This document shows, one piece after another, positions 1 through 64,000 of a stretch of 64,000 nt of DNA. The DNA lies in NCBI GenBank assembly GCA_015523125.1, contig WAKX01000053.1:1-64000 (forward strand). Direction: 5' to 3'. Made by a program: the position numbers and the translations under genes. Every line of letters starts with the position of its first letter. The stretch's first letter is position 1. The stretch is from DHVE2 group archaeon (lineage in GTDB: Archaea > Thermoplasmatota > Thermoplasmata > Thermoplasmatales > Aciduliprofundaceae). Below the pieces are notes generated by a model, which saw nothing but the letters and a program-made list of their open reading frames with translations, was not told the origin of the DNA and did no database searches.

Positions 1-109
1 CTTTTGGCTCTTCTAGTTTTACAATCAAATACACTATTGCTGCGGGAAAGCATACCAACAGCAATATCACAAATATAACCCAGCTTCCTGTAAATTGCTT
101 GTTTGACAT
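1..109 (-). CDS. Partial short membrane protein, N-terminus only
   Basis: Only the first 36 codons are inside the window; the gene continues past base 1. The ATG at 109 follows a GGTGA ribosome binding site at about 7 bases. The visible protein has a short polar start (MSNKQFTGSW), then one strongly hydrophobic helix containing CFPAAIVYLIVK, then charged residues. This resembles the single membrane helix of many small archaeal proteins that carry a zinc ribbon or short cytoplasmic tail, but the rest is not visible and no function can be assigned. Confidence 0.6.
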   Translation of the reverse strand, partial: MSNKQFTGSWVIFVILLLVCFPAAIVYLIVKLEEPK

Positions 110-302
110 TTTTTCACCTTGTATATCATAAAGAAATAACCATATATAATGTTTGTCATTAATGAATGTCCTCACAATCTATAACTAAATTGATAGGTAA
201 TAGATCACAGGGAGTTTTATTTTTTCATCTTGCACGGATGTTTTTAAATTTGAGTAGGCGATTGCAGAAAATAATTATATTGTATCAGCAAATTACGAAT
301 CC

Positions 303-2072
303 ATGGTTGAAAAGGCCAAGGACTCAATGCTCTCCCTCGATATCTATGCGTGGATGGAAGAGAATAGAGGCGATGTGGAAGGAGGATTCATCAAGAAGAT
401 TTATCAGGTTGGTGAGAAGGAGTTTTTGCTTAAAATTTACAAAAATGAGACAAAAACTTTGTACATCAATCTCCGCGGCTTCGTGTTCTTCGGGGAGCGC
501 GAAACTCCGGAAAAACCAAGCATGTTCGCCATGTATCTGCGCAAGAGATTCAACAACAAAAAGATTCTGGGATTCGAGCAGGTGAACTTCGATAGAATTA
601 TCATCTTCAAAACTCCGGAGTACGATTTAATTTTCGAGCTCTTCGGCGGTGGAAATGTTATTGTGGTGAAGGACGGAATTATTGAGAAGGCGTACAAGGA
701 GAGGGAATGGAGGCACCGCTCAATAATGCGCGGAGAGCTCTATCATCCCCCCGAGGAGAAAAAGCATCCCCTGAAGGATATCGATTCTCTTTGCGATGTG
801 GTGAATTCCTCGTCGAAGGACGTTGTTCGCGCGATTGCAACCGGTTACAATTTAGGTCGCTACTCCGAGGAGGTGTGTTACAGGGCCGGGGTAGATAAAA
901 ACAAAAAAGGCGTAAATGAAGAAGAATGCGAAAAATTGAAAAAGGCCATTCAGGAAATATTCAAATTCGACGGCTGCTATCTTTACAGGGATTTCTTCTC
1001 CCCCGTACCCCTCAAATATAGAAAAGATGAATACGAGAAATTCGAGAGCATGAACGAATGCTTGGACAGGTACCTTTCCTCTTTCTCCCCAGAAGTTGTA
1101 GGGGATCTGAGGCTTCACAACATAAAGGAGATGCAGCTGAAGAAGATTGAAGAATTTAAAGAGGAAGAGAGAAAAAACATGGAAATCGGAGACAAGATTT
1201 ACGAGCATTTTCAGGAAGTGGAAGAGATAATACAAAAGGCGAAGAGAGGAGAGGTGGAAAAAGACGGAAAATCACGGGTTCTCGTGAATTTTGATGGACT
1301 GGAATTTTACATATACTCCAATAAATCTCCGGGGGAGAATGCCACCATATATTACGATAAGGCGAAGAAGGCAAGGGAGAAGATAAAGGGAGCAATGAAG
1401 GCAATTGAGGAAATCGAGGAGAAGATAAAAAAGGAGAAGAAAAAAGAAGTGAAGAAGAAAAAGAGAAGACGGGTTTTCTGGTTCGAAAAGTACCGGTGGT
1501 TCATCAGCTCGGAAGATTTCCTTGTGATTGCGGGGAGGGACGCAAAGACCAACGAGGAAGTGGTGAAGAAGCACTTGGGGGATAAAGATCTCTACATGCA
1601 TGCGGATATCCACGGGGCACCGAGCGTGGTGATCAAATCGGAGGGAAGAGAAATAGGAGAAAAAACTCTTTACGAAGCGGCCCAGTTCGCCGTGAGCATG
1701 AGCAAGGCTTGGAATGCGGGCTTCGGCAACATGAGCGCCTACTGGGTTTATCCATCGCAGGTGAGCAAGATGGGAGAGAGCGGAGAGTATGTGGCCCGAG
1801 GGGCGTGGGTAATCAGGGGAAAGAGAAACTACTTCCACAAAGTACCTCTAAGTTTGGCAATTGGCAAGATAAATTATCAGGGCACGGAGCTTTTGATGTG
1901 CGGTCCGGAATCGGCAGTGGCTAAAAGAGCTGAGAAATACGTGGTAATTGCTCCTGGTGATGAGAAAAAGGAGTCTTTCGCAAGGAGAATCGCAGGTGAG
2001 CTCGATGCCAGCGTTGACGAGATAATACGTATACTGCCTCCCGGGAAGATAAAAATAATCAGGAGAGTATAG
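303..2072 (+). CDS. rqcH: RqcH/NFACT family ribosome quality control protein
   Basis: RqcH (Rqc2/NEMF homologue) binds stalled 50S-peptidyl-tRNA complexes and recruits tRNA to tail the nascent chain. The 589-residue product has the NFACT order: an N-terminal NFACT-N domain (about 1-230), a long charged coiled coil rich in Lys and Glu (about 280-410), and an NFACT-R (DUF814) domain containing DLYMHADIHGAPS. The Asp-Arg pair known to matter in RqcH is present as FDRII at residues 97-98. The ATG at 303 gives a normal N-terminus; Met9 (327) is an alternative. The 3' end overlaps the convergent DUF835 gene by 14 bases. Family assignment is secure; activity in this organism is inferred. Confidence 0.93.
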   Translation: MVEKAKDSMLSLDIYAWMEENRGDVEGGFIKKIYQVGEKEFLLKIYKNETKTLYINLRGFVFFGERETPEKPSMFAMYLRKRFNNKKILGFEQVNFDRIIIFKTPEYDLIFELFGGGNVIVVKDGIIEKAYKEREWRHRSIMRGELYHPPEEKKHPLKDIDSLCDVVNSSSKDVVRAIATGYNLGRYSEEVCYRAGVDKNKKGVNEEECEKLKKAIQEIFKFDGCYLYRDFFSPVPLKYRKDEYEKFESMNECLDRYLSSFSPEVVGDLRLHNIKEMQLKKIEEFKEEERKNMEIGDKIYEHFQEVEEIIQKAKRGEVEKDGKSRVLVNFDGLEFYIYSNKSPGENATIYYDKAKKAREKIKGAMKAIEEIEEKIKKEKKKEVKKKKRRRVFWFEKYRWFISSEDFLVIAGRDAKTNEEVVKKHLGDKDLYMHADIHGAPSVVIKSEGREIGEKTLYEAAQFAVSMSKAWNAGFGNMSAYWVYPSQVSKMGESGEYVARGAWVIRGKRNYFHKVPLSLAIGKINYQGTELLMCGPESAVAKRAEKYVVIAPGDEKKESFARRIAGELDASVDEIIRILPPGKIKIIRRV

Positions 2073-3615
2073 AGAGTATATTTTTCATATCTTTTCTTGA
2101 AACTTCTCCCACTACATGCACGTTTGCTCCGTATTTCTCGCCCAAGTCCGCCAGAAGCTTCAGATACGAATAAATTTTCAGGGTTTTCCAGCCTATGAAT
2201 ATTTCGTCGGGTTTGTATATGATTACGTCCTTTTTCTCTCCTAACTTTTTCTCAATCTCGTATAGAACTTCTATTCGCATGCTGTCCGGTGTGAATTCTC
2301 CACCGCGCCTTATCCACAACGCATCTTTGAAATTGGGGCAGGCTTTCTTCGGGTTCTCGGGACTCACGCAGAGCATGTTATCTGGATTTTCCGGCAATTT
2401 TTTATCTCTTTTGATCTGCTGCGCCCTGATATTGTCGTTCACGTTCATTTTCTCGTCGAACATCTCTTCTATATTGTTTCTCTCTTCATCTAGGAGAACT
2501 AAATCATCCCCTAAGAGCATGAATCCGCCGTCGTACTGCGATGATACATCGATTATATCTTTCAAAAACAGGAGAATTCTGTCCAATGAGTTGAATGCAC
2601 GGATATATGCGAGCCCTTCCAAAACAACCATGCCCTTCGGGTTCTGTCTCCAGAACTCAATGATGGTGTATTGTATTTCAAATTCGAGCCTCTCGGGAAG
2701 AATTGAATCCTTTGAGTCCACTTCGCTTAACCATATTGCCGGTGCATCATCTCCCACAGTCTCTTTAATCCATTTTGGGCTCTTTGTGCCAATTATCAGG
2801 GTTGGTCTGGATTCTACGATTCTCTTGACTAACGAGTAACCGCCTCCCTTTATGAGATAGATTTTTCCGCTCTCTATTTCGGGCACCTTCTCCATCGCTG
2901 CTCCGCGAATTGTGGGCTGGGGCAGTTTGAACAACTTGTACTTTGCAAGCATGTAGTCCATGAATCCCGCTGAGAAGATTATTGCGATTGACGTCGGGTC
3001 CGGATAAATATCCCAAAAGAAAAGGAGCAGAACGTTCATGGTTACGGGGGCAAGAACGGCGACAAAGAGGGTAATTAGGAGATAACGGTCTATTTTGGTG
3101 TGAGATTTTTTGATGTTGAACAGCAGAACGAAGAATGCGACCATCAGACAGAAGTAGGAATAGGGAACGTGCCAGTAATCCGCCATTGGGCCCCAGATGC
3201 CAACATATCTCGGATGCCCGTCTACGATAGTAATCTCTTTGAACCCCGTGAAAAATAGGTGATTCACGGGCGAAAGAAAAACGAAGATTACGCTTATTAA
3301 AGGGGGAATCAGAAGAATTATGGGGGTGTATTTGAATTTCATAATTTTATTGCGCATCGGAGTGGTTAAAGTGGACATTAGAACTGCGTACGGAGTTAGA
3401 GCAATGCCTATGAATTTAACCAGATAAAACACCACAGTTATTCTTCCCCAGAATGTGTAGTAGAAAAATTCGGAGCCCACCCATATGCTGCTTACCACAC
3501 CCATGAGAGAGAAGTACAATTTGGATTCGGTGCTCGGGTTAGCCGTGTACAATCTGTACGTTAAGTATACGAGCGTAATAGTACCCGCTCCGTAAATAAG
3601 TGCGTACCAATTCAT
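2059..3615 (-). CDS. Seven-helix membrane sensor-like protein with DUF835 domain
   Basis: The N-terminal half has about seven hydrophobic helices resembling the 7TM input region of some archaeal and bacterial histidine kinases. No kinase or receiver domain follows. The cytoplasmic part (from about residue 240) matches the DUF835 pattern: a stretch starting GKIYLIKGGGYSLVKRIVES, then a P-loop-less Rossmann-like fold with VVLEGLAYI and a later segment on a regulated-threshold theme (DVIIYKPDEIFIGW). DUF835 proteins are common in Thermococcales and Thermoplasmata and have no proven biochemical role. A GTG at 3624 three codons upstream is an alternative start and would suit a leaderless transcript. 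It overlaps rqcH tail to tail. Confidence 0.75.
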   Translation of the reverse strand: MNWYALIYGAGTITLVYLTYRLYTANPSTESKLYFSLMGVVSSIWVGSEFFYYTFWGRITVVFYLVKFIGIALTPYAVLMSTLTTPMRNKIMKFKYTPIILLIPPLISVIFVFLSPVNHLFFTGFKEITIVDGHPRYVGIWGPMADYWHVPYSYFCLMVAFFVLLFNIKKSHTKIDRYLLITLFVAVLAPVTMNVLLLFFWDIYPDPTSIAIIFSAGFMDYMLAKYKLFKLPQPTIRGAAMEKVPEIESGKIYLIKGGGYSLVKRIVESRPTLIIGTKSPKWIKETVGDDAPAIWLSEVDSKDSILPERLEFEIQYTIIEFWRQNPKGMVVLEGLAYIRAFNSLDRILLFLKDIIDVSSQYDGGFMLLGDDLVLLDEERNNIEEMFDEKMNVNDNIRAQQIKRDKKLPENPDNMLCVSPENPKKACPNFKDALWIRRGGEFTPDSMRIEVLYEIEKKLGEKKDVIIYKPDEIFIGWKTLKIYSYLKLLADLGEKYGANVHVVGEVSRKDMKNILSILS

Positions 3616-3730
3616 GGAATCCACGTCCCTTTATGAGTTGAGAGTACCCGTTTTTATTCCAGGTATCCTGTGAAATAATGTATTAATCAATTATAAATTT
3701 ACCGCCGAAATTCGTAAAATTAAAGAATAA

Positions 3731-3745
3731 CGAAAAAATAAAAAT
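3731..3745 (-). terminator. T-rich terminator after radB
   Basis: Read on the minus strand, two T runs (ATTTTTATTTTTTCG) lie 13-27 bases after the radB stop. Archaeal RNA polymerase terminates at such oligo-T stretches without needing a hairpin. Confidence 0.4.
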
Positions 3746-3757
3746 ATCTCTGAGAGC

Positions 3758-4435
3758 TTATTTTTCATCCCCAAACACGCCTTTGGAGGTTATCATAAAT
3801 CTAACTTTTTTTCCTTCTGCAATGGAGCGGTGCTTTATCAGTAAAGCTTCCCTGTACCCAATTCCTATCTTTTTCAGATGTATTATGGTCTTTGCGTTAT
3901 GGTATAGCGCGTGCCCTCCGATGGGTTTTAATTCCCCCTGCACCGTGTCCATGTACACCTGATTAGTCACGATGACTGCTAAGTTCATCTTTCTGGCTAT
4001 GGAATTGAGGATGGATAATTGCCAAGCTAAGGACTTGTGCGTGCCCGTGTCCTCGCCTACTCCCCTCTCAGCGCGGTAGTATGAGGTTAGTGAATCCACG
4101 ATAATTAGAGGAATGTCGTTTTTTTTCATCACCAGCGAGGCAACCTTCTCAATCACATCCGCCTGCTGTGAGAACTTGTAAACGTGATAAAAAATGATGT
4201 TTTTTCCTATCTCCTCATCGCCACCAAGTTGCCTGAATCTCTCCATCGAGACTCCTTCGGTATCCACATAAATTACTTTCTTTCCCTCTCTGGCCATGCC
4301 TATTGCTGTCTGAAGGCATATGTTCGTTTTTCCACTTCCGGCCTCTCCGTAAATCTCCGTGATGCATCCTCTTTCGAATCCACCCTCTAAGAGGGAATCT
4401 ATGGAAGAACATCCACTTGGAATTTTTTCAACCAC
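3758..4435 (-). CDS. radB: DNA repair and recombination protein RadB
   Basis: RadB is the euryarchaeal short RadA/RecA paralogue, a recombination mediator. The 225-residue product lacks the N-terminal HhH domain of RadA, as expected. It has the Walker A motif GEAGSGKT (30-37), the VIYVDTEG segment, the Walker B region PLIIVDSL and the VTNQVY segment of the RecA core. The frame opens at a GTG (4435) with no ribosome binding site; a leaderless transcript is likely. It stands alone between the DUF835 gene and a divergent HAD hydrolase. Confidence 0.93.
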   Translation of the reverse strand: MVEKIPSGCSSIDSLLEGGFERGCITEIYGEAGSGKTNICLQTAIGMAREGKKVIYVDTEGVSMERFRQLGGDEEIGKNIIFYHVYKFSQQADVIEKVASLVMKKNDIPLIIVDSLTSYYRAERGVGEDTGTHKSLAWQLSILNSIARKMNLAVIVTNQVYMDTVQGELKPIGGHALYHNAKTIIHLKKIGIGYREALLIKHRSIAEGKKVRFMITSKGVFGDEK

Positions 4436-4515
4436 GGGATTAAAAAAGCATGATTGTAGATAAATTTACCGACTGAGCGTCGTCAATTATATATTTATGA
4501 TGCCGATGCACCGCC

Positions 4516-5166
4516 ATGCTCAAATTAGCGATATTCGATTTGGATCAGACCCTCGTTGACACGCTTCCGAGATTTCACCGCATATTCAATCATTCTCTAA
4601 CGCATTTTGGCTGCGGCGAGGTGAAATGGGAAGATTTCGTTAAGAAATATAAAGAGGACACACTGAATGATTACGTTTGCATAGATCATCGTGAATTCTG
4701 GGATTATTTTCTCTCCCATTACAACGATGTGATTTGCGAGAAGGACTCTTTGATTCCCGGAGCGGAGGAAACTTTGCGCGCATTGAAAGAGAAAGAGGTG
4801 AAAATTGCAATAATCACAGGTAGAATGGTTCCCCCGGAGGAGGTATGGAAGGAGTTGAAGAGATTCTCCTTAGATAAATACGTGGACTTAGTGTACACCC
4901 GCCTAAACAATTATTGCGACGGGAGAAGGAGGACCGAATTGCTTCAGGAAGCCATGGAAAAGTTAGGTGCAAGAAAGGAGGAAACGATATTCATAGCAGA
5001 CTACTGGCCCGACATGCAGTCCGGGCGCGAAGCCGGAATATTCACAGTGGGCGTTCTCACGGGCCATGAGGATGCGGGAAAATTGAAGGAGAACGGAGCA
5101 GATGAAATAATAGAGAGCGTGAAATTCCTGATTCCTCTGCTCAAGGAGAAAAACATTATTTCTTGA
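4516..5166 (+). CDS. HAD superfamily hydrolase, phosphatase-like
   Basis: The protein has the HAD motif I DLDQT at residues 8-12 (nucleophile Asp8, acid/base Asp10), a four-helix cap after it, motif II IITGR, and a motif III/IV region with FIADYWPDMQSGREAG. This is the phosphoglycolate phosphatase-like class of HAD enzymes. The substrate cannot be told from sequence. The ATG lies near the expected transcript start, so translation is probably leaderless. Its last 11 bases overlap the convergent GTPase gene. Confidence 0.8.
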   Translation: MLKLAIFDLDQTLVDTLPRFHRIFNHSLTHFGCGEVKWEDFVKKYKEDTLNDYVCIDHREFWDYFLSHYNDVICEKDSLIPGAEETLRALKEKEVKIAIITGRMVPPEEVWKELKRFSLDKYVDLVYTRLNNYCDGRRRTELLQEAMEKLGARKEETIFIADYWPDMQSGREAGIFTVGVLTGHEDAGKLKENGADEIIESVKFLIPLLKEKNIIS

Positions 5167-5664
5167 GCAATTCCTGCGCCATCTTCTCGAAGGCCACTTC
5201 CACGTTCTTTCCCGTTTTGGCACTTGCGAATACGTAACCTATTGCTCCCACATCTTCCGTGAATTTCTTTATGTATTCCTCATCCACGTCCCATTCTAAG
5301 TCGGTTTTGTTCGCAATGAGAATCACTGGCAATTTTTTACCGGCCACACCCTCCGCTGCATCAACCCACTCGTGAAGCGCATCCAATGTTTCTTTTCGGG
5401 ATATGTCTGCGATGGCAATTAGTGCGTCCGCCCCGAAGAAATATGAAGTCTTAGGTAATTGCCTGAAACTCTCCTCTCCCATTATGTCCCAGAGCATCAA
5501 AACGACCTTTTCTCCATCAACTTCTATCTCTTTTTTGTATATGTTGGTTCCCAGCGTTTTGAGATAATCTCCGAGAAAACCCCGTACACGTATCTCTTAA
5601 TCAAAGATGTCTTTCCGACCCCCGGTTCTCCCACCATGCAAATTTTGAGCTTGTAAATATTCAT
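5156..5664 (-). pseudogene. Ras/Rab-like small GTPase with an internal frameshift
   Basis: Two frames together make one small GTPase. The first (from ATG 5664) has the G1 loop GEPGVGKTS. The second carries YLKTLGTN (switch I Thr), WDIMGEE (G3, with Ile-Met for the usual Thr-Ala), NKTD (G4) and SAKTG (G5). The frames meet near 5566-5574: with one extra G the product would read GVFSEDYLKTLG through the join, so a single base is missing relative to an intact ancestor. Frame 1 alone stops at 5524. This may be a real one-base deletion, a sequencing error, or a -1 frameshift; no classic slippery heptamer is present. Both parts look otherwise well conserved, which favours error or recent loss. Confidence 0.75.
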
Positions 5665-5739
5665 ATGGTGATTATTTCTTAATGGTTTATTAAATTTTTG
5701 CATAAGCAAATTTTTTAATTTTCCCTACCATATCCCACC

Positions 5740-6390
5740 ATGGACACGGTGAACAACAGCAAGATTCTCATGGCCGAGAGATGCGCGAAGAACATGGAGA
5801 AATATCTGGGAAACATGCGCGAAATCAAGAGGGATAATGTGATTAAGGAAATCGAAGCGAAGCTCATGGAGCTCAAGTACTCCTATGGAGAACTCGATGA
5901 CCTCAAACCTTATCTGAATGACCTTAAGAAGTTGTGCGAAAAAATAGTGTCCGTGCTCGGTGGGGATAAGTGGGTGCAGAGATTGAGAGAGGTGAAGTTG
6001 AGCAATTTGGCCATTGCCCATGTGAAGTTCTGCCTAAACATTCTCTACAATTTAGAGTCCAGATTGAGATTGCCCGACGACCCGGCTTACAGCGTGGATA
6101 TTCGAATAGGGGAGATAGAGAGCGTTATGAAGCATCCCAACGCGGATAAGCTGAGAATATGCAACGTGAATGTTGGTCGTGTGATCACCGTTGTGACGAA
6201 TATTGAAAGCGTAAAAGAAGGGGAGAAATTAGCGGTTGCGCTCCTTCCTCCTGCGGAGTTCTTCGGGGTTGTGAGCGAGGGCATGTTCGTCTCTCATTCC
6301 ATCAAAGAGGGAAAGCCTGGGGAATTGCCCGAGCTGAGCGAGAAGGAGATAAACAACATACGAAAGGAAGTTCTCGGCTACTTACGCTGA
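5740..6390 (+). CDS. tRNA-binding OB-fold domain protein (MetRS C-terminal/EMAPII type)
   Basis: Residues 1-110 form a charged helical domain of unknown role. Residues from about 115 (VDIRIGEIESVMKHPNADKL) match the tRNA_bind OB-fold found at the C-terminus of methionyl-tRNA synthetase, in Trbp111 and in EMAPII: the IRIG start and the HPNADKL motif are diagnostic. A free-standing protein of this type could bind tRNA or assist an aminoacyl-tRNA synthetase in trans. No synthetase gene is near. The 3' end overlaps the convergent kinase gene by 9 bases. Confidence 0.82.
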   Translation: MDTVNNSKILMAERCAKNMEKYLGNMREIKRDNVIKEIEAKLMELKYSYGELDDLKPYLNDLKKLCEKIVSVLGGDKWVQRLREVKLSNLAIAHVKFCLNILYNLESRLRLPDDPAYSVDIRIGEIESVMKHPNADKLRICNVNVGRVITVVTNIESVKEGEKLAVALLPPAEFFGVVSEGMFVSHSIKEGKPGELPELSEKEINNIRKEVLGYLR

Positions 6391-7329
6391 GGAAATCTCC
6401 CTGAATATGTTTGTCATCAACTCCACAAAGTACCATGCCACAAGGAGTTGAGAAATGTCCGTGGCATTCACGTACTCTTTTTTCTCGATTATGTAGTTCT
6501 CCTCGAATCCGGTGTACTCCATTATCTTTCTCTCCAATTCCTCTATGGCTTCCCTCGGGAGAAGGCCGTCGAAAGCTATTCTTGATACCCTCTTCATGTA
6601 GTAGAAATCATCGCGATACTGAAGTGCCATTGGCTTCTCGGAGCTGTTGATGAGCGAAGAGAGGGAAAAGTTCATGTTTATGCCGCTAAGCTGGAAATCG
6701 AGAGTTTTCATTATGCTTTCAACGCGATACATATCCTCGCCTAAATTCGAGAGGTCTATTTTTATCACTATGTCCGCGTATATCTTCTGGAAATCGATGT
6801 ATCTTTTGTAGAAGGGCTCTCTTCTCCTTATTTCTTTCCACACGTCTTCCTCGCGATAACCTCTTTCCTTCACATCCCTGTTTATTTTCCATTTCCATTT
6901 TACCTCTCTCTTCGGGTCAACGAATATTTTCAAATCCATAAATCTCCTGAGCTCGTCGTAAAGGGCGTGCAGGCCTTCCACAATAACAATCTTCTTCGGT
7001 TCGAAAACTTCCGGAGGGTCGAATTTTCCTGTCTTGTGGTTGTATATGGGCTTTATCACAGCCTTCCCCTTCCTTATCTCCCTGAGATGCTCTCCCGCTA
7101 ATTTCAGATTGTTTATCTTAGGGTCAAGGGGGAGATGCCCAGTCTTCTTCCTCGTCTCTCTATCCTCTGTGTGATAATCGTCCAGCGAGAAATAGGAGAC
7201 GAGGTCTTCGCCCAAGAGATTGCTTATACTCTTCGTGAATGTACTTTTACCGCTTCCAGAATCGCCGGCTACCCCGATGATTAGCGAACCTTCGTATTCG
7301 CTCAACCTCTTCCTGAACTCTCCCTGCAT
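6382..7329 (-). CDS. Uridine kinase/phosphoribulokinase family P-loop kinase
   Basis: The start is the ATG at 7329 (MQGEFRKRLSEYEG); an upstream ATG at 7398 would run into the neighbouring promoter region. The protein has Walker A GDSGSGKST, the FSLDDYHT segment, the PIYNHKTG motif and VEGLHALY, all typical of the phosphoribulokinase/uridine kinase family, followed by a family-unusual C-terminal extension of about 120 residues. The substrate is unknown: archaeal members include ribulose phosphate and nucleoside kinases. It is divergent from the LX-prefoldin-FtsY operon. Confidence 0.8.
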   Translation of the reverse strand: MQGEFRKRLSEYEGSLIIGVAGDSGSGKSTFTKSISNLLGEDLVSYFSLDDYHTEDRETRKKTGHLPLDPKINNLKLAGEHLREIRKGKAVIKPIYNHKTGKFDPPEVFEPKKIVIVEGLHALYDELRRFMDLKIFVDPKREVKWKWKINRDVKERGYREEDVWKEIRRREPFYKRYIDFQKIYADIVIKIDLSNLGEDMYRVESIMKTLDFQLSGINMNFSLSSLINSSEKPMALQYRDDFYYMKRVSRIAFDGLLPREAIEELERKIMEYTGFEENYIIEKKEYVNATDISQLLVAWYFVELMTNIFREISSA

Positions 7330-7418
7330 ATTCGAAATGATTGACTGCGGGAATAAAAAGGTATCGGAGGTGCAAAAAATATAAATGATGCTCGCCATTA
7401 ACCCGAAAGGTGATGAGC

Positions 7419-7655
7419 ATGAAAGCGTTCAGAGTTGAAGGGCTTTACTCTCCAAAGGGAAAGAACTGGTACAAGTTTACGAAGGATTTGGTTGCCGAGT
7501 CCGAGAAAGATGCTGAAGAGCGAGCTTACTCCCTCATGGGAAGCAAGTACGGGATAAAGAGAAGATTGATAAAAATCGAGAAAATAGGGGAAATCAATCC
7601 CGAGGAATCCAACGATCCCACCGTGAAATTCGTCATGAGGGATAGCAATGAGTGA
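7419..7655 (+). CDS. rpl18a: 50S ribosomal protein L18Ae (LX)
   Basis: A 78-residue basic protein starting MKAFRVEGLY with the GSKYGIKRRLIKI segment of archaeal LX/L18Ae, the half-size counterpart of eukaryotic L18a (eL20). The start at 7419 has the GGTGA ribosome binding site at the right distance; a GTG at 7410 and an ATG at 7413 are in frame but overlap that site. It heads the + strand run with prefoldin alpha and FtsY, a conserved archaeal gene order. Confidence 0.92.
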   Translation: MKAFRVEGLYSPKGKNWYKFTKDLVAESEKDAEERAYSLMGSKYGIKRRLIKIEKIGEINPEESNDPTVKFVMRDSNE

Positions 7656-8094
7656 AAGCGATAAGGAGAGGAATATAGAAAAGGGTATTGCCACCCTCGA
7701 GGCGCTAAAAGTTAATATAGAAAACATACAGAAGCAACTGGCCACAGTGGAACTCTCCATTCAAGAGCATAACCGAGCGTTAGAGACAATGGAGTACTAC
7801 AAGGATATGGATAATGACGATATTCTCGTCCCCGTGGGCGCCGGGGTGTTCATAGGGGCCAAGATAAGCGGCAAGAAGGCTTTGATTTCTATCGGTAATG
7901 ACCTATTCACCGAGCTTCCAATCGAGAAGATTATTGAGAAGCTCAAAAATAGGAAAAAAGAGCTGGAAGACCTGCAGAAGAAGCTAACCGAGGATCTGTA
8001 CAAATTGCAGGAGAATTACACGCTCCTCAGCGCACAGGTTGAAGAAGATTATCGGAAGTACTTAGAGGAGAGGGGAAATGTTCAAGCTCCTTAA
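7648..8094 (+). CDS. pfdA: Prefoldin alpha subunit
   Basis: The 148-residue product has the prefoldin alpha plan: two long terminal coiled-coil helices around a short beta segment (DILVPVGAGVFIGAKI) that forms the hexamer-building barrel. Prefoldin captures unfolded proteins for the thermosome. Its start overlaps the LX stop by 8 bases and its end overlaps ftsY by 17 bases, so the three genes are translationally coupled. Confidence 0.93.
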   Translation: MSESDKERNIEKGIATLEALKVNIENIQKQLATVELSIQEHNRALETMEYYKDMDNDDILVPVGAGVFIGAKISGKKALISIGNDLFTELPIEKIIEKLKNRKKELEDLQKKLTEDLYKLQENYTLLSAQVEEDYRKYLEERGNVQAP

Positions 8095-9004
8095 GGAAAA
8101 ACTGAAGGGCATTAAGAAGAAGGCAAACGAAGAACTTGGCGAGGAGTTTACCTCTGGGATGGGCAAGAAGATAAAAGAGGAAAAATTAGAAGATTTTCTC
8201 TGGGAGCTCGAAATCGCGCTGATGGAAGCGGATGTTGCTGTGGATGTCATAGAAAAGCTCAAGGCGGACATAAAGAAGGAGCTCGTTGGGAAGAAGGTGA
8301 AGTTGGGCGTGGACATGGGAAAAATCGTCGAGAACACCCTGAAAAAATCCCTGAAGAAAATTCTGGACAAGGGCTTCGATTTCGACGAGTTCGCGAAGAA
8401 TTGCGAGAGGCCATGCGTAATAATGTTCTTAGGCGTGAACGGAACGGGAAAAACTACGGTTATAGCGAAGTTAGCAAAGTACCTGATGGATAAAGGATAT
8501 TCTGTGGTCATGGCCGCGAGCGATACCTTCAGGGCCGGGGCAATAGAGCAAATTTCCATACATGGAGAGAATTTGGGGGTGAAGGTGATAAAGCATCAAG
8601 CCGGCGGAGACCCGGCTGCGGTTGCTTACGACGCGATAGAGCATGCGAAGGCGAAGCACAGGGATTTCGTTTTAGTAGATACCGCTGGGAGAATGCAGAC
8701 GAACCGCAACCTCATGGACGAGATGAAAAAGATAAAAAGGGTTGCGAAGCCTCATCTCACGATATTCGTGGGCGATTCCCTCGCTGGGAACGATGCCATA
8801 GAGCAGGCCAAAGCCTTCGATTCCGAAGTGGGTGTGGACGCCGTAATCCTAACGAAGATAGACGCTGACGCGAAAGGAGGCGCAGCCATAAGCATAGCAT
8901 ACGAAATCAACAAGCCCATTCTATTTTTAGGCACGGGGCAAAATTACGAGGACCTGATGAAATTCGACGTGGATTGGTTCATAAATCGCATATTCGGTGA
9001 ATAA
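8078..9004 (+). CDS. ftsY: Signal recognition particle receptor FtsY
   Basis: FtsY docks SRP-ribosome complexes at the membrane. Seen here: a short basic N-terminal region, the helical N domain (about 30-110), the G domain with P-loop GVNGTGKT (119-126), DTFRAGAIEQ, DTAGRMQ, TKIDADAKGGAA and the closing GTGQNYEDL. At 308 residues it lacks the long acidic extension of bacterial FtsY, normal for archaea. It follows pfdA with a 17-base overlap and precedes the cysteine synthase-like gene by 2 bases. Confidence 0.95.
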   Translation: MFKLLKEKLKGIKKKANEELGEEFTSGMGKKIKEEKLEDFLWELEIALMEADVAVDVIEKLKADIKKELVGKKVKLGVDMGKIVENTLKKSLKKILDKGFDFDEFAKNCERPCVIMFLGVNGTGKTTVIAKLAKYLMDKGYSVVMAASDTFRAGAIEQISIHGENLGVKVIKHQAGGDPAAVAYDAIEHAKAKHRDFVLVDTAGRMQTNRNLMDEMKKIKRVAKPHLTIFVGDSLAGNDAIEQAKAFDSEVGVDAVILTKIDADAKGGAAISIAYEINKPILFLGTGQNYEDLMKFDVDWFINRIFGE

Positions 9005-9006
9005 AT

Positions 9007-9888
9007 ATGTCCTTAATCAAGATGGTTGGCAACACCCCCATGGTGAGCGTTGACGGCGTTTATCTCAAATTGGAGTATTACAATCCCACTGGAAGCCACA
9101 AGGACCGCACGGCCCTTTACATGGTGAGGGACGCCGAGAGAAAGGGCCTGAAGAAAGGGCAGTTTGTGGTGGAATACACATCGGGCAACACTGGCATATC
9201 GGTAGCATGGGTTTCCAAAATTTTAGGTTACAAGGCAGTTATTCTCGTGCCGGAGGGAACGAGCGAGGAGAAGGTGAATTTGATAAGGGCATTCGGCGCC
9301 GAGATAATTTACGTAACTCCTGAGGAAGAGGGCCACATTTTAGCGGAAAGAATTGCGATGGAAAGGGGTGGGGTGTATCTGCATCAGACCCAAAACATGG
9401 CGAATTTCAAAGCGCATTACGAAACAACAGGTCCTGAAATTCTTAAGCAGGTGAAAATCGCGGATTGCTTCGTGATGGGTGCCGGCACGGGGGGAACAGT
9501 TTACGGAGTTGGTAAATATCTGAAGGAGAAAAAGAATATGCGGGTAATCGCTCTTCTCCCCAAGGGCTCCTACGCTCAAGAGATGCTCACAGGAAAAAAG
9601 GAAGAGGATAGGGAGATTTTGGAAGGATTCTCGTATCACTCTTTCAGCGAGCTGCTCCATAAGGCGATGGAAGAAGGGGTAATAGATGAAATAAGGTACG
9701 TGTCCTCGGAGGAATCCATAGAGGGAATGAAAAAGCTTCTATCGCGGGGGATTTACGGGGGACCAACATCCGGAGCGAATTTCTATCACGCGTTGAAGTT
9801 GAAAGAAGATGGCTATCGACCTTTAACAATCGTGGCAGATTCAATAATAAGATATCCAAAAATTTTGGAAGAAGTGGCGAAAAAATGA
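9007..9888 (+). CDS. PLP-dependent cysteine synthase family enzyme
   Basis: A fold-type II PLP enzyme of 293 residues. The PLP lysine is Lys32 in NPTGSHKDR, the phosphate/substrate loop is TSGNTGI, and the glycine-rich PLP phosphate site is GAGTGGT. O-acetylserine and O-phosphoserine sulfhydrylases share this pattern, as do threonine synthase and cystathionine beta-synthase relatives; the HKDR form with a Thr-Ser-Gly-Asn-Thr loop fits the cysteine synthase group best. The substrate is not proven. It closes the LX-pfdA-ftsY run and meets the ATPase operon tail to tail, one base apart. Confidence 0.82.
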   Translation: MSLIKMVGNTPMVSVDGVYLKLEYYNPTGSHKDRTALYMVRDAERKGLKKGQFVVEYTSGNTGISVAWVSKILGYKAVILVPEGTSEEKVNLIRAFGAEIIYVTPEEEGHILAERIAMERGGVYLHQTQNMANFKAHYETTGPEILKQVKIADCFVMGAGTGGTVYGVGKYLKEKKNMRVIALLPKGSYAQEMLTGKKEEDREILEGFSYHSFSELLHKAMEEGVIDEIRYVSSEESIEGMKKLLSRGIYGGPTSGANFYHALKLKEDGYRPLTIVADSIIRYPKILEEVAKK

Positions 9889-9889
9889 G

Positions 9890-11260
9890 TTATTGAGGAA
9901 GGTACTTCTCGATGTACTTCTTATCGATTTTCTTCAGGTACGACCTCGGGAGCATGGCTAAGAGTTCCCAAGCAATTCCAAGGGTGTCTTCGATGCTGCG
10001 GTCTTCGTCGTGGCCCTGCGTTATGAATCTGTCTTCGAAGGCATCGGCGAACCTGAGAAGTATGCGATCTTCCTCCGTAAGAGCTTCTTCACCAACAACT
10101 GCCACCAAATCTCTAAGTCTGAGGCCTTCCGCATACGCAGAGTACAACTGGTTTGCCACACCCGAATGGTCCTCTCTGGTTCTTCCCTCGCCTATTCCCT
10201 CTTTCATCAAACGTGACAGGGAGAGAAGGGGATTGATAGGAGGATATATTCCGCGGTGGTGGAGCTGCCTGCTCAGCACAATCTGTCCTTCAGTGATGTA
10301 TCCCGTCAGGTCGGGAATTGGATGGGTCATGTCGTCGTCTGGCATGGTGAGAATTGGAATCTGGGTTATGCTTCCCTTTTTGTTCAGTATTCTTCCGGCT
10401 CTCTCGTAAATCGTTGCGAGGTCAGTGTACATGTAACCGGGATATCCTCTCCTGCCGGGCACTTCTTCCCTAGCAGCCGAAATCTCTCTCAGAGCCTCGC
10501 AGTAGTTGGTCATATCCGTTAGGATTACAAGAACGTGCATGTCCTTCTCGAATGCTAAGTATTCGGCCACGGTTAACCCCATTCTCGGGATCACGATTCT
10601 CTCTATAGCAGGATCATTCGCCAAGTTCAGAAAGAGAACGGTCCTCTCCAGCGCGCCGGTTCTTTCGAATTCGTTTTTGAAGAAATTTGCCTCTTCGGCG
10701 GTTATACCCATGGCCACAAAAACCACTGCGAATTTCTCGCCCGCACCTCGAATCTTAGCCTGTCTGGCGATTTGGGCCGCGATTTCGTTGTGTGGCATAC
10801 CTGCACCGCTGAATATGGGGAGCTTCTGGCCTCGAACCAACGTGTTCATCCCGTCGATTGTGGATATACCCGTCTGTATGAACTCCCTCGGGTATTCCCT
10901 AGCAGCTGGATTGATGGGGTACCCGTTTATGTCTCTCATATCTTCTGGTACTATTTCCGGGCCCCCGTCTATCGGCTTTCCGGTTCCGTCGAACACGCGA
11001 CCTAACATTTCCAACGAAACGCCAATCTTTAGCGTGTCACCCAAGAACTTCACACTGGTGTTTTTCACGTCCAGCCCGCTGGTGCCCTCGAAGACCTGCA
11101 CCACGGCCATGGTCTCCCTTGCTTCCAAAACCTGCCCCAATCTCTCTTTTCCATCGGGGCCGCGAATCTTAACCACTTCTCCGTAAGCCACATCCTTGGT
11201 ATTCTCCACGATGAGCAGAGGACCTTTAATTCCCCTAATCGTTTTGTACTCAACTTCCAT
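9890..11260 (-). CDS. atpB: A-type ATP synthase subunit B (regulatory)
   Basis: Non-catalytic nucleotide-binding subunit of the A1 head, alternating with subunit A. The 456-residue product starts [17 protein letters not shown] and lacks a canonical Walker A at the site where subunit A has one (it reads [14 protein letters not shown], typical of B). It is the last gene of the operon; the ATG follows a GGAGGTG site directly behind the atpA stop. Confidence 0.95.
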
Positions 11261-13009
11261 TTATTTCACCTCCGCCTCTAAGGCCCTGATTTCATCTTCT
11301 AACTTTTTCTCTATCTTCTTGAACTCTTCCTGATAATTCTCGTTCGGAATTCTACCCATGTAGGCTATATCCTCTTTCACCGCTAATTTTCTTATCTTCT
11401 CCACGCTCACGCCCTTGCCAACTGCTTCCGTTGCTAGATGATGGAATTTCAGAATTATGCGGAGCATGTCGTATTGCTTCGTGGATGGGCAATAGGTATC
11501 AACGTCGTGGAACGCGTTCTGCTGTAGAAAATCTTCTCTCAGAGAGCGGGCAGTCTCCAATAGAACCTGTTCCCTATCTGGCAGGGCATCTGGGCCAACC
11601 AATTGCACTATTTCCTGCAATTCCGCTTCTCTTTGCAGTATTCCCATTGCCTCCTTCCTCAATTCGTACCAGTCCTTCGCAACGTTCTTCTCCCACCAGC
11701 CGCGAACCGTATTCAGATAGAGAGAATATGAGCGAAGCCAGTTAATCGACGGGAAATGCCTCTTGTGCGCCAGATCCGCGTCCAGAGCCCAGAATACCTT
11801 CACGATACGTAGTGTGTTCTGCGTCACGGGCTCGCTGAAATCTCCGCCGGGAGGAGAAACAGCACCCACAACGGTTACGGATCCTTTCTTGTCCTCTTTT
11901 CCGAGGACCCTTACATATCCAGCGCGCTCGTAGAATTCCGCAAGGCGGGATGCTAAATATGCTGGATAGCCCTCCTCGCCGGGCATCTCTTCCAATCGGC
12001 CGGATATTTCTCTAAGTGCCTCGGCCCAGCGTGAGGTGGAATCTGCCATGAGGGCAACGTTGTACCCCATGTCGCGGAAGTATTCGGCTATTGTGATTCC
12101 CGTGTAAATACTCGCCTCTCTGGCTGCCACGGGCATATTTGATGTGTTCGCAATCAAAATTGTTCTGTTCATGAGCGGCTCCCCGCTCTTCGGATCTTTA
12201 AGCTTGGGGAAATCCTCCAACACTTCGGTCATCTCGTTTCCCCTTTCTCCGCATCCCACATAAACGATTACCTCGGCGTCGCTCCATTTCGCCAGCTGGT
12301 GCTGCGTAACCGTCTTTCCGGTACCGAAGCCTCCGGGAATGGCCGCGGCGCCGCCCTTTGCGATTGGGAAGAAAGTATCCAAAACTCTCTGACCGGTGAC
12401 CAGCAATTCCGTCGGGTCCAATTTCTCTTTAAATGGTCTCTGCTTTCTCACGGGCCAGCGCTGGTACATCTTCACCTCTTTGTTGTTCACCTTTGCAACC
12501 ACTTCGTCTATTGTGTAATCTCCCTCATCCACGATGAAGGTTATTTTCCCCTCAACCTCGGGGGGAACCATGATCCTATGCTCAACCAAATTGGTTTCTT
12601 GCACAACACCGATTACATCTCCGCCAGTAACTTCGTCTCCAACTTTTGCTTTCGGCACGAAATGCCATTTTTTGTTGAAATCCAGAGGGGACACGTTTGC
12701 GCCTCTCTTTATGAAATCACCCATGGACTCCTTTATATCCGGCAGGGGTCTCTGAATTCCGTCGTAAATCATGCTTATGATTCCGGGACCTAAGAGAACG
12801 GAAAGCGGAGCGCCCGTTCTTTCCACCTTTTCCCCGGGTTTTATACCCGATGTTTCTTCATAGACCTGAATCGTGGCGTTGTCGCCCGATAATGCGATTA
12901 TCTCTCCTATCAATCCTTCTTCGCCCACGCGAACCACTTCATACATCTCGCTGCCCTTCATTCCGTCTGCAACCACGACCGGTCCTGCAACTCTAATTAT
13001 CTTTCCCAT
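11261..13009 (-). CDS. atpA: A-type ATP synthase catalytic subunit A
   Basis: Catalytic A1 subunit. It has the Walker A loop GGFGTGKTV (many homologues have Pro-Phe-Gly-Ser-Gly instead), the non-homologous insertion typical of V/A-type A subunits, GCGERGNEM and the [13 protein letters not shown] catalytic region. The length (582 residues) shows that no intein is present. ATG 13009 has an AGGTGA site; a GTG at 13018 is in frame but overlaps that site. It follows atpF by 5 bases. Confidence 0.95.
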
Positions 13010-13014
13010 ATCTT

Positions 13015-13335
13015 TCACCTCTTCATCATATCTATTCCAATGGCTCTTCTTATCACATCTCTCATCGGATCCTCATACTCGCCCTTCTCCCTGTGATCTG
13101 GAAGCTCCAAAATTACGGGATATATACCCTTCTCGTTTCTCCACTCCTCTATGTATTTTCTCAATTCCCGTGCGTAACTCCTCTGAATTATGACTATTGC
13201 CACATCTTCCAACTCTTTGACCATCTCGAGAACCTTTCTGGCCTGCCACGTGTCCGGGGCTTCGTAAACATCCTTGACGCCTGCTAATTGAAATCCGGCG
13301 ATGAAATCAATGTTTCCCACGGCTACGATTCTCAT
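13015..13335 (-). CDS. atpF: A-type ATP synthase subunit F
   Basis: Small central-stalk subunit of 106 residues starting [20 protein letters not shown], the family signature, with a Rossmann-like fold and the conserved [11 protein letters not shown] strand and helix. It couples rotor and head. The ATG overlaps the atpC stop by 4 bases. Confidence 0.93.
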
Positions 13336-14420
13336 GAGGCAACACCTACCAGAACCTTCGATATTCTCTCCTTTGGCAGACCTTCAACGAAGCCCTTTAT
13401 TATGGCTTTGAGGTTTCTCGCCTCGTATTCTTTGGAAATGAGGAACATCATTGCAGGTCCGGAAGAAGTGGAGTAAACCATGCCCAGCTCGTTTGCCTTA
13501 TCTAGAAGGAACTTATCCAAAGCAAGCTCCACTTCGAAGGTGCTCTTCAAATCACGCAGGAAAGAGTAGCTTGTTCCGTCTAAATTTCCCAACATCTCCT
13601 CCATGCTTCTGGATTCTCCCAAATTTTTTAATTTCCACGAGTCAAGCTCGTAACCATCCGGGATGATGTATTTTTCCACATCTTCGTCCAAAGCGCGGCC
13701 TCGAACGAGGGTTTTGATGTTGAAGATGTCCACCATTATCGCCATTATCTTCTCGACTGCTTCCCTGCTGTCCTCGTCTAACATGCTTTTCGCTTCCACC
13801 AATTTCTCCATCACGATTTTATCTAAGGCCATGTCCACGTCACTCAGGTTTCCACTTTCGTTCCAAACATCGATTGCCTCTTTGAATGGTGTTACATCCA
13901 AAGCGGCTATGGCGTCTTCCACGCTGGTTGCCTCGACCATGTGATTGATTATCAACTTCGTTATGTGTTTTCCCTCGTAGACCATCTCGTAAATTTTTTC
14001 CTTGTTTATTCCTGCGTGCTTGGCGCGGAGTATTCTCTTCACTATGTTCGCATCGTATTTGAGCATGTAGACCTCTGAGAACTGCCTCACTCCCTCCGGG
14101 AGCATGGCTATTACCTCGTCCATCATCTTGAGCATGGATTTCTCGATTTCTACGTCTCCTTTCTCCACGTCCTCCACTTCGTACCCCTCTTTCTTTATTT
14201 CCGATATGACTTCGTTCACGCTGGTCATCTCCAACAGGTGATTGATGTTCTCCTCGGTGGTGTACTTTGCGCTTATGGCGAATATTGTGGCGTTTGGACC
14301 CATGAACGAGGCTATGCTCAGAATCTTTCTGAGGTAGCCCATGAATACAACTACCGCTATGAGAATTCCAATGAATGCCGCCGATAGGGCAATCAGTATT
14401 ATGGTGTACGCGTCAAGCAT
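13332..14420 (-). CDS. atpC: A-type ATP synthase subunit C
   Basis: Subunit C (V-type d) sits between the proteolipid ring and the central stalk. The 362-residue helical protein shows the family's tandem three-helix units (for example VNEVISEIKKEGYEVED and related blocks). It carries an unusual N-terminal hydrophobic helix (residues about 4-32, ILIALSAAFIGILIAVVVFM) that could anchor it to the membrane; cytoplasmic C subunits normally lack this. The start overlaps the atpE stop by 8 bases. Confidence 0.88.
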   Translation of the reverse strand: MLDAYTIILIALSAAFIGILIAVVVFMGYLRKILSIASFMGPNATIFAISAKYTTEENINHLLEMTSVNEVISEIKKEGYEVEDVEKGDVEIEKSMLKMMDEVIAMLPEGVRQFSEVYMLKYDANIVKRILRAKHAGINKEKIYEMVYEGKHITKLIINHMVEATSVEDAIAALDVTPFKEAIDVWNESGNLSDVDMALDKIVMEKLVEAKSMLDEDSREAVEKIMAIMVDIFNIKTLVRGRALDEDVEKYIIPDGYELDSWKLKNLGESRSMEEMLGNLDGTSYSFLRDLKSTFEVELALDKFLLDKANELGMVYSTSSGPAMMFLISKEYEARNLKAIIKGFVEGLPKERISKVLVGVAS

Positions 14421-15000
14421 ATTCTCCCTCGAACAGCTTCTCTACGATTTTTCTTCTTATTTCGTTTATTCTTCTTTCAACAAGAGCTTCTATGCTGTAA
14501 TCAACGCTTCTCTCGCCGTCCTTGCTCTTGGCAATGATTCCCCCGTACTTCACCGCGCCCATCTCCACGCTCGCCTTCGGGGCGATTTTGGAGACCAAAG
14601 AGCTAACCTTCGATTTGTCTTCGGGGATGCACACTATGACGAATTCCTCGCCCAAAACTTTCTTTGCGTCTTCTATCACTTTTTTTAGGTAATTCTCATA
14701 ATTCTCCGAAGTCCTGGCTTTAATTTTTATCTCGTTCACGACTTTATTCATAATCTCTTCTCTCGCCTCTAGGAGTTCCCTCTTACCCTCCAGGTGTGCC
14801 CTCGATATGATTAAACTCTTGATCCCTTCCGCCTCTCTCTTTCCGTCGTGCTCGATTTTCTCCTTCTCACGATTCCATCTCTCGTACTCTTCCTTCCTTA
14901 TTTTTTCGATTTTTTTGTCCGTTTCCACCTTGAACTCGTTGAGCTTGAGTTCCACGTCTTCGTTGATTTTCTCTATTATCTTTTCAACTGCATCGCTCAT
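14413..15000 (-). CDS. atpE: A-type ATP synthase subunit E
   Basis: Peripheral stalk subunit: a long N-terminal coiled-coil helix (about 1-95) and a C-terminal globular part that contacts subunit B (GGIIAKSKDGERSVDYS, the family signature, then DYSIEALVERR). ATG 15000 has the ribosome binding site AAGGTGAT; an in-frame ATG 21 bases upstream lies before this site and is not used here. It pairs with subunit H. Confidence 0.92.
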   Translation of the reverse strand: MSDAVEKIIEKINEDVELKLNEFKVETDKKIEKIRKEEYERWNREKEKIEHDGKREAEGIKSLIISRAHLEGKRELLEAREEIMNKVVNEIKIKARTSENYENYLKKVIEDAKKVLGEEFVIVCIPEDKSKVSSLVSKIAPKASVEMGAVKYGGIIAKSKDGERSVDYSIEALVERRINEIRRKIVEKLFEGEYA

Positions 15001-15010
15001 AAGATCACCT

Positions 15011-16363
15011 TCACAGCACACCCAGAGCGAGCATTATCAGTATGGCAATTAGCAATCCGAATATGGCGTATGTTTCGCTCATCACCGAAAGCACTATGGA
15101 CCTTGTTCTCGTGGAAGGATTCTTCACGTACGCAGCCGCTCCTGCTCCGGCGGTTATACCCTGACCTATACCGCTTATTCCAGCGAGACCGACCGCGAAG
15201 CCAATACCTATCACACCGATTCCCACGAGTATCGCCTGCGACGGGGCCATTGGCGGTAGGGTACCGGACATCAGACCCATGCTCATTATGACGATTATCG
15301 CCGCTAAGAGAGCGTAGATTGATTGTGTTTCTGGAAGCACCGCGAAGATCATCGAGCTTGCGAATGCCTTTGGCTTCTGAGCAGTCGCCGCCGAACCGGA
15401 GGATGCTGCAATACCCTGACCTATGGCGGTTATACCGCTCAGACCCATGCCGAGGCCTATGCCCACCGCGGCCACGCCCATCGCGAGGGCGTATGATGCA
15501 CCCATGGTGTTGTTGTGGATTATCGCATTCATTCCCTGAAGGAGAAGAATCGCAACGAGCAAGCCGTAAATGGCCTGAGTTTCGGGAAGAACGGTGAACA
15601 CGACAGCCTTACCCAAAGTTCCCTGCTTTCTGGTAACTCCTATTCCCGTTCCAGCTACTATACCCTGACCGATTGCGCTCAATCCCGCTATACCAACGGA
15701 TAGACCGGCACCTATGGCAATCAAACCTGCTCCCACGGGAATATCTGTGGCCGGATTTAATCCTCCGGAGAATGCCCCGGTGTACATGAGAATCAATATT
15801 CCTATGAGCAATCCGTAAATACCCTGTGTCTGCGGGAACGCTTGGAATATAAATGCGGTCTTGAACCTATTTGCATCCTCCGCAATCGCGGACGCACCGC
15901 TGGCACCGGCTATACCCACACCAATGGCAGCTCCCATGCCCGATGCGCCCACCGCAATGCCCGCGCCTATGAGGGCGAGGGACATGCCCAGCGGACCTTC
16001 ATGAACCTTCACATTGTTTAGGGAATAAACCACATTATTTCCTTCTTTGACCGTTATGTTGTAATTTCCCGCGCTTCCGAAAGATATCTTCACGGGATTC
16101 CCGAAATATGTGTTTTGAGTTCCATCCTCGTTGTTCACTATGATCCAAGTGACATTGCTCGGAACTTGATTGCTATCCGTGGAATACTCAAATATGTATT
16201 CGTTTCCTGCGATGAGAGTTGCCTTATCCAGCGCGGTAACCTGCATCTCATTTGAGTTCCATTTCCCCTCTTTCACGTTAACCGCTCCGAAAGCGGCACC
16301 GCTCGCTATGAGCACTCCGCTCACCGCCATCATGAGCAACAGCATAAACAGCATTTTTTTCAT
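15011..16363 (-). CDS. atpK: A-type ATP synthase proteolipid K: signal peptide, outer domain and four fused hairpins
   Basis: The rotor c-ring subunit, 450 residues instead of the common 70-220. Order: signal peptide or first helix (1-27), a polar beta-rich domain with a possible Ig-like fold (about 28-123), then four proteolipid hairpins. The ion-binding motif at each second helix reads PQTQ (Gln178), PETQ (Glu261), PETQ (Glu345), SETY (Glu430): hairpin 1 has lost the carboxylate. IGQG in the first helix of hairpins 2-4 (Gln233, 316, 401) with Thr and Gln beside the Glu matches ligands used by Na+-binding V-type rings such as Enterococcus NtpK. The ATG has a GGAGGTG site and overlaps atpI by 4 bases. 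Family is certain; the outer domain's role is unknown. Confidence 0.92.
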   Translation of the reverse strand: MKKMLFMLLLMMAVSGVLIASGAAFGAVNVKEGKWNSNEMQVTALDKATLIAGNEYIFEYSTDSNQVPSNVTWIIVNNEDGTQNTYFGNPVKISFGSAGNYNITVKEGNNVVYSLNNVKVHEGPLGMSLALIGAGIAVGASGMGAAIGVGIAGASGASAIAEDANRFKTAFIFQAFPQTQGIYGLLIGILILMYTGAFSGGLNPATDIPVGAGLIAIGAGLSVGIAGLSAIGQGIVAGTGIGVTRKQGTLGKAVVFTVLPETQAIYGLLVAILLLQGMNAIIHNNTMGASYALAMGVAAVGIGLGMGLSGITAIGQGIAASSGSAATAQKPKAFASSMIFAVLPETQSIYALLAAIIVIMSMGLMSGTLPPMAPSQAILVGIGVIGIGFAVGLAGISGIGQGITAGAGAAAYVKNPSTRTRSIVLSVMSETYAIFGLLIAILIMLALGVL

Positions 16364-18507
16364 TTTTTCGCACCTCCAGATTCCACAATCCTTGAATTTT
16401 TCCTAATCTCTCTAAATGGCTCGAATTTCACACCATCACCTTCATAGAATCTTGAGAAGAACTCCACGTACTGCAATCTCAACGAGTGAACCAATGAGCC
16501 GAGGGATTGCAGCATGGCATTACCGATATGAGCAACCACCAGATAAATTCCTATGAACAGCCAGAGGGCTGCCTGAATATTAATCATTCCGATTATTCCC
16601 AAAATTAGAAGGAAGAGAGCGATTCCCGTCTTCTTGTTATCTTTCTTCCTCGCCACCATGCCGAAGAGAGCGATGCCCACTATCACCAAGGGCAGGCAGC
16701 AAACCATGCTTCCTGCGCCAACGATCATGCTGGACATTATTCCCGCGAATAGATTTATCGTAAGAGCTATGCCCGAAGTTCCTAAGTCCAGGGCTAAAAG
16801 ACGGGAGTAAGAAAGCCAGTCGCCCACCATTCCCGTTATGTCGAAGAACGCCATAGCGTTTATGGCATGCTCCTTATCGATCAATCTCCCTGGAATTCCG
16901 GTTAGGAAAATTAAACCGATGGCGAGAACGATCCAGCTTATTAATATAGTGTTCGGATCGAAGGTCCACCACCCGAAGGACGAGCCTATGACCACAGCGC
17001 TGCTTGGGAGCAGGAGGAACCACGAAACTTCGGATGTGAGGAAATCTCCGTAGTTTTTGTACTTTAGATGATGATAAGCGCCCAAAAGCAAACCTAGAGA
17101 AATTTGAGAAATACCGATAATTAATGCTATAACCAGAACGGTCACGGCGTCTTTCATCGGGTCGATTATCGGTTGATACTGAATGAATTGCGACATGGGA
17201 TTATTTGAGTCGAGGGGCCCGAATATACCTCCCTGAATTATTCCGAATACAATTGCCGATATGCCGGAAGCAAATAGAATCTTCCCCAAAGTTCTGTTGG
17301 TCCAGTCGTATTTTCCGATCTTGAACCAGAGGAGGTAACCTAAAACGGCCATTATGAATCCGTAGCCTGCATCGCCCAGTGTGAGGCCGAAGTATACGAC
17401 GAATAGAGGAGCGATTATGACAGTTGGGTCTATGTACCCATACTTTGGCGTGGAGTACATCTCCACGAATGCCTGAAACGGATGGAAAATTTTCGGATTG
17501 TCGAACGCCGATGGCGTGTTTTCTCCTTTTGCATCCTTCCACTCGATGTGAGCCAATCCCTTGGCCTCATCTTTTATCCTTTCAATCGATTTTTCCAGCA
17601 TTTTCTTCTTTATGTATCCTCTGATTATCGTGGTGTATTCTGTCTTACCGAACTTCGATTGATTTTCTTCTTTTATTTTTTCGTTTTCCAAATCGTCGTA
17701 GAGAATCGCAAGATGGCCGTAGTGCTTCTCCCTCATCTCCCGTATTTCTTCTTTAAGCTTTTCTTTTTTCTTCAAGAGCTCATCTTCTCGCTCGTCCAAT
17801 GATTTAATGGCCTCTGCTGGCTTCCCCTTCAATCCATCCAGTGAGAACTCGCTGAAGGTTGCAAATCTCAAGGCAGCTTCAACGTCCTTCCTCTCTTTAA
17901 GATGATACGCGACCACAACTACATAAATTATGTTCTTTTTCTTCCCAATGGCCTTGTACCACACCGCCAATTTGTTTTCGCTCTTCAATTTCAAGAGAGG
18001 CGAGATATCCTTAACAATTCCGGCGGTGATGTTCACGTACACGTCTTCTCCTATGAACAATAAATCGAAATCCAGCCCCTGAAGAAGCTTCAGGTGCTCC
18101 CTCTTGGTTTTTATACTCTCCAGCTCATCGTTTATTTCGTCCCATCTCTTGCCCAATCCCCAAATTTTCTCCTCCACATCTTTCAGGGTGGCTTCGGCGT
18201 CTTCCATTATCTCCTCTCTTTTCCTTGGAATCGTTTCGAATCTTTCAGGAGGAGTTGGATTAAGAAATTCTCTAATTCCTCCGTTTTTCTCTTTCACAAT
18301 GTTGAGAAAACCCATTAATTTGGAAATTCGGAATTGGTAATCCACAATTTGAGTGGTCTCCTTTGAAGGTGAAGAATTCTTTAGGTCTTTTATTCCGTGA
18401 TGGGTGATGTGAATGAATCCTCCCCGTTGCATGGCACGGAGAACATCGTACTTTACCGAATCGTGCACAAGGACCTCGACTTCAGCCATCTTAGCTGGGA
18501 AAAGCAT
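16360..18507 (-). CDS. atpI: A-type ATP synthase subunit I (a)
   Basis: Stator subunit with the ion half-channels. The 715-residue product has a large cytoplasmic N-terminal half with coiled coils (about 1-370) and a membrane C-terminal half with about seven or eight helices, ending close to the conserved LRLQYVEFFSRFYEGDG segment that contains the essential Arg. ATG 18507 follows a GGGTGA site, 6 bases after the atpH stop. Confidence 0.93.
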   Translation of the reverse strand: MLFPAKMAEVEVLVHDSVKYDVLRAMQRGGFIHITHHGIKDLKNSSPSKETTQIVDYQFRISKLMGFLNIVKEKNGGIREFLNPTPPERFETIPRKREEIMEDAEATLKDVEEKIWGLGKRWDEINDELESIKTKREHLKLLQGLDFDLLFIGEDVYVNITAGIVKDISPLLKLKSENKLAVWYKAIGKKKNIIYVVVVAYHLKERKDVEAALRFATFSEFSLDGLKGKPAEAIKSLDEREDELLKKKEKLKEEIREMREKHYGHLAILYDDLENEKIKEENQSKFGKTEYTTIIRGYIKKKMLEKSIERIKDEAKGLAHIEWKDAKGENTPSAFDNPKIFHPFQAFVEMYSTPKYGYIDPTVIIAPLFVVYFGLTLGDAGYGFIMAVLGYLLWFKIGKYDWTNRTLGKILFASGISAIVFGIIQGGIFGPLDSNNPMSQFIQYQPIIDPMKDAVTVLVIALIIGISQISLGLLLGAYHHLKYKNYGDFLTSEVSWFLLLPSSAVVIGSSFGWWTFDPNTILISWIVLAIGLIFLTGIPGRLIDKEHAINAMAFFDITGMVGDWLSYSRLLALDLGTSGIALTINLFAGIMSSMIVGAGSMVCCLPLVIVGIALFGMVARKKDNKKTGIALFLLILGIIGMINIQAALWLFIGIYLVVAHIGNAMLQSLGSLVHSLRLQYVEFFSRFYEGDGVKFEPFREIRKNSRIVESGGAKK

Positions 18508-18513
18508 CTATTT

Positions 18514-18825
18514 TCACCCTACAATCTCGTTTAAAATTTCTAAGGAGACTTTCTCCATGCTCTCCTCGCTTATGCTTCTTATCTTTTCCGCTTTTTCTCT
18601 GTATTCAGTCCTTATCAGCTCTGCCTCTTTCTTCGCTTTTTCCTCCGCTTCTTTCTTTATCTTTTCTATTTCTTCCAGAAGTTTCTTTCTCTCTTTTTCA
18701 ATTTCACGCTGTATCGCAATCTTTGCCTCTTCTACTTTGCTCTTGCTCTCCTTCTCCGCGATATCTATTTTCTCCTTTGCACTTCTCTCCGCTTCACGGA
18801 TTTTGCGTATCTCCTCTTCAATCAT
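18514..18825 (-). CDS. atpH: A-type ATP synthase subunit H
   Basis: A 103-residue, almost fully helical and charged protein with heptad patterning, as expected for AhaH, the coiled-coil partner of subunit E in the peripheral stalk. It is the first gene of the operon, which fits the usual archaeal order H-I-K-E-C-F-A-B. The ATG lies about 22-30 bases behind the TATA box, so translation is probably leaderless or nearly so. Confidence 0.85.
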   Translation of the reverse strand: MIEEEIRKIREAERSAKEKIDIAEKESKSKVEEAKIAIQREIEKERKKLLEEIEKIKKEAEEKAKKEAELIRTEYREKAEKIRSISEESMEKVSLEILNEIVG

Positions 18826-18846
18826 TCATCGGCGTATTGCTTTTGT

Positions 18847-18855
18847 ATTTATAAA
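18847..18855 (-). promoter_or_regulatory. TATA box of the ATP synthase operon
   Basis: On the minus strand the sequence TTTATAAAT sits 22-30 bases before the atpH ATG. It is a near-consensus archaeal TATA box and the only strong one upstream of the eight-gene operon. Confidence 0.65.
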
Positions 18856-19020
18856 CTTTTGTTATTGGACAAAACAATCTACGATGTGAAGAATTACCAT
18901 TTATTGTTTAATTTTGCTCGAATTTTGCCAACATCATCCTCTGGGGTTCAATTTTCCGGTGATAATTAGTCAAAAAAGATTAATATATTTGTAATTCCTT
19001 CCCATGAGCGGGGTGATTAT

Positions 19021-20133
19021 ATGAGTGACGATGGTGAAGAGAGATATGGCACCAATGGTGCGGTGAATAAAAAGCGTAAGGGAAAGTTGCTGGTAATAAT
19101 CACTCTGTCTGTGGTTGCGATTCTCATCTTTGCATTTATCTTCATTGCATTTTTCAACAACTCTTCTCCTATTGTGGGCAAGTGGCATTTCACCAAGGAG
19201 AAGGATATTTTGCACAGTGAGAATATCACTCATCCCTTAGACGAATATATGGTGTTCAACGCGAGCGGAACAGGATATACTACCTACAACGACCCGGTTT
19301 TGGGTACTCGAACCCACTCTTTTGTTTGGAAGGAATTAGGAGACAGCAGGTTGGAAATTGCATCCGATGGGAATTCAAGCGTGTATTTATACATCGTGCA
19401 GGGAGACAGGATACAGTTAGAATACATAGATTCGCAAGGGAACAAATTCATAAAGTACGGGGAGAGGGTACAATCCATTCCTCCCTCTCAGGGTGGTATG
19501 TTGTTCGGCGGCTTGATCTTAAATAATGAGACTTCCAATTTATTCAAAGGCTGGATAAATATGACATTGGATCTAACGCATCCGGAAAGCATGGTACCTT
19601 CGGACATCTCGCTGAAGGTGAACGATACTTTGCTTCGATATGTGAATGAAATTACAGGAGATAAGCAGTGGAGCTTTGTGGATTTGGACGGCAACGGGAA
19701 GGTGAGCGATGGAGATATAATAGAAATTCATTACACGGGTGTGAAATCATGTGACGGGGTAACCATTATTTACAGGGGATACTCTGGCTTTATCTCCTCC
19801 CCAATTTGCGTAGGAGTTCTCTACGGTAGCCTAAATTACGATGCGGGCAGCTCAAACATCACTGCAGGCTGGGTTAATCTAACCATATACCTGGTGAAGC
19901 CCAATGAATTGAACCCTGCATATGTTCATATCACGATAGAAAATCGCGGAGAATTGAATTACGCCGAAGAAATCACAGGAGACGGGCAGTGGAGCTTTGT
20001 TGATTTGGATGGAACTGGAACCATAACCAGCGGAGATAGAATAGTTATTCACAGCACGGCCATAAGCGATGGGGACACGATAAAACTAACATACGATTTT
20101 TACGAAGCGTCCTTTGAGGAGACAATCCCATAA
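19021..20133 (+). CDS. Membrane-anchored extracellular protein with duplicated domain
   Basis: A basic N-terminus precedes one hydrophobic helix (about residues 21-45), so the remaining 320 residues should lie outside the cell. A first domain (about 50-150) has the look of a lipocalin-like or DUF-type beta domain (GKWHFTKEKD, YMVFNASGTGYTTY). Two homologous repeats follow (about 160-265 and 268-368), each with EITGD-QWSFVDLDG and an Asp/Asn-rich loop (DLDGNGKVSDGD, DLDGTGTITSGD) resembling a calcium-binding dockerin/EF-type loop. Repeats of this kind occur in archaeal pilin-like secreted proteins. ATG 19021 has a GGGGTG site. Function is not recognised. Confidence 0.7.
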   Translation: MSDDGEERYGTNGAVNKKRKGKLLVIITLSVVAILIFAFIFIAFFNNSSPIVGKWHFTKEKDILHSENITHPLDEYMVFNASGTGYTTYNDPVLGTRTHSFVWKELGDSRLEIASDGNSSVYLYIVQGDRIQLEYIDSQGNKFIKYGERVQSIPPSQGGMLFGGLILNNETSNLFKGWINMTLDLTHPESMVPSDISLKVNDTLLRYVNEITGDKQWSFVDLDGNGKVSDGDIIEIHYTGVKSCDGVTIIYRGYSGFISSPICVGVLYGSLNYDAGSSNITAGWVNLTIYLVKPNELNPAYVHITIENRGELNYAEEITGDGQWSFVDLDGTGTITSGDRIVIHSTAISDGDTIKLTYDFYEASFEETIP

Positions 20134-20200
20134 CTTTTACTCATTTTTGTCCAAAAAATATGAAATATAAGTACACATATCCCCGTGCAAGGTGATAAAA

Positions 20201-21037
20201 ATGGGAGCACCAGTAGATATGAATCAGGCTAAGGCTATGGCTGAAAGAATCAGGCAATCGAAAGAAACAGAAAAGAGAATCGCGGAGAAGATGAAGGGAA
20301 TAAAGCACAAGCTCATGGTTCTCAGCGGCAAAGGAGGCGTGGGGAAAACCACAGTGGCCGTGAATCTTGCGGCGACCCTTGCGCTGAAGGGCTTTAAGGT
20401 AGGACTATTAGATGCGGATATCCATGGTCCGAACGTTCCAAAGATGTTGGGCGTGCAGGACGCAAAGCTCGTTGTTAACGAGCAGCAGCAAATAGTTCCC
20501 GTGGAGCCAATCCCCAATTTGAAAGTCATTTCGATTCAGATGGCTCTGCCCCAGGATGACCTGCCCGTGATATGGCGCGGGCCGCTGAAGCACAAGGCAA
20601 TCCAGCAGCTTCTCGATGAAGTTGCGTGGGGCGACTTAGATTATTTAATTATTGACATGCCTCCGGGAACAGGCGATGAGTCTCTGAGCGTTACGCAGTT
20701 GATACCCGACATGGACGGAGTGCTGATAGTCGTCACGCCGCAGGAAGTTGCGGTGCTTGATGCAACAAAAGCAATCAACTTTGCGAAGCAGACAAACAAG
20801 AAAGTGGTTGGTATAATCGAGAACATGACCGGCGAGATATTCGGCGAAGGCGGTGGCAAAAAAGTGGCGGAAAAATACAATATACCTTTCTTAGGGGGCA
20901 TACCCATGGATGGTAAGATAGTGAAATGCGGGGACACGGGAACTCCATTCGTTCTGGAGTACCGGGACAGCGAAGCGGCCAAAGCTTTCGAGAAGGTGGT
21001 CAGTAATCTCCAGAAGGTGCTCGGAGAAGAGAGCTGA
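20201..21037 (+). CDS. Mrp/NBP35 family P-loop ATPase lacking the CxxC
   Basis: The 278-residue product has the deviant Walker A GKGGVGKT (43-50), the switch region DADIHGPNVPKMLG, and DMPPGTGDE, all diagnostic of the Mrp/ApbC/NBP35 family of Fe-S cluster carriers. The usual CPxC loop between IENM and the FGEGGG motif is absent: the sequence passes directly from IIENMTGE to IFGEGGG. The only later Cys is in VKCGDTG. A shared-cluster carrier role is therefore uncertain. ATG 20201 has an AGGTGAT site. The 3' end overlaps the convergent phosphoesterase by 38 bases. Confidence 0.87.
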   Translation: MGAPVDMNQAKAMAERIRQSKETEKRIAEKMKGIKHKLMVLSGKGGVGKTTVAVNLAATLALKGFKVGLLDADIHGPNVPKMLGVQDAKLVVNEQQQIVPVEPIPNLKVISIQMALPQDDLPVIWRGPLKHKAIQQLLDEVAWGDLDYLIIDMPPGTGDESLSVTQLIPDMDGVLIVVTPQEVAVLDATKAINFAKQTNKKVVGIIENMTGEIFGEGGGKKVAEKYNIPFLGGIPMDGKIVKCGDTGTPFVLEYRDSEAAKAFEKVVSNLQKVLGEES

Positions 21038-21719
21038 GTTTTCCGACGGGGAATATCCCCTCTTTTTCATCTATTGCAAAAATCTCAAAATCCATTTTGT
21101 TTTTCTTCAAAATTGGTGAAATGAAATCGCTCTTCGTGATATCAGTACCAGAAGCATATAGGCTGATGGCCGGCAAAACGATGAGATTCGGGGAATAGAG
21201 AAAGCATGGCATCTTCACGCTTGCGGATATTTCGTCCCTGAGCATCACGCTGGGGTGCTCGTGGCCGATTATGGTAGTTTTCTTTATTTCCACGTCCCTG
21301 TGCCCGTGCACGAAGAAATAGTTTCCAATCTCGTAATAATCTTTCAGCTCCAAACCCCTTTTCTTCAGTATGGTTTTCAGGAAATTGTCGTGGTTGCCTC
21401 TGATGATTATGACATCACTTCTCTCTGTGATGTAATCCAATACTTCTTCTATTTCATCCCATTCCTGCGGCATGTTGCGGGAAAATTCGTGTTTGAAATC
21501 CCCGTCGATTAGAATAGTTTTTGGCTCATACTTCTCGTAAATCTCCCGGAGAGTTTTAAGAATGTAATTCTTCTGAATTTTCGGGAAATATATGCCTTTC
21601 TGGGCCATCACATCCTCGTATCCAATGTGTAAATCCGCCATGACTGCAAGCTCAAATTCTTCGATGTATAACATCCCGTACTTTGTCAGGGTCAATCCTT
21701 CAATGTAAATTTCTTCCAC
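21000..21719 (-). CDS. Calcineurin-like metallophosphoesterase (archaeal SbcD-related family)
   Basis: Metal-binding motifs are present in order: ADLHIGYED, IDGDFKH, RGNHDNFL and GHEHPS. The size and the N-terminal lead-in match the archaeal SbcD-related phosphoesterase family rather than Mre11 itself. The substrate is unknown. Its own promoter-like CTTTTTATTTATC lies upstream, and its 3' end overlaps mrp tail to tail. Confidence 0.82.
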   Translation of the reverse strand: MEEIYIEGLTLTKYGMLYIEEFELAVMADLHIGYEDVMAQKGIYFPKIQKNYILKTLREIYEKYEPKTILIDGDFKHEFSRNMPQEWDEIEEVLDYITERSDVIIIRGNHDNFLKTILKKRGLELKDYYEIGNYFFVHGHRDVEIKKTTIIGHEHPSVMLRDEISASVKMPCFLYSPNLIVLPAISLYASGTDITKSDFISPILKKNKMDFEIFAIDEKEGIFPVGKLSSLLRAPSGDY

Positions 21720-21750
21720 AGAGCGATAAATAAAAAGGAAAATAAGTGTT

Positions 21751-22821
21751 TTACGGAATGATTTCTGTTGTGTTGTTGAAAGGTGGGTAGTAAAAATCTT
21801 CCTTTTTGTACTTTCCCTCTTGAATTAATTTCTCGATTTCCACCTTCGCTTTCTCCATCTCTTCAACAAGATGGCGAACGGTGCCGCAAATTTTTTCGAA
21901 GCCTTCCATACCCCACAGGCGCTCTTTATTCGCGAATAGACATCGACCCCCACAGATCGGGTAGAGATCACATGAAAGGCATGGCTCATCGATTTCCACG
22001 GAATTTCTCACCTCTTCTGGTTTTTTATTCCATAGGTCTCCTAATTCATTCCACTCGAACTCCCCACCTATTGGGCATGCCAAAATTCTTCCGTCGGTGG
22101 TGATTGCGAAGGCATCCCTGCCTGCGCCGCACGGCACGCCGTTTTCAGGCCAGAACATTCTCTTTATTACTCCTTGAAATGGCACGATGCCCGGAATTCT
22201 GCCGTTTTTTATCTTCTCTATCCACCATTTCGCCAGCTTCGTTATGTCGGGATTGTAGGAATTCCTAACCCACGAGTCAAAATCATGCCACGAGTCGTCC
22301 GGGGCCCACACCACATTGAGCTGCCAATGCACGTGGTCAAATGGGAGAGAAAGAAGATGCATGACGTCTCGATAAATATCGCTCTGCTCGCTCACGGCCA
22401 TCCTCGCAATCAGATCCCCTTTGTATTTTTCCCTTATCTTTTTCACTCTATCTACAACGATTTCGTAAACCCCGTTGCCACGATAATAATTCGTCACCTC
22501 CGGAACTCCGTCGATTGATACCAAAATTGCGTCAATCCTGTTCAAATACTCTTCCGGGATTTTGTGAAGGAAGAAGCCGTTGGTTTGCACCACGAATCTT
22601 TTCGCTTTCACGTTATCCATTATCTCTTTCATTTTTTCAATTCTCAAAAGAGGCTCTCCTCCGTAGAATGCGATTATCGCATCATCATCTCTTTCCACGA
22701 AATTTTTCAAATCTTGTATTTCATACTTAATTTCGTGGGGCATGACCTCCTCTGGAATGGAGCCGCCGCAGTACCTGCAGTTTAGATTGCAAACACCTGT
22801 GAGAAACACTATGTAAAGCAT
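21751..22821 (-). CDS. Radical SAM/SPASM protein, AF1577-like peptide-modifying family
   Basis: The protein opens almost at once with the radical SAM cluster motif CNLNCRYC (C-x3-C-x2-C). The SAM-binding GGEPLL follows. The C-terminal half has a SPASM-type Cys pattern: a Cys near CGAGRDAF, ILACPIGG, CLSCDLYPICGGRC and a final Cys in KICGT. This layout resembles the archaeal AF1577 family predicted to modify peptides; that family role is a prediction. ATG 22821 is preceded in frame by TTG 22824. No small Cys-rich precursor gene is evident within about 1 kb on either side. Confidence 0.75.
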   Translation of the reverse strand: MLYIVFLTGVCNLNCRYCGGSIPEEVMPHEIKYEIQDLKNFVERDDDAIIAFYGGEPLLRIEKMKEIMDNVKAKRFVVQTNGFFLHKIPEEYLNRIDAILVSIDGVPEVTNYYRGNGVYEIVVDRVKKIREKYKGDLIARMAVSEQSDIYRDVMHLLSLPFDHVHWQLNVVWAPDDSWHDFDSWVRNSYNPDITKLAKWWIEKIKNGRIPGIVPFQGVIKRMFWPENGVPCGAGRDAFAITTDGRILACPIGGEFEWNELGDLWNKKPEEVRNSVEIDEPCLSCDLYPICGGRCLFANKERLWGMEGFEKICGTVRHLVEEMEKAKVEIEKLIQEGKYKKEDFYYPPFNNTTEIIP

Positions 22822-22892
22822 CAAGGGGTAAAATGCTCCTAAATTTAAATTATTTCATGCGAATAAGGTGAGCTTTCCCCTTTGTAGAAAGT

Positions 22893-23888
22893 TTATAGAT
22901 TCAGGTGTAAAGTTTTCAGTTCTCTTTTGTGCATGCTTCTCCAGTTTTTTGCTCCGGCCCTGTCTGCTCTCAACCATTCTCCATAGATGTTGGAAAGAGA
23001 GTTGGCGATGTGTGAATGTTGGTTGTATCCGTAAATGTACAAGAGTAAGTCACACGCGTATTGGTAATTTCCCATCCGCGAGTAAGCATATGCTAAATAG
23101 ATGTATACATTGTAGTTTTGAGGCATTTCCTTAGTTAAAGGTTGGAGATATTCTATGGTGGAGTTGTAATTACCTAAATACAACTGGGCCACACCTTTGT
23201 AATATCTACCGCTGATGTTGTTCGGGTCATTTGATAAGACTTTGTCTGCAATAAGGTCAAGTTCGCTGTATTTGTTGTTCACAAATGCAAGTTGGAGTCC
23301 GTATATGAGAAGACTCTCGTTTAATTCTCCGTTCTCAAATTTATTGATATAACATTTGAATATTTCGTCTCGTATGAACACAGCAAAGTCCCGATATATT
23401 TTAGATGCTCGGTAATAACCATCACTCTGCCCAGAAGACCTTACTATTGGATCTGCGGCTATGTTGTAATACTTATTTGCATAATAATTTGCTGTGGAAA
23501 CTAGGTAATTTCCCCAAGTTATTACCATGTCCATATCCGAATTCAGCTCAATCACTTTTTGAAAGGCCATAGTCGCTTCATTGAGATTCCCCAAATGCAA
23601 ATCTGCTGCCGCTTTTCCTACCCATGCTACATTGTTATTCACATTATTAGATATTGCCGCTTCAAATTTTAACTTTGCATCTTTATAGTTGCCAGCTCGG
23701 AGGGCCATAAGCGCCAGTTCTGTCTCACCTCTATCTTTCTGCGATACACCTTCAACATAAATTATTTTTTTCTCCTCTTCTAAATAAACAACTGTACCGC
23801 AGTAATCACATACCACAACTTTGTCCTGGGGTGATTTTGGAACTAGGTGAGCCCCGCAATTAGGGCATTTAAGTTCTTTCAAATGCAT
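22893..23888 (-). CDS. Zinc-ribbon TPR protein
   Basis: The N-terminus is a zinc ribbon (CPNCGAH to CDYCG, residues 9-30). From about residue 52 the protein is helical with TPR-type units (ELALMALRAGNYKDAKLKFEAAI; GKAAADLHLGNLNEATMAFQKVI; GVAQLYLGNYNSTIEYLQPL; AYAYSRMGNYQYACDLL). It is probably a scaffold or adaptor. The ATG has a GGAGGAAG site and lies 48 bases after rpoD, so it may be transcribed with the S13-RpoD operon. No function is assigned. Confidence 0.75.
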   Translation of the reverse strand: MHLKELKCPNCGAHLVPKSPQDKVVVCDYCGTVVYLEEEKKIIYVEGVSQKDRGETELALMALRAGNYKDAKLKFEAAISNNVNNNVAWVGKAAADLHLGNLNEATMAFQKVIELNSDMDMVITWGNYLVSTANYYANKYYNIAADPIVRSSGQSDGYYRASKIYRDFAVFIRDEIFKCYINKFENGELNESLLIYGLQLAFVNNKYSELDLIADKVLSNDPNNISGRYYKGVAQLYLGNYNSTIEYLQPLTKEMPQNYNVYIYLAYAYSRMGNYQYACDLLLYIYGYNQHSHIANSLSNIYGEWLRADRAGAKNWRSMHKRELKTLHLNL

Positions 23889-23936
23889 TTTCGCTTCCTC
23901 CCTCCGCGCTTGGTCGTAAGGAAGTTCCCACTAAAT

Positions 23937-24767
23937 TTATTTCAGCCCTGCACTTTCCCTAATTTTCTCGAATCTCTGCTTTATCCTCTGGAGTGCGTAA
24001 TCAAGGGTGTCCTTGGCACTCAGGCTTCCATCGGTCTCGAACTGGAATATAAACCATGTATCATCCTCTTTTATCTCTGGATTATCGAATGATAGTATCT
24101 TTGCTATTGCTTTGCACTCTATGTCGTCGGTGAACGTAATCTTCTCCTTGTCTTCATAAATCACATTATTGGGGCACTCGTTCTTAACCTCTTCCCAGTA
24201 ATCACTGTCATCTTTTTTCACAGTTATTTCCCTGTGATATTTGTAAGCCACTCCGCTGGTGACCTGCCATTTCGCATGTTCTCTGGCTGTGCCCATTATT
24301 GCCTCCGCGTCTAACAATATCGCCTGATTGTCCTTGAGCTTCACAATTGGAATTAGTGGGTCTACAGGCCTAAAATTATCCGCGCCCACGGGTATGAGAT
24401 CCCCCGAATACACGGTTGCGGGACCATGCTTGTTGAGAGAATACGTAACGGTGCACATGGGGCAACCCACATCTGGAGGATGATCGCACTCATCGCGGAA
24501 CTTCATGTTCAGATCTGTTGGCAAAGGGATGAGACCGAGCCTGTGGGCTATGATTTCATCGAAAAGGGGAGTTGTGGAATCGTAGACTTTCTCTTCATCT
24601 CCCTGCATTGTTCTTATTTGCCCGTGGTGAAAAGTCACTTTGTGTATTGCCAATTTCGGAATGTCGTTAATCAGGGTTCTTCTAAGCGCATTTGCCACGG
24701 CGGGAGTTATCCCTTTTATTTCGAATTTTATGTACCTATCTTGCAACTCGAGAACGTTCAGCTCCAT
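23937..24767 (-). CDS. rpoD: DNA-directed RNA polymerase subunit D (Rpo3)
   Basis: Alpha-like assembly subunit of archaeal RNA polymerase, partner of subunit L. The opening [19 protein letters not shown] and FANALRRTL-type segment ([18 protein letters not shown]) are diagnostic. A Cys group [12 protein letters not shown] (residues about 86-97) matches the zinc-binding loop of Rpb3. The ferredoxin-like insert has too few Cys for a 4Fe-4S cluster, so the cluster seen in some archaeal D subunits is probably absent here. It follows S11 directly, sharing a stop/start zone with a GGAGG site. Confidence 0.94.
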
Positions 24768-25154
24768 TTATATCCTCCTTCCTCTCTTGCCGCCGGGCTT
24801 TCTGGTCGTGTCGTGAGGTATAGGAGTTACATCCTCTATTCTCAGAATTTTCATTCCCGCTCTCGCCAATGCCCTAATGGCCGCCTGCGAGCCGGGCCCG
24901 GGAGTCAGGCTTCTGTTCCCGCCGGGCGCTCTTACCTTCACTATGATTTCAGTTATTTCCTTCTCTTTCAACTGCTCCGCAACCATTTCGGCAGCTTTCA
25001 TTGCCGCATAAGGTGAGGATTCCTCTCTGTCAGATTTAACAACCATTCCGCCTGAGGCCTTTGCGAATGTTTCAGCCCCCGTGATATCGGTGGCCGTGAT
25101 TATGGTGTCGTTGTGAGATGAGAATATGTGTACAACACTAACCTTCGATGCCAT
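24768..25154 (-). CDS. rps11: 30S ribosomal protein S11
   Basis: The 128-residue product has the S11 signature ([19 protein letters not shown], then [19 protein letters not shown] and the basic tail [13 protein letters not shown]). It forms part of the 30S platform. The start overlaps the S4 stop in a TAATG junction. Confidence 0.95.
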
Positions 25155-25720
25155 TATTCACCACCCTCCGGTACTTCTTCTTTATTCGCCTCTATTACCT
25201 GCGGGCGCATGGGGTGCATGTCGTCCGCCAATGGAGAATGCTTATGGTATTCAATCAATGGCTCCTCCTCTTTTCTAACTAAGTAGCCGGGTATGGTGAC
25301 CCTTTTACCATTGATTGATATGTGTCCGTGAACTATGAACTGCCTTGCTTGCTTTGGAGTTCTGGCGAGACCTTTCATGTAAACGATGGTCTGCAATCTT
25401 CTTCTTAAAATGTCCTCTACTCCTAAAGATAGAACAGCATCTAGAGTTTCATTTCCCTCGTTGAGTATGCCCAATCTCGTAAGCTTTCCAAAAAGCTGCC
25501 TCTGTTGTTTTTCGGCCTGCTCGTCTCCGTACCTCAATTTTGCTTGTAGCATCCTTGCCTGAGCCCTGAAATTCCTCAAGAGCGATTTTGCCTTCCAGAT
25601 CTCCCTCTTATTTTTAAGTCCATATTTCTTTTTGAGCTCCCACTCCTCCTTTATGCGCTCTGCTTCCCAGGGATGCTTAGGTGTGTCGTAAGTTTTCCTG
25701 TTAAATCTTGGATCTCCCAT
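25154..25720 (-). CDS. rps4: 30S ribosomal protein S4
   Basis: An archaeal S4 with the S4 RNA-binding domain ([37 protein letters not shown]). ATG 25720 ([18 protein letters not shown]) matches family N-termini and has the GAGGTGA site; the in-frame GTG at 25729 is part of that site. It lies 5 bases after S13. Confidence 0.95.
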
Positions 25721-25725
25721 AACCT

Positions 25726-26175
25726 TCACCTCGACTTCTTCCTACTGACTCCTACGGCGAGACCTCTTCTTCCGTTGGACCTTGTGCGCTGGCCTCTCAC
25801 CGTTAGACCTCTCTCATGCCTGATTCCTCTATATGCCCTTATTCTCTTGAGCCTGTTGATATCATCCTGCTTCTGAAGATCTAGATCCGTGGAGAGCAGG
25901 TGATTGTCTTCCCCCGTTATGTAATCTTTCCTGTGATTTCTCATCCAGGATGGAAGCAGGTCCTCTAGCTTCTCTTCCACTATGACCCTTATTTTCTCTA
26001 TGTCCTCATCGCTGAGATTTCCTATCTTCTCTTTAGGGTTCATCTTTAACTCTCTAACTATACCCTCTGCTACCCTGTAACCGATACCCTTGATCCCCTG
26101 AAGGGCGTAGAGCAGCGGCCTGTTTCCATCAATATCCGTATTAGCCATTCTGACAATGTATTTGAACTCGGCCAT
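25726..26175 (-). CDS. rps13: 30S ribosomal protein S13
   Basis: First gene of the S13-S4-S11-RpoD operon. It has IVRMANTDIDGNRPLLYALQGIKGIG and the conserved basic tail with RGQRTRSNGRRG. It contacts the 50S and tRNA in the head of the 30S subunit. A TATA-like ATATATAT sits 33-40 bases upstream of the ATG. Confidence 0.95.
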   Translation of the reverse strand: MAEFKYIVRMANTDIDGNRPLLYALQGIKGIGYRVAEGIVRELKMNPKEKIGNLSDEDIEKIRVIVEEKLEDLLPSWMRNHRKDYITGEDNHLLSTDLDLQKQDDINRLKRIRAYRGIRHERGLTVRGQRTRSNGRRGLAVGVSRKKSR

Positions 26176-26207
26176 GATTATCGCCTTAGTGCCCTAAAAA
26201 CATTCCC

Positions 26208-26215
26208 ATATATAT
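26208..26215 (-). promoter_or_regulatory. TATA box of the S13-S4-S11-RpoD operon
   Basis: ATATATAT on the minus strand, 33-40 bases before the S13 start, within the only AT-rich gap between this operon and glpK. Confidence 0.55.
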
Positions 26216-26226
26216 CTATTTTCCCC

Positions 26227-27633
26227 TCATGGCTCTCCGTACCATCCCATGCTCCTCCTTATTGCGTCTTTCCATTTTTCGTACTTATTTTTTCTCTTCT
26301 CTTCACTCATTTCAGGTTCGAACAACTTCCCCTCCTCTGGGGGTTGAATATCATTCACCTTCATATCACCTATCCCTATTGCGCTAAGCATGGCCGCGCC
26401 CCTCGCCGTCATCTCTGTGATGTCGGGAACGAACACGGGAACATTGAGAATATCTGCTTGAAACTGCATCAGAAAATCATTGTTCGACATTCCCCCGTCG
26501 GCCATTATCTTTTTTATTTTCACCCATTTTTTCATTAGTTCCGCAATATCCCTAACCATGTATCCAATTGATTCCAGAGCCGCTCTCGTGATATTCTCTT
26601 TTTTCGTGTACGAAGTGATTCCTAAAATCGTGCCCCTCGCGTACGGATCCCAGTAAGGTGAGCCTAATCCAGCGAATGCGGGAACAAAGTAAAGGGAGGT
26701 TTCATCGCCCACATCCTCGCTCCAGAGCCCCATGCCTTTCAACCACTCCACCACTGAACCCGAAGAGAGAATTGAGCCTTCCAGCGCGTAAGTTCTCTCT
26801 CCGTCTATTCCCCATGCTACTGTGGAGAGGAGCCCCTTTTCCATGTGATTTTTCTTACCTGTATTCACCAGCATGAACGTGCCGGTGCCGTACGTGACCT
26901 TCATATCCCCTTCTTTAATCCCCCCTAAAGCTAAGAGCGATGATTGCTGGTCTCCAATCATTCCTGTTATCTGCACATTTTTTCCACCTATGTTTGTCTC
27001 TCCAAAAACGCCAGCGGAGTCTTCGATTTTCGGTAGAATATCTAGAGGGATTGAGAAAATTTCCAAAAGACCATCGTCCCACTCACCCTTTTCGATGTTG
27101 TACAACATTGTTCTCGACGCGTTGGTGTGGTCCGTTTTGTGCTCCCCGCTCATCTTCCAGAGGAGGAAAGAGTCTATAGTTCCAAATTTCAACTCGCCCA
27201 TTTTGGCTTTTTCCCTCGCGTGGGGAACGTTATCGAGGATCCATTTTATTTTTGAAGCGGAGAAGTAAGAGTCCATCTCCAGTCCCGTTTTTTTCTTTAT
27301 CTCCTCTCCGTATTCTTTTTCCAGCTCTTTCATCATATTTGCGGTTCTCCTGCACTGCCACACAATTGCGTTGTAAATGGGCTTTCCCGTGCGTCTGTCC
27401 CACAGAACTGTGGTTTCTCGCTGGTTCGCAATTCCCACTGCATCGATTTTTCCGTCTATTTCTCGAATAATAGAATTAAGGGAGTTCCAAATCTCCTCGG
27501 CGTTCTGCTCCACCCACCCCTCCTCGGGGTATTCACATCTAACTCTCTTTTTGAATAATTTAACTATGTTGAAATTCTCATCGAATAAACCAACTTTGAG
27601 ATTTGTAGTTCCCGCATCAATTCCGAGATACAT
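26227..27633 (-). CDS. glpK: Glycerol kinase
   Basis: FGGY-family kinase of 468 residues: phosphate loop GIDAGTTNLKVGLFD at the N-terminus, GIANQRETTVLWDR with the catalytic-region motif, and the C-terminal GGMSNNDFLMQFQADIL motif specific to glycerol kinase. It makes glycerol 3-phosphate, for catabolism or lipid backbone supply. No facilitator or dehydrogenase gene is adjacent. It lies 22 bases downstream of the MscS gene on the same strand, so shared transcription is possible. Confidence 0.93.
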   Translation of the reverse strand: MYLGIDAGTTNLKVGLFDENFNIVKLFKKRVRCEYPEEGWVEQNAEEIWNSLNSIIREIDGKIDAVGIANQRETTVLWDRRTGKPIYNAIVWQCRRTANMMKELEKEYGEEIKKKTGLEMDSYFSASKIKWILDNVPHAREKAKMGELKFGTIDSFLLWKMSGEHKTDHTNASRTMLYNIEKGEWDDGLLEIFSIPLDILPKIEDSAGVFGETNIGGKNVQITGMIGDQQSSLLALGGIKEGDMKVTYGTGTFMLVNTGKKNHMEKGLLSTVAWGIDGERTYALEGSILSSGSVVEWLKGMGLWSEDVGDETSLYFVPAFAGLGSPYWDPYARGTILGITSYTKKENITRAALESIGYMVRDIAELMKKWVKIKKIMADGGMSNNDFLMQFQADILNVPVFVPDITEMTARGAAMLSAIGIGDMKVNDIQPPEEGKLFEPEMSEEKRKNKYEKWKDAIRRSMGWYGEP

Positions 27634-27656
27634 AGTTGTGTATAAAAAAGAGGTAT

Positions 27657-29120
27657 TTACCTTTTTATGTGTATATCTACCTGTGGGTACGGAATTTCTA
27701 TTTTTCTTTCCCTGAATTTCTCAACTATTTTCTCCCGTATGCTGCTCATCACTATCCACTGATTAACTAAGTTGTCTACCCATATGTAGAGGGTGAAATT
27801 CAAACTGGAATCCCCAAATTCTCTGAATACTACGTTTGGTGTGTACTTTCCTTCTTTCAAAACGTGAGGGTTCTCCTGAGCTACTTCTAATAGAGTTTCT
27901 CGAACTTTCTTTATATCGCTGTTGTACGATACCCCTACATCAATTCTTAGCTCCAATTTTGTGTCAGGTCTGGTGAGATTCGTAATTTTGTGATTGGCTA
28001 TGATGTTGTTCGGAATATAGATTATTGTGTTCCCGAATATGTCGTAGAGCTTCGTGCTTCTGAGACCTACGTCTCTAACTTTGTAAACTTTTTCGTCGTT
28101 CTCTAAGATTATGTAATCTCCCACTTCCACCGAACGATCTAGAAGAATATGAATTCCCGAGAAGAAATTGGCCATGGTGTCCTGGGCGGCAAAGCCCAGT
28201 ATGATACCCAAAACCCCCATGCTCGCGAGGAGAACGGTAACATCGACTCCGAATGCTTGGAGAATCATTATTCCTCCCAAACCAAGGATAGTCACTATGC
28301 CCACCTTTTCGAGGGCAGAAATCATGGCGCTTTCCATTCTACCCATTTTGTTCCTGAATCTGAACGCGTAATGAATGATCAAATCTCTGTAGATGCGGTA
28401 CATTATCCAAGTCACGATTAGGATGGTCAGTACGTTGTAAATGAGGTATACATAGGAGATAAAATCAGTGGGGAGTGGAAATAGGAGAACTGAAGAGTAT
28501 ATTCCGTATAATACAATCCAAAGAACAACGGGTGTGTGGAGTATAGATAAAAGAGCATCATCCACTTTGGTTTTAGTGAGTTTAACTGCCCTTTTAAGCA
28601 TCGCGAAGACCACGTAAACAACGAAGCCTATCACTGCCCAGAATATCAAGGCGTTGAGGAAATTCCCCCAGTATCCCCATTCCTCCGGAAAAGGTATGTG
28701 AAAATAAAAACTCTCGAATAGATGAACTTTGAAGTGAACAATCACGTCGATGCTTGCAGATTCAACGAGTTTCGTTGAGTTGTAAAAATCAACCACGAGG
28801 GTGAAATGCCAGTCTTTTTTGGTGGATACCCTGGGGGCAACGAAATCAACTATTACTTCCCTCGCGCTCCCCGGTTTCAGTATTCCGCTGGGTTGCTCGC
28901 TTTTTATTACCCACCCGTCGTAACTGGGAAGAATAACAGAATAGAAAAGAGATTCGTTCCTGTCGTTGAATACCGCAAAATTAACGCTAAAGCTCTCTCC
29001 CCCAGATACTGTTTTTTCAAAATTTTTGGGTGAAACTTGGGCGTTACCTTGGCCTATGAACGCCACGGAGCTCAATACGATTATGGCCACAAGGAGAGAG
29101 AACCTCAAATTCATTTTCAA
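27657..29120 (-). CDS. MscS-family mechanosensitive channel with N-terminal outer domain
   Basis: A signal peptide (1-27, ending GQGNAQ) is followed by an extracellular beta domain (about 30-130) with the wording of NEW3/CARDB-like folds (SGGESFSVNFAVFNDRNES, LKPGSAREVIVDF). Then come about four membrane helices. The pore helix and MscS beta domain read GVLGIILGFAAQDTMANFFSGI and VEVGDYI. The C-terminus is the MscS alpha-beta domain. The channel core should relieve osmotic stress. The outer domain is unusual for the family. Confidence 0.85.
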   Translation of the reverse strand: MKMNLRFSLLVAIIVLSSVAFIGQGNAQVSPKNFEKTVSGGESFSVNFAVFNDRNESLFYSVILPSYDGWVIKSEQPSGILKPGSAREVIVDFVAPRVSTKKDWHFTLVVDFYNSTKLVESASIDVIVHFKVHLFESFYFHIPFPEEWGYWGNFLNALIFWAVIGFVVYVVFAMLKRAVKLTKTKVDDALLSILHTPVVLWIVLYGIYSSVLLFPLPTDFISYVYLIYNVLTILIVTWIMYRIYRDLIIHYAFRFRNKMGRMESAMISALEKVGIVTILGLGGIMILQAFGVDVTVLLASMGVLGIILGFAAQDTMANFFSGIHILLDRSVEVGDYIILENDEKVYKVRDVGLRSTKLYDIFGNTIIYIPNNIIANHKITNLTRPDTKLELRIDVGVSYNSDIKKVRETLLEVAQENPHVLKEGKYTPNVVFREFGDSSLNFTLYIWVDNLVNQWIVMSSIREKIVEKFRERKIEIPYPQVDIHIKR

Positions 29121-29148
29121 AAAGATAACGGGAAGAAGTATAAAAAAA

Positions 29149-31185
29149 TTACCGGAGGAAGAAAGATGCGAATATCAGGGACACTATGCTCATCAATTTG
29201 ATGAGAATGTTCAAAGAAGGTCCTGCAGTGTCCTTCAGAGGATCACCGACTGTGTCCCCCACAACAGCCGCTTTGTGTGCGTCTCCGCCTTTTCCGCCGA
29301 ATTCTCCCTTTTCTATGTACTTCTTTGCGTTGTCCCACGCGCCTCCTGCGTTTGCCATGTATATGGCGAGCAGGAATCCTGATGCTATTGAGCCGGCCAA
29401 TACGCCTCCCACTGCCTTCGCACCTAATCCAGGGGTCACGCCCACCACTATGGGAACGATTATTGCGAGCAAGGTGGGAAGCATCATCTTCTTTATGGCT
29501 GCCTGCGTGGATATCTCTATGCATTTATTGTAATCAGGCTTGGCTTTTCCCTCTAAAATTCCTTTGATTTCTTTGAATTGTCTTCTGACTTCGTTCACCA
29601 TGTCCTCCGCGGCCACACCCACCGCTTTTAGAGCCAATGCGGAGAAGAGGAAGGGCATCAGTGCGCCTATGAATATTCCCACGGTAACCGCCGGATCGGA
29701 GATGTCCATGGTCACATTTCCAACGCTGTTTGTGAATGTTGCGAAAAGCGCCAGCGCGGTTAGCGCGGCTGAGCCTATTGCGAATCCCTTACCTATGGCT
29801 GCGGTGGTGTTGCCTATGGCATCCAGACCCTCGGCTCTCTCGCGAACCTCTTTACCCAAATGCGCCATCTCCGCAATTCCAGCCGCATTGTCGGCGACGG
29901 GCCCATATGTGTCCATGCTGAGCGTCATACCAAGGGTGCTGAGCATACCAACCGCCGCCAGAGCGATTCCGTAAAGTCCAGCTAAGTAATATGCGACTAA
30001 TATGGCCACGCTCACGGTTATTATGGGAATTACTGTGCTGAGCATGCCTACAGCCATTCCTGTTATCAGATTCGTGGCAGCACCGGTGGTGCTGGCCTTG
30101 GCGATTTCCTGAGTGGGCTTGTATTTGTCCGATGTATAATACTCGGTGGCGAATCCTATAACTATTCCCGCGAAAAGTCCGCTGATTAGAGCAATAAATA
30201 TGTAGTACCACGGCACAGTCGTGTTGAATATGTGATACGTTGGTGATAGATAGTATATCGCTATACCTGCAAAAACCATCATGATAACGGCGCTGGTGAT
30301 GACCCCCATGTTCATGGCTTTTGATGGGTCGTTATTTCTTAGAGCTACGACAACGGAGATTCCTATAAGAGAGGATATGATTCCAATGGCCGCTATGAGC
30401 AGGGGGAGAAGCACTTCTATTGATGATACCAATGCAAACATCACTCCTATGGCGATTGTGGCGATTATGGAATCTACATAACTCTCAAAGAGATCCGCGC
30501 CCATTCCTGCGGTGTCTCCAACGTTGTCTCCCACGTTATCCGCTATGACCGCAGGATTACGAGGATCATCTTCCGGAATTCCAGCTTCTATCTTACCAAC
30601 CAGATCCGCGCCCACGTCGGCGGCTTTTGTGTATATTCCTCCGCCAACCCTTGCGAAAAGGGCTATGGAGCTGGCACCGAAGCCAAATCCAAACAGAATA
30701 TTGGAAAGCTCAACGGTATTCACAATGTCTTTGAAAATTATGTACAAAGCGCTAACTCCGGCGAGGCCCAGACCAACGACGGTTAAGCCCATAACGGCAC
30801 CGGATGAGAAAGCCACCTTGAGCCCGGAGCTAGTGTCCGTTTCCACAGCTTTGGCTGTTCTCACATTTGCGAGGGTGGCGATTCTCATACCCACATTACC
30901 GGCGAGAGCGGATAATATTGCTCCGAACACGAAGGCTATCCATGTGTATGCGCTAATCCCTTTGCTGAAGAGAGAACCGATGTAAAGAAGAATCGCTACC
31001 ACTACGATGTATATTGACAGATATTTGTACTCAGCGTTCAAAAATGTCATTGCTCCATGCCTGATGTACCCTGCAATCTCAACCATCAGGCCTTCTCCCT
31101 GATCCTTTTTCTTCACGTACATTGCGAATATCAAAGCGATCACTATGGAAAGCAAACCTATTCCCAGCGCTATATATCCAATCAT
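29149..31185 (-). CDS. hppA: Membrane-bound ion-translocating pyrophosphatase
   Basis: About 678 residues, some 16 helices. It has the pyrophosphate-binding motif [18 protein letters not shown] and [28 protein letters not shown] carries the Ala of the K+-dependent class at the position where the K+-independent class has Lys. The gate region reads [10 protein letters not shown]: Glu at the site typical of Na+-pumping relatives (H+-pumping plant enzymes have Gly there and Glu four residues later). It hydrolyses pyrophosphate and pumps H+ or Na+. ATG 31185 with GGGTGAT is used; an ATG 9 bases earlier lies before that site. Confidence 0.93.
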
Positions 31186-31230
31186 ATTTATCACCCAGTG
31201 TCTGGTGCATACAAATATAAAATATAAAAT

Positions 31231-32718
31231 TTACTGGCGAATTCTATCTCTAACCTTAATTGCCTTTCCCTTCTTCTCGTGAATCATATCGTACGAGTTC
31301 ATCCTCGCTATACCCCATGCTCGCAGTTCTCCGTTATGCACGATAACGACTTCATCTCCTTCCCTTATTTCTTCACTTGCATTTATTATTCCCACGGCGA
31401 ACACATCGCCCTCCGGATAGAAATCGTCTATTTCCACCACGTATTTTTTCTCTTTAAGCAATTCTCTGGCGCTGCTTTCCGCTAGGGTCAGCATACCCCT
31501 CTTTATGTCGAATCCGAAATACCGAGATTTTCCCTTTTTGATGTCCACCCTCGGAAACCTTCCATGAATTCTCACGTCCGAGAAATCGTCGCAGCAGGAA
31601 AATTGAAATCTCGCTAGGGATGAGAAATTTTCTTTCATAATCTCATGCCACGGCACATGATAATCAAGTTTTTTTGTCTCTTCCGCCAATTTTTCCAAAT
31701 TCATATTCCAAATCATGGTGGCCCCATGCTCTTTCAATATATCTTCCAAAAATTTCATGCTTTCCGGGAGATACGAGATGACAGCTTCGTAGCTGAATTT
31801 TTCCAAGTACCACGAAAGCATTTCTCGAAGCATTTTTTTCTCCTCTTCGTACCAGTGTCCAATCACAGGGATATCGTAATTTTTTGCAGGATATATCATT
31901 TCCAGTTCTCTTGGAACTATGCCGAGAGGGGAAGTGAGAATAACTTCGTGCATGGTGGATTTTGTGTATCTCTTCATAGTCTTATGGCTCTTCGACTCCG
32001 AATAGGGCTTGCGGGCGGAGCATGGAATAAGCAGAAGGTATTTTCCATACCCGGGTTTTTTATACCTCTCTTTCAATCTCTTCTGCCATCTCACAATATC
32101 TGGGCGGTGCAGTGATAGGAGGCTCACGGCGTTTAGCGATGGAATATATGATGGATAGAACATCTCCTGCTTCTCTTGATATTTCAAATCCAAGTACCTT
32201 AAAATCTCCTGGCTTTTATTGTCCGGAATTCCTTCCACAAGTTCTCTTAGTCTGTTCTCTTTGAACGTGTTCAGGGTCATTTGAAAGATGATATCTGAAG
32301 TTCCCGAAGTGCAATTCTCCGATTCGCCCCATAAATTGTAGCAGCTCAGTTTCTCCATGCAGTCGTCGAACACATCATAACCGAGATAAAAAAGAACGGG
32401 ATAGAGATTCGCAGGAACTCCGGGGGCGTAGAAAATCGCCCCGTATCCGTATTTTTCCCTTATTTTGATTGTGTAATCCACGAATTCTCTTGTATTCCTT
32501 AAAAGATCATTGATGTTGGGAATCAGGTAGAAATTCTCATCTATTTTTATCTCTCTCTGCCCAACGCTCGCTGGATATAGAATTTCGCGCTTCACCTCTC
32601 TCCCCAAAATTATTTCTTTGGAATTCTCAAAGACTATATCTTCTCCGCATTTGAGAAGAAGAGGCGTTTTAAAATCCAGCTCCGTTGATTTTGCAAATGA
32701 AAATCTTTTGCTTAGCAT
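31231..32718 (-). CDS. arcS: Archaeosine synthase ArcS
   Basis: ArcS is the TGT paralogue that converts preQ0 at tRNA position 15 toward archaeosine. The core has the lineage motif PCSARKPYSESKSH, which replaces the zinc and catalytic signature of true TGT, and the C-terminal PUA domain (YFGFDIKRGMLTLAESSARELL to IRVRDR-like end). ATG 32718 lies in TTAATATG directly at the stop of the upstream gene, suggesting translational coupling; a longer frame to 32784 would overlap the neighbour by 65 bases. It is the fourth gene of the ftsZ operon. Confidence 0.85.
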   Translation of the reverse strand: MLSKRFSFAKSTELDFKTPLLLKCGEDIVFENSKEIILGREVKREILYPASVGQREIKIDENFYLIPNINDLLRNTREFVDYTIKIREKYGYGAIFYAPGVPANLYPVLFYLGYDVFDDCMEKLSCYNLWGESENCTSGTSDIIFQMTLNTFKENRLRELVEGIPDNKSQEILRYLDLKYQEKQEMFYPSYIPSLNAVSLLSLHRPDIVRWQKRLKERYKKPGYGKYLLLIPCSARKPYSESKSHKTMKRYTKSTMHEVILTSPLGIVPRELEMIYPAKNYDIPVIGHWYEEEKKMLREMLSWYLEKFSYEAVISYLPESMKFLEDILKEHGATMIWNMNLEKLAEETKKLDYHVPWHEIMKENFSSLARFQFSCCDDFSDVRIHGRFPRVDIKKGKSRYFGFDIKRGMLTLAESSARELLKEKKYVVEIDDFYPEGDVFAVGIINASEEIREGDEVVIVHNGELRAWGIARMNSYDMIHEKKGKAIKVRDRIRQ

Positions 32719-32719
32719 A

Positions 32720-35700
32720 TTAATCAAACTTAAACTCCTGTCCACATACTCTGCATTTTTTAATCCTCTTAGCGCATGGCACATGGTATGTTGCTCCGCA
32801 GTTGTCGCAGATCACCATGTCCATCCCCGGAAGTATCGTGCCGCGGCAGAATGCGCATTTCACCTTCTCTTTGGCCTTTTCTATGTGATATCCTTTGCTC
32901 TCCTCTACTTCTTCTTCCATTTCTATAATTAACTCCTCCAAGATGTTATACTCCTTGCCGTCGAAGCGGTAGTACTCTCCCGAGATGGTTATTTTGTTCC
33001 CTCTTCCTTTTTCCAAGAATACGTCAATTTCCTCCCGGGTGCCTTTCTCTACCTTTAGCAGCTCAACCGGTTCATTGGATTCTAAGGCACCTTTCAATTG
33101 TATTTTAACATTCTGAGCATCAGCATCACCTTTATTTTCCAGTATAAGTTTTGCTGCGTATTTTCCATCACTTTCCTCCCCTATTTCTAAAGAAATGTCC
33201 AGATTTGGTTCTAGGGAATCAATCATCATGTTCAGCTTTGATCTAAGGTCATCGAGCTCAAGTTTTGCCTTTTCCATGTCATTGGGTGCTTTTTCCTCTA
33301 TTTCACGCAGTTTGGTTATTAAATCTCCCACCTTCAATCCGAGAGAGAGCGCGAACCTTAAGCGATCTTTTACCTCTTCCACCCTCTTGCTGAAATCTTC
33401 CATGAACACTTTGTATCTGGCGAGGAAGTCGTTGGTTTCGCGGTAAATTTTGATTGCTTCCGCATAATTGCCAACTTTCCTCATTTTTTCGATTCTCTCC
33501 ACGTACTCTTTGGCCTTTTCTTTGCTGTACTCCCCCACTCTCTTATTTACCCTATCCTCCAAGGATTTTATGTATTCATCTAAATATCTCTTGAAGTTGT
33601 TCTCGATATTTTCAAGCATTCTAAAAATCTCTTGGTAATCTTTTTCCTCCATCATCGAAAGAATCTCGTAGAGCTTTGAGTGGTATTCGTCCATGTTCAC
33701 TCCGTACTTCTCATACTTATCAAATTCTGCTTTGAGTTCCTCTACCTTCTTCTTTATAAGAATGGGCATGAATTTCTCCATCCTCTCATTGAGCATTGAG
33801 GCGTATTCGAAGAATTTGGTGTAATCCTTTGCTCTATACTCCCGGAGCTTCATGTCCGCCTGCTCCAAGTCAATGCCCACATCCACATTGAGCTCTTTGA
33901 ATATCCTTTTCCTTTCTGCAAATTCCTTCATTATGCGATCGCTAACATCAGCAAGCTTCTCGTTGAGCTCTTTCTTCATCTCGCTAAGTTTTACCTTTAT
34001 CTTCTCGTATTCCCCCTCCTCAAATAGCTTGTCCATCTCCCGCATACGCTCTTTGAAATCCTCCTCCAACCCTATTCTCTTAATGAGCGTGCTCATCTTG
34101 CTGTAAGCGCTCTTGTACTTGTTCACAGCGTCGATCATCAGAAGCTTTGCATCGGTGTAGCATTGATCCACTAATTTTAGCGATTCTTGATAGTGCATGT
34201 TCTTGAACTCCTCTTTGGCCTGATTGAAGAGCCTCAGAACATCCTTCACGTCCATGCCGAGGCGGTGGGCCTTCATCACCATGTCCCTGATCTCCTTGTT
34301 CTTCTCCTTTATGTAGTTAATAATCCTCTCAATCTCCGAGACCTTGTCGCTTACCCTCATGGATCTCTCTATGGATTGCTCGTAGAGCCCTTTGAGGAAG
34401 AGCTTTTTGGCGTATTCGTACTCCGTTATTATGTCCTTCGGGAGAATCTTGTTCATTGCTTTGATTTTCACTTCCAATCTTTTCAGAATTCCGTATGCGG
34501 TGTTCTTCTGTATTTCGTATTTTTCTATCTCGCCAACGGCGGTCATCACTTTGTTGAGAGCTTCCACATATTCCTTCTCCTTCAAGTTGGACTTGGCCTT
34601 ATTAAGTATGCTCTCGGGAGCAGTTACATCTTCGCCCCTTCTCCTCCGAGCATCCAATTCTTTTTCAACGTTTAAAATTAAGGAGCGTACCTTCTTGTAA
34701 AGTGCATCTTCTATCTCCTTCGTTATCCTATTCGTTTCTTTCTCGACCTTCTCCATGTCCGAGTACTTGGAAAGTTCTTCCAGCTCCTTGTTGTACTTCG
34801 ACACATCTATGCCAAGGGAAACTGCCATATCCATGTATTTCTTTATCTTGCTCTGCAGCTTTGCCATCTTTTCGTTTCTCTCGTAAACTGCCACGATTTG
34901 AGATTCCAGCTTTTTGAGTATGTATAGTGCGTCTAAATATCTTCTCTTTATGAACAGGTCCTTGGCGTTTTCCAGCTCTTCCATATTTATGTTGAGCTCG
35001 TAACCTTTACCGCGGGCATCGTAAATGTCCGTTTCGATTTTTCCTATGTAATCCGTCAAAATGGTTTCCACATGCTCGCGAAGCTCGGATAATATCTTTT
35101 CCCCATATTCTACAAGATGGTCGTATTTCATGTCCTCGTACCTGTTGTAGAACTCCTTTGTCTTCCTCTTGAACTCGTTCCCTAAACCAAGTTCCCTCAT
35201 TACTTTCCCTATGTTGTCCATTTCTTTGCGGAGCTGCTCCACTCTCGCTCTGTTTTCCATGCTCTCCGCTTTGGTTATACATTCAATTGAGAGCTTTTCC
35301 GCCTCCTCGAACTCATTGTTTTCGAACTTCTTCTTCGCGTCCACCAAGAGCTTTGCAATCTCGCTCACGTTGCCCCCCATGTCCTTGAGCTTTGCCACAA
35401 TTTTTGCTGCATTCACCAGCTGAGAATAAGCTCGCTCCGCCTTATCTCTGAGGTTCTTCGCCCTGTTCTTTGCCTCCATGGAGTACTTTATTGCCCCTTC
35501 GTAATCCTCCTTCTCTATGCTATCTTTCGCTCTCTTTAAGAGATCCATGATTCCCTGTTTCCCTATGTCCACGCCGAGTCTTTTGGCCGCCGCTGCAATT
35601 ATCTTGGCTGAATCAAAGACATCCTTGGCCACGAGGCTTTCAAGATTTTTTAGCGCCTCCTTTCCCCTTGAGATGTAATCTTCTACCTTTACCACGTCTT

Positions 35701-37516
35701 TTTTCTTCAGGGAGATTTCGGCCCTTTCGATGTAGCTTAGAACTTCGGTGGTGTTTCCTCCCGCGGCATGTAGGAATTCCACCTTTTCCCTCATCTCGTT
35801 TATCTTCTTCTGGTACTCCTTCCCCTCCATCTCAAACATAATTTCTTTCATAGTAGCTATCTCTTTGAATACACTCTCCAAATCCCCCACTTCAAAATAC
35901 TCATTTATCTTTTTGAATGCCTCATTTAGCCGCGAATCTTGATACTTTTTCGTCTTCTCCTTCAATTCCTTTATATGATCCTCTATTCTGGTGTACAAAT
36001 CCTCCTCCACCTTTCTGAGCGCTAAAATTGCATCCTTGTAGTTTTCGTCTGTTATCTGAGATTTTGCATCTTCCATGCTCAAATTTAAATCCTCTACCGC
36101 GATTTTCTCCTCCTCCGCTTTCTTTATGATTTCCGAGAGATCGTTGTAGAGAGACTGTGCGATATCTCTGAGACTTATCTTTATACCAGCAATTAACTCG
36201 TTAAGCAATTTCTCCGCTTTTTCCGGGTCCTTCTCGATTGTTTCTTCAATCTCTTTGACGGATTCTTCTACGCCTTCTAAAATTATGTTCTCTTTTTCCA
36301 GGTCTTTGATTTCTGCTTTCAACCTCTTTGTTTCTTCCTTGAGCTGATTGTAGAGGTCCTTCTTCCTCTTTACCATATCGATTGTTTCCAGAACTATATC
36401 GTAGGCCCTTTTGTTTTTTCCTATCTTCAAAAAGTTCCTCGCGTTGTCAATCTTCTTCAAAAATGGATTTATATCAATACCATGCTCCTTCGCGTCCAAA
36501 AACAATTCGCGGGCCTGCTTGATTACCTCCATGACCCGCTGAAACTTCATCTTCTCCGCTTCCTCGGTGGCTTTCTTTATCAATTCAACAGCGCCTTCGA
36601 AGTCATCCTCTTGGTACTTTTTGCTTGCATCTTCTAGGTACTTGGAAGGCCCCGAGATATCCAGCTCCATCCCCTTTCCTTCTTCTACTATTCTCTTGGC
36701 TATGTCGTAGAGCTTCTTGAAGAAGAAATCGAATAATTTTTTAGCGTTTTGCAGGTATTCGTCGGCGGCCCTTATGGCCCCCGAGTAATTTCCGGAATTG
36801 AGCAACTCCTTTATCTTATCCTCAGCGGTTTTATCCACGGGTAGATTGAAATGAGCGGAACTGGCGATTTCTATTATTTTGTGGGTCTTCTCAATTTGCT
36901 CATTGACTCTCTTACCAATTTCCTCCTCAGCCTTCTTCTGTATTTCTTTCAATTTCAAAAGGGTCTCTTCGTCCTTCTTCTCCGTATCTATTTTCCCAAC
37001 TTCATCCTTAACCCATTCCATGCCGGGAATTGTGGATATAACTTCGTCGAGTTCTCTGAGGGTGTGGTTTATGCTCTCCTCCATGACCACGTTCAGCTTC
37101 TCGCGGGTCTCGTTTAAAATTTCAAAACTTCTGTCGGGGTCTTCCCTTATTTTCTCATCGGCCTCGCTCAAATCCGCCTTAATCTTAGCGGCATCTTCTC
37201 CGGAGATGGAATCCAATATTGTCTCAATTTTCTTTTTTTCTTCTTTGTAGAGCTCTTCAACTTTGTTTGTTATTTCTTCGTGGAGCTTCTCGAAAATCTC
37301 TATGGCTCCGTCCATGTCCTTCATGTCGTATAGTTCCTTTCCCTTGTCGTACTCTTTTTTGAACTCATCAACGGGAATTTTTCCTTCTAAAAGGGCGAAT
37401 CTCTTGTCTATACTCTCCATTAATTTATCGCATTTTTCCTTCTTTTCCCTAAGCATTTGGGCTTTTTTCTCGAGTTCTTTTTCCAGTTTCAGTCGGCTCA
37501 GATACGGAGTTGGCAC
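32720..37516 (-). CDS. Giant helical-repeat protein with beta-sandwich and RING/PHD-like zinc finger
   Basis: About 1598 residues, no signal peptide or membrane helix. An N-terminal coiled coil is followed by about 13 loosely similar helical modules. Many begin G-(hydrophobic)-(D/N)-(V/I) and contain A-(K/E)-x-x-(L/F)-x-(K/E)-x-x-(Y/F)-x-x-A, for example GVDIGKQGIMDLLKRAKDS, GGNVSEIAKLLVDAKKKF and GMDVKDVLRLFNQAKEEF. Near the C-terminus is a beta-sandwich segment (LILENKGDADAQNVKIQLKG), then a zinc finger C-x2-C-x12-C-x2-C-x4-H-x2-C-x6-C-x2-C, a C4HC3 pattern close to the prokaryotic RING family. GTG 37516 has GGAGG at 7 bases; TTG 37522 is too close to that site. It lies 44 bases behind ftsZ and abuts arcS. 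Function unknown; a scaffold linked to division is inferred from position. Confidence 0.85.
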   Translation of the reverse strand: MPTPYLSRLKLEKELEKKAQMLREKKEKCDKLMESIDKRFALLEGKIPVDEFKKEYDKGKELYDMKDMDGAIEIFEKLHEEITNKVEELYKEEKKKIETILDSISGEDAAKIKADLSEADEKIREDPDRSFEILNETREKLNVVMEESINHTLRELDEVISTIPGMEWVKDEVGKIDTEKKDEETLLKLKEIQKKAEEEIGKRVNEQIEKTHKIIEIASSAHFNLPVDKTAEDKIKELLNSGNYSGAIRAADEYLQNAKKLFDFFFKKLYDIAKRIVEEGKGMELDISGPSKYLEDASKKYQEDDFEGAVELIKKATEEAEKMKFQRVMEVIKQARELFLDAKEHGIDINPFLKKIDNARNFLKIGKNKRAYDIVLETIDMVKRKKDLYNQLKEETKRLKAEIKDLEKENIILEGVEESVKEIEETIEKDPEKAEKLLNELIAGIKISLRDIAQSLYNDLSEIIKKAEEEKIAVEDLNLSMEDAKSQITDENYKDAILALRKVEEDLYTRIEDHIKELKEKTKKYQDSRLNEAFKKINEYFEVGDLESVFKEIATMKEIMFEMEGKEYQKKINEMREKVEFLHAAGGNTTEVLSYIERAEISLKKKDVVKVEDYISRGKEALKNLESLVAKDVFDSAKIIAAAAKRLGVDIGKQGIMDLLKRAKDSIEKEDYEGAIKYSMEAKNRAKNLRDKAERAYSQLVNAAKIVAKLKDMGGNVSEIAKLLVDAKKKFENNEFEEAEKLSIECITKAESMENRARVEQLRKEMDNIGKVMRELGLGNEFKRKTKEFYNRYEDMKYDHLVEYGEKILSELREHVETILTDYIGKIETDIYDARGKGYELNINMEELENAKDLFIKRRYLDALYILKKLESQIVAVYERNEKMAKLQSKIKKYMDMAVSLGIDVSKYNKELEELSKYSDMEKVEKETNRITKEIEDALYKKVRSLILNVEKELDARRRRGEDVTAPESILNKAKSNLKEKEYVEALNKVMTAVGEIEKYEIQKNTAYGILKRLEVKIKAMNKILPKDIITEYEYAKKLFLKGLYEQSIERSMRVSDKVSEIERIINYIKEKNKEIRDMVMKAHRLGMDVKDVLRLFNQAKEEFKNMHYQESLKLVDQCYTDAKLLMIDAVNKYKSAYSKMSTLIKRIGLEEDFKERMREMDKLFEEGEYEKIKVKLSEMKKELNEKLADVSDRIMKEFAERKRIFKELNVDVGIDLEQADMKLREYRAKDYTKFFEYASMLNERMEKFMPILIKKKVEELKAEFDKYEKYGVNMDEYHSKLYEILSMMEEKDYQEIFRMLENIENNFKRYLDEYIKSLEDRVNKRVGEYSKEKAKEYVERIEKMRKVGNYAEAIKIYRETNDFLARYKVFMEDFSKRVEEVKDRLRFALSLGLKVGDLITKLREIEEKAPNDMEKAKLELDDLRSKLNMMIDSLEPNLDISLEIGEESDGKYAAKLILENKGDADAQNVKIQLKGALESNEPVELLKVEKGTREEIDVFLEKGRGNKITISGEYYRFDGKEYNILEELIIEMEEEVEESKGYHIEKAKEKVKCAFCRGTILPGMDMVICDNCGATYHVPCAKRIKKCRVCGQEFKFD

Positions 37517-37560
37517 TTTCAAACCTCCATTATAGTAATGGGAATTTCCGATTTAATATT

Positions 37561-38592
37561 TTACCTCACCTCGAACACTTCTTTGCTCTCTTTTATTACC
37601 TTCTTTTCCTCTAAGAAAGGAAGCTTAATTCCTGTGAGAACTACTAAGATTCTCATCCTGCCGAAGTACTCGGGGTCCACGCGCGCGCCCATGGAAATCT
37701 TTGAGTTCTCCTTGAGGAAGGAGGAAATGGTGTCTACGGTTGAGTATATCATGTTGAGCGTCGCATCCTCTCCCACTGTCATGTGAATGAGCGCCCCGTC
37801 GGCGGTGCTGTAATCCACATTGATGAACGGATTGTTTAAAGCGTCCGTTACGATTTTCCTTATGTTATCGATTCCTCCTTCACTTATGAGAAGCGTGGAC
37901 ATGTTTCCGCTCTCCATGATATACCTCAAATCTGAGATGTCGATGTTGATTAGTGAGGGCTTGGTTATTATGTCAACGAAGGACATTATCGCGTAGCTAA
38001 TGAGTTGATCCATCACCATGAACGCCTCGTTGAGAGGACGATTTGGCACGATGTCGATGAGTTTTTCATTCTCCAACACAATAACAGTGTTTGATTTCTC
38101 CGCTATTTTTTTCAAACCTTCTCGAGCGTACTTCACCCTTATCTTTTCGATTTTGAATGGCAATGTGACAATTGAAAGAACCATGGCCCCCTGCTTTCTT
38201 GCGATGTCCGCTATCACAGGGGCTGCGCCGGTGCCCGTCCCTCCACCCAATCCGGCGGTTAGGAACACTATGTCCGCACCTTTGAAAAGCTCTGCAATCT
38301 TCTCCCTCGCCAGTATGGCGCTTCTCTCCCCCTCCCCCACGCTTCCTCCCGTGCCGCTACCTCTCCTCGATTTCAGGAGAACTTTGGTGTCGGCATCAAT
38401 CATTCTTAAATGGGGGGCATCGGTATTGATTGCGATTGTGTGCACATCTAACCCCAATGTTTTCATCCTCCATATTGCGTTGCAGCCCGCGCCCCCGACT
38501 CCCACAACTAAAATGTTTGGTTTATTCACATGTCCGTGGATATCGTATTCGCTATAGTCGGTAACTCTCCTCAACAAAGAGGTGAAGCTCAT
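37561..38592 (-). CDS. ftsZ: Cell division protein FtsZ
   Basis: Tubulin-like GTPase of 343 residues. It has the nucleotide-binding strand ILVVGVGGAGCNAIWRM, the GTP signature GLGGGTGTGAAPV, and the NEAFMVMDQLI-type T7 region with catalytic acid context. It forms the division ring. The C-terminal tail after the core is short (about 20 residues ending KVIKESKEVFEVR), so contact with membrane or partners may need an adaptor. The ATG overlaps the upstream ribbon-helix-helix gene in an ATGA junction. Confidence 0.95.
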   Translation of the reverse strand: MSFTSLLRRVTDYSEYDIHGHVNKPNILVVGVGGAGCNAIWRMKTLGLDVHTIAINTDAPHLRMIDADTKVLLKSRRGSGTGGSVGEGERSAILAREKIAELFKGADIVFLTAGLGGGTGTGAAPVIADIARKQGAMVLSIVTLPFKIEKIRVKYAREGLKKIAEKSNTVIVLENEKLIDIVPNRPLNEAFMVMDQLISYAIMSFVDIITKPSLINIDISDLRYIMESGNMSTLLISEGGIDNIRKIVTDALNNPFINVDYSTADGALIHMTVGEDATLNMIYSTVDTISSFLKENSKISMGARVDPEYFGRMRILVVLTGIKLPFLEEKKVIKESKEVFEVR

Positions 38593-38945
38593 TTTTCGGC
38601 CTCCTGCTTTATCTTCTCCATCTCTCCCCTAATTTCCTTCGCAGCCGCTTTGGATATGACGTTGCGCACATATTCCTTAACTGCAAGGCGAATTGCATCG
38701 TCCAAGTCCACCGCCTCCACGTCCCCTGATTCAACAAGCTCCAGAAGCAATGCGACGGTTTTTTTGGGTAAATCCACGTTCACCCTCTCTATGTTCTGGG
38801 GCGCGAATTTTGTCGCCAGAAATTCCTCAATTGCGGCTCTAACCACATCGGATATATTTTTATACTCCCCGCTATCAACCAATTTCTGAAGCTTATCAGT
38901 TGCGGCTTTGGAGAGGCGTATAGTAATCCTCGCCGAATCAGACAT
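38589..38945 (-). CDS. CdrS-like double ribbon-helix-helix protein
   Basis: Two ribbon-helix-helix units lie in tandem in 118 residues: ARITIRLSKAATDKLQKLV (about 5-44) and ERVNVDLPKKTVALLLELV (about 53-94), followed by a charged helix. A gene of this type next to ftsZ is a known euryarchaeal arrangement: in haloarchaea the ribbon-helix-helix protein CdrS regulates ftsZ2 and cell division. The 4-base overlap with ftsZ supports the same link here. It is the first gene of the operon; binding sites are not yet identified. Confidence 0.82.
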   Translation of the reverse strand: MSDSARITIRLSKAATDKLQKLVDSGEYKNISDVVRAAIEEFLATKFAPQNIERVNVDLPKKTVALLLELVESGDVEAVDLDDAIRLAVKEYVRNVISKAAAKEIRGEMEKIKQEAEK

Positions 38946-39027
38946 TTTTTCTCACTTCCAAATGTTTTGTCTGACATAAAGTATGTTGTAGGTCGTATAA
39001 ATACTTTTTCCCCGCTGAAATAAAAAA

Positions 39028-39303
39028 TTATGGTGCGGCCAGAAGTTCTTGGCCCTCTGGCATGAGAACGCCGTAATGCCTGAATGGAAGCACATCCACC
39101 TCTAATTCCACTATTTTCGCGTTCTTAGCACCAATTTCCCTTACCTCGTTTTCGATTATTTCTCTGCTAACATTTCCCTCCAGCCATGCCAGCCTGTACC
39201 CCGGATACTTTTTCTTCACGTTCTCATTCACCAATTCCACGAAGTTGTTTATCGGTTTTTCTAAGAATTCTTTACCCGCCCTAATTTCTATTTTGTCAGA
39301 CAT
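39028..39303 (-). CDS. Conserved-looking small hypothetical protein
   Basis: A 91-residue soluble acidic/basic mixed protein, starting MSDKIEIRAGKEF at ATG 39303 with a GGGTGAT site. No family is recognised. It contains no Cys cluster, membrane helix or P-loop. It lies upstream of the cdrS-ftsZ operon on the same strand, 83 bases away, and may be a separate transcription unit. Confidence 0.6.
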   Translation of the reverse strand: MSDKIEIRAGKEFLEKPINNFVELVNENVKKKYPGYRLAWLEGNVSREIIENEVREIGAKNAKIVELEVDVLPFRHYGVLMPEGQELLAAP

Positions 39304-39398
39304 TTGTATCACCCATGTGTGACATAGTAAAAGAAGTATATAAAAATTTTCATCGGGGGAAGCGAAAAGATGATTAACCCCTTTTCATTTTACCGATT

Positions 39399-39692
39399 AT
39401 GCGATTGTACGACTTTAAGAGAGGGCACAAAAAAACAGCCGAGGAAATCGAGGCAATAATGAAGGAGATGTTCGGAGAAGTGAAGAAAGAGGGAGATAAG
39501 ATGATATCATCGTACAAGGGCCTGGAGAGAATCGAAGTTTGGTTAGAAGGAAAAAAATTGGCTGCGGAGACCACATCGAAGAAGGTGGATGATAAGGAAG
39601 CAATGGATACCCTGAGAACATGGAACGATTTTCTGTTCCGCGTCACGGGTTATACGGCTAAAGAGAGAAAGAAAAAGATGACCAAGAATTGA
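39399..39692 (+). CDS. Small conserved archaeal protein, DUF5611-like
   Basis: 97 residues starting MRLYDFKRGH with a simple alpha-beta pattern (KMISSYKGLERIEVWLEGKKL) and a basic C-terminus. The opening and the WLEGKKL strand resemble a small euryarchaeal family I recall as DUF5611; this is a low-confidence match made without a search. The start is probably leaderless. The role is unknown. Confidence 0.6.
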   Translation: MRLYDFKRGHKKTAEEIEAIMKEMFGEVKKEGDKMISSYKGLERIEVWLEGKKLAAETTSKKVDDKEAMDTLRTWNDFLFRVTGYTAKERKKKMTKN

Positions 39693-39693
39693 A

Positions 39694-40138
39694 TCATCGT
39701 AAAAAGCAGTAGAGTTTGTAAAGGAATCTCAATACGATTCTCTTTTTTCCCCTGAGAAGTTTTTCCACTGTATTTTTAGCCACTTTTTCCGGGTAGAGCA
39801 TTATTTTCTCTATGTTTTTGGTTGGCATGTTTGCCTTTTTGAAGAATGCGGTTCTTGTGGGTCCTAAGAGAAGATAGGAGATTTTTATGTTTTTCGTATT
39901 CTCCCTTTGCAGCGGGCGGGTGAAGTGCTCCACTATTTTCCTTACCTTTAGGTAATCATTAGCAAAATCAATAGAGAAATTAACCGCCCCGAGAGCTCGT
40001 TGGCTGTTTTTTCAATATCTCTTCATTCTTCGCGACTATTATCACATTATATCCTCTCTTTTGCAATTCTTTCGCCATGTGGTATCCGATTCCGCTGCTT
40101 CCTCCTGTGACGAGGCGTACATGCCGCGGGTTTAATTC
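39694..40138 (-). pseudogene. Degraded short-chain dehydrogenase/reductase gene
   Basis: Remnants of an SDR gene can be read in three frames. The Rossmann motif TGGSSGIGYHMAKELQKRGY (about 40110 down to 40050) has no start codon upstream: its frame meets a TAG at about 40139-40141. A frameshift near 40010 moves into KTANELSG, and another near 39988 into AVNFSIDFANDYLK. The frame then continues to LLLGPTRTAFFKKANM, the typical SDR C-terminal PG-x-x-x-T-x-F region, and ends at 39694. The middle of the enzyme (the NNAG and YxxxK active-site regions) is missing. This is a decaying gene, not an active enzyme. Confidence 0.8.
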
Positions 40139-40175
40139 CTAAAACTTTAAATTCCTGTGTTGATATCTCTTCACC

Positions 40176-40949
40176 ATGGATGAAATGGATGCTCTGAAGT
40201 ATTTCAACAGGGAAGATTATGTGCGGGCCTTGGAGATGTATCTGGATATGTTGGAAGAGGCCGAGAAAAACGAGGATAGAGAGAAAATTGCATACAACGC
40301 CAACTTCGCAGGTCTATGCCTCTATTTCATGCACCGCCACGCCGACGCGCTCAAGTACTTCCAAATAGCCTTGGACAACACGGAGGGTGAAGAAAATCGA
40401 AAAGTGAGGGGCAACATGGACGAGGTGGGGCGTTTTGTGGATAGAATAGAAAGGGATACGAGGGAAATAGAGGAGAGATTGGAAGTTGAGGAGGATGAGA
40501 GAAATAAGGGAATTCTCCTTAGTAATCTGGGCATATTGAAATTCTTTCTGGGAAAGGATGATGAAGCCGAACTAAGTTTTAAAGAGGCTGAGAGAATATT
40601 CAAAAAGTTAGGGGATAAAATTGCCCTTGGGGCCATTTACACCAATTTTGCAATGCTCTACAACGACATGAGAAAGTTGAATTACGCGTATTTAGCTTTA
40701 GACATATTCATCGAAGAAGGGCACATCAAAGGGCAGATAGACTCTTATCACACCCTTGCGATGTACTATTTGCATCAGGATGAGCTGGAAGAGGCTTTTT
40801 ACTTCATAAAGAAAGAGCTTGAATTGGTGGATCAGATAAACGACAGGGAATTGAAAAAGAGGGTTTACGAGCTTGCTGCGGATCTTTCAATGGAGATGGG
40901 AAACGTAGACGAAGGAATGAAATTCACTGAGAAGGCGTCGGGAGTTTAA
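40176..40949 (+). CDS. TPR-repeat protein
   Basis: 257 residues of helix pairs with TPR signatures (YFNREDYVRALEMYLDML; AGLCLYFMHRHADALKYFQIAL; LSNLGILKFFLGKDDEAELSFKEAE; YELAADLSMEMGNVDEGM). It is cytoplasmic with no other domain. Probably a protein-protein adaptor; partner unknown. The 3' end overlaps the convergent neighbour by 26 bases. Confidence 0.75.
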   Translation: MDEMDALKYFNREDYVRALEMYLDMLEEAEKNEDREKIAYNANFAGLCLYFMHRHADALKYFQIALDNTEGEENRKVRGNMDEVGRFVDRIERDTREIEERLEVEEDERNKGILLSNLGILKFFLGKDDEAELSFKEAERIFKKLGDKIALGAIYTNFAMLYNDMRKLNYAYLALDIFIEEGHIKGQIDSYHTLAMYYLHQDELEEAFYFIKKELELVDQINDRELKKRVYELAADLSMEMGNVDEGMKFTEKASGV

Positions 40950-41736
40950 CTCGATATATTCCACTTTCTTCCGAGAATTCTACCACGTTATGTTTCATTA
41001 GCACTCCCACGTTGTTTTCCACCATGGACGGATTCACGTTGAATATGAGCGATAATATTTCGGTGTCGAGTCCATCCGATTCGAACAGGGCCTCGAAGAA
41101 CATCTTGGGGAAATGAGCCACGGGGAGCGTAGAATAAATTTTGTCGAATATGAAGTACTCCTTCACATCCCTCCTTTTGAATATCCTCGGGGGAATCTTG
41201 CCCCAGCGGAAATCCGCGATAACTTCATTGTTCACAATATTCAGATCCACCTTGTACCTTCTCTCTTTGGAATACGAGAGAATTCTAACCACGTATGGAA
41301 CCACACCCTCTTTTATCAACTGGAAAAATTTCTCTGGTGTGAGAAGTCCGTAGGCTCCAGAGGGATGAGATCTTTCCACGATGAATCGAACCATAACCTT
41401 CTGAAACGGAGGGTTTTCCAGAAGCCATCTCTGCGGATTAATTTCGCCGTCCATTACCCTTATGGCACCTATCCCGTTTGGAAGAATTCGCAACTCTTTC
41501 ACGGGGTCGTTGAAATGCCACTCTCCCCATTTTTTCGGGGCGGAGAAAACGATTTCCAAAGCTTTCATTTTTTTGTCCATGAACTCGTACAAGTTCTCGT
41601 AGGGCTTTCCGTTGAATCTGAACATTGTATCCATCAGGGGTTGGTATTTCATCTGCTTTACTTTCAGATATGTTCTCTCGTATTCTTCTTCGTCGAAGTT
41701 ATTTCTCTCCATGAATTCTTTGAAGGGATCCATCAT
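40924..41736 (-). CDS. Hypothetical protein, possible C-terminal winged helix
   Basis: 270 residues, not recognised. It is soluble, with a central stretch rich in aromatic residues (WGEWHFNDPVKELRILPNGIGAIRVMDGEINPQ is spread over about 90-125). The last 60 residues (ILSLIFNVNPSMVENNVGVLMKHNVVEFS) look like a winged-helix unit. It overlaps the DUF2240 gene by 4 bases and lies in a three-gene operon with it and a HisA-like gene. Function cannot be inferred. Confidence 0.65.
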   Translation of the reverse strand: MMDPFKEFMERNNFDEEEYERTYLKVKQMKYQPLMDTMFRFNGKPYENLYEFMDKKMKALEIVFSAPKKWGEWHFNDPVKELRILPNGIGAIRVMDGEINPQRWLLENPPFQKVMVRFIVERSHPSGAYGLLTPEKFFQLIKEGVVPYVVRILSYSKERRYKVDLNIVNNEVIADFRWGKIPPRIFKRRDVKEYFIFDKIYSTLPVAHFPKMFFEALFESDGLDTEILSLIFNVNPSMVENNVGVLMKHNVVEFSEESGIYRVKLPTPSQ

Positions 41737-42200
41737 ATCACCAGTTTTTTCTCCACCGTGGAATAGAATTCATCACACCTCACCCCTTCAATTTTGCAGT
41801 AAATTAGCGTGGCAACTTCAATTGTGACATACCTTGCCTCTTTTTTGATCCTGTTGATTTTCATTAATGCTTCTTTCCTATTTATTTTTATCTCTTTGCA
41901 TATTTTGTCGAGCATAACCGTGAAAATATCCTGCGGTACGGTGTATTTATCCACCATTTCTTCGGTTATTTTAAAATCTAAAGGTATTATTCCGTCCAGC
42001 TCTAAGGTGGGGACATACTTCTCGCCTTTCTTTTCGAGCAAATTAGCCTCTACGCACGTCTTAAACAATTTTCTGGCGCTATCTGGCGAGATCCAATTTT
42101 TTGTGTAGGATAAAAATTTCACAAAGTCTTCCTCGTCTATCTCGTTTCCCCTGTTGCGCACCACCGACATTACCGCCAGTCTTAAGGTTTCCAAGGGCAC
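41733..42200 (-). CDS. DUF2240-like archaeal protein
   Basis: 155 residues with an N-terminal winged-helix-like part (WISPDSARKLFKTCVEANLLEKKGEKYV) and a helical C-terminus. The DFKITEEMVDKY segment after a LDGIIPL stretch matches my recollection of the archaeal DUF2240 family. The GTG at 42200 is preceded by GGGAGG close by; an ATG at 42170 is an alternative. It overlaps both neighbours, which implies co-translation. Confidence 0.6.
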   Translation of the reverse strand: MPLETLRLAVMSVVRNRGNEIDEEDFVKFLSYTKNWISPDSARKLFKTCVEANLLEKKGEKYVPTLELDGIIPLDFKITEEMVDKYTVPQDIFTVMLDKICKEIKINRKEALMKINRIKKEARYVTIEVATLIYCKIEGVRCDEFYSTVEKKLVI

Positions 42201-42589
42201 ACCTCCCTTCCTCGCATCACGTATTTTTCCCCCCCTTCTATTTCGTTCGCCATATTTTTCGGCACTATCACCTTCTCTCCCCCTTCCTCTAAAAATGATG
42301 AAATATGTTTTGGGTAAATTGATTTCATTGCCACGTTTTCAGTTATGTTGAATATCTCTTCGATTGGATCCCACATATAAACCCCGGTGATTACCGAAAC
42401 CTCAGCATCGGAAACTAGAGCATCGATCACGTCCTCCACCCTGCGCGGCGCAGAATCAATCCAGATATCGAATATGCCCGAGAGCTCGCGATACACTTTG
42501 AAGTTCATCTCCCTTCCGAAATAAGGGTCAATGTCCAAAAGATAGAGCTTTGTGTCTTCGCATGACTCGATAAAATCTTTTATTTTCAT
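42182..42589 (-). CDS. Small HisA-like protein, truncated relative to family
   Basis: About 135 residues. The segment YLLDIDPYFGREMNFKVYREL followed by IFDIWIDSAPRRVEDVIDALV recalls the HisA/HisF-related archaeal family (LDxD at a strand end, then a strand with VDAG-like WIDSA and a RxxEDVIDAL helix). Only about half a TIM barrel is present, so it may be a degenerate or specialised relative. An upstream GTG at 42637 would add 16 residues. It is first in a three-gene overlapping operon. Confidence 0.5.
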   Translation of the reverse strand: MKIKDFIESCEDTKLYLLDIDPYFGREMNFKVYRELSGIFDIWIDSAPRRVEDVIDALVSDAEVSVITGVYMWDPIEEIFNITENVAMKSIYPKHISSFLEEGGEKVIVPKNMANEIEGGEKYVMRGREVCPWKP

Positions 42590-42656
42590 CCCATCAATAC
42601 GCTTTCTCCTTACCGTATGCACTTTTAGGCAATTCACGATTACTGATAATTTTCAC

Positions 42657-43754
42657 TCATTTAATACTTTCCTCCTCAAATTTCGAAGGGGGCGGCATCT
42701 CGTATTTTAGCCAGTAGCCGCAGTGGGGGCAGTAATTCCATGAATCCTCGATTTCCCTATGGCAGTTTGGGCATTTTTTCTTTTCGGAGAGAAATGCAAG
42801 GATGAGCACGGGAATATACGCGATGATTACTATGGCCATAACAATTAGATACCAAGGGAAACTCTCGCTGCTTTTCTCCTTCGTTACGAAGTTATTCGAG
42901 TCTTCGTATCCGCGGTACCAACTTTCTTTGTACGGTAAAATCCTAACATCCGAAATCGTGTATCCTCCTTCTTCGGGAGATACTCCCACATAGTAAGATG
43001 GGTGAAATGCGCTGAATGTTTGATTGGCCGTGGATTCCATATAATAGTAAATTTTTCCGTCGTAAACGTAGTAATCCCGCAGATATCTAGCTAGTGGATT
43101 TGTGAGATTCACCCTGTCGAAATGCACACCCACGGCCACATGCCCAACGGTGCTGCCGTCGGTGATGTTCATGACAATCAATACAACATCGTAGCCCAAA
43201 TGATGAGATAAAGATGCTAAAAGCAAAGATTTGTCCTCACAATCTCCTGTTCCAAGAACAAGGGTTTCCAGAGGAAATTGATAATAGTCGTAGAATCCAT
43301 CCACCACGAAATCATCCATGTACTGAATGGTTTCCTGCACAAAGGAGAGAATGAAATTCAATCTGGTCAGGTTGTCGTACCCCTCCTGTGTGGCTATGTA
43401 ATTTAGGCTCTCTGCCAAATTCCTTATGTTCTCGTCGTTGGACGTTAAAAAATACTGCAAATAAGAGAGATTGAAGGCATAGCGGTACGCTCCTGGAAGA
43501 GCTCGATAGTAAGCGTAATCTTTCTGAGGAATAAGCAATTCTATATGCCATGTGTTCCCATTCTTGCTCACCTCGCTCCCCGCCTTCCCGTCGGTGAGCT
43601 TCATTGTGAGAGTGAAATGCTCTTCTTTTCCACTCTCCGGATTCGGAGTGAAGCTCCAAGAGTAATTCTTCTCCGATATCACAGCCCCGTGGGAAATTGG
43701 AAAAAGAGAAATGGATATAAGAACGATTATTAGAATCAAATGCATAATTTTCAT
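42657..43754 (-). CDS. Secreted/membrane transglutaminase-like protein with zinc ribbon
   Basis: Start ATG 43754 has an AAGGAGGGGGAGCA site; the frame upstream of it is not coding. Order: signal peptide (about 1-24, to SHGA), an extracellular domain with a transglutaminase/cysteine-protease-like core (Cys in GTGDCEDKS, His in GHVAVGVHF), one membrane helix (about 305-328), and a cytoplasmic zinc ribbon (CPNCHREIEDSWNYCPHCG). The Cys and His suggest a papain-like peptidase or a transamidase acting outside the cell. It overlaps the upstream zinc-ribbon gene by 4 bases. Confidence 0.78.
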   Translation of the reverse strand: MKIMHLILIIVLISISLFPISHGAVISEKNYSWSFTPNPESGKEEHFTLTMKLTDGKAGSEVSKNGNTWHIELLIPQKDYAYYRALPGAYRYAFNLSYLQYFLTSNDENIRNLAESLNYIATQEGYDNLTRLNFILSFVQETIQYMDDFVVDGFYDYYQFPLETLVLGTGDCEDKSLLLASLSHHLGYDVVLIVMNITDGSTVGHVAVGVHFDRVNLTNPLARYLRDYYVYDGKIYYYMESTANQTFSAFHPSYYVGVSPEEGGYTISDVRILPYKESWYRGYEDSNNFVTKEKSSESFPWYLIVMAIVIIAYIPVLILAFLSEKKKCPNCHREIEDSWNYCPHCGYWLKYEMPPPSKFEEESIK

Positions 43755-44320
43755 TGCTCCCCCTCCTTCAACCGAGATCCGCAGTGAGGACAGAATTCCC
43801 AAGAAGAGCTTACAGGCGCGCCGCAGTGCGGGCATTTTTCATCCATTTCTTCTTTTCTCTTATTTTTTCTGTAATCGTAGAAGCTTACTCCAATGGCAGA
43901 TATCGAAAACGCCGCCCCTATAATAATTGCAATTGTGCCGTTGGATTCTCCGTATTTTAACACCACCTGCACGTAGCCCTGCGAGTTCACGTTTGCAATC
44001 ACAAAATAATATGTTCCGCTTTCCGGCGGAACAAATGATATGGTTGTGTTTTTAACGGTATCAGAATAAATGCTATCCGTGAAATTGCTTTTCTCGATTC
44101 TATCATAAGAAGTTTCGTTCATTATGTAGAACGTGAAATAATCGGTGCCCTTCAACTGAAATGTGTAACTTATGCCCTTATTCATTGAGAAAACGAAGGA
44201 CTTAACCTCCCCCGGCCCCATGGTCACCACCGCCGATTGAGGATTGTAGAGCCCCCCCAAAACTATTGCTATTAATCCAATGACCATAAGGATTAATGAT
44301 GCGAGCTTCAAAGAGTTCAT
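43751..44320 (-). CDS. Two-helix membrane protein with zinc ribbon
   Basis: Start ATG 44320 (MNSLKLASLIL); an ATG at 44329 is possible. It has an N-terminal hydrophobic helix (about 5-26), an outer beta domain of about 90 residues (VKSFVFSMNKGISYTFQL; VPPESGTYYFVIANV, a pattern like emp24/PPC domains), a second helix (about 130-150), and a cytoplasmic zinc ribbon (CPHCGAPVSSSWEFCPHCG) that closely resembles the one in the downstream transglutaminase-like protein. The two probably work together. Function unknown. Confidence 0.72.
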   Translation of the reverse strand: MNSLKLASLILMVIGLIAIVLGGLYNPQSAVVTMGPGEVKSFVFSMNKGISYTFQLKGTDYFTFYIMNETSYDRIEKSNFTDSIYSDTVKNTTISFVPPESGTYYFVIANVNSQGYVQVVLKYGESNGTIAIIIGAAFSISAIGVSFYDYRKNKRKEEMDEKCPHCGAPVSSSWEFCPHCGSRLKEGEQ

Positions 44321-44354
44321 AAGGCACATTATATTTTCTTCGATTTAAAGATTT

Positions 44355-45158
44355 TCAAACCCTTTCCATTTCCATGGAGAAGTTGATGCTCCTGGCGGAA
44401 TGGGTCAAAGCGCCCATTGATATGATGTCCACATTGCACCTCGCGTATTTTTCTATATTTTCTTCCGTGATTCCCCCCGATACTTCAACTAACACGTTGT
44501 ATTTTCCCTTCAATTTTTCAGCAATTCTGCAAACTTCCTCTGGGCTCATGTTGTCGAGCATAACTATATCCGCCCCCAATTCCGCCGCTTTTAATGCCAG
44601 CTCCTCGCTATCCGCCTCCACTTCTATTTTTTTGGTGAAACTAAGGTCTTTCAGACGCTCCATAGCCTCATCGAGAGATATCAGAGAGAGATGGTTGTCT
44701 TTAATCATCACCATGTCCCCTAAGTTCCAGCGGTGCGTATCCCCGCCTCCGATTTTCACCGCAATCTTATCTAAATAACCCCAGAGGGTCTTGCGGGTGC
44801 AGGCCACTCGAACATGGGGATTTATTTCTTTCACCTTTTCCACTATTCTCATAGTTTTCGTGGCAATGCCACTCATCCTTCCCAATATGTTGAGTACCGT
44901 TCTTTCCGCCTTTAAAATTTCCCGCGCGTCGCCCCGGATTTCCATTACCACGTTCCCTTTTTTGAAATGAGCTCCATCTTTCATTCCCTCTGCTTCCAAA
45001 TTCAATTTTTTTAGTTTCTCCACGATGTAGGATGAGCCCGCCAGAACGCCGTCTTCCTTCGCAACGATTTTTCCCCGCGCTTCCGTGCCCTCGGGAATGA
45101 TGGAATCGGAGGTCAAATCCCCGAAAATGTTGTCCTCGTTGTAGATTTTCCAGAACAT
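44355..45158 (-). CDS. nadC: Nicotinate-nucleotide pyrophosphorylase NadC
   Basis: Quinolinate phosphoribosyltransferase, last step to nicotinate mononucleotide. The 267-residue product starts [18 protein letters not shown] and has TRKTLWGYLDKIAVKIGGG, HRWNLGDMVMIKDNH and EVSGGITEENI, all diagnostic. The open frame runs further upstream, but that part lies inside nadA in another frame. The start sits in a TGATG junction with the nadA stop. Confidence 0.94.
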   Translation of the reverse strand: MFWKIYNEDNIFGDLTSDSIIPEGTEARGKIVAKEDGVLAGSSYIVEKLKKLNLEAEGMKDGAHFKKGNVVMEIRGDAREILKAERTVLNILGRMSGIATKTMRIVEKVKEINPHVRVACTRKTLWGYLDKIAVKIGGGDTHRWNLGDMVMIKDNHLSLISLDEAMERLKDLSFTKKIEVEADSEELALKAAELGADIVMLDNMSPEEVCRIAEKLKGKYNVLVEVSGGITEENIEKYARCNVDIISMGALTHSARSINFSMEMERV

Positions 45159-46045
45159 CAGGAAACCTCCAGCATCCTCTCGATTGCTCTCTTCGCCCTC
45201 TCCGCGATATCCGGATCCACCTTCACAACGTATTTTTTCTCCTTCAAACTGCGGTATATGTTCTCGAGGGTTACGTGCTTCATGCCGAGGCATATGGCAT
45301 TCTCCCACGCTGGCACGAACTCTTTGTCCGGGAAATCTAACTGGAGCCTCGAAACCATGTCCCTTTCGGTGACGATAACGAATCTCTTCTCGTTGCTGTT
45401 CTTCACGTATTTCACCATTCCCCCTGTGCTTGCTACTGCGTCTCCTATCTTTCTTATCTCCGGTGGGCACTCGGGATGCACCAAAATCTTTCCATCCCGC
45501 GGTATAGAATCCACATCGAATGAGGTATGAACGTAGCAATGCCCCTCGGGCGGAAGCGGGATTATTTTTTTATCGGTATGCTCCTGAACATGGGAAGCTA
45601 AATTGGCGTCTGGACCGAAGAGAATAACTTCGTTTGGAAGGCTTTCCACAACCTTAACCGCGTTTGCGGATGTGCAGGTTATGTCCGCCTCGGCCTTTGC
45701 CTCGGCGGTGGAATTCACATATAGAACCACGGCCGCCTCCGGATATCTCTTCTTGTATTCTCTCACCCTTTCTCCAGTTAGGAACTTTGCCATCTCGCAG
45801 GTTGCCGCTTTGCTGGGTATGAGAACCGTTTTATCCGGATTGATTATCGCCGCTGTCTCGGCCATGAAATCCACGCCTGCAAAAACTATGTAATCCGCGT
45901 CAACGTTCTTTGCTTTTCTCGCCAATTCTAAGGAATCGCCTTTGAAATCAGCAATCTCCTGAACGTCTTTTCTTTGATAATTGTGAGCTAAGATTATTGC
46001 GTTCATCTCATCTTTCAATTTTTTTATTTTCTCTTTGAGTTCCAT
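45158..46045 (-). CDS. nadA: Quinolinate synthase NadA
   Basis: Condenses iminoaspartate with dihydroxyacetone phosphate, using a 4Fe-4S cluster. The three cluster Cys are visible in [18 protein letters not shown] and [27 protein letters not shown] at the N-terminus is the NadA signature. 295 residues. It follows the dehydrogenase gene by 4 bases and overlaps nadC. Confidence 0.95.
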
Positions 46046-46049
46046 ACTA

Positions 46050-46784
46050 TCACGCTCCTATTCTCACGGTTGAATCTAAAGATTCTAAAATGGAAATGGG
46101 AGAGAGGGCAGCTAAATAACTGGTCTTCGGGTTCATCTTCGACGGCTTATTTCTCACTTCTATACTCGCACTCCCGAATTCCCCTTCCAAATAGATTTTG
46201 TGTATGTTTTCTTTCACCTCTGGATCAACGTACACCTCCACTTCCACGTCCACACCAGTGGCAATCATGAGGAGAACAGTTACATTGGTGCTTTTTGGGA
46301 ATTTTTTGATTGCATCCTCCGCACATCCTTTGAAAACTAAGGTTCGAGAGGTGCAGTCCACGCCGAGGGTCTTGCAATTCTTCGTGGATACGATTTTCGC
46401 TTTTTTTATTCCTGCAATCTTCGCAGCTCGTATAATATCTAGACCCCCTATCGCCCCCGAGGGAATGTAAATTTTTACGTTTTTCTCCTTGCTTTTCGCG
46501 AACAATTTCTCCCTGAATTCCCGATCCACGAGGCCACCAACGCTCATCACGAGGAGGTCTTTTCCAGCGTTTACTATTTTCATGGCGTAATCTCGCACCG
46601 CCTGCGGGGATGCGGCTTCAACGACTAAATCCACCTTTTCCAAAAATTCATCTATCGAGGATGATGATTCAATTCCCAGAGAGGAACATTTTTCATGCTT
46701 CACATCATAAAGGGCCACGATATCCTTCCTTCTTGAGATGATTTCCTTGGCGATTGCGCCGCAGCCGATTATGCCTATTCTCAT
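46050..46784 (-). CDS. nadX: L-aspartate dehydrogenase
   Basis: Supplies iminoaspartate to NadA from aspartate, in place of the bacterial oxidase NadB. The N-terminus is a Rossmann motif ([12 protein letters not shown]), followed by [13 protein letters not shown] and [19 protein letters not shown], characteristic of the aspartate dehydrogenase family. 244 residues. First gene of the nadX-nadA-nadC operon. Confidence 0.92.
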
Positions 46785-46955
46785 TTAACGCACCTTCTCT
46801 ATGTTTTCGAGGGGATAATGCGAAATCGAATTTTAAACTTCTTATATTGGTGTAATTATGATGTCCATCATGAAATCAAAAATTGCATATGCTTATAAAT
46901 AAATATCTACAAAATGTATAAATACTTCGATTGCATTGTGATATTGGTGAAAGTT

Positions 46956-47792
46956 ATGAAGAGGGTAGCAATGGTATGGGTTCTGGCAACCTTGGTTATG
47001 GGTATGCTATTAGTGAGCAGCTTTGCACACGGGGAAAATTTGACGTTCTCCCAAACAGCGGCAGCTGGTGATGCGCCTGACGGAAATATAGATATAGTGA
47101 AGGTGAGTGGGAATTACGATTCCGGTTACCAGTATTTCTCCATAGAAACGAGAGATTCCGGATTTTCCACACCTCCTACTGATACGAGCTACACATTCAC
47201 CATCGATGTGGAAGCGGATGTGAACGGAGAGGACGTTACCGAGTACGTTTACATCACTCTGATGTGGCAGAATAATGGAGGAAATATTACACATGCTTAC
47301 ACATATACAACGCATAATGGGGGCGGAGGGACACTCGCGGATAGCGATGTGCAGATAAGCGGCTCAAAGGTCACTGTTAGAGTTCCTGCGATGCTCTTCC
47401 AAAACGTGCAGGTTTACAACGTGGAATTTACCTCTGGAGCGCTTGGCAACGGTTATTCCTATGATCAAGTGACCTATTATACCTCTGGTGGCAATTCCGG
47501 CGGAGGAACCAATGGAGGAAGCGGAGGGGGCAGCACGGGCCCAGACTTTTCCTCTTACTTGTGGGTAGGTGGTATGGCTAGCATAGCTTGCTGGGCTATA
47601 TGGATTATAATTTGGATTTTTGTGGCACTCTGGGCATATAAGGATGCGAAGAAGAAGTGCAACAGCAGCCCGATAGTGTGGTTTTTGGTTGTATTATTCC
47701 TTAACCTTCTTGGGTTGATAATATACGTTATCGTGGTAAAGGACGAGTGCCAGAAGCAACAGGCCTATGTGCCGCCGCCACCGCCTCAATAA
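46956..47792 (+). CDS. Secreted-domain membrane protein with C-terminal two-helix module
   Basis: ATG 46956 has a GGTGAAAG site. A signal peptide (about 1-26, to SFAHG) precedes a beta-rich outer domain (DAPDGNIDIVKVSGNYD, IETRDSGFSTPP). A Gly/Ser/Asn-rich linker follows (GGNSGGGTNGGSGGGS), then two helices: WAIWIIIWIFVALWAYKDAKKK and SPIVWFLVVLFLNLLGLIIYVIV, which resemble the phospholipase D N-terminal (PLDc_N-type) module. The tail is a polyproline PPPPPQ. Function unknown. Confidence 0.7.
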   Translation: MKRVAMVWVLATLVMGMLLVSSFAHGENLTFSQTAAAGDAPDGNIDIVKVSGNYDSGYQYFSIETRDSGFSTPPTDTSYTFTIDVEADVNGEDVTEYVYITLMWQNNGGNITHAYTYTTHNGGGGTLADSDVQISGSKVTVRVPAMLFQNVQVYNVEFTSGALGNGYSYDQVTYYTSGGNSGGGTNGGSGGGSTGPDFSSYLWVGGMASIACWAIWIIIWIFVALWAYKDAKKKCNSSPIVWFLVVLFLNLLGLIIYVIVVKDECQKQQAYVPPPPPQ

Positions 47793-47798
47793 TTCTTT

Positions 47799-48665
47799 TT
47801 ATTTTTTATATCCCATTTTGTAAGCAACGAAATCTAAATACTGCGGATAAAATTTCTCTTCCACGATGATTTCGTAGTGAACTTGCTTCGCACCTTTCAT
47901 GCATATGACTCTTTCCATGGTATCATCTATTTCCTTCACGGCTTGAGCGTAAAAAACTCCGTAGACCATTTTTGGATCCTGAAACAGCGAAGTTCTCCAC
48001 AGATTCTCCATCTTCTTTATCTTATTCTCCACCGAGAGGTCGTCCACTTTAATGAAGAGGGAAAACCAGAAAATCTCCTTGCTGAACGGCCTGTTGATCA
48101 TAGGATAAGCTTTCACCACGTCCTCCTCTTTCATCCTTTCCCATCTTTTGGAAATGGTTTTCGCCGATAATTCGATTTTTTTGGAAAGTTCTGAGAAGGG
48201 AATACGAGCGTTGTCCCGCATGGCCAATAGGATTTTCCAGTCCAAGTTATCGAGCATGTAGTTTCCCTCTTTCCTGTGCCTGTAAACTTCCACCGAATAC
48301 GCGCCGGTGAGTTCTTTGAAAAGTAGAAGTTTATCTTCCATTTCCATTTCGTCGGAGAACCAGAATTCTCCGTAATATCTACCCCCGAGGCACCCTATGA
48401 AATGCATGATTCCCCTCACTTTTTCGATATTCTTGAATATTTCTCCCCTTTTCCTCTTGGCCCTTATTGCCACCACGGCGCTGGTGAGAATTTTATCTGG
48501 ATTGATTAGAATGGAGAACCCTAAGAGCTCTTTCCTGTCAAGCATGGCCTTTATTCTTTTATCCACCGCGGAGCTGGAGATCCCCAATTTTTCTGCTATT
48601 TTGTACATCGGCATTCTCCCGTCTTCCCAGAGCAAGCGTAGAATTTTCACATCGAGTGTGTCCAT
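47799..48665 (-). CDS. Lrp/AsnC-type regulator with two winged helices
   Basis: 288 residues with two Lrp-like winged helices: LDVKILRLLWEDGRMPMYKIAEKLGISSSAV at the N-terminus and LDWKILLAMRDNARIPFSELSKKIELSAKTISKRWERM at about 141-180. Each is followed by a RAM-like alpha-beta region; the halves probably arose by duplication, and one chain could form both halves of a dimer. The ATG has a GAGGTGTT sequence before it, and a TATA-like box at 20-29 bases. A perfect 23-bp palindrome lies just upstream of that box, which suggests it controls its own promoter. The effector is unknown. Confidence 0.87.
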   Translation of the reverse strand: MDTLDVKILRLLWEDGRMPMYKIAEKLGISSSAVDKRIKAMLDRKELLGFSILINPDKILTSAVVAIRAKRKRGEIFKNIEKVRGIMHFIGCLGGRYYGEFWFSDEMEMEDKLLLFKELTGAYSVEVYRHRKEGNYMLDNLDWKILLAMRDNARIPFSELSKKIELSAKTISKRWERMKEEDVVKAYPMINRPFSKEIFWFSLFIKVDDLSVENKIKKMENLWRTSLFQDPKMVYGVFYAQAVKEIDDTMERVICMKGAKQVHYEIIVEEKFYPQYLDFVAYKMGYKK

Positions 48666-48684
48666 AACACCTCATGGGGTTGCG

Positions 48685-48694
48685 ATATTTAAAA
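48685..48694 (-). promoter_or_regulatory. TATA box of the Lrp-type regulator
   Basis: On the minus strand TTTTAAATAT lies 20-29 bases before the ATG. It is adjacent to the palindrome at 48702-48724, so a bound regulator would sit over the BRE/TATA region. Confidence 0.55.
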
Positions 48695-48701
48695 TTTCTA
48701 T

Positions 48702-48724
48702 TTTTCAAACTTCAAGTTTGAAAA
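48702..48724. promoter_or_regulatory. Perfect 23-bp palindrome, putative operator
   Basis: Arms TTTTCAAACTT and AAGTTTGAAAA are exact inverse repeats around one central C. It lies directly upstream of the TATA box of the double-HTH Lrp-type regulator gene (minus strand) and about 55 bases before the TATA box of the small + strand gene. Its symmetry and size suit a dimeric HTH protein, most simply the adjacent regulator. Confidence 0.7.
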
Positions 48725-48778
48725 TTTACCAAAAATCAGAATTATCTTCCAAAAAATTTCCTAAATCAAAACAAGCAC

Positions 48779-48786
48779 TTATATAG
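48779..48786 (+). promoter_or_regulatory. TATA box of the 20-codon gene
   Basis: TTATATAG, preceded by an A-rich/purine element, lies 20-27 bases before an expected start of transcription near 48805. The leader would then be only about 29 bases and would consist almost wholly of the ribosome-binding-site hairpin. Confidence 0.6.
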
Positions 48787-48812
48787 TTGGGAGAAATATT
48801 GGAATTTAGAAA

Positions 48813-48830
48813 GCATCAAGGAGGTGATGC
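48813..48830 (+). promoter_or_regulatory. Ribosome binding site in the loop of a perfect hairpin
   Basis: GCATCA and TGATGC form a perfect 6-base stem around the loop AGGAGG. The loop plus the next bases (GGAGGTGAT) is a full complement to the 16S rRNA 3' end. The ATG at 48834 lies 9 bases after the core GGAGG. Such presentation would allow translational control, or simply be exposure of the site. Confidence 0.6.
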
Positions 48831-48833
48831 AAG

Positions 48834-48896
48834 ATGATAGAAGTCATGTTCCTAATCGCGAAAAATAGAGCTGAGGAATACAGAAAGAGAAAGTAA
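48834..48896 (+). CDS. Putative 20-residue small protein
   Basis: The frame reads MIEVMFLIAKNRAEEYRKRK and stop. It has a full TATA box, a strong ribosome binding site and a pyrimidine/T-rich stretch (about 48920-48938 on this strand) that could end the transcript. The N-terminal half is hydrophobic (VMFLIA) and the rest is basic, consistent with an amphipathic helix at a membrane or nucleic acid. No downstream gene on this strand follows, so a simple leader peptide is unlikely. A second ATG at 48827 would read out of frame for 13 codons and is less well placed. Function unknown. Confidence 0.5.
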   Translation: MIEVMFLIAKNRAEEYRKRK

Positions 48897-48912
48897 TCAC
48901 GATGACCCCACC

Positions 48913-49539
48913 CTACTTTCTTTTTCCCTTTTTGTAAAATTCGCAGTAATCTTTCACCGGACAAATGTTACATTTCGGGGCCACAGGCCTGCATATTGTG
49001 CGCCCGAACATCACTAAGATCGTGTTTATCTCTAACCAATACTTCTTGGGAAGGATTTTCATAAGTTCTTTTTCCGTTTCTTCAGGGGTCTTGGTATGAA
49101 CCCAGCCCAGCCGGTTGGATATTCTGTGCACATGGGTATCCACTGCGATGGCGTATTTACCGAATCCCCTTGATAACACTATGTTAGCCGTTTTTCTACC
49201 AACGCCGGGGAGCTTAAGCAATTCGTCTAAATTATCTGGAACCTTTCCATTATATTCTTCGTCGATTATTCTTGCCACTTCCTTTATCTTCTTCGCCTTC
49301 TGCTTGTAGAATCCGGCGGGATATATCAACCGTGCGATTTCCTCCTCGTCGGCGTTTTTCAAATCTTTAGGTCTCGGGTACTTAGCGAATAGCTTATTTG
49401 CCACCTCGTAAGTCACCTCGTCCTTTGTCCTCTGAGAAATTATGGTTGCAATTAAAATGTGAAACGGATTCTTCGATTTGTACGGATGCTCCGGTACTTC
49501 TTTTTTCAGAATTTCGATGACCTTTTCAACATAATTCAT
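48913..49539 (-). CDS. nth: Endonuclease III (DNA glycosylase/AP lyase)
   Basis: Base excision repair of oxidised pyrimidines. The helix-hairpin-helix reads [20 protein letters not shown] with the catalytic Lys, followed by [13 protein letters not shown] with the catalytic Asp. The 4Fe-4S motif C-x6-C-x2-C-x5-C is present at the C-terminus ([17 protein letters not shown]). 208 residues, ordinary length. The start overlaps the PHP gene by 14 bases. Confidence 0.95.
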
Positions 49540-50110
49540 AATTTTTCCTCCTTAGAACTTCCAAATTCTCTATGGGAGTTATAAAATCTTTTCCCTTCTC
49601 GAAGCCCTCTCCCATTTCTTGAGGGGTATGTGCGTCGCTTCCGAAAGTCACATTTATGCCGTATTCCTTGCATTTCTCGTAGAACCATCGAAATTTATCG
49701 TTGTAATGGGAAGAGTTGAACTCCACACCTATTTTCCTATCTTTCAAAATGGGCAAAACGTCCTCGCTTATTTTAGAGCCGTACGCAAAGGGGTGCGCTA
49801 TTATCACTTCTTGATACCTCTTAAGCATATCCGCCTCTATGGCGATGTTCGAAAAGTGAAGGAGGTAGTAATCGAATCCCTTCGGAAATTTCTTTGGGGG
49901 GTAATGAATTTCTAACCCTGCGAGGGTTCTTATGGAAAAAGTAGATAGGATATCTCTGAAGTTTTTGAGCAATTTTTCAGGCATGGTAGGTGTGTAATGT
50001 ATTACGAAGCCAACTAAATCCATGTGAAGCATCTTCGCGTAGGTATCGTACTCGTATATTTCTCCCTCTTCCGCGTGGGGATTTATATGCACATGCAGGT
50101 CGTAAATCAT
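49526..50110 (-). CDS. PHP-domain metal-dependent phosphoesterase
   Basis: Start ATG 50110 has a GGAGGAAG site. Metal-binding motifs of the PHP family are present: [24 protein letters not shown] and [11 protein letters not shown]. Family members include histidinol phosphatase, polymerase PHP domains and 3',5'-nucleotide phosphatases; the substrate here is unknown. It overlaps nth by 14 bases, which may hint at a DNA repair link. Confidence 0.78.
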
Positions 50111-50188
50111 CTTCCTCCGAGGGTATTTCCTTACTGCTATTTTACAATTGCGAAAGATTTTTAATTTTTGTGGCATTTCCCCCCTCAA

Positions 50189-50554
50189 ATGGAAATAGTC
50201 ACCTACGAAATTTTATTTGATGTCCTCAGGAAGATTCTCACAAAGAGGGGGATGGACGTTGCCGAAATAAAGGAATTGACCTATTACGTATTAAATTTCT
50301 TCGGTTACGGGGATTATGTGGTGGACAACATTCTCACCTCTGCTGACAGGCATGTTTTCAATACCCTTGAAGAATTGGGAATTTTAAGGACAATCGAGGA
50401 CGAGGTGACCGTTTCTCGGGGAAAGTTATGGAGAATCCATTACTGGACATACAGAAAGGAGAATATAGAGGAGATATTGGAAGAAGAGGAAAAAGATGAG
50501 GGGGAAAATCCGGAGGAACTCTACAAACGACTTTTTGAGGACGAGGAAGAATAA
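50189..50554 (+). CDS. Small acidic archaeal protein, DUF6015-like
   Basis: 121 residues starting MEIVTYEILFDVLRKILTKRGMD, ending in a very acidic tail (EEEEKDEGENPEE). I recall an archaeal family with this opening (DUF6015), but without a search this is a weak match. Leaderless start likely. It is divergent from the PHP gene and convergent to tRNA-Gln. Confidence 0.6.
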   Translation: MEIVTYEILFDVLRKILTKRGMDVAEIKELTYYVLNFFGYGDYVVDNILTSADRHVFNTLEELGILRTIEDEVTVSRGKLWRIHYWTYRKENIEEILEEEEKDEGENPEELYKRLFEDEEE

Positions 50555-50596
50555 AGATTAGTGCAAATACCCTTTTTCTGAAATAAAGAAAAGTAG

Positions 50597-50720
50597 CAGC
50601 CCCGGGCAGATTCGAACTGCCGTCGCGGGATATCTCTAGGAACCGGATGCTGGAGGGTATGGGAACCCGCCGGAGGTTCCTACCAGAGTCCCGCATGCTT
50701 GACCACTACACCACGGGGCT
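50597..50720 (-). tRNA. tRNA-Gln (CTG anticodon) with a 51-base intron
   Basis: Acceptor AGCCCCG pairs with CGGGGCT, discriminator G, no encoded CCA. The anticodon loop is CTCTGGA with anticodon CTG (Gln, CAG codons), stem CGGGA/TCCCG. The T arm is GGCAG-TTCGAAT-CTGCC. The intron (50632-50682, after position 37) contains the stem TAGGAACC/GGTTCCTA that builds the bulge-helix-bulge cut by the archaeal splicing endonuclease. Mature length is 73. A TTTATTTAT box lies just upstream. Confidence 0.93.
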
Positions 50721-50769
50721 ATGCATAGATAAATAAAAAACAGGTATATGAGGTTTATGGATTTAGCAT

Positions 50770-52110
50770 TTAATTTTGTATCTTTTTCAAAGCGTCTTCC
50801 ACCGCTTTTATCGTCGCAGGCGTCGTAGGAGGGGGAGTAAGAAGTGGATGTGTACCCACTTGCAAATTCATGTATTTATCTGCGGTGTACTCGCTTTCTA
50901 TTGCAAAGCCCACTAAATTTACGATTTCTCCAACAGTGTCCCCTCCGGCTACTTGCCCACCAATGAAAAAGCCCCCACGCCGAGTGAATATTAATTTGGT
51001 TACTATTTCATGGGTATTAGGCAAAGAGCCCGGATGCTTGTCAACAACCTTGCTTCTTCCTACAACATAATCAAATCCTTCTCTATGGGCACAGCGCTCG
51101 ATCATTCCTGCCGCACCCAAGGAGAGGTCACCGATTTTAGTCATGAATATACCCAAAGTACCCTTGATATTGTTAAACGCTTTTATTTTGTAAACATTAG
51201 CTCCGGCAACCCGCGCCTCGGCAGTTGCCACTGATGCAAGCATTGTGGGTTTAGGGCGTCTTGTGAAAAAATCAAGTTTCTGGGCACAATCACCGACTGC
51301 AAAAACATCAGGATGTGATGTTCTCATGTATTCATCAACCACGATACCGTAATTGTTAACGTTTAATCCCATTGATTCTGCAAGTTTGGTATTTGGTCTT
51401 GCACCAGTGCTAAGCAAAACCATGTCAACTTCTATCTTCTCTCCATTTTCCAGTAAGACACATTCTGCACTTTTCTTTCCACATATTTCCTTAATTCCAA
51501 CTCCTGTATGCACCTGTACTCCTTGCTTCATCAATTCGTTCTCTGCAAGTACGCAGAACTCATCATCAAAGGAGAGGTGTAATAGGTGGGAAGACCTCTC
51601 TACAATATGTACCTCCTTTCCCAGTTTTCTTATTTCATCGGCAAATTCTACTCCAATGAAGCCACCTCCAACTATGGCTATTCTATCGCTGTTTCTAACC
51701 TTGTTCAGCATGGATTCCAAATACTTAGCGTCTTTCTTTACAAAGTAAACTCCGTCTTTATCTGTACCTTTGATTGGGGGAATAAACGGGCGCGAGCCTG
51801 TGGCAAGTATCAACTTTTCAAAGCCAATTTCGTGATTATTTTCGGTTATGGCTACCTTGTTATTTATATCCACTTTTATTACAGAGTCAACCACTAAATC
51901 TATGCCCTTACTGCTCAAAACTGTGTCTGAAATTACGTCGTTATCTACATCGCCAAGAGTACCGAAAATATAGGGTATACCGCAAGGAACTAGCACTTTT
52001 TCCTCTCTGCGAATAATCATTACCTCTTTTTCTGGGTAATTTTCCTTGGCAAACAACGCCGATATTATTCCTGCAGGACCTCCACCTATGACCAGCACAT
52101 CTGTTTTCAT
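50770..52110 (-). CDS. FAD-dependent NADH oxidase/CoA-disulfide reductase family
   Basis: 446 residues, flavoprotein disulfide reductase fold: FAD-binding VIGGGPAGIISALFA, the single active Cys in VPCGIPYIF (residue 43), the NAD-binding IAIVGGGFIGVEFADEIRKLG, the FAD-binding VFAVGDCAQ, and a C-terminal dimerisation domain. Nox, CoA-disulfide reductase and sulfur reductase (NSR) share this pattern; which substrate applies cannot be told. It has its own promoter (TATA-like AAATATTTATACC in 52140-52160 on the minus strand) and follows the proline dehydrogenase-type operon. Confidence 0.87.
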   Translation of the reverse strand: MKTDVLVIGGGPAGIISALFAKENYPEKEVMIIRREEKVLVPCGIPYIFGTLGDVDNDVISDTVLSSKGIDLVVDSVIKVDINNKVAITENNHEIGFEKLILATGSRPFIPPIKGTDKDGVYFVKKDAKYLESMLNKVRNSDRIAIVGGGFIGVEFADEIRKLGKEVHIVERSSHLLHLSFDDEFCVLAENELMKQGVQVHTGVGIKEICGKKSAECVLLENGEKIEVDMVLLSTGARPNTKLAESMGLNVNNYGIVVDEYMRTSHPDVFAVGDCAQKLDFFTRRPKPTMLASVATAEARVAGANVYKIKAFNNIKGTLGIFMTKIGDLSLGAAGMIERCAHREGFDYVVGRSKVVDKHPGSLPNTHEIVTKLIFTRRGGFFIGGQVAGGDTVGEIVNLVGFAIESEYTADKYMNLQVGTHPLLTPPPTTPATIKAVEDALKKIQN

Positions 52111-52204
52111 TTTAACTCACCAGCATGTAATTCGTTTTAAGGTATAAATATTTTATCATTTGTTATCGGATGTTCGTAAAATAAAAGACGAAAATCGTAA
52201 TTTT

Positions 52205-53356
52205 TTACCCCATCTGTATTGCCTGCTCTCTCAGCTCACCTCTCTGGAAGCGGTACGGATCGTAAAACTCCAAGGGTAAAGTGGATGAGCCTTTTGTTAT
52301 AAGGTCCGCCATGCCCTCTGCAACCGCCGGAGCAAGCATGAACCCGTGGCCAGAGAAGCCAGCAGCTAAGTAATAACCTTCTATTTCTTCTATTTTCCCT
52401 ATTGCAGCGTTGTGATCGGGAGTTTCAGCGTAGTAGCCCCCCCACTGCCTTATTATTGTGATATACTTTAAAGCTGGGATTATCCTTGAGAAGTTCTTGG
52501 CAACCTCTCTCATGAAATCATAGGTTGGTGTGATGTCCCATGTTGGACCATATTTCAAGGCAATGCCCCCGATCACACCGCCATTTGATTCCTGAGTTAG
52601 ATATGCGCCTCCATGTCTGAAAGAAACAACCATGGGTTTTATTTCTCCAATCTTTAATGGTTCTGTGACTATTCCCTGGTGTTTGTACGGCTCAATAGGG
52701 ATTTTCACACCTAATTTTTCGTTGAGAATTTTCGCCCACGCGTTGGCAGCGTTGAGCACAATATCCGCTTTTACTTTGCCTTTATCTGTCTTAACTCCTT
52801 CCACCGCACCGTCTTTCACCTTAATTTCTTTAACTTCCGTATACTCATTAATCTCGACGCCCATTTTTTTGAGGACCCTCACGAGTCCGTGCACCGCTAA
52901 GAACGGATCTGCCTTTCCGTCAGTTGGATTCCATGAAGCTGCTATGACCTCGCTTATGTCCAGTCCTGAGACTATTTCCCGCGCTTCTTCGGGAGTTATT
53001 ATTCTGCTGGGTACGCCATGGGAATTCTGCAGCGCCACGTTCTTTTTATATCTATCAACTTCTTCCTCGCTGTAGAGAAGGAAGAGATAGCCTGTTTTTT
53101 CCATTTTTAACTGTGGGAAATTTATCTCTTCACCTATGTTGCTCCACTTCTCCACGCTTCTCTTCATCATCTTTATGTTTGCCCCATCTCCGAACTGCTG
53201 CCTTATGCCCGTGCCGCAACGAAATGTAGAACCAGAGCCAGTGTATTTCTTTTCATAAATGGCGATATTCTCTACTCCTCTTTTGGCAAGCTCGTATGCC
53301 GTGTATAAACCGATTATACCTCCACCAATAATGGCAATATCTACCTTATTCTTCAT
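52205..53356 (-). CDS. pdhB: Amino/imino acid dehydrogenase FAD subunit, PdhB-like
   Basis: 383 residues of the DAO-type flavoprotein family: GGGIIGLYTAYELAKRG, STFRCGTGIRQQFGD and a C-terminal GGYYAETPDHNAAIGK. The four-gene order A-F-X-B matches the dye-linked L-proline dehydrogenase (PDH1) cluster of Thermococcus, where this subunit oxidises proline. Sarcosine, nopaline and cyanide-forming glycine oxidase systems are relatives, so the exact substrate is inferred. ATG 53356 with GGTGATG is used; two codons earlier lie inside the previous gene. Confidence 0.83.
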   Translation of the reverse strand: MKNKVDIAIIGGGIIGLYTAYELAKRGVENIAIYEKKYTGSGSTFRCGTGIRQQFGDGANIKMMKRSVEKWSNIGEEINFPQLKMEKTGYLFLLYSEEEVDRYKKNVALQNSHGVPSRIITPEEAREIVSGLDISEVIAASWNPTDGKADPFLAVHGLVRVLKKMGVEINEYTEVKEIKVKDGAVEGVKTDKGKVKADIVLNAANAWAKILNEKLGVKIPIEPYKHQGIVTEPLKIGEIKPMVVSFRHGGAYLTQESNGGVIGGIALKYGPTWDITPTYDFMREVAKNFSRIIPALKYITIIRQWGGYYAETPDHNAAIGKIEEIEGYYLAAGFSGHGFMLAPAVAEGMADLITKGSSTLPLEFYDPYRFQRGELREQAIQMG

Positions 53357-53633
53357 CCTCATCACCCACTAAGACTCCCATTTGTACTGGCCTAACAGGT
53401 ACTCGAGTTGCGGGGATTTTTATATCCTCTATTTTTTTTCCAGTCTTCCTCGCAATTATTCCCGCAACCAGAGGTATGCACGTTCTCCCTTGGCATGGCC
53501 CCATTCCGATATGAGTGATTCTCTTAATCATCTCAATATCTGTGATGCCTTGGTCGATTAAATCTTCGATTTGCTTCTGAGTGACTTCGTTGCACCTGCA
53601 TATTATTATTCTCTCCCTAGGATCATCGCTCAT
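53346..53633 (-). CDS. pdhX: BFD-like 2Fe-2S protein, PdhX-like
   Basis: 95 residues with the BFD-type cluster motif: CRC near the N-terminus and GPCQGRTC about 32 residues later. It probably relays electrons from PdhB. It overlaps both neighbouring genes, 4 bases with pdhF and 11 with pdhB, as in a co-translated complex. Confidence 0.85.
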   Translation of the reverse strand: MSDDPRERIIICRCNEVTQKQIEDLIDQGITDIEMIKRITHIGMGPCQGRTCIPLVAGIIARKTGKKIEDIKIPATRVPVRPVQMGVLVGDEDEE

Positions 53634-54136
53634 TCTCTCGCCTCCTTCACTCTTACTGCTCTAGCTTCCCATGCTAACTCTATGGGAACTTCAACGGTCA
53701 AAACCGGTGTGTCTCCAACGCTCTTGTCGCGGGGGATCACGAGCACAACTTTCCCCGTTCCGATTTCTTCGCCCTTACGATTCAGTAGAATAACTTCATC
53801 GCCTCTTTTCGGAACGGGGAGTAATTCGTGGGGCATGGTTATCCTCGCTTTCTCACCCTTGTAATGAACCATGAAGAACGCCAAACCTGGGCAAATCTGC
53901 ACGCAGAGCGAGCAGCCAATGCATTTATCGTAGTCAACGATGGGTCTATCATTGGGCGTGGGCATGCTTATTGCACCCACCGGGCATATTTCAGAGCAGG
54001 GTGTGCACGGAATCTCCTGCGGGCACTCGGGCACCGCCACCGGCTTTTTCTTTAATCTCTCTTCGCTCGGAAGCTCGGTGATCTCCTTTATCTCATCAAT
54101 TGTGAGATATCCTCTTGACAGGTATTCGTCATTCAT
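53630..54136 (-). CDS. pdhF: 4Fe-4S ferredoxin-domain subunit, PdhF-like
   Basis: 168 residues. Two cluster motifs are visible: CTPCSEICPVGAI preceded by another Cys, and CIGCSLCVQICPG. The C-terminal half (about 100-168) is a beta domain of unknown role. Start ATG 54136 is in an ATGA overlap with pdhA. Likely transfers electrons inside the complex. Confidence 0.85.
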   Translation of the reverse strand: MNDEYLSRGYLTIDEIKEITELPSEERLKKKPVAVPECPQEIPCTPCSEICPVGAISMPTPNDRPIVDYDKCIGCSLCVQICPGLAFFMVHYKGEKARITMPHELLPVPKRGDEVILLNRKGEEIGTGKVVLVIPRDKSVGDTPVLTVEVPIELAWEARAVRVKEARE

Positions 54137-55566
54137 TTTATCATCACCTTCTCTTCACCAATTCTGGTTCTTTGCCCGAACGGGCCGCTCCTGAATTCAT
54201 CCAAATCTTTACGCACTTTTTCCATCTCCTCCATCGCATTCTTCACATTGGCTTTTCCAACAAATAACGCGGCTGCAATTCCCGCCAGCTTGCCTTCCAG
54301 CATCGCAGTTGTTGCTTCCTCAATTCCGGAAGAATCTCCTGCAACGAATATCCCTCTTATCGTTGTCTCTAATCTATCATCGTGGCGCACCACGTAGCCG
54401 CTCAATTCTCGAACATATATGGCCTGCGCTCCCGCTTGATGTAGAAGCTCAATGCTCGGCCTCAACCCAACTGCAAGAGCGATGATATCCACATCGTAAG
54501 ATTTCTCAGTGCCGGGTATTGGTTTCCAGTTATCATCCAATTGCGCGATAACCGCCCTCTCGACTTTCTCTTTTCCCTCAGCCTTTAGAATTGTGTGCCT
54601 CGTGTAAATTGGAATTCCCAAGCGGCGTATTTTGGCTGCGTGCACGAAGTAAGCGCCAACCTTGGGCATGGCTTCCACAACTGCAACCACTTCCACACCC
54701 GCTTGGAGAAGCTGGTATGCTAAAATCACGCCGACGTTGCCTGCGCCCACGATCAAAACTCTTTTTCCCGGTTGAATTCCGTAGGTGTTCATGAGGGTTT
54801 GAATTGCACCCGCCCCGTAAACGCCGGGCAAATCGTTGTTCTCGAAGGGAATCATTTTCTCCATGGCTCCAGTGGCCACGATTACCGCCTTGCCGTAGAA
54901 CTCCATCAATTTTTTGTTCTTCTTCACCGCAGTTACCAATTTTCCTTCACCGTTGGGGAATATACCTATGGCCGAAGTCTCCAGGTGAATGTCCACGCCT
55001 TTCTTTTTCGCCTCCTCCGCGATTATTTCTGCGATTTTCACACCCCGCACACCAGCAAATTGCTCCCTCTTTCCGAAGAACTTGTGGGTCTGCTTTACCA
55101 ATTGCCCTCCGAGAATCGGATTTTCATCCAGAAGCGCCACCTTCGCGCCGTGCTCTGCCGCTTTTACCCCGGCCATCAATCCCGCGGGGCCGCCGCCGAT
55201 GATTATGATGTCCGCTTCGATTTTTTCCGCGTCCTTCCACTTCGGAGGTTTGTAATCTCTGGGCAAAGGCTCCAATCCGTGCTGTCTCTCAACCTTCATG
55301 CCATCTTCCACTAAGGTGATGCATGTCCTCACGTTCGGAATTCCGTTCACTTTCATCAAGCATGATGAACACTTACCGATTGCGCAGAACAATCCTCTCG
55401 GTCGGCCCTTTGGGGTAAAATTTAAAACGCGAACGCCCGCAGCGTGCAGTGCTTCCGCGATTGGCTCACCTTCGTACGCTTCGATTGGTTTTCCTTCAAA
55501 ATAAATGGTTACCTTTTTCCCTCTTTTCCTCGTGAAGTCAATAACTGGATGCTCTTCGAGCCTCAT
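54133..55566 (-). CDS. pdhA: FAD/NAD(P)-binding subunit with N-terminal 2Fe-2S domain, PdhA-like
   Basis: 477 residues. The N-terminal ~110 residues hold a plant-type 2Fe-2S motif (CAIGKCSSC and a later Cys in VRTC). The FAD domain starts with DIIIIGGGPAGLMAGVKAAEHGAKV and the second dinucleotide fold with VLIVGAGNVGVILAYQLLQAGV. In Thermococcus PDH1 this subunit is the NADH dehydrogenase (diaphorase). First gene of the operon, with an AAGGTGAT site. Confidence 0.86.
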   Translation of the reverse strand: MRLEEHPVIDFTRKRGKKVTIYFEGKPIEAYEGEPIAEALHAAGVRVLNFTPKGRPRGLFCAIGKCSSCLMKVNGIPNVRTCITLVEDGMKVERQHGLEPLPRDYKPPKWKDAEKIEADIIIIGGGPAGLMAGVKAAEHGAKVALLDENPILGGQLVKQTHKFFGKREQFAGVRGVKIAEIIAEEAKKKGVDIHLETSAIGIFPNGEGKLVTAVKKNKKLMEFYGKAVIVATGAMEKMIPFENNDLPGVYGAGAIQTLMNTYGIQPGKRVLIVGAGNVGVILAYQLLQAGVEVVAVVEAMPKVGAYFVHAAKIRRLGIPIYTRHTILKAEGKEKVERAVIAQLDDNWKPIPGTEKSYDVDIIALAVGLRPSIELLHQAGAQAIYVRELSGYVVRHDDRLETTIRGIFVAGDSSGIEEATTAMLEGKLAGIAAALFVGKANVKNAMEEMEKVRKDLDEFRSGPFGQRTRIGEEKVMIK

Positions 55567-55598
55567 TTAATCACCTTGAGTGGAGTAAATGAGTGGTG

Positions 55599-55638
55599 AT
55601 TATTTAACTTTACTATGTTGGGAATTATTGTCCCAACA
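55599..55638 (-). promoter_or_regulatory. Promoter with inverted repeat upstream of the pdhA operon
   Basis: The inverted repeat TGTTGGGA (55616-55623) and TCCCAACA (55631-55638), with a 7-base spacer, is directly upstream of the TATA-like GTTAAATAAT (about 55599-55608, minus strand), itself 33-42 bases before the pdhA ATG. A repressor or activator dimer would sit against the BRE/TATA. It is not followed by a T run, so it does not look like a terminator. Confidence 0.6.
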
Positions 55639-55697
55639 AATAGGGGTTTAAAGAAAATGTGTAGAAAAATAAAATGGAAAATTCAGAAATATTTAAG

Positions 55698-57997
<2,300 letters not shown>

Positions 57998-58118
57998 AAG
58001 GCATCGGTGGGAAATGGCTGATTATAATTTAATTTTATCGCTCATAAAGGAATCCTTTTTTGACGAAATTCGAATATGGAAAAATTTTTAAACCTGAAGA
58101 AAATCATCTCATCCGCGT

Positions 58119-58247
58119 GCCACCGTAGCTTAGCCCGGAAGAGCGGCTGACTTGTAAGGGCCCTTTCTCTAAAGAGAAAGCGCTCCAGCGGAAAGAGATG
58201 GGCTCCGGGTGATCAGCAGGTCGGGGGTTCGAATCCCCCCGGTGGCT
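58119..58247 (+). tRNA. tRNA-Thr (TGT anticodon) with a 55-base intron
   Basis: Acceptor GCCACCG pairs with CGGTGGC, discriminator T, no encoded CCA. Anticodon loop CTTGTAA (anticodon TGT), stem GCTGA/TCAGC. The T arm is GGGGG-TTCGAAT-CCCCC. The intron 58157-58211 follows position 37 and holds the strong stem CTTTCTCT/AGAGAAAG. Mature length is 74. A TTTTTAAA box at about 58085-58092 lies 25-34 bases before the gene. It ends one base before the convergent nog1 stop. Confidence 0.92.
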
Positions 58248-58248
58248 C

Positions 58249-59205
58249 TCAATTTTCGCTTAAAATTTTTGATATGGAATTAATAAGCGAATCTAAGCCC
58301 TCACCGGTTTTTGCGGAAATTTTGATGTTTTCCGACTCTCCCCGAAATATGTCGGATTTATTCTCAACTACGAGAATTGGGACATCGAAATCCTTCTTGA
58401 TTTCTTCCAGCAATTTGAGCTGCTCCTCCATCTTGTATCCGCATGTCTCCGAGGGGTCCAGAACGAATACTATGAGATTTGCGAGATATTTAAGAGCTAA
58501 AATTGCCTGTTTCTCTATCTTGTTCCTCTTCTCCAGCGGCCTGTCCAGAAGACCGGGGGTGTCTATCACCTGCATTCTTCTCCCCTTTATTTCCATGTGC
58601 CCCACGGTTATGCCCTTGGTTGTGAAAGGATAGGATGCGATTTCGGGCTTTGCGGAGCTCAGTTTCTCCACCAAAGCGGATTTTCCCACATTGGGATAAC
58701 CAGCGATTACTATGGTGGGGATATTAACGTCCACAATTGGCAATTTCCTTATGATATCGCGAGCTTGGTTCAGGTACTTCAATTCTTTCGATATGTCCTT
58801 GAGAATTGAAGCGGCCCTGCCGTAGAACTCTTTTCTGAATTTCAAAACCTCCTCCACCTTACCCGCTCCTTTGATTTTCGATGCGTACTTCGATGCGAAA
58901 CCGTCTATTCTTTGGGATGCCCAATTCAGTGATGCTAGAGATTTTTTGTACATGTTTTTATCCATGAGTAAATCGAGAAGCGTGCGGTAAAACGGGTGCA
59001 ATTTGTTGATGTACGGAAAAGAATCCACGTATTTCTGAAGTGTGCTAACCGCCACATCTCTAGCGGTGTAAATCTTCGCAATGCTAAGGTTTTTCTCCAT
59101 CGCTAAACGGTTCTTCGAGTAGCCAACCTCAACTTTCTTGGCGCGGCGAAACATCTTGTCGATTAATTCTTCCGAACGCAGAACGGTGGGTATCTTCCCG
59201 AACAC
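58249..59205 (-). CDS. Archaeal Nog1 GTPase
   Basis: Nog1/Obg-type ribosome assembly GTPase. The N-terminal helical NOG1 domain (about 1-155, ELIDKMFRRAKKVEVGYSKNR) leads into the G domain: GYPNVGKSALVEKLS (G1), PFTTKGITVGHME (G2 region), DTPGLLD (G3), NKSD (G4), SAKTG (G5). 318 residues as in other archaea, without the eukaryotic C-terminal extension. Its promoter faces that of the divergent MATE gene. Confidence 0.93.
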   Translation of the reverse strand: MFGKIPTVLRSEELIDKMFRRAKKVEVGYSKNRLAMEKNLSIAKIYTARDVAVSTLQKYVDSFPYINKLHPFYRTLLDLLMDKNMYKKSLASLNWASQRIDGFASKYASKIKGAGKVEEVLKFRKEFYGRAASILKDISKELKYLNQARDIIRKLPIVDVNIPTIVIAGYPNVGKSALVEKLSSAKPEIASYPFTTKGITVGHMEIKGRRMQVIDTPGLLDRPLEKRNKIEKQAILALKYLANLIVFVLDPSETCGYKMEEQLKLLEEIKKDFDVPILVVENKSDIFRGESENIKISAKTGEGLDSLINSISKILSEN

Positions 59206-59276
59206 GTTACGAGAAAAGAGTGGTAGTATATTAGATGTTCCCTGAGAGGAAAATTTATTAATGGGGCAACCTTTGC

Positions 59277-60617
59277 ATGTGTGTGCAAATGCGCAGGGTA
59301 GTTCTCAAGCTGGCGATACCCGTAATCGTCTCCAATTTGCTCTACACATTTCAAAACATAGTGGATACCATCATGCTAGGGCATTATAGGGACCCTGCGG
59401 TGAGCCTGAGCGCCGCGGGCTTAGGTGGCATGCTTTATTTCCTCATGTTTCCTCTAATCATGGGTTTGACAACGGGAGGAGTGGCAATAATCGCTCGGCG
59501 ATGGGGAGAGAAGAATTACAAGGAGGCGCAGGAAGTTTTCAATTCTCTTTATTCTCTTCTAATTCTCATTTCAATTCCCATATCTCTCTTCGCCGTGTTT
59601 TTGGGCTGGACCCTTCCCGTTGCCATGGGTGCTGGAACAGAGGTTGTGGAAGAGGCGTATAAATACATAATGGGTGTATTCTCCTTCTATCCATTTGCGG
59701 TGTTCATGGCCGTCTATCAATCGTCTCTGAGAGCCGCAGGGGACACAAAAACACCAATGCTGGTGGACATAATCGCAAACGTTTGGAACGTGGTCTGGAA
59801 TTTTCTCCTGATATTTGGGTACTTGGGCTTTCCCGAATTAGGTGTGCTGGGAGCTGGACTGGCCACCGGATCTTCGTATGTGGCCGGTACCCTTTTCTAT
59901 TTGCTTCTTCAGAAGAGGGGCAAGCTGGTGATTTACCCTGATTTGAAATCGAAAGAGAAAATGAGATGGAGCACGGTGAAAAAATTGTTCCGCATAGGCA
60001 TTCCGGCGGGGGTGGAGCGAGGAATGTGGGCACTCACCTCGTTCATTTACACAGCTCTTATTTTTACAGTCTCCGGCTCATTAGGCTACTCTTCGTTCCA
60101 AGTTGGGCTTCGAGCGGAAAGCATCGCATACATGCCCGGGTTCGGATTCTCCATAGCGGCCACAACCCTCGTGGGTCAATATCTCGGGAAAAAAGACGAA
60201 AAGAAGGCCAAGAGAGCGGCAATGGAAGCGGCGAAGATGGCCGCAATGTTCATGGGAGTTGCGGGGATTATAATGATTCTCTTTCCCAAGTACATCGCTT
60301 TGCTATTCACAGACGACCCGCAAATTATCTCCCTTGCTTCTCTCTATCTTTTCATGATGGGCTTCACCGAGCCGGCGCTGGGAACTCTGTTCACTCTAGC
60401 CGGTGGCATGCGGGGGGCAGGATACACGACCATGCCCATGGTGATAAACCTCTCCGGCCTTCTGGGCATAAGGCTCGGGTTGGCGGTTGTCTTTGCGTTC
60501 ATCTTCGGTCTAGGTTTATTCGGCGTTTGGTTGGGCATGTTCTTCGAGACTTTCATAAGGGCAATATGGATGTACTATGAATTCTCCCGTGGAAGGTGGA
60601 TGAAGGTGAAGGTGTGA
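59277..60617 (+). CDS. MATE family multidrug/metabolite exporter
   Basis: 446 residues in 12 helices forming two similar halves. The opening LAIPVIVSNLLYTFQNIVDTIMLGH and GLTTGGVAIIARRWG are typical of the DinF/NorM-like MATE family. The driving ion and substrate cannot be told. A TATA-like AAATTTATTA at 59251-59260 lies 17-26 bases before the ATG, implying a leaderless transcript; ATG 59289 is an alternative. Confidence 0.9.
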   Translation: MCVQMRRVVLKLAIPVIVSNLLYTFQNIVDTIMLGHYRDPAVSLSAAGLGGMLYFLMFPLIMGLTTGGVAIIARRWGEKNYKEAQEVFNSLYSLLILISIPISLFAVFLGWTLPVAMGAGTEVVEEAYKYIMGVFSFYPFAVFMAVYQSSLRAAGDTKTPMLVDIIANVWNVVWNFLLIFGYLGFPELGVLGAGLATGSSYVAGTLFYLLLQKRGKLVIYPDLKSKEKMRWSTVKKLFRIGIPAGVERGMWALTSFIYTALIFTVSGSLGYSSFQVGLRAESIAYMPGFGFSIAATTLVGQYLGKKDEKKAKRAAMEAAKMAAMFMGVAGIIMILFPKYIALLFTDDPQIISLASLYLFMMGFTEPALGTLFTLAGGMRGAGYTTMPMVINLSGLLGIRLGLAVVFAFIFGLGLFGVWLGMFFETFIRAIWMYYEFSRGRWMKVKV

Positions 60618-60654
60618 GGGAAAAAATATTAATTCTTTACCCCTTTTTCTCCCC

Positions 60655-61776
60655 GTGCTTGATGTTGCAGTGGTGGGCGCGGGGCCCATGGGATTGTTCA
60701 TCGCTTCGGAACTTGCCAAGGAAGGATACGAAGTGGTGGTGTTCGAGGAGCATTCGGACATAGGCAATCCCTCGCACTGCTCGGGCCTGTTCTCAACGCA
60801 CATTTTCGAAATTACCGGCGAAATGCCCAAGTTGCACGCTGCCAAGAGGGCGGAGATAATAAGCCCCCTGGGAAAGGTTCTGAAAATAGGGGACAAGAGA
60901 ATTCATGGCTATGTGGTGGATCGGGTGGAATTTGACAGGGAGATGGGGAGAAGAGCAATAAAAAACGGCTCCGAAATTCATCTAAAGGAGAGGGTGAGGA
61001 AGATAAATTACCCTTCAATAATGACTAGAAGGGGAGAATATAGGGCGAGATTGATAATCGGAGCCGACGGAATAAACAGCATAGTGAGAAAGAGTATGGG
61101 GGTAAAATCGCCAAAAATCATCGGCGCGGCGCAGGTTATCGCCAAGGTGGATTACGAGGATGAGGAGAGCGTAAAAATCTTCGTGGGCAACAAAGTTGCT
61201 CCCGGATTCTTCGCGTGGAGCATTCCATTATTCTCCGGATTCTCGAAAATCGGCGTTGCGAGCTATGGCAACTCATGGTTCTATTTGAGGGCTCTTCTCA
61301 GGAAAATGAAGGTAAATCCGATTTCAATAGGCGGTGGAGGAATTCCCATTGGCATGGTGGAGAGGACTTATTCTCGGGGTATCATGCTGGTGGGGGACGC
61401 GGCGGGGCACGTGAAGGCCACCAGTGGGGGTGGGGTGTATCCCGGATTGCGAGCTTCTCTATGTGTCATAAAAACGGCCGAAAGAGCTCTAAATGATGGC
61501 GATTTCTCCGAGAGCGCATTACGGGATTACGAGAACTGCTGGAGAAATGACATAGGGAAGGAGCTAAGCAATGCGGCTAGGATTCACAATTTCTACAAAA
61601 AAATCACCGACGACGAGTTCGAAAAATTGATAGAGGAGTTGAACAAAGAGGATATGAGGAAAATAATAAACGAGTACGGGGACATCGATTATCCTTCCCG
61701 CGTGGCATGGAAACTGGTTAAAAAGAACCCGAGGCTTTTCAAGTATCTCGGCATAGCGCTTCGCAAGGGAACGTGA
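60655..61776 (+). CDS. Geranylgeranyl reductase-family flavoprotein
   Basis: 373 residues. FAD motif DVAVVGAGPMGLFIASELAKEG, HCSGLFSTH, a ground Asp-Gly motif IIGADGINSIVRK and the C-terminal FAD motif GDAAGHVKATSGGGVYPG. This family includes archaeal digeranylgeranylglycerophospholipid reductases that saturate membrane isoprenoid chains, and also other flavin hydroxylase-like enzymes. GTG start at 60655, probably leaderless (TATA-like AAAATATTAATT 23-34 bases upstream). Confidence 0.83.
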   Translation: MLDVAVVGAGPMGLFIASELAKEGYEVVVFEEHSDIGNPSHCSGLFSTHIFEITGEMPKLHAAKRAEIISPLGKVLKIGDKRIHGYVVDRVEFDREMGRRAIKNGSEIHLKERVRKINYPSIMTRRGEYRARLIIGADGINSIVRKSMGVKSPKIIGAAQVIAKVDYEDEESVKIFVGNKVAPGFFAWSIPLFSGFSKIGVASYGNSWFYLRALLRKMKVNPISIGGGGIPIGMVERTYSRGIMLVGDAAGHVKATSGGGVYPGLRASLCVIKTAERALNDGDFSESALRDYENCWRNDIGKELSNAARIHNFYKKITDDEFEKLIEELNKEDMRKIINEYGDIDYPSRVAWKLVKKNPRLFKYLGIALRKGT

Positions 61777-61827
61777 GAGAAATCATGGCAAAAGTTTTAA
61801 TATTCCTGTCTGCATTAATGTTTTGTT

Positions 61828-62790
61828 ATGGCTGTAAAAGTTCATCTTAAAACGGGAGAATACATATGTTCATCTTGTGGTTCTGAGGTTCAGAAAGAAG
61901 CTGAAAAATGCCCAGATTGCGGCGAGGATTTTGATGGAGTGCAGGAAGAGAGTGAGATCTTTCTACTGCCCACAGACGAGGAGAATAAGGACGAAACCAC
62001 TGAGGTGGTTCGCATTTTCAGGATGGTAACGGGTTCATCCGTTCTTGACGTTAGCTATGTTGATAAGATAAAGAGAGATATCGAGGACATCAACGCGCCC
62101 GCTCGCTTTTCCTCTATTCTTTCCATTTTGAAGTTTTACGCTCAGAAATACCAGGATATAAATTCTAAATTTGAAGAAATGCTCGCCAAGATGAAAAAAG
62201 AGAAGAAAGACGAGATACTCAGCGATTTGGACGTTTTGGGGGACATGGAGAAGGAGAGAATTAAAATCCTCGACAGGATTAGAGAAATTCAGAATTATTA
62301 CGGGGAGTTTCTGGAGAATTATCAAAAACTTCTAAAAAAGAAGGAGGCGCTTTTGAAAGGGAGAATTGACGAGTTTCAGAAGGAGGTGGAGAGGAGAAAG
62401 ATACAGGCTAAGATGCTGGTGGAGAAGGAAAAAGAGCTTCTGGAGAGGGAGCACAAACTCAGGGAGAGGGAAAGGGCAATCGAAAATGAGCTTCAGGAAA
62501 TCGTTGAAAAAGGAAAAACGATGGAAGAAGGGGAGATTTCAAAGGAAGAGTGGATGGAGCAGCAGAGAAAGATACAGGAGAAGCTCTATCAGCTCAGGGA
62601 AGAAGTTGTGAAGAAATCGGCGGTTAGTGAGAAAGAAAAGCTAACGAAGGAAGTGCTGAAGATTCTTGACGACCTTCTGGGAAAACTACCGGATGAAGTG
62701 ATAGAAGAATTCGCGAGATCGAAGGACTTTGACCTTTATAAGAAAGTAATGGGAATGTACGGACTGGGTGGTGGCAGTGGGTCTTCTTGA
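61828..62790 (+). CDS. Zinc-ribbon coiled-coil protein
   Basis: 320 residues. An N-terminal zinc ribbon (CSSCGSEVQKEAEKCPDCG, residues 12-30) is followed by a short acidic linker, a helical segment, and then a long, charged coiled coil (about 150-300) with heptads rich in Glu, Lys, Arg. The end is Gly-rich (GGGSGSS). No membrane helix or ATPase motif. Its last 20 bases overlap the next coiled-coil gene. A cytoskeletal or scaffold role is possible but unproven. Confidence 0.75.
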   Translation: MAVKVHLKTGEYICSSCGSEVQKEAEKCPDCGEDFDGVQEESEIFLLPTDEENKDETTEVVRIFRMVTGSSVLDVSYVDKIKRDIEDINAPARFSSILSILKFYAQKYQDINSKFEEMLAKMKKEKKDEILSDLDVLGDMEKERIKILDRIREIQNYYGEFLENYQKLLKKKEALLKGRIDEFQKEVERRKIQAKMLVEKEKELLEREHKLRERERAIENELQEIVEKGKTMEEGEISKEEWMEQQRKIQEKLYQLREEVVKKSAVSEKEKLTKEVLKILDDLLGKLPDEVIEEFARSKDFDLYKKVMGMYGLGGGSGSS

Positions 62791-64000
62791 TAAGGCGGAG
62801 GCCATACGGAACAAGGAGAAGGGAGAAAGTGCAGAGGAGAAGAAAATAGAAGGGGAAGAAAAAGGGGAGAAAAAGGTGCCCGTAGTGAAGAAGATAAAAA
62901 TCGAGGATTCAGAGAAGGTGCAACTCAAGAAGGCAGTTGAAGAACTCAATGCCAAATTGGCAGAGAAGGAAAAAGAAGTTGAGGAGCTTAGGGAGCAGTT
63001 GGACGAGCTCAAAAAATCGATTGAGAGGAAAAGGGCCATTGAAAGCGAGAGCGTGGATGATATAAGGAAGCATGTGGAAGAAGAGAGCCAGATTGTGGAA
63101 AATCTCAGGAAAGAATTGGAAGAGCGGAAAGAGAAACTGAAAGATTACGTTGAGAAGTTGAAGAAGAAGGAAGAGGATCTTAAAGAGAGGGAAGAAAAGG
63201 TTGAGGAAGAAAAGAGGAAAATCGAGGAAGAGTGGAAGAAAATAGATGAGGAGAAGAAAAATTTAGAGAATTTGCAAGAAGAACTCTGGAAGGAGAAAAG
63301 CGATTTGGAGGAGCAGCAGCGTGTTCTGGACGAGTTGAGAAAGAAGCATGCCCTGATGGAAGAATCACTAAGGGAAAGGGAGAAGAATTTGGGGGAGGAG
63401 AAGAGCAGGGTCGAAGAGGATTTGATGCTTCTTCAGGAGAAGGAGAGAAAGCTGGAGAGGGAATTAAAGAATTTGGAGAAGGAAAAGGCCGAACTCGAAG
63501 AGATGAGGAAAGGAATTGAAGAAGAGAGGAAGGTTGTGGATAAGGAAAAGGAAAATATAGAGAAGGAGAAGAGCAAGATAAAAGAAGACAAAGATAAAAT
63601 CGCGGAGGAGCAGAAGAATATCGAAATTCAAAGCAAAGAATTGGAAGATAAGGAAAAGGAGCTGAACAAAAAGGAGAAAGAGCTCACAAAGAGGGAAGGT
63701 GAGCTGGAGTTCAGGGCCAAGGAGTTAGATGAGAGAGAAGTAGCAGTGGAGGAGAAGGAAAAAGAATTCGAGTCCAGAATGAAGGAGCTCAAGGTCAAGG
63801 AGAAGAATATTTTGGAGAAAGAGAAGAAGTTGCAATCGCTGGGAGAAGAGCTTGAAAAGAGAAGGGAATTGATGTACGAAGAAAACAGAAAATTGCAGGA
63901 TAAGAAAATCGAGCTGGATGCGAGGGAGAAAGCGCTGGAGAATGAGAAAAATAAGATAGAGGAGAAGAGAGAAGAGCTCAGCAAGAGGGAGCAGGAATTC
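62771..64000 (+). CDS. Long coiled-coil protein, partial (runs off the window)
   Basis: The frame is open from GTG 62771 (product MAVGLLDKAEAIRNKEKGES) to the window end, 410 codons with no stop. A second GTG at 62777 is in the same frame. After about 45 residues it is an unbroken charged coiled coil, with many ERE, KEKE and EELE-type heptads. Such low-complexity charge makes homology calls unreliable, so no family is named. It begins inside the tail of the zinc-ribbon coiled-coil gene, so the two are probably co-translated. Confidence 0.72.
   Translation, partial: MAVGLLDKAEAIRNKEKGESAEEKKIEGEEKGEKKVPVVKKIKIEDSEKVQLKKAVEELNAKLAEKEKEVEELREQLDELKKSIERKRAIESESVDDIRKHVEEESQIVENLRKELEERKEKLKDYVEKLKKKEEDLKEREEKVEEEKRKIEEEWKKIDEEKKNLENLQEELWKEKSDLEEQQRVLDELRKKHALMEESLREREKNLGEEKSRVEEDLMLLQEKERKLERELKNLEKEKAELEEMRKGIEEERKVVDKEKENIEKEKSKIKEDKDKIAEEQKNIEIQSKELEDKEKELNKKEKELTKREGELEFRAKELDEREVAVEEKEKEFESRMKELKVKEKNILEKEKKLQSLGEELEKRRELMYEENRKLQDKKIELDAREKALENEKNKIEEKREELSKREQEF

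Follow-up and report, generated by a model that had tools for sequence, protein, structure and literature searches.

An ftsZ operon and a condensin gene cluster behind the same predicted switch suggest an undescribed division/segregation scaffold in Thermoplasmata

In haloarchaea, the small ribbon-helix-helix (RHH) gene cdrS lies directly 5' of a co-directional ftsZ2 (PMC7439475, PMC8406309), and cdrS-ftsZ2 synteny across much of Archaea has been published (PMC7439475). Repression of cdrS-ftsZ2 in Haloferax lowers ftsZ1, ftsZ2, sepF and a homologue of smc, and CdrS was found bound upstream of ftsZ1 (PMC8406309). The locus described here has the same arrangement of a small RHH gene and ftsZ, and the response of ftsZ1 and smc to cdrS-ftsZ2 repression (PMC8406309) is a second point of likeness. 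Unlike the haloarchaeal locus, it continues with the gene of a giant protein and with arcS, encodes an RHH protein with two RHH units that falls short of the equivalog cut-off for CdrS, and has its predicted operator between the TATA box and the start codon, a position from which a bound protein would be expected to repress. The Haloferax results provide an independent precedent for the regulon proposed below, not for the giant.

The window, which is the whole stretch of DNA that was analysed, comprises 64,000 nucleotides from a deep-sea DHVE2 group archaeon. The window's family (Aciduliprofundaceae-type) is designated f1 and its sister family f3; other f, g and G codes designate the families, genera and genomes compared, with G000 as the window's genome. 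The features of the locus are the following.

39291..39301, minus strand: second operator-like site GTCTGACAAAA, over the start codon of a 94-aa gene (39028-39312)
38996..39003, minus strand: TATA box TATTTATA, with a BRE-like GAAAAAG just before it (39004-39010)
38965..38976, minus strand: predicted RHH operator TGTCAGACAAAA, palindromic core TGTCNGACA
38589..38945, minus strand: CdrS-like double RHH regulator, 118 aa (PF01402 1e-07; NF058555 1.3e-11)
37561..38592, minus strand: ftsZ, 343 aa (TIGR00065 296.2 bits, PF00091 1.4e-36, PF12327 3.9e-16, alignment)
37524..37528, minus strand: Shine-Dalgarno sequence GGAGG, 7 bases 5' of the giant's GTG start
32720..37516, minus strand: giant helical-repeat / Ig-like / RING protein, 1,598 aa
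33218..37495, minus strand: 23 tandem repeats of ~61 residues in the giant, residues 8-1433 (AlphaFold2, autocorrelation)
32930..33202, minus strand: Ig-like / adaptin-appendage-like beta-sandwich of the giant, residues ~1439-1529 (model, Foldseek)
32726..32872, minus strand: C4HC3 zinc finger of the giant, Prok-RING_1, residues 1549-1597 (PF14446 3.4e-10)
31231..32718, minus strand: arcS, archaeosine synthase alpha (NF053620 3.9e-120, PF17884 9.6e-46)

A check of the open reading frames places all four genes on the minus strand and bears out the layout described in an earlier sequence-only reading. The RHH stop and the ftsZ start share 4 bases (ATGA), the giant begins with GTG at 37516, 44 bases past the ftsZ stop, with the ~1598 residues claimed for it, and the arcS ATG at 32718 stands directly 3' of the giant's TAA, with a longer arcS frame possible from 32784. 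The longest frame of the giant would start with TTG at 37522 and encode 1,600 aa; the GTG start is supported because the N-terminus is conserved among the giants of relatives, where the start motif, VPTPYLSRLKLEKELEKKA in the window, takes the form xGxYLKxxQLxKQLEEKAKEA. The suggestion that RHH, ftsZ, giant and arcS form one operon gains support from their conserved gene order. The 94-aa gene upstream, to which no function is assigned, has its own TATA box and is kept in relatives G002 and G007, where an operator-like site again covers its start. Near positions 39700-40130 of the window, a broken short-chain-dehydrogenase-like gene with an interrupted frame was recognised by eye, and a similar gene appears intact in G011, beside the same DUF5611 neighbour (L214).

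The RHH protein matches the CdrS model NF058555 in two stretches, with 44.3 bits against an equivalog cut-off of 100 bits. It has the RHH fold (PF01402), and its gene stands directly 5' of a co-directional ftsZ in the window and likewise in f1, f3 (with a dead FtsZ), f4, f5 and other families of the class. The description of the protein as a CdrS-like regulator is supported by a model match at E 1.3e-11, below the cut-off, and by the conserved RHH-ftsZ order. The FtsZ of the window passes TIGR00065 (cut-off 295.2 bits) and retains an intact GTPase signature, GGGTGTG, and T7-loop, NxDxxD. A tree of FtsZ paralogues built without a haloarchaeal reference is partly resolved. Seven FtsZ matches are present in G000 (e.g. 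C14:92111, C14:23738, C2:36127, C17:3315), and most Aciduliprofundaceae-type relatives have about seven, compared with 0-3 in f6.

The ftsZ slot of f3 is occupied by a degenerate FtsZ of ~290 aa (L088:11801-12667, L089:8340-9218, L115:4152-5021) that lacks the GTPase signature, with GQTEGKFQET, for example, in place of GGGTGTG. This remnant has no Pfam match. Its probable kinship with FtsZ rests on the gene slot, on an hhalign match to the window's FtsZ (87%, E 4e-6) and on FtsZ ranking first among solved structures (PDB FtsZ, E 4e-4). As a query in f1 genomes, the remnant retrieves the giant-linked FtsZ among about seven paralogues. Its placement on a tree was tried and rejected, its branch being too long. 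Where the giant has been lost, the remnant is still paired with the RHH gene.

The giant has a mass of 187 kDa, a pI of 5.5 and no membrane helix. AlphaFold2 models generated from family alignments cover residues 860-1598 (pLDDT 84.5) and 1-870 (pLDDT 85.1), with overall placement uncertain in both (pTM 0.35-0.44). In these models, residues 8 to ~1433 form an unbroken alternation of ~40- and ~15-residue helices in which the 23 short helices have a mean spacing of 61.2 +/- 3.1 residues, and, independently of the models, the strongest autocorrelation lag of the giant's profile among lags 30-259 is 62. The rod is therefore assigned 23 hairpin repeats with a mean period of 61 aa, replacing the ~13 helical modules originally counted. 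The beta-sandwich and the C4HC3 finger noticed at the same time are both recovered, the former with seven strands in the model and the latter with 40.1 bits against the Prok-RING_1 gathering cut-off of 29.1 and all eight zinc ligands (C1554, C1557, C1570, C1573, H1578, C1581, C1588, C1591). These ligands align through the giants of f1, f3 and f4, with one cysteine missing in the f4 G020 protein. The opposite end of the protein carries a conserved N-terminal motif, PxPY[LI]SxxK.

Pfam, NCBIfam and sequence analysis identify no enzyme domain or membrane helix in the giant, and its lack of Pfam or NCBIfam matches to ABC heads, a hinge or a kleisin/KITE domain sets it apart from SMC and condensin subunits. 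A sequence search against solved structures returns no homologue, the profile of the C-terminal half gives weak coiled-coil matches only, and the N-terminal half matches no solved structure at E <= 0.001 with Foldseek. Spectrin, TPR proteins and designed helical-repeat rods, in which tandem helical hairpins likewise form a long rod, offer a working analogy only, and the giant differs from them in its unit, a 61-residue long/short hairpin. The finger resembles Prok-RING_1 in score and ligands; unlike Prok-RING_1, it is fused to the 23-repeat rod and an Ig-like domain, and several giants do without it. The succession of helical solenoid, beta-sandwich and RING also recalls Vps proteins, alpha-COP and the adaptins with their appendages, to which no sequence relationship was found, so that the resemblance is one of layout. 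A giant of this build might be an E3-like or trafficking scaffold acting on ubiquitin-like modifiers or vesicles, as the C4HC3 finger and the Foldseek matches of the sandwich to alpha- and gamma-adaptin appendage domains (probability 1.0) would allow. The sandwich likewise matches other Ig-like folds, however, which makes this similarity generic; giants of Methanomassiliicoccales type retain the sandwich and lack any CxxC close to the C-terminus, and the finger can therefore be dispensed with; and no E1, E2 or Ub genes lie beside the giant in the window's neighbourhood. This role is accordingly considered very improbable.

The nearest record is a DHVE2 archaeon MAG with a 96% identical giant, which is the sole near-identical relative in a contig scan of the genome collection. 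All f1 genomes examined encode the giant, and Aciduliprofundaceae-type giants are 35-73% identical to that of the window (35-38% in other genera). In f3 and f4 both of its ends can still be recognised; in f5, where the contig stops before the C-terminus, the N-terminus can. Class-wide searches used profiles of the C-terminal 199 residues and the N-terminal 90 residues, and both detect the giant in many other families of class Thermoplasmata, mostly as frames of ~1,400-1,650 residues. The N-terminal profile has a match at E <= 0.001 in 160 of 283 class genomes, the weak matches including internal repeats. The giants of f9, f11 and f19 keep the sandwich and have no CxxC finger. No giant is present in f6 or in f3 genus g7, both of which have SMC, ScpB and partly FtsZ; it is therefore not essential for division in the order. 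Outside this set, proteins of ~3,150-3,200 aa with the giant's ends and about double its length were seen in another class of the phylum (L178:1618-11169 in G133; G121:C3). The window's genome also encodes two adjoining paralogues of ~1,030-1,110 aa (L072:7225-13647, G000 C32), each with two DUF835 stretches and helical regions, that end in the same Ig-like and RING domains as the giant and adjoin a multi-pass DUF835 protein.

Every resolvable Aciduliprofundaceae-type genome has the order RHH-ftsZ-giant-arcS. Within f3, the order is RHH-FtsZ remnant-giant-arcS in g14, remnant-giant-arcS in g17 (contig stops before RHH), RHH-remnant-giant in g21 (contig stops inside the giant) and RHH-remnant-arcS in g7, from which the giant is gone. 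The giant and arcS remain paired in f4, with RHH-ftsZ located elsewhere in G020, and RHH-ftsZ is likewise apart from the giant in f5. Most giants of the class stand alone, with no ftsZ, condensin genes or operator nearby. The ftsZ linkage central to the sequence-only reading is thus kept in the window's family and, with the remnant in the ftsZ slot, in its sister family, and is absent from most homologues in the class. A role as obligate FtsZ partner was therefore rejected.

The tRNA-modification genes next to the giant vary from family to family (L166; QueH, L170; CGI-121, L173; arcS in the window). The steadiest neighbour within the order is arcS, found next to the giant in f1, f3 and f4, while queH lies 3' of it in f22, CGI-121 (KEOPS) lies 5' of it in f11, and KaiC, FTCD and others occur elsewhere in the class. 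Such neighbours, together with the lack of ftsZ linkage for most homologues, could indicate a housekeeping protein unrelated to division, perhaps linked to tRNA modification, that adjoins division genes by chance. This explanation is judged unlikely given that ArcS, QueH and Cgi121 represent different pathways, that no RNA-binding domain was found in the giant, that the giant lies directly behind ftsZ, scpA or scpB in three separate contexts, and that most of these ftsZ/scpA/scpB-giant operons have one operator in common.

The condensin contexts fall in two places in the tree. The order in f4 G020 is smc-scpA-giant-arcS, and in f14, f21, f60, f61 and f62 the giant is downstream of smc with scpA and/or scpB; the giants of the latter five families form one clade (SH-aLRT 99) separate from the f4 G020 giant. 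On a short contig of f59 the giant is downstream of scpB, and f59 is probably a sixth family of this clade. The giant thereby resembles a member of the SMC-ScpA-ScpB operon, standing directly downstream in five class families, mostly behind the same operator type; it lacks the ABC ATPase head, the hinge and the kleisin domain, however, and shares no homology with SMC, ScpA or ScpB. Its main role might be that of a condensin accessory or chromosome-organising rod working with SMC-ScpAB, the ftsZ linkage giving only the same cell-cycle expression. That would suit the smc-scpA(-scpB)-giant operons of one clade and, separately, of f4 G020, the paired operator before such operons and the detection of condensin genes in every one of the 16 genomes searched with the SMC hinge model. 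It fits poorly with the window's family, in which the giant is beside ftsZ and not smc, with the acidity of the protein and its lack of ATPase, kleisin and DNA-binding domains, and with families such as f6 that have SMC without the giant; the proposal is regarded as unlikely.

The predicted operator was compared across the same loci. In f1, f3, f4 and f5, all 18 RHH loci compared have GTCNGAC 24-34 bases 5' of the start of the RHH gene; every locus examined from f1, f4 and f5 also has a TATWTATA-type box, 56-62 bases 5' of that start. Wherever a TATA box is recognised in the RHH operons of f1, f3, f4 and f5, the sites are downstream of it. Among fetched loci, GTCNGAC is present upstream of RHH (16/16), smc (8/16), ftsZ (5/19) and the giant (1/41), with a background of 34/665, many of these 34 being divergent neighbours of targets. 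GTC performs best of all 64 palindromic triplets of this form. Fisher values for these comparisons overstate significance because the loci are related and not independent, so the statistics are indicative only, and the smc value predates the start correction. With corrected smc starts, paired copies 11-12 bp apart precede smc in f14, f21 (two), f60 and f62 (two), a single copy precedes it in f4 G020, and none is found in f61, f3 or f4 G024. Among six f1 genomes, four have one copy 20-32 bases before the smc start and two (G000, G004) each have only a distal copy; a seventh, G007, has one copy just before smc. The RHH-ftsZ operons of other class families carry two copies, mostly 21-22 bp apart.

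The core TGTCNGACA is rarer than GTCNGAC. Its five occurrences in closed genome G013 lie before or over the starts of the genes for SMC, a second FtsZ, a Phage_integrase/Xer-type protein and two small proteins. Closed genome G011 has 11 sites, of which eight are promoter-proximal to the same kinds of gene and the RHH operon and three are intragenic. The seven sites of the window's genome are at the RHH operon, the start of the 94-aa gene, a second ftsZ, two small-protein genes and two intragenic positions. Counted over whole genomes, the 11-base operator is no more frequent than its reversed control; promoter-proximal tests were used because the signal lies in position rather than in bare genome count. 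A sigma-70 promoter scan gives no excess, the model being uninformative for an archaeon. Two small uncharacterised proteins (~55-75 aa) have the operator in their promoter in several genomes (L254:739-969, L252:~625-858, L260, L263 and relatives) and are candidates for new members of the division regulon.

The preferred reading, with a probability of roughly 0.6, is a CdrS-type division/segregation regulon in which the giant serves as a non-enzymatic scaffold or tether. A CdrS-type division operon would have gained the giant as an extra gene. The double-RHH protein would bind the predicted palindromic GTCNGAC sites immediately downstream of the TATA box and control its own operon (RHH, ftsZ, giant, arcS), the second ftsZ and smc, and probably the Xer-type recombinase, with the giant co-transcribed and expressed with division genes. 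The giant would be an elongated tether, with PxPY[LI]SxxK at its N-terminus, the rod of 23 helical hairpins in between and the Ig-like and RING domains as a docking end. Its task would lie in division and the segregation of chromosomes; in the simplest case it would form a physical bridge from SMC to Z-ring or membrane partners. The sequences themselves give the giant's anatomy, its gene order, its distribution and the shared promoter motif; the binding, the co-transcription and the tether role with its partners are inferences from them. The original idea of a division or cytoskeletal scaffold is favoured by gene order, the shared predicted operator and the smc-scpA-scpB linkage and is weakened by the rarity of the FtsZ link in the class; since ftsZ linkage is absent in most of the class, 'FtsZ scaffold' is too narrow and 'division/segregation scaffold' fits better. 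Condensin may be as important a partner of the giant as the Z-ring, or a more important one. A bolder and tentative extension is that the rods of ~1,500 residues in this class-wide family could exist specifically to couple SMC condensin mechanically to the FtsZ division machinery. Their genes, in ftsZ or smc-scpAB operons, would then answer to a single CdrS-type operator, which would control smc, a second ftsZ and the Xer-type recombinase as well.

The giants as a family, their link to condensin, the operator and regulon in Thermoplasmata and the f3 FtsZ remnant appear to be undescribed in the openly accessible literature searched, and searches on archaeal Prok-RING proteins, Aciduliprofundum FtsZ and archaeal pseudo-FtsZ returned nothing relevant. 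The CdrS-FtsZ2 locus and Prok-RING_1 are already known. The series from intact FtsZ through dead FtsZ to a lost giant provides natural material on the purpose of a second FtsZ. The predicted operator and regulon are concrete and open to checking in Aciduliprofundum or Methanomassiliicoccales, which can be cultured; the giant, with its clear domain ends, is a testable candidate for coupling archaeal chromosome segregation to FtsZ division.
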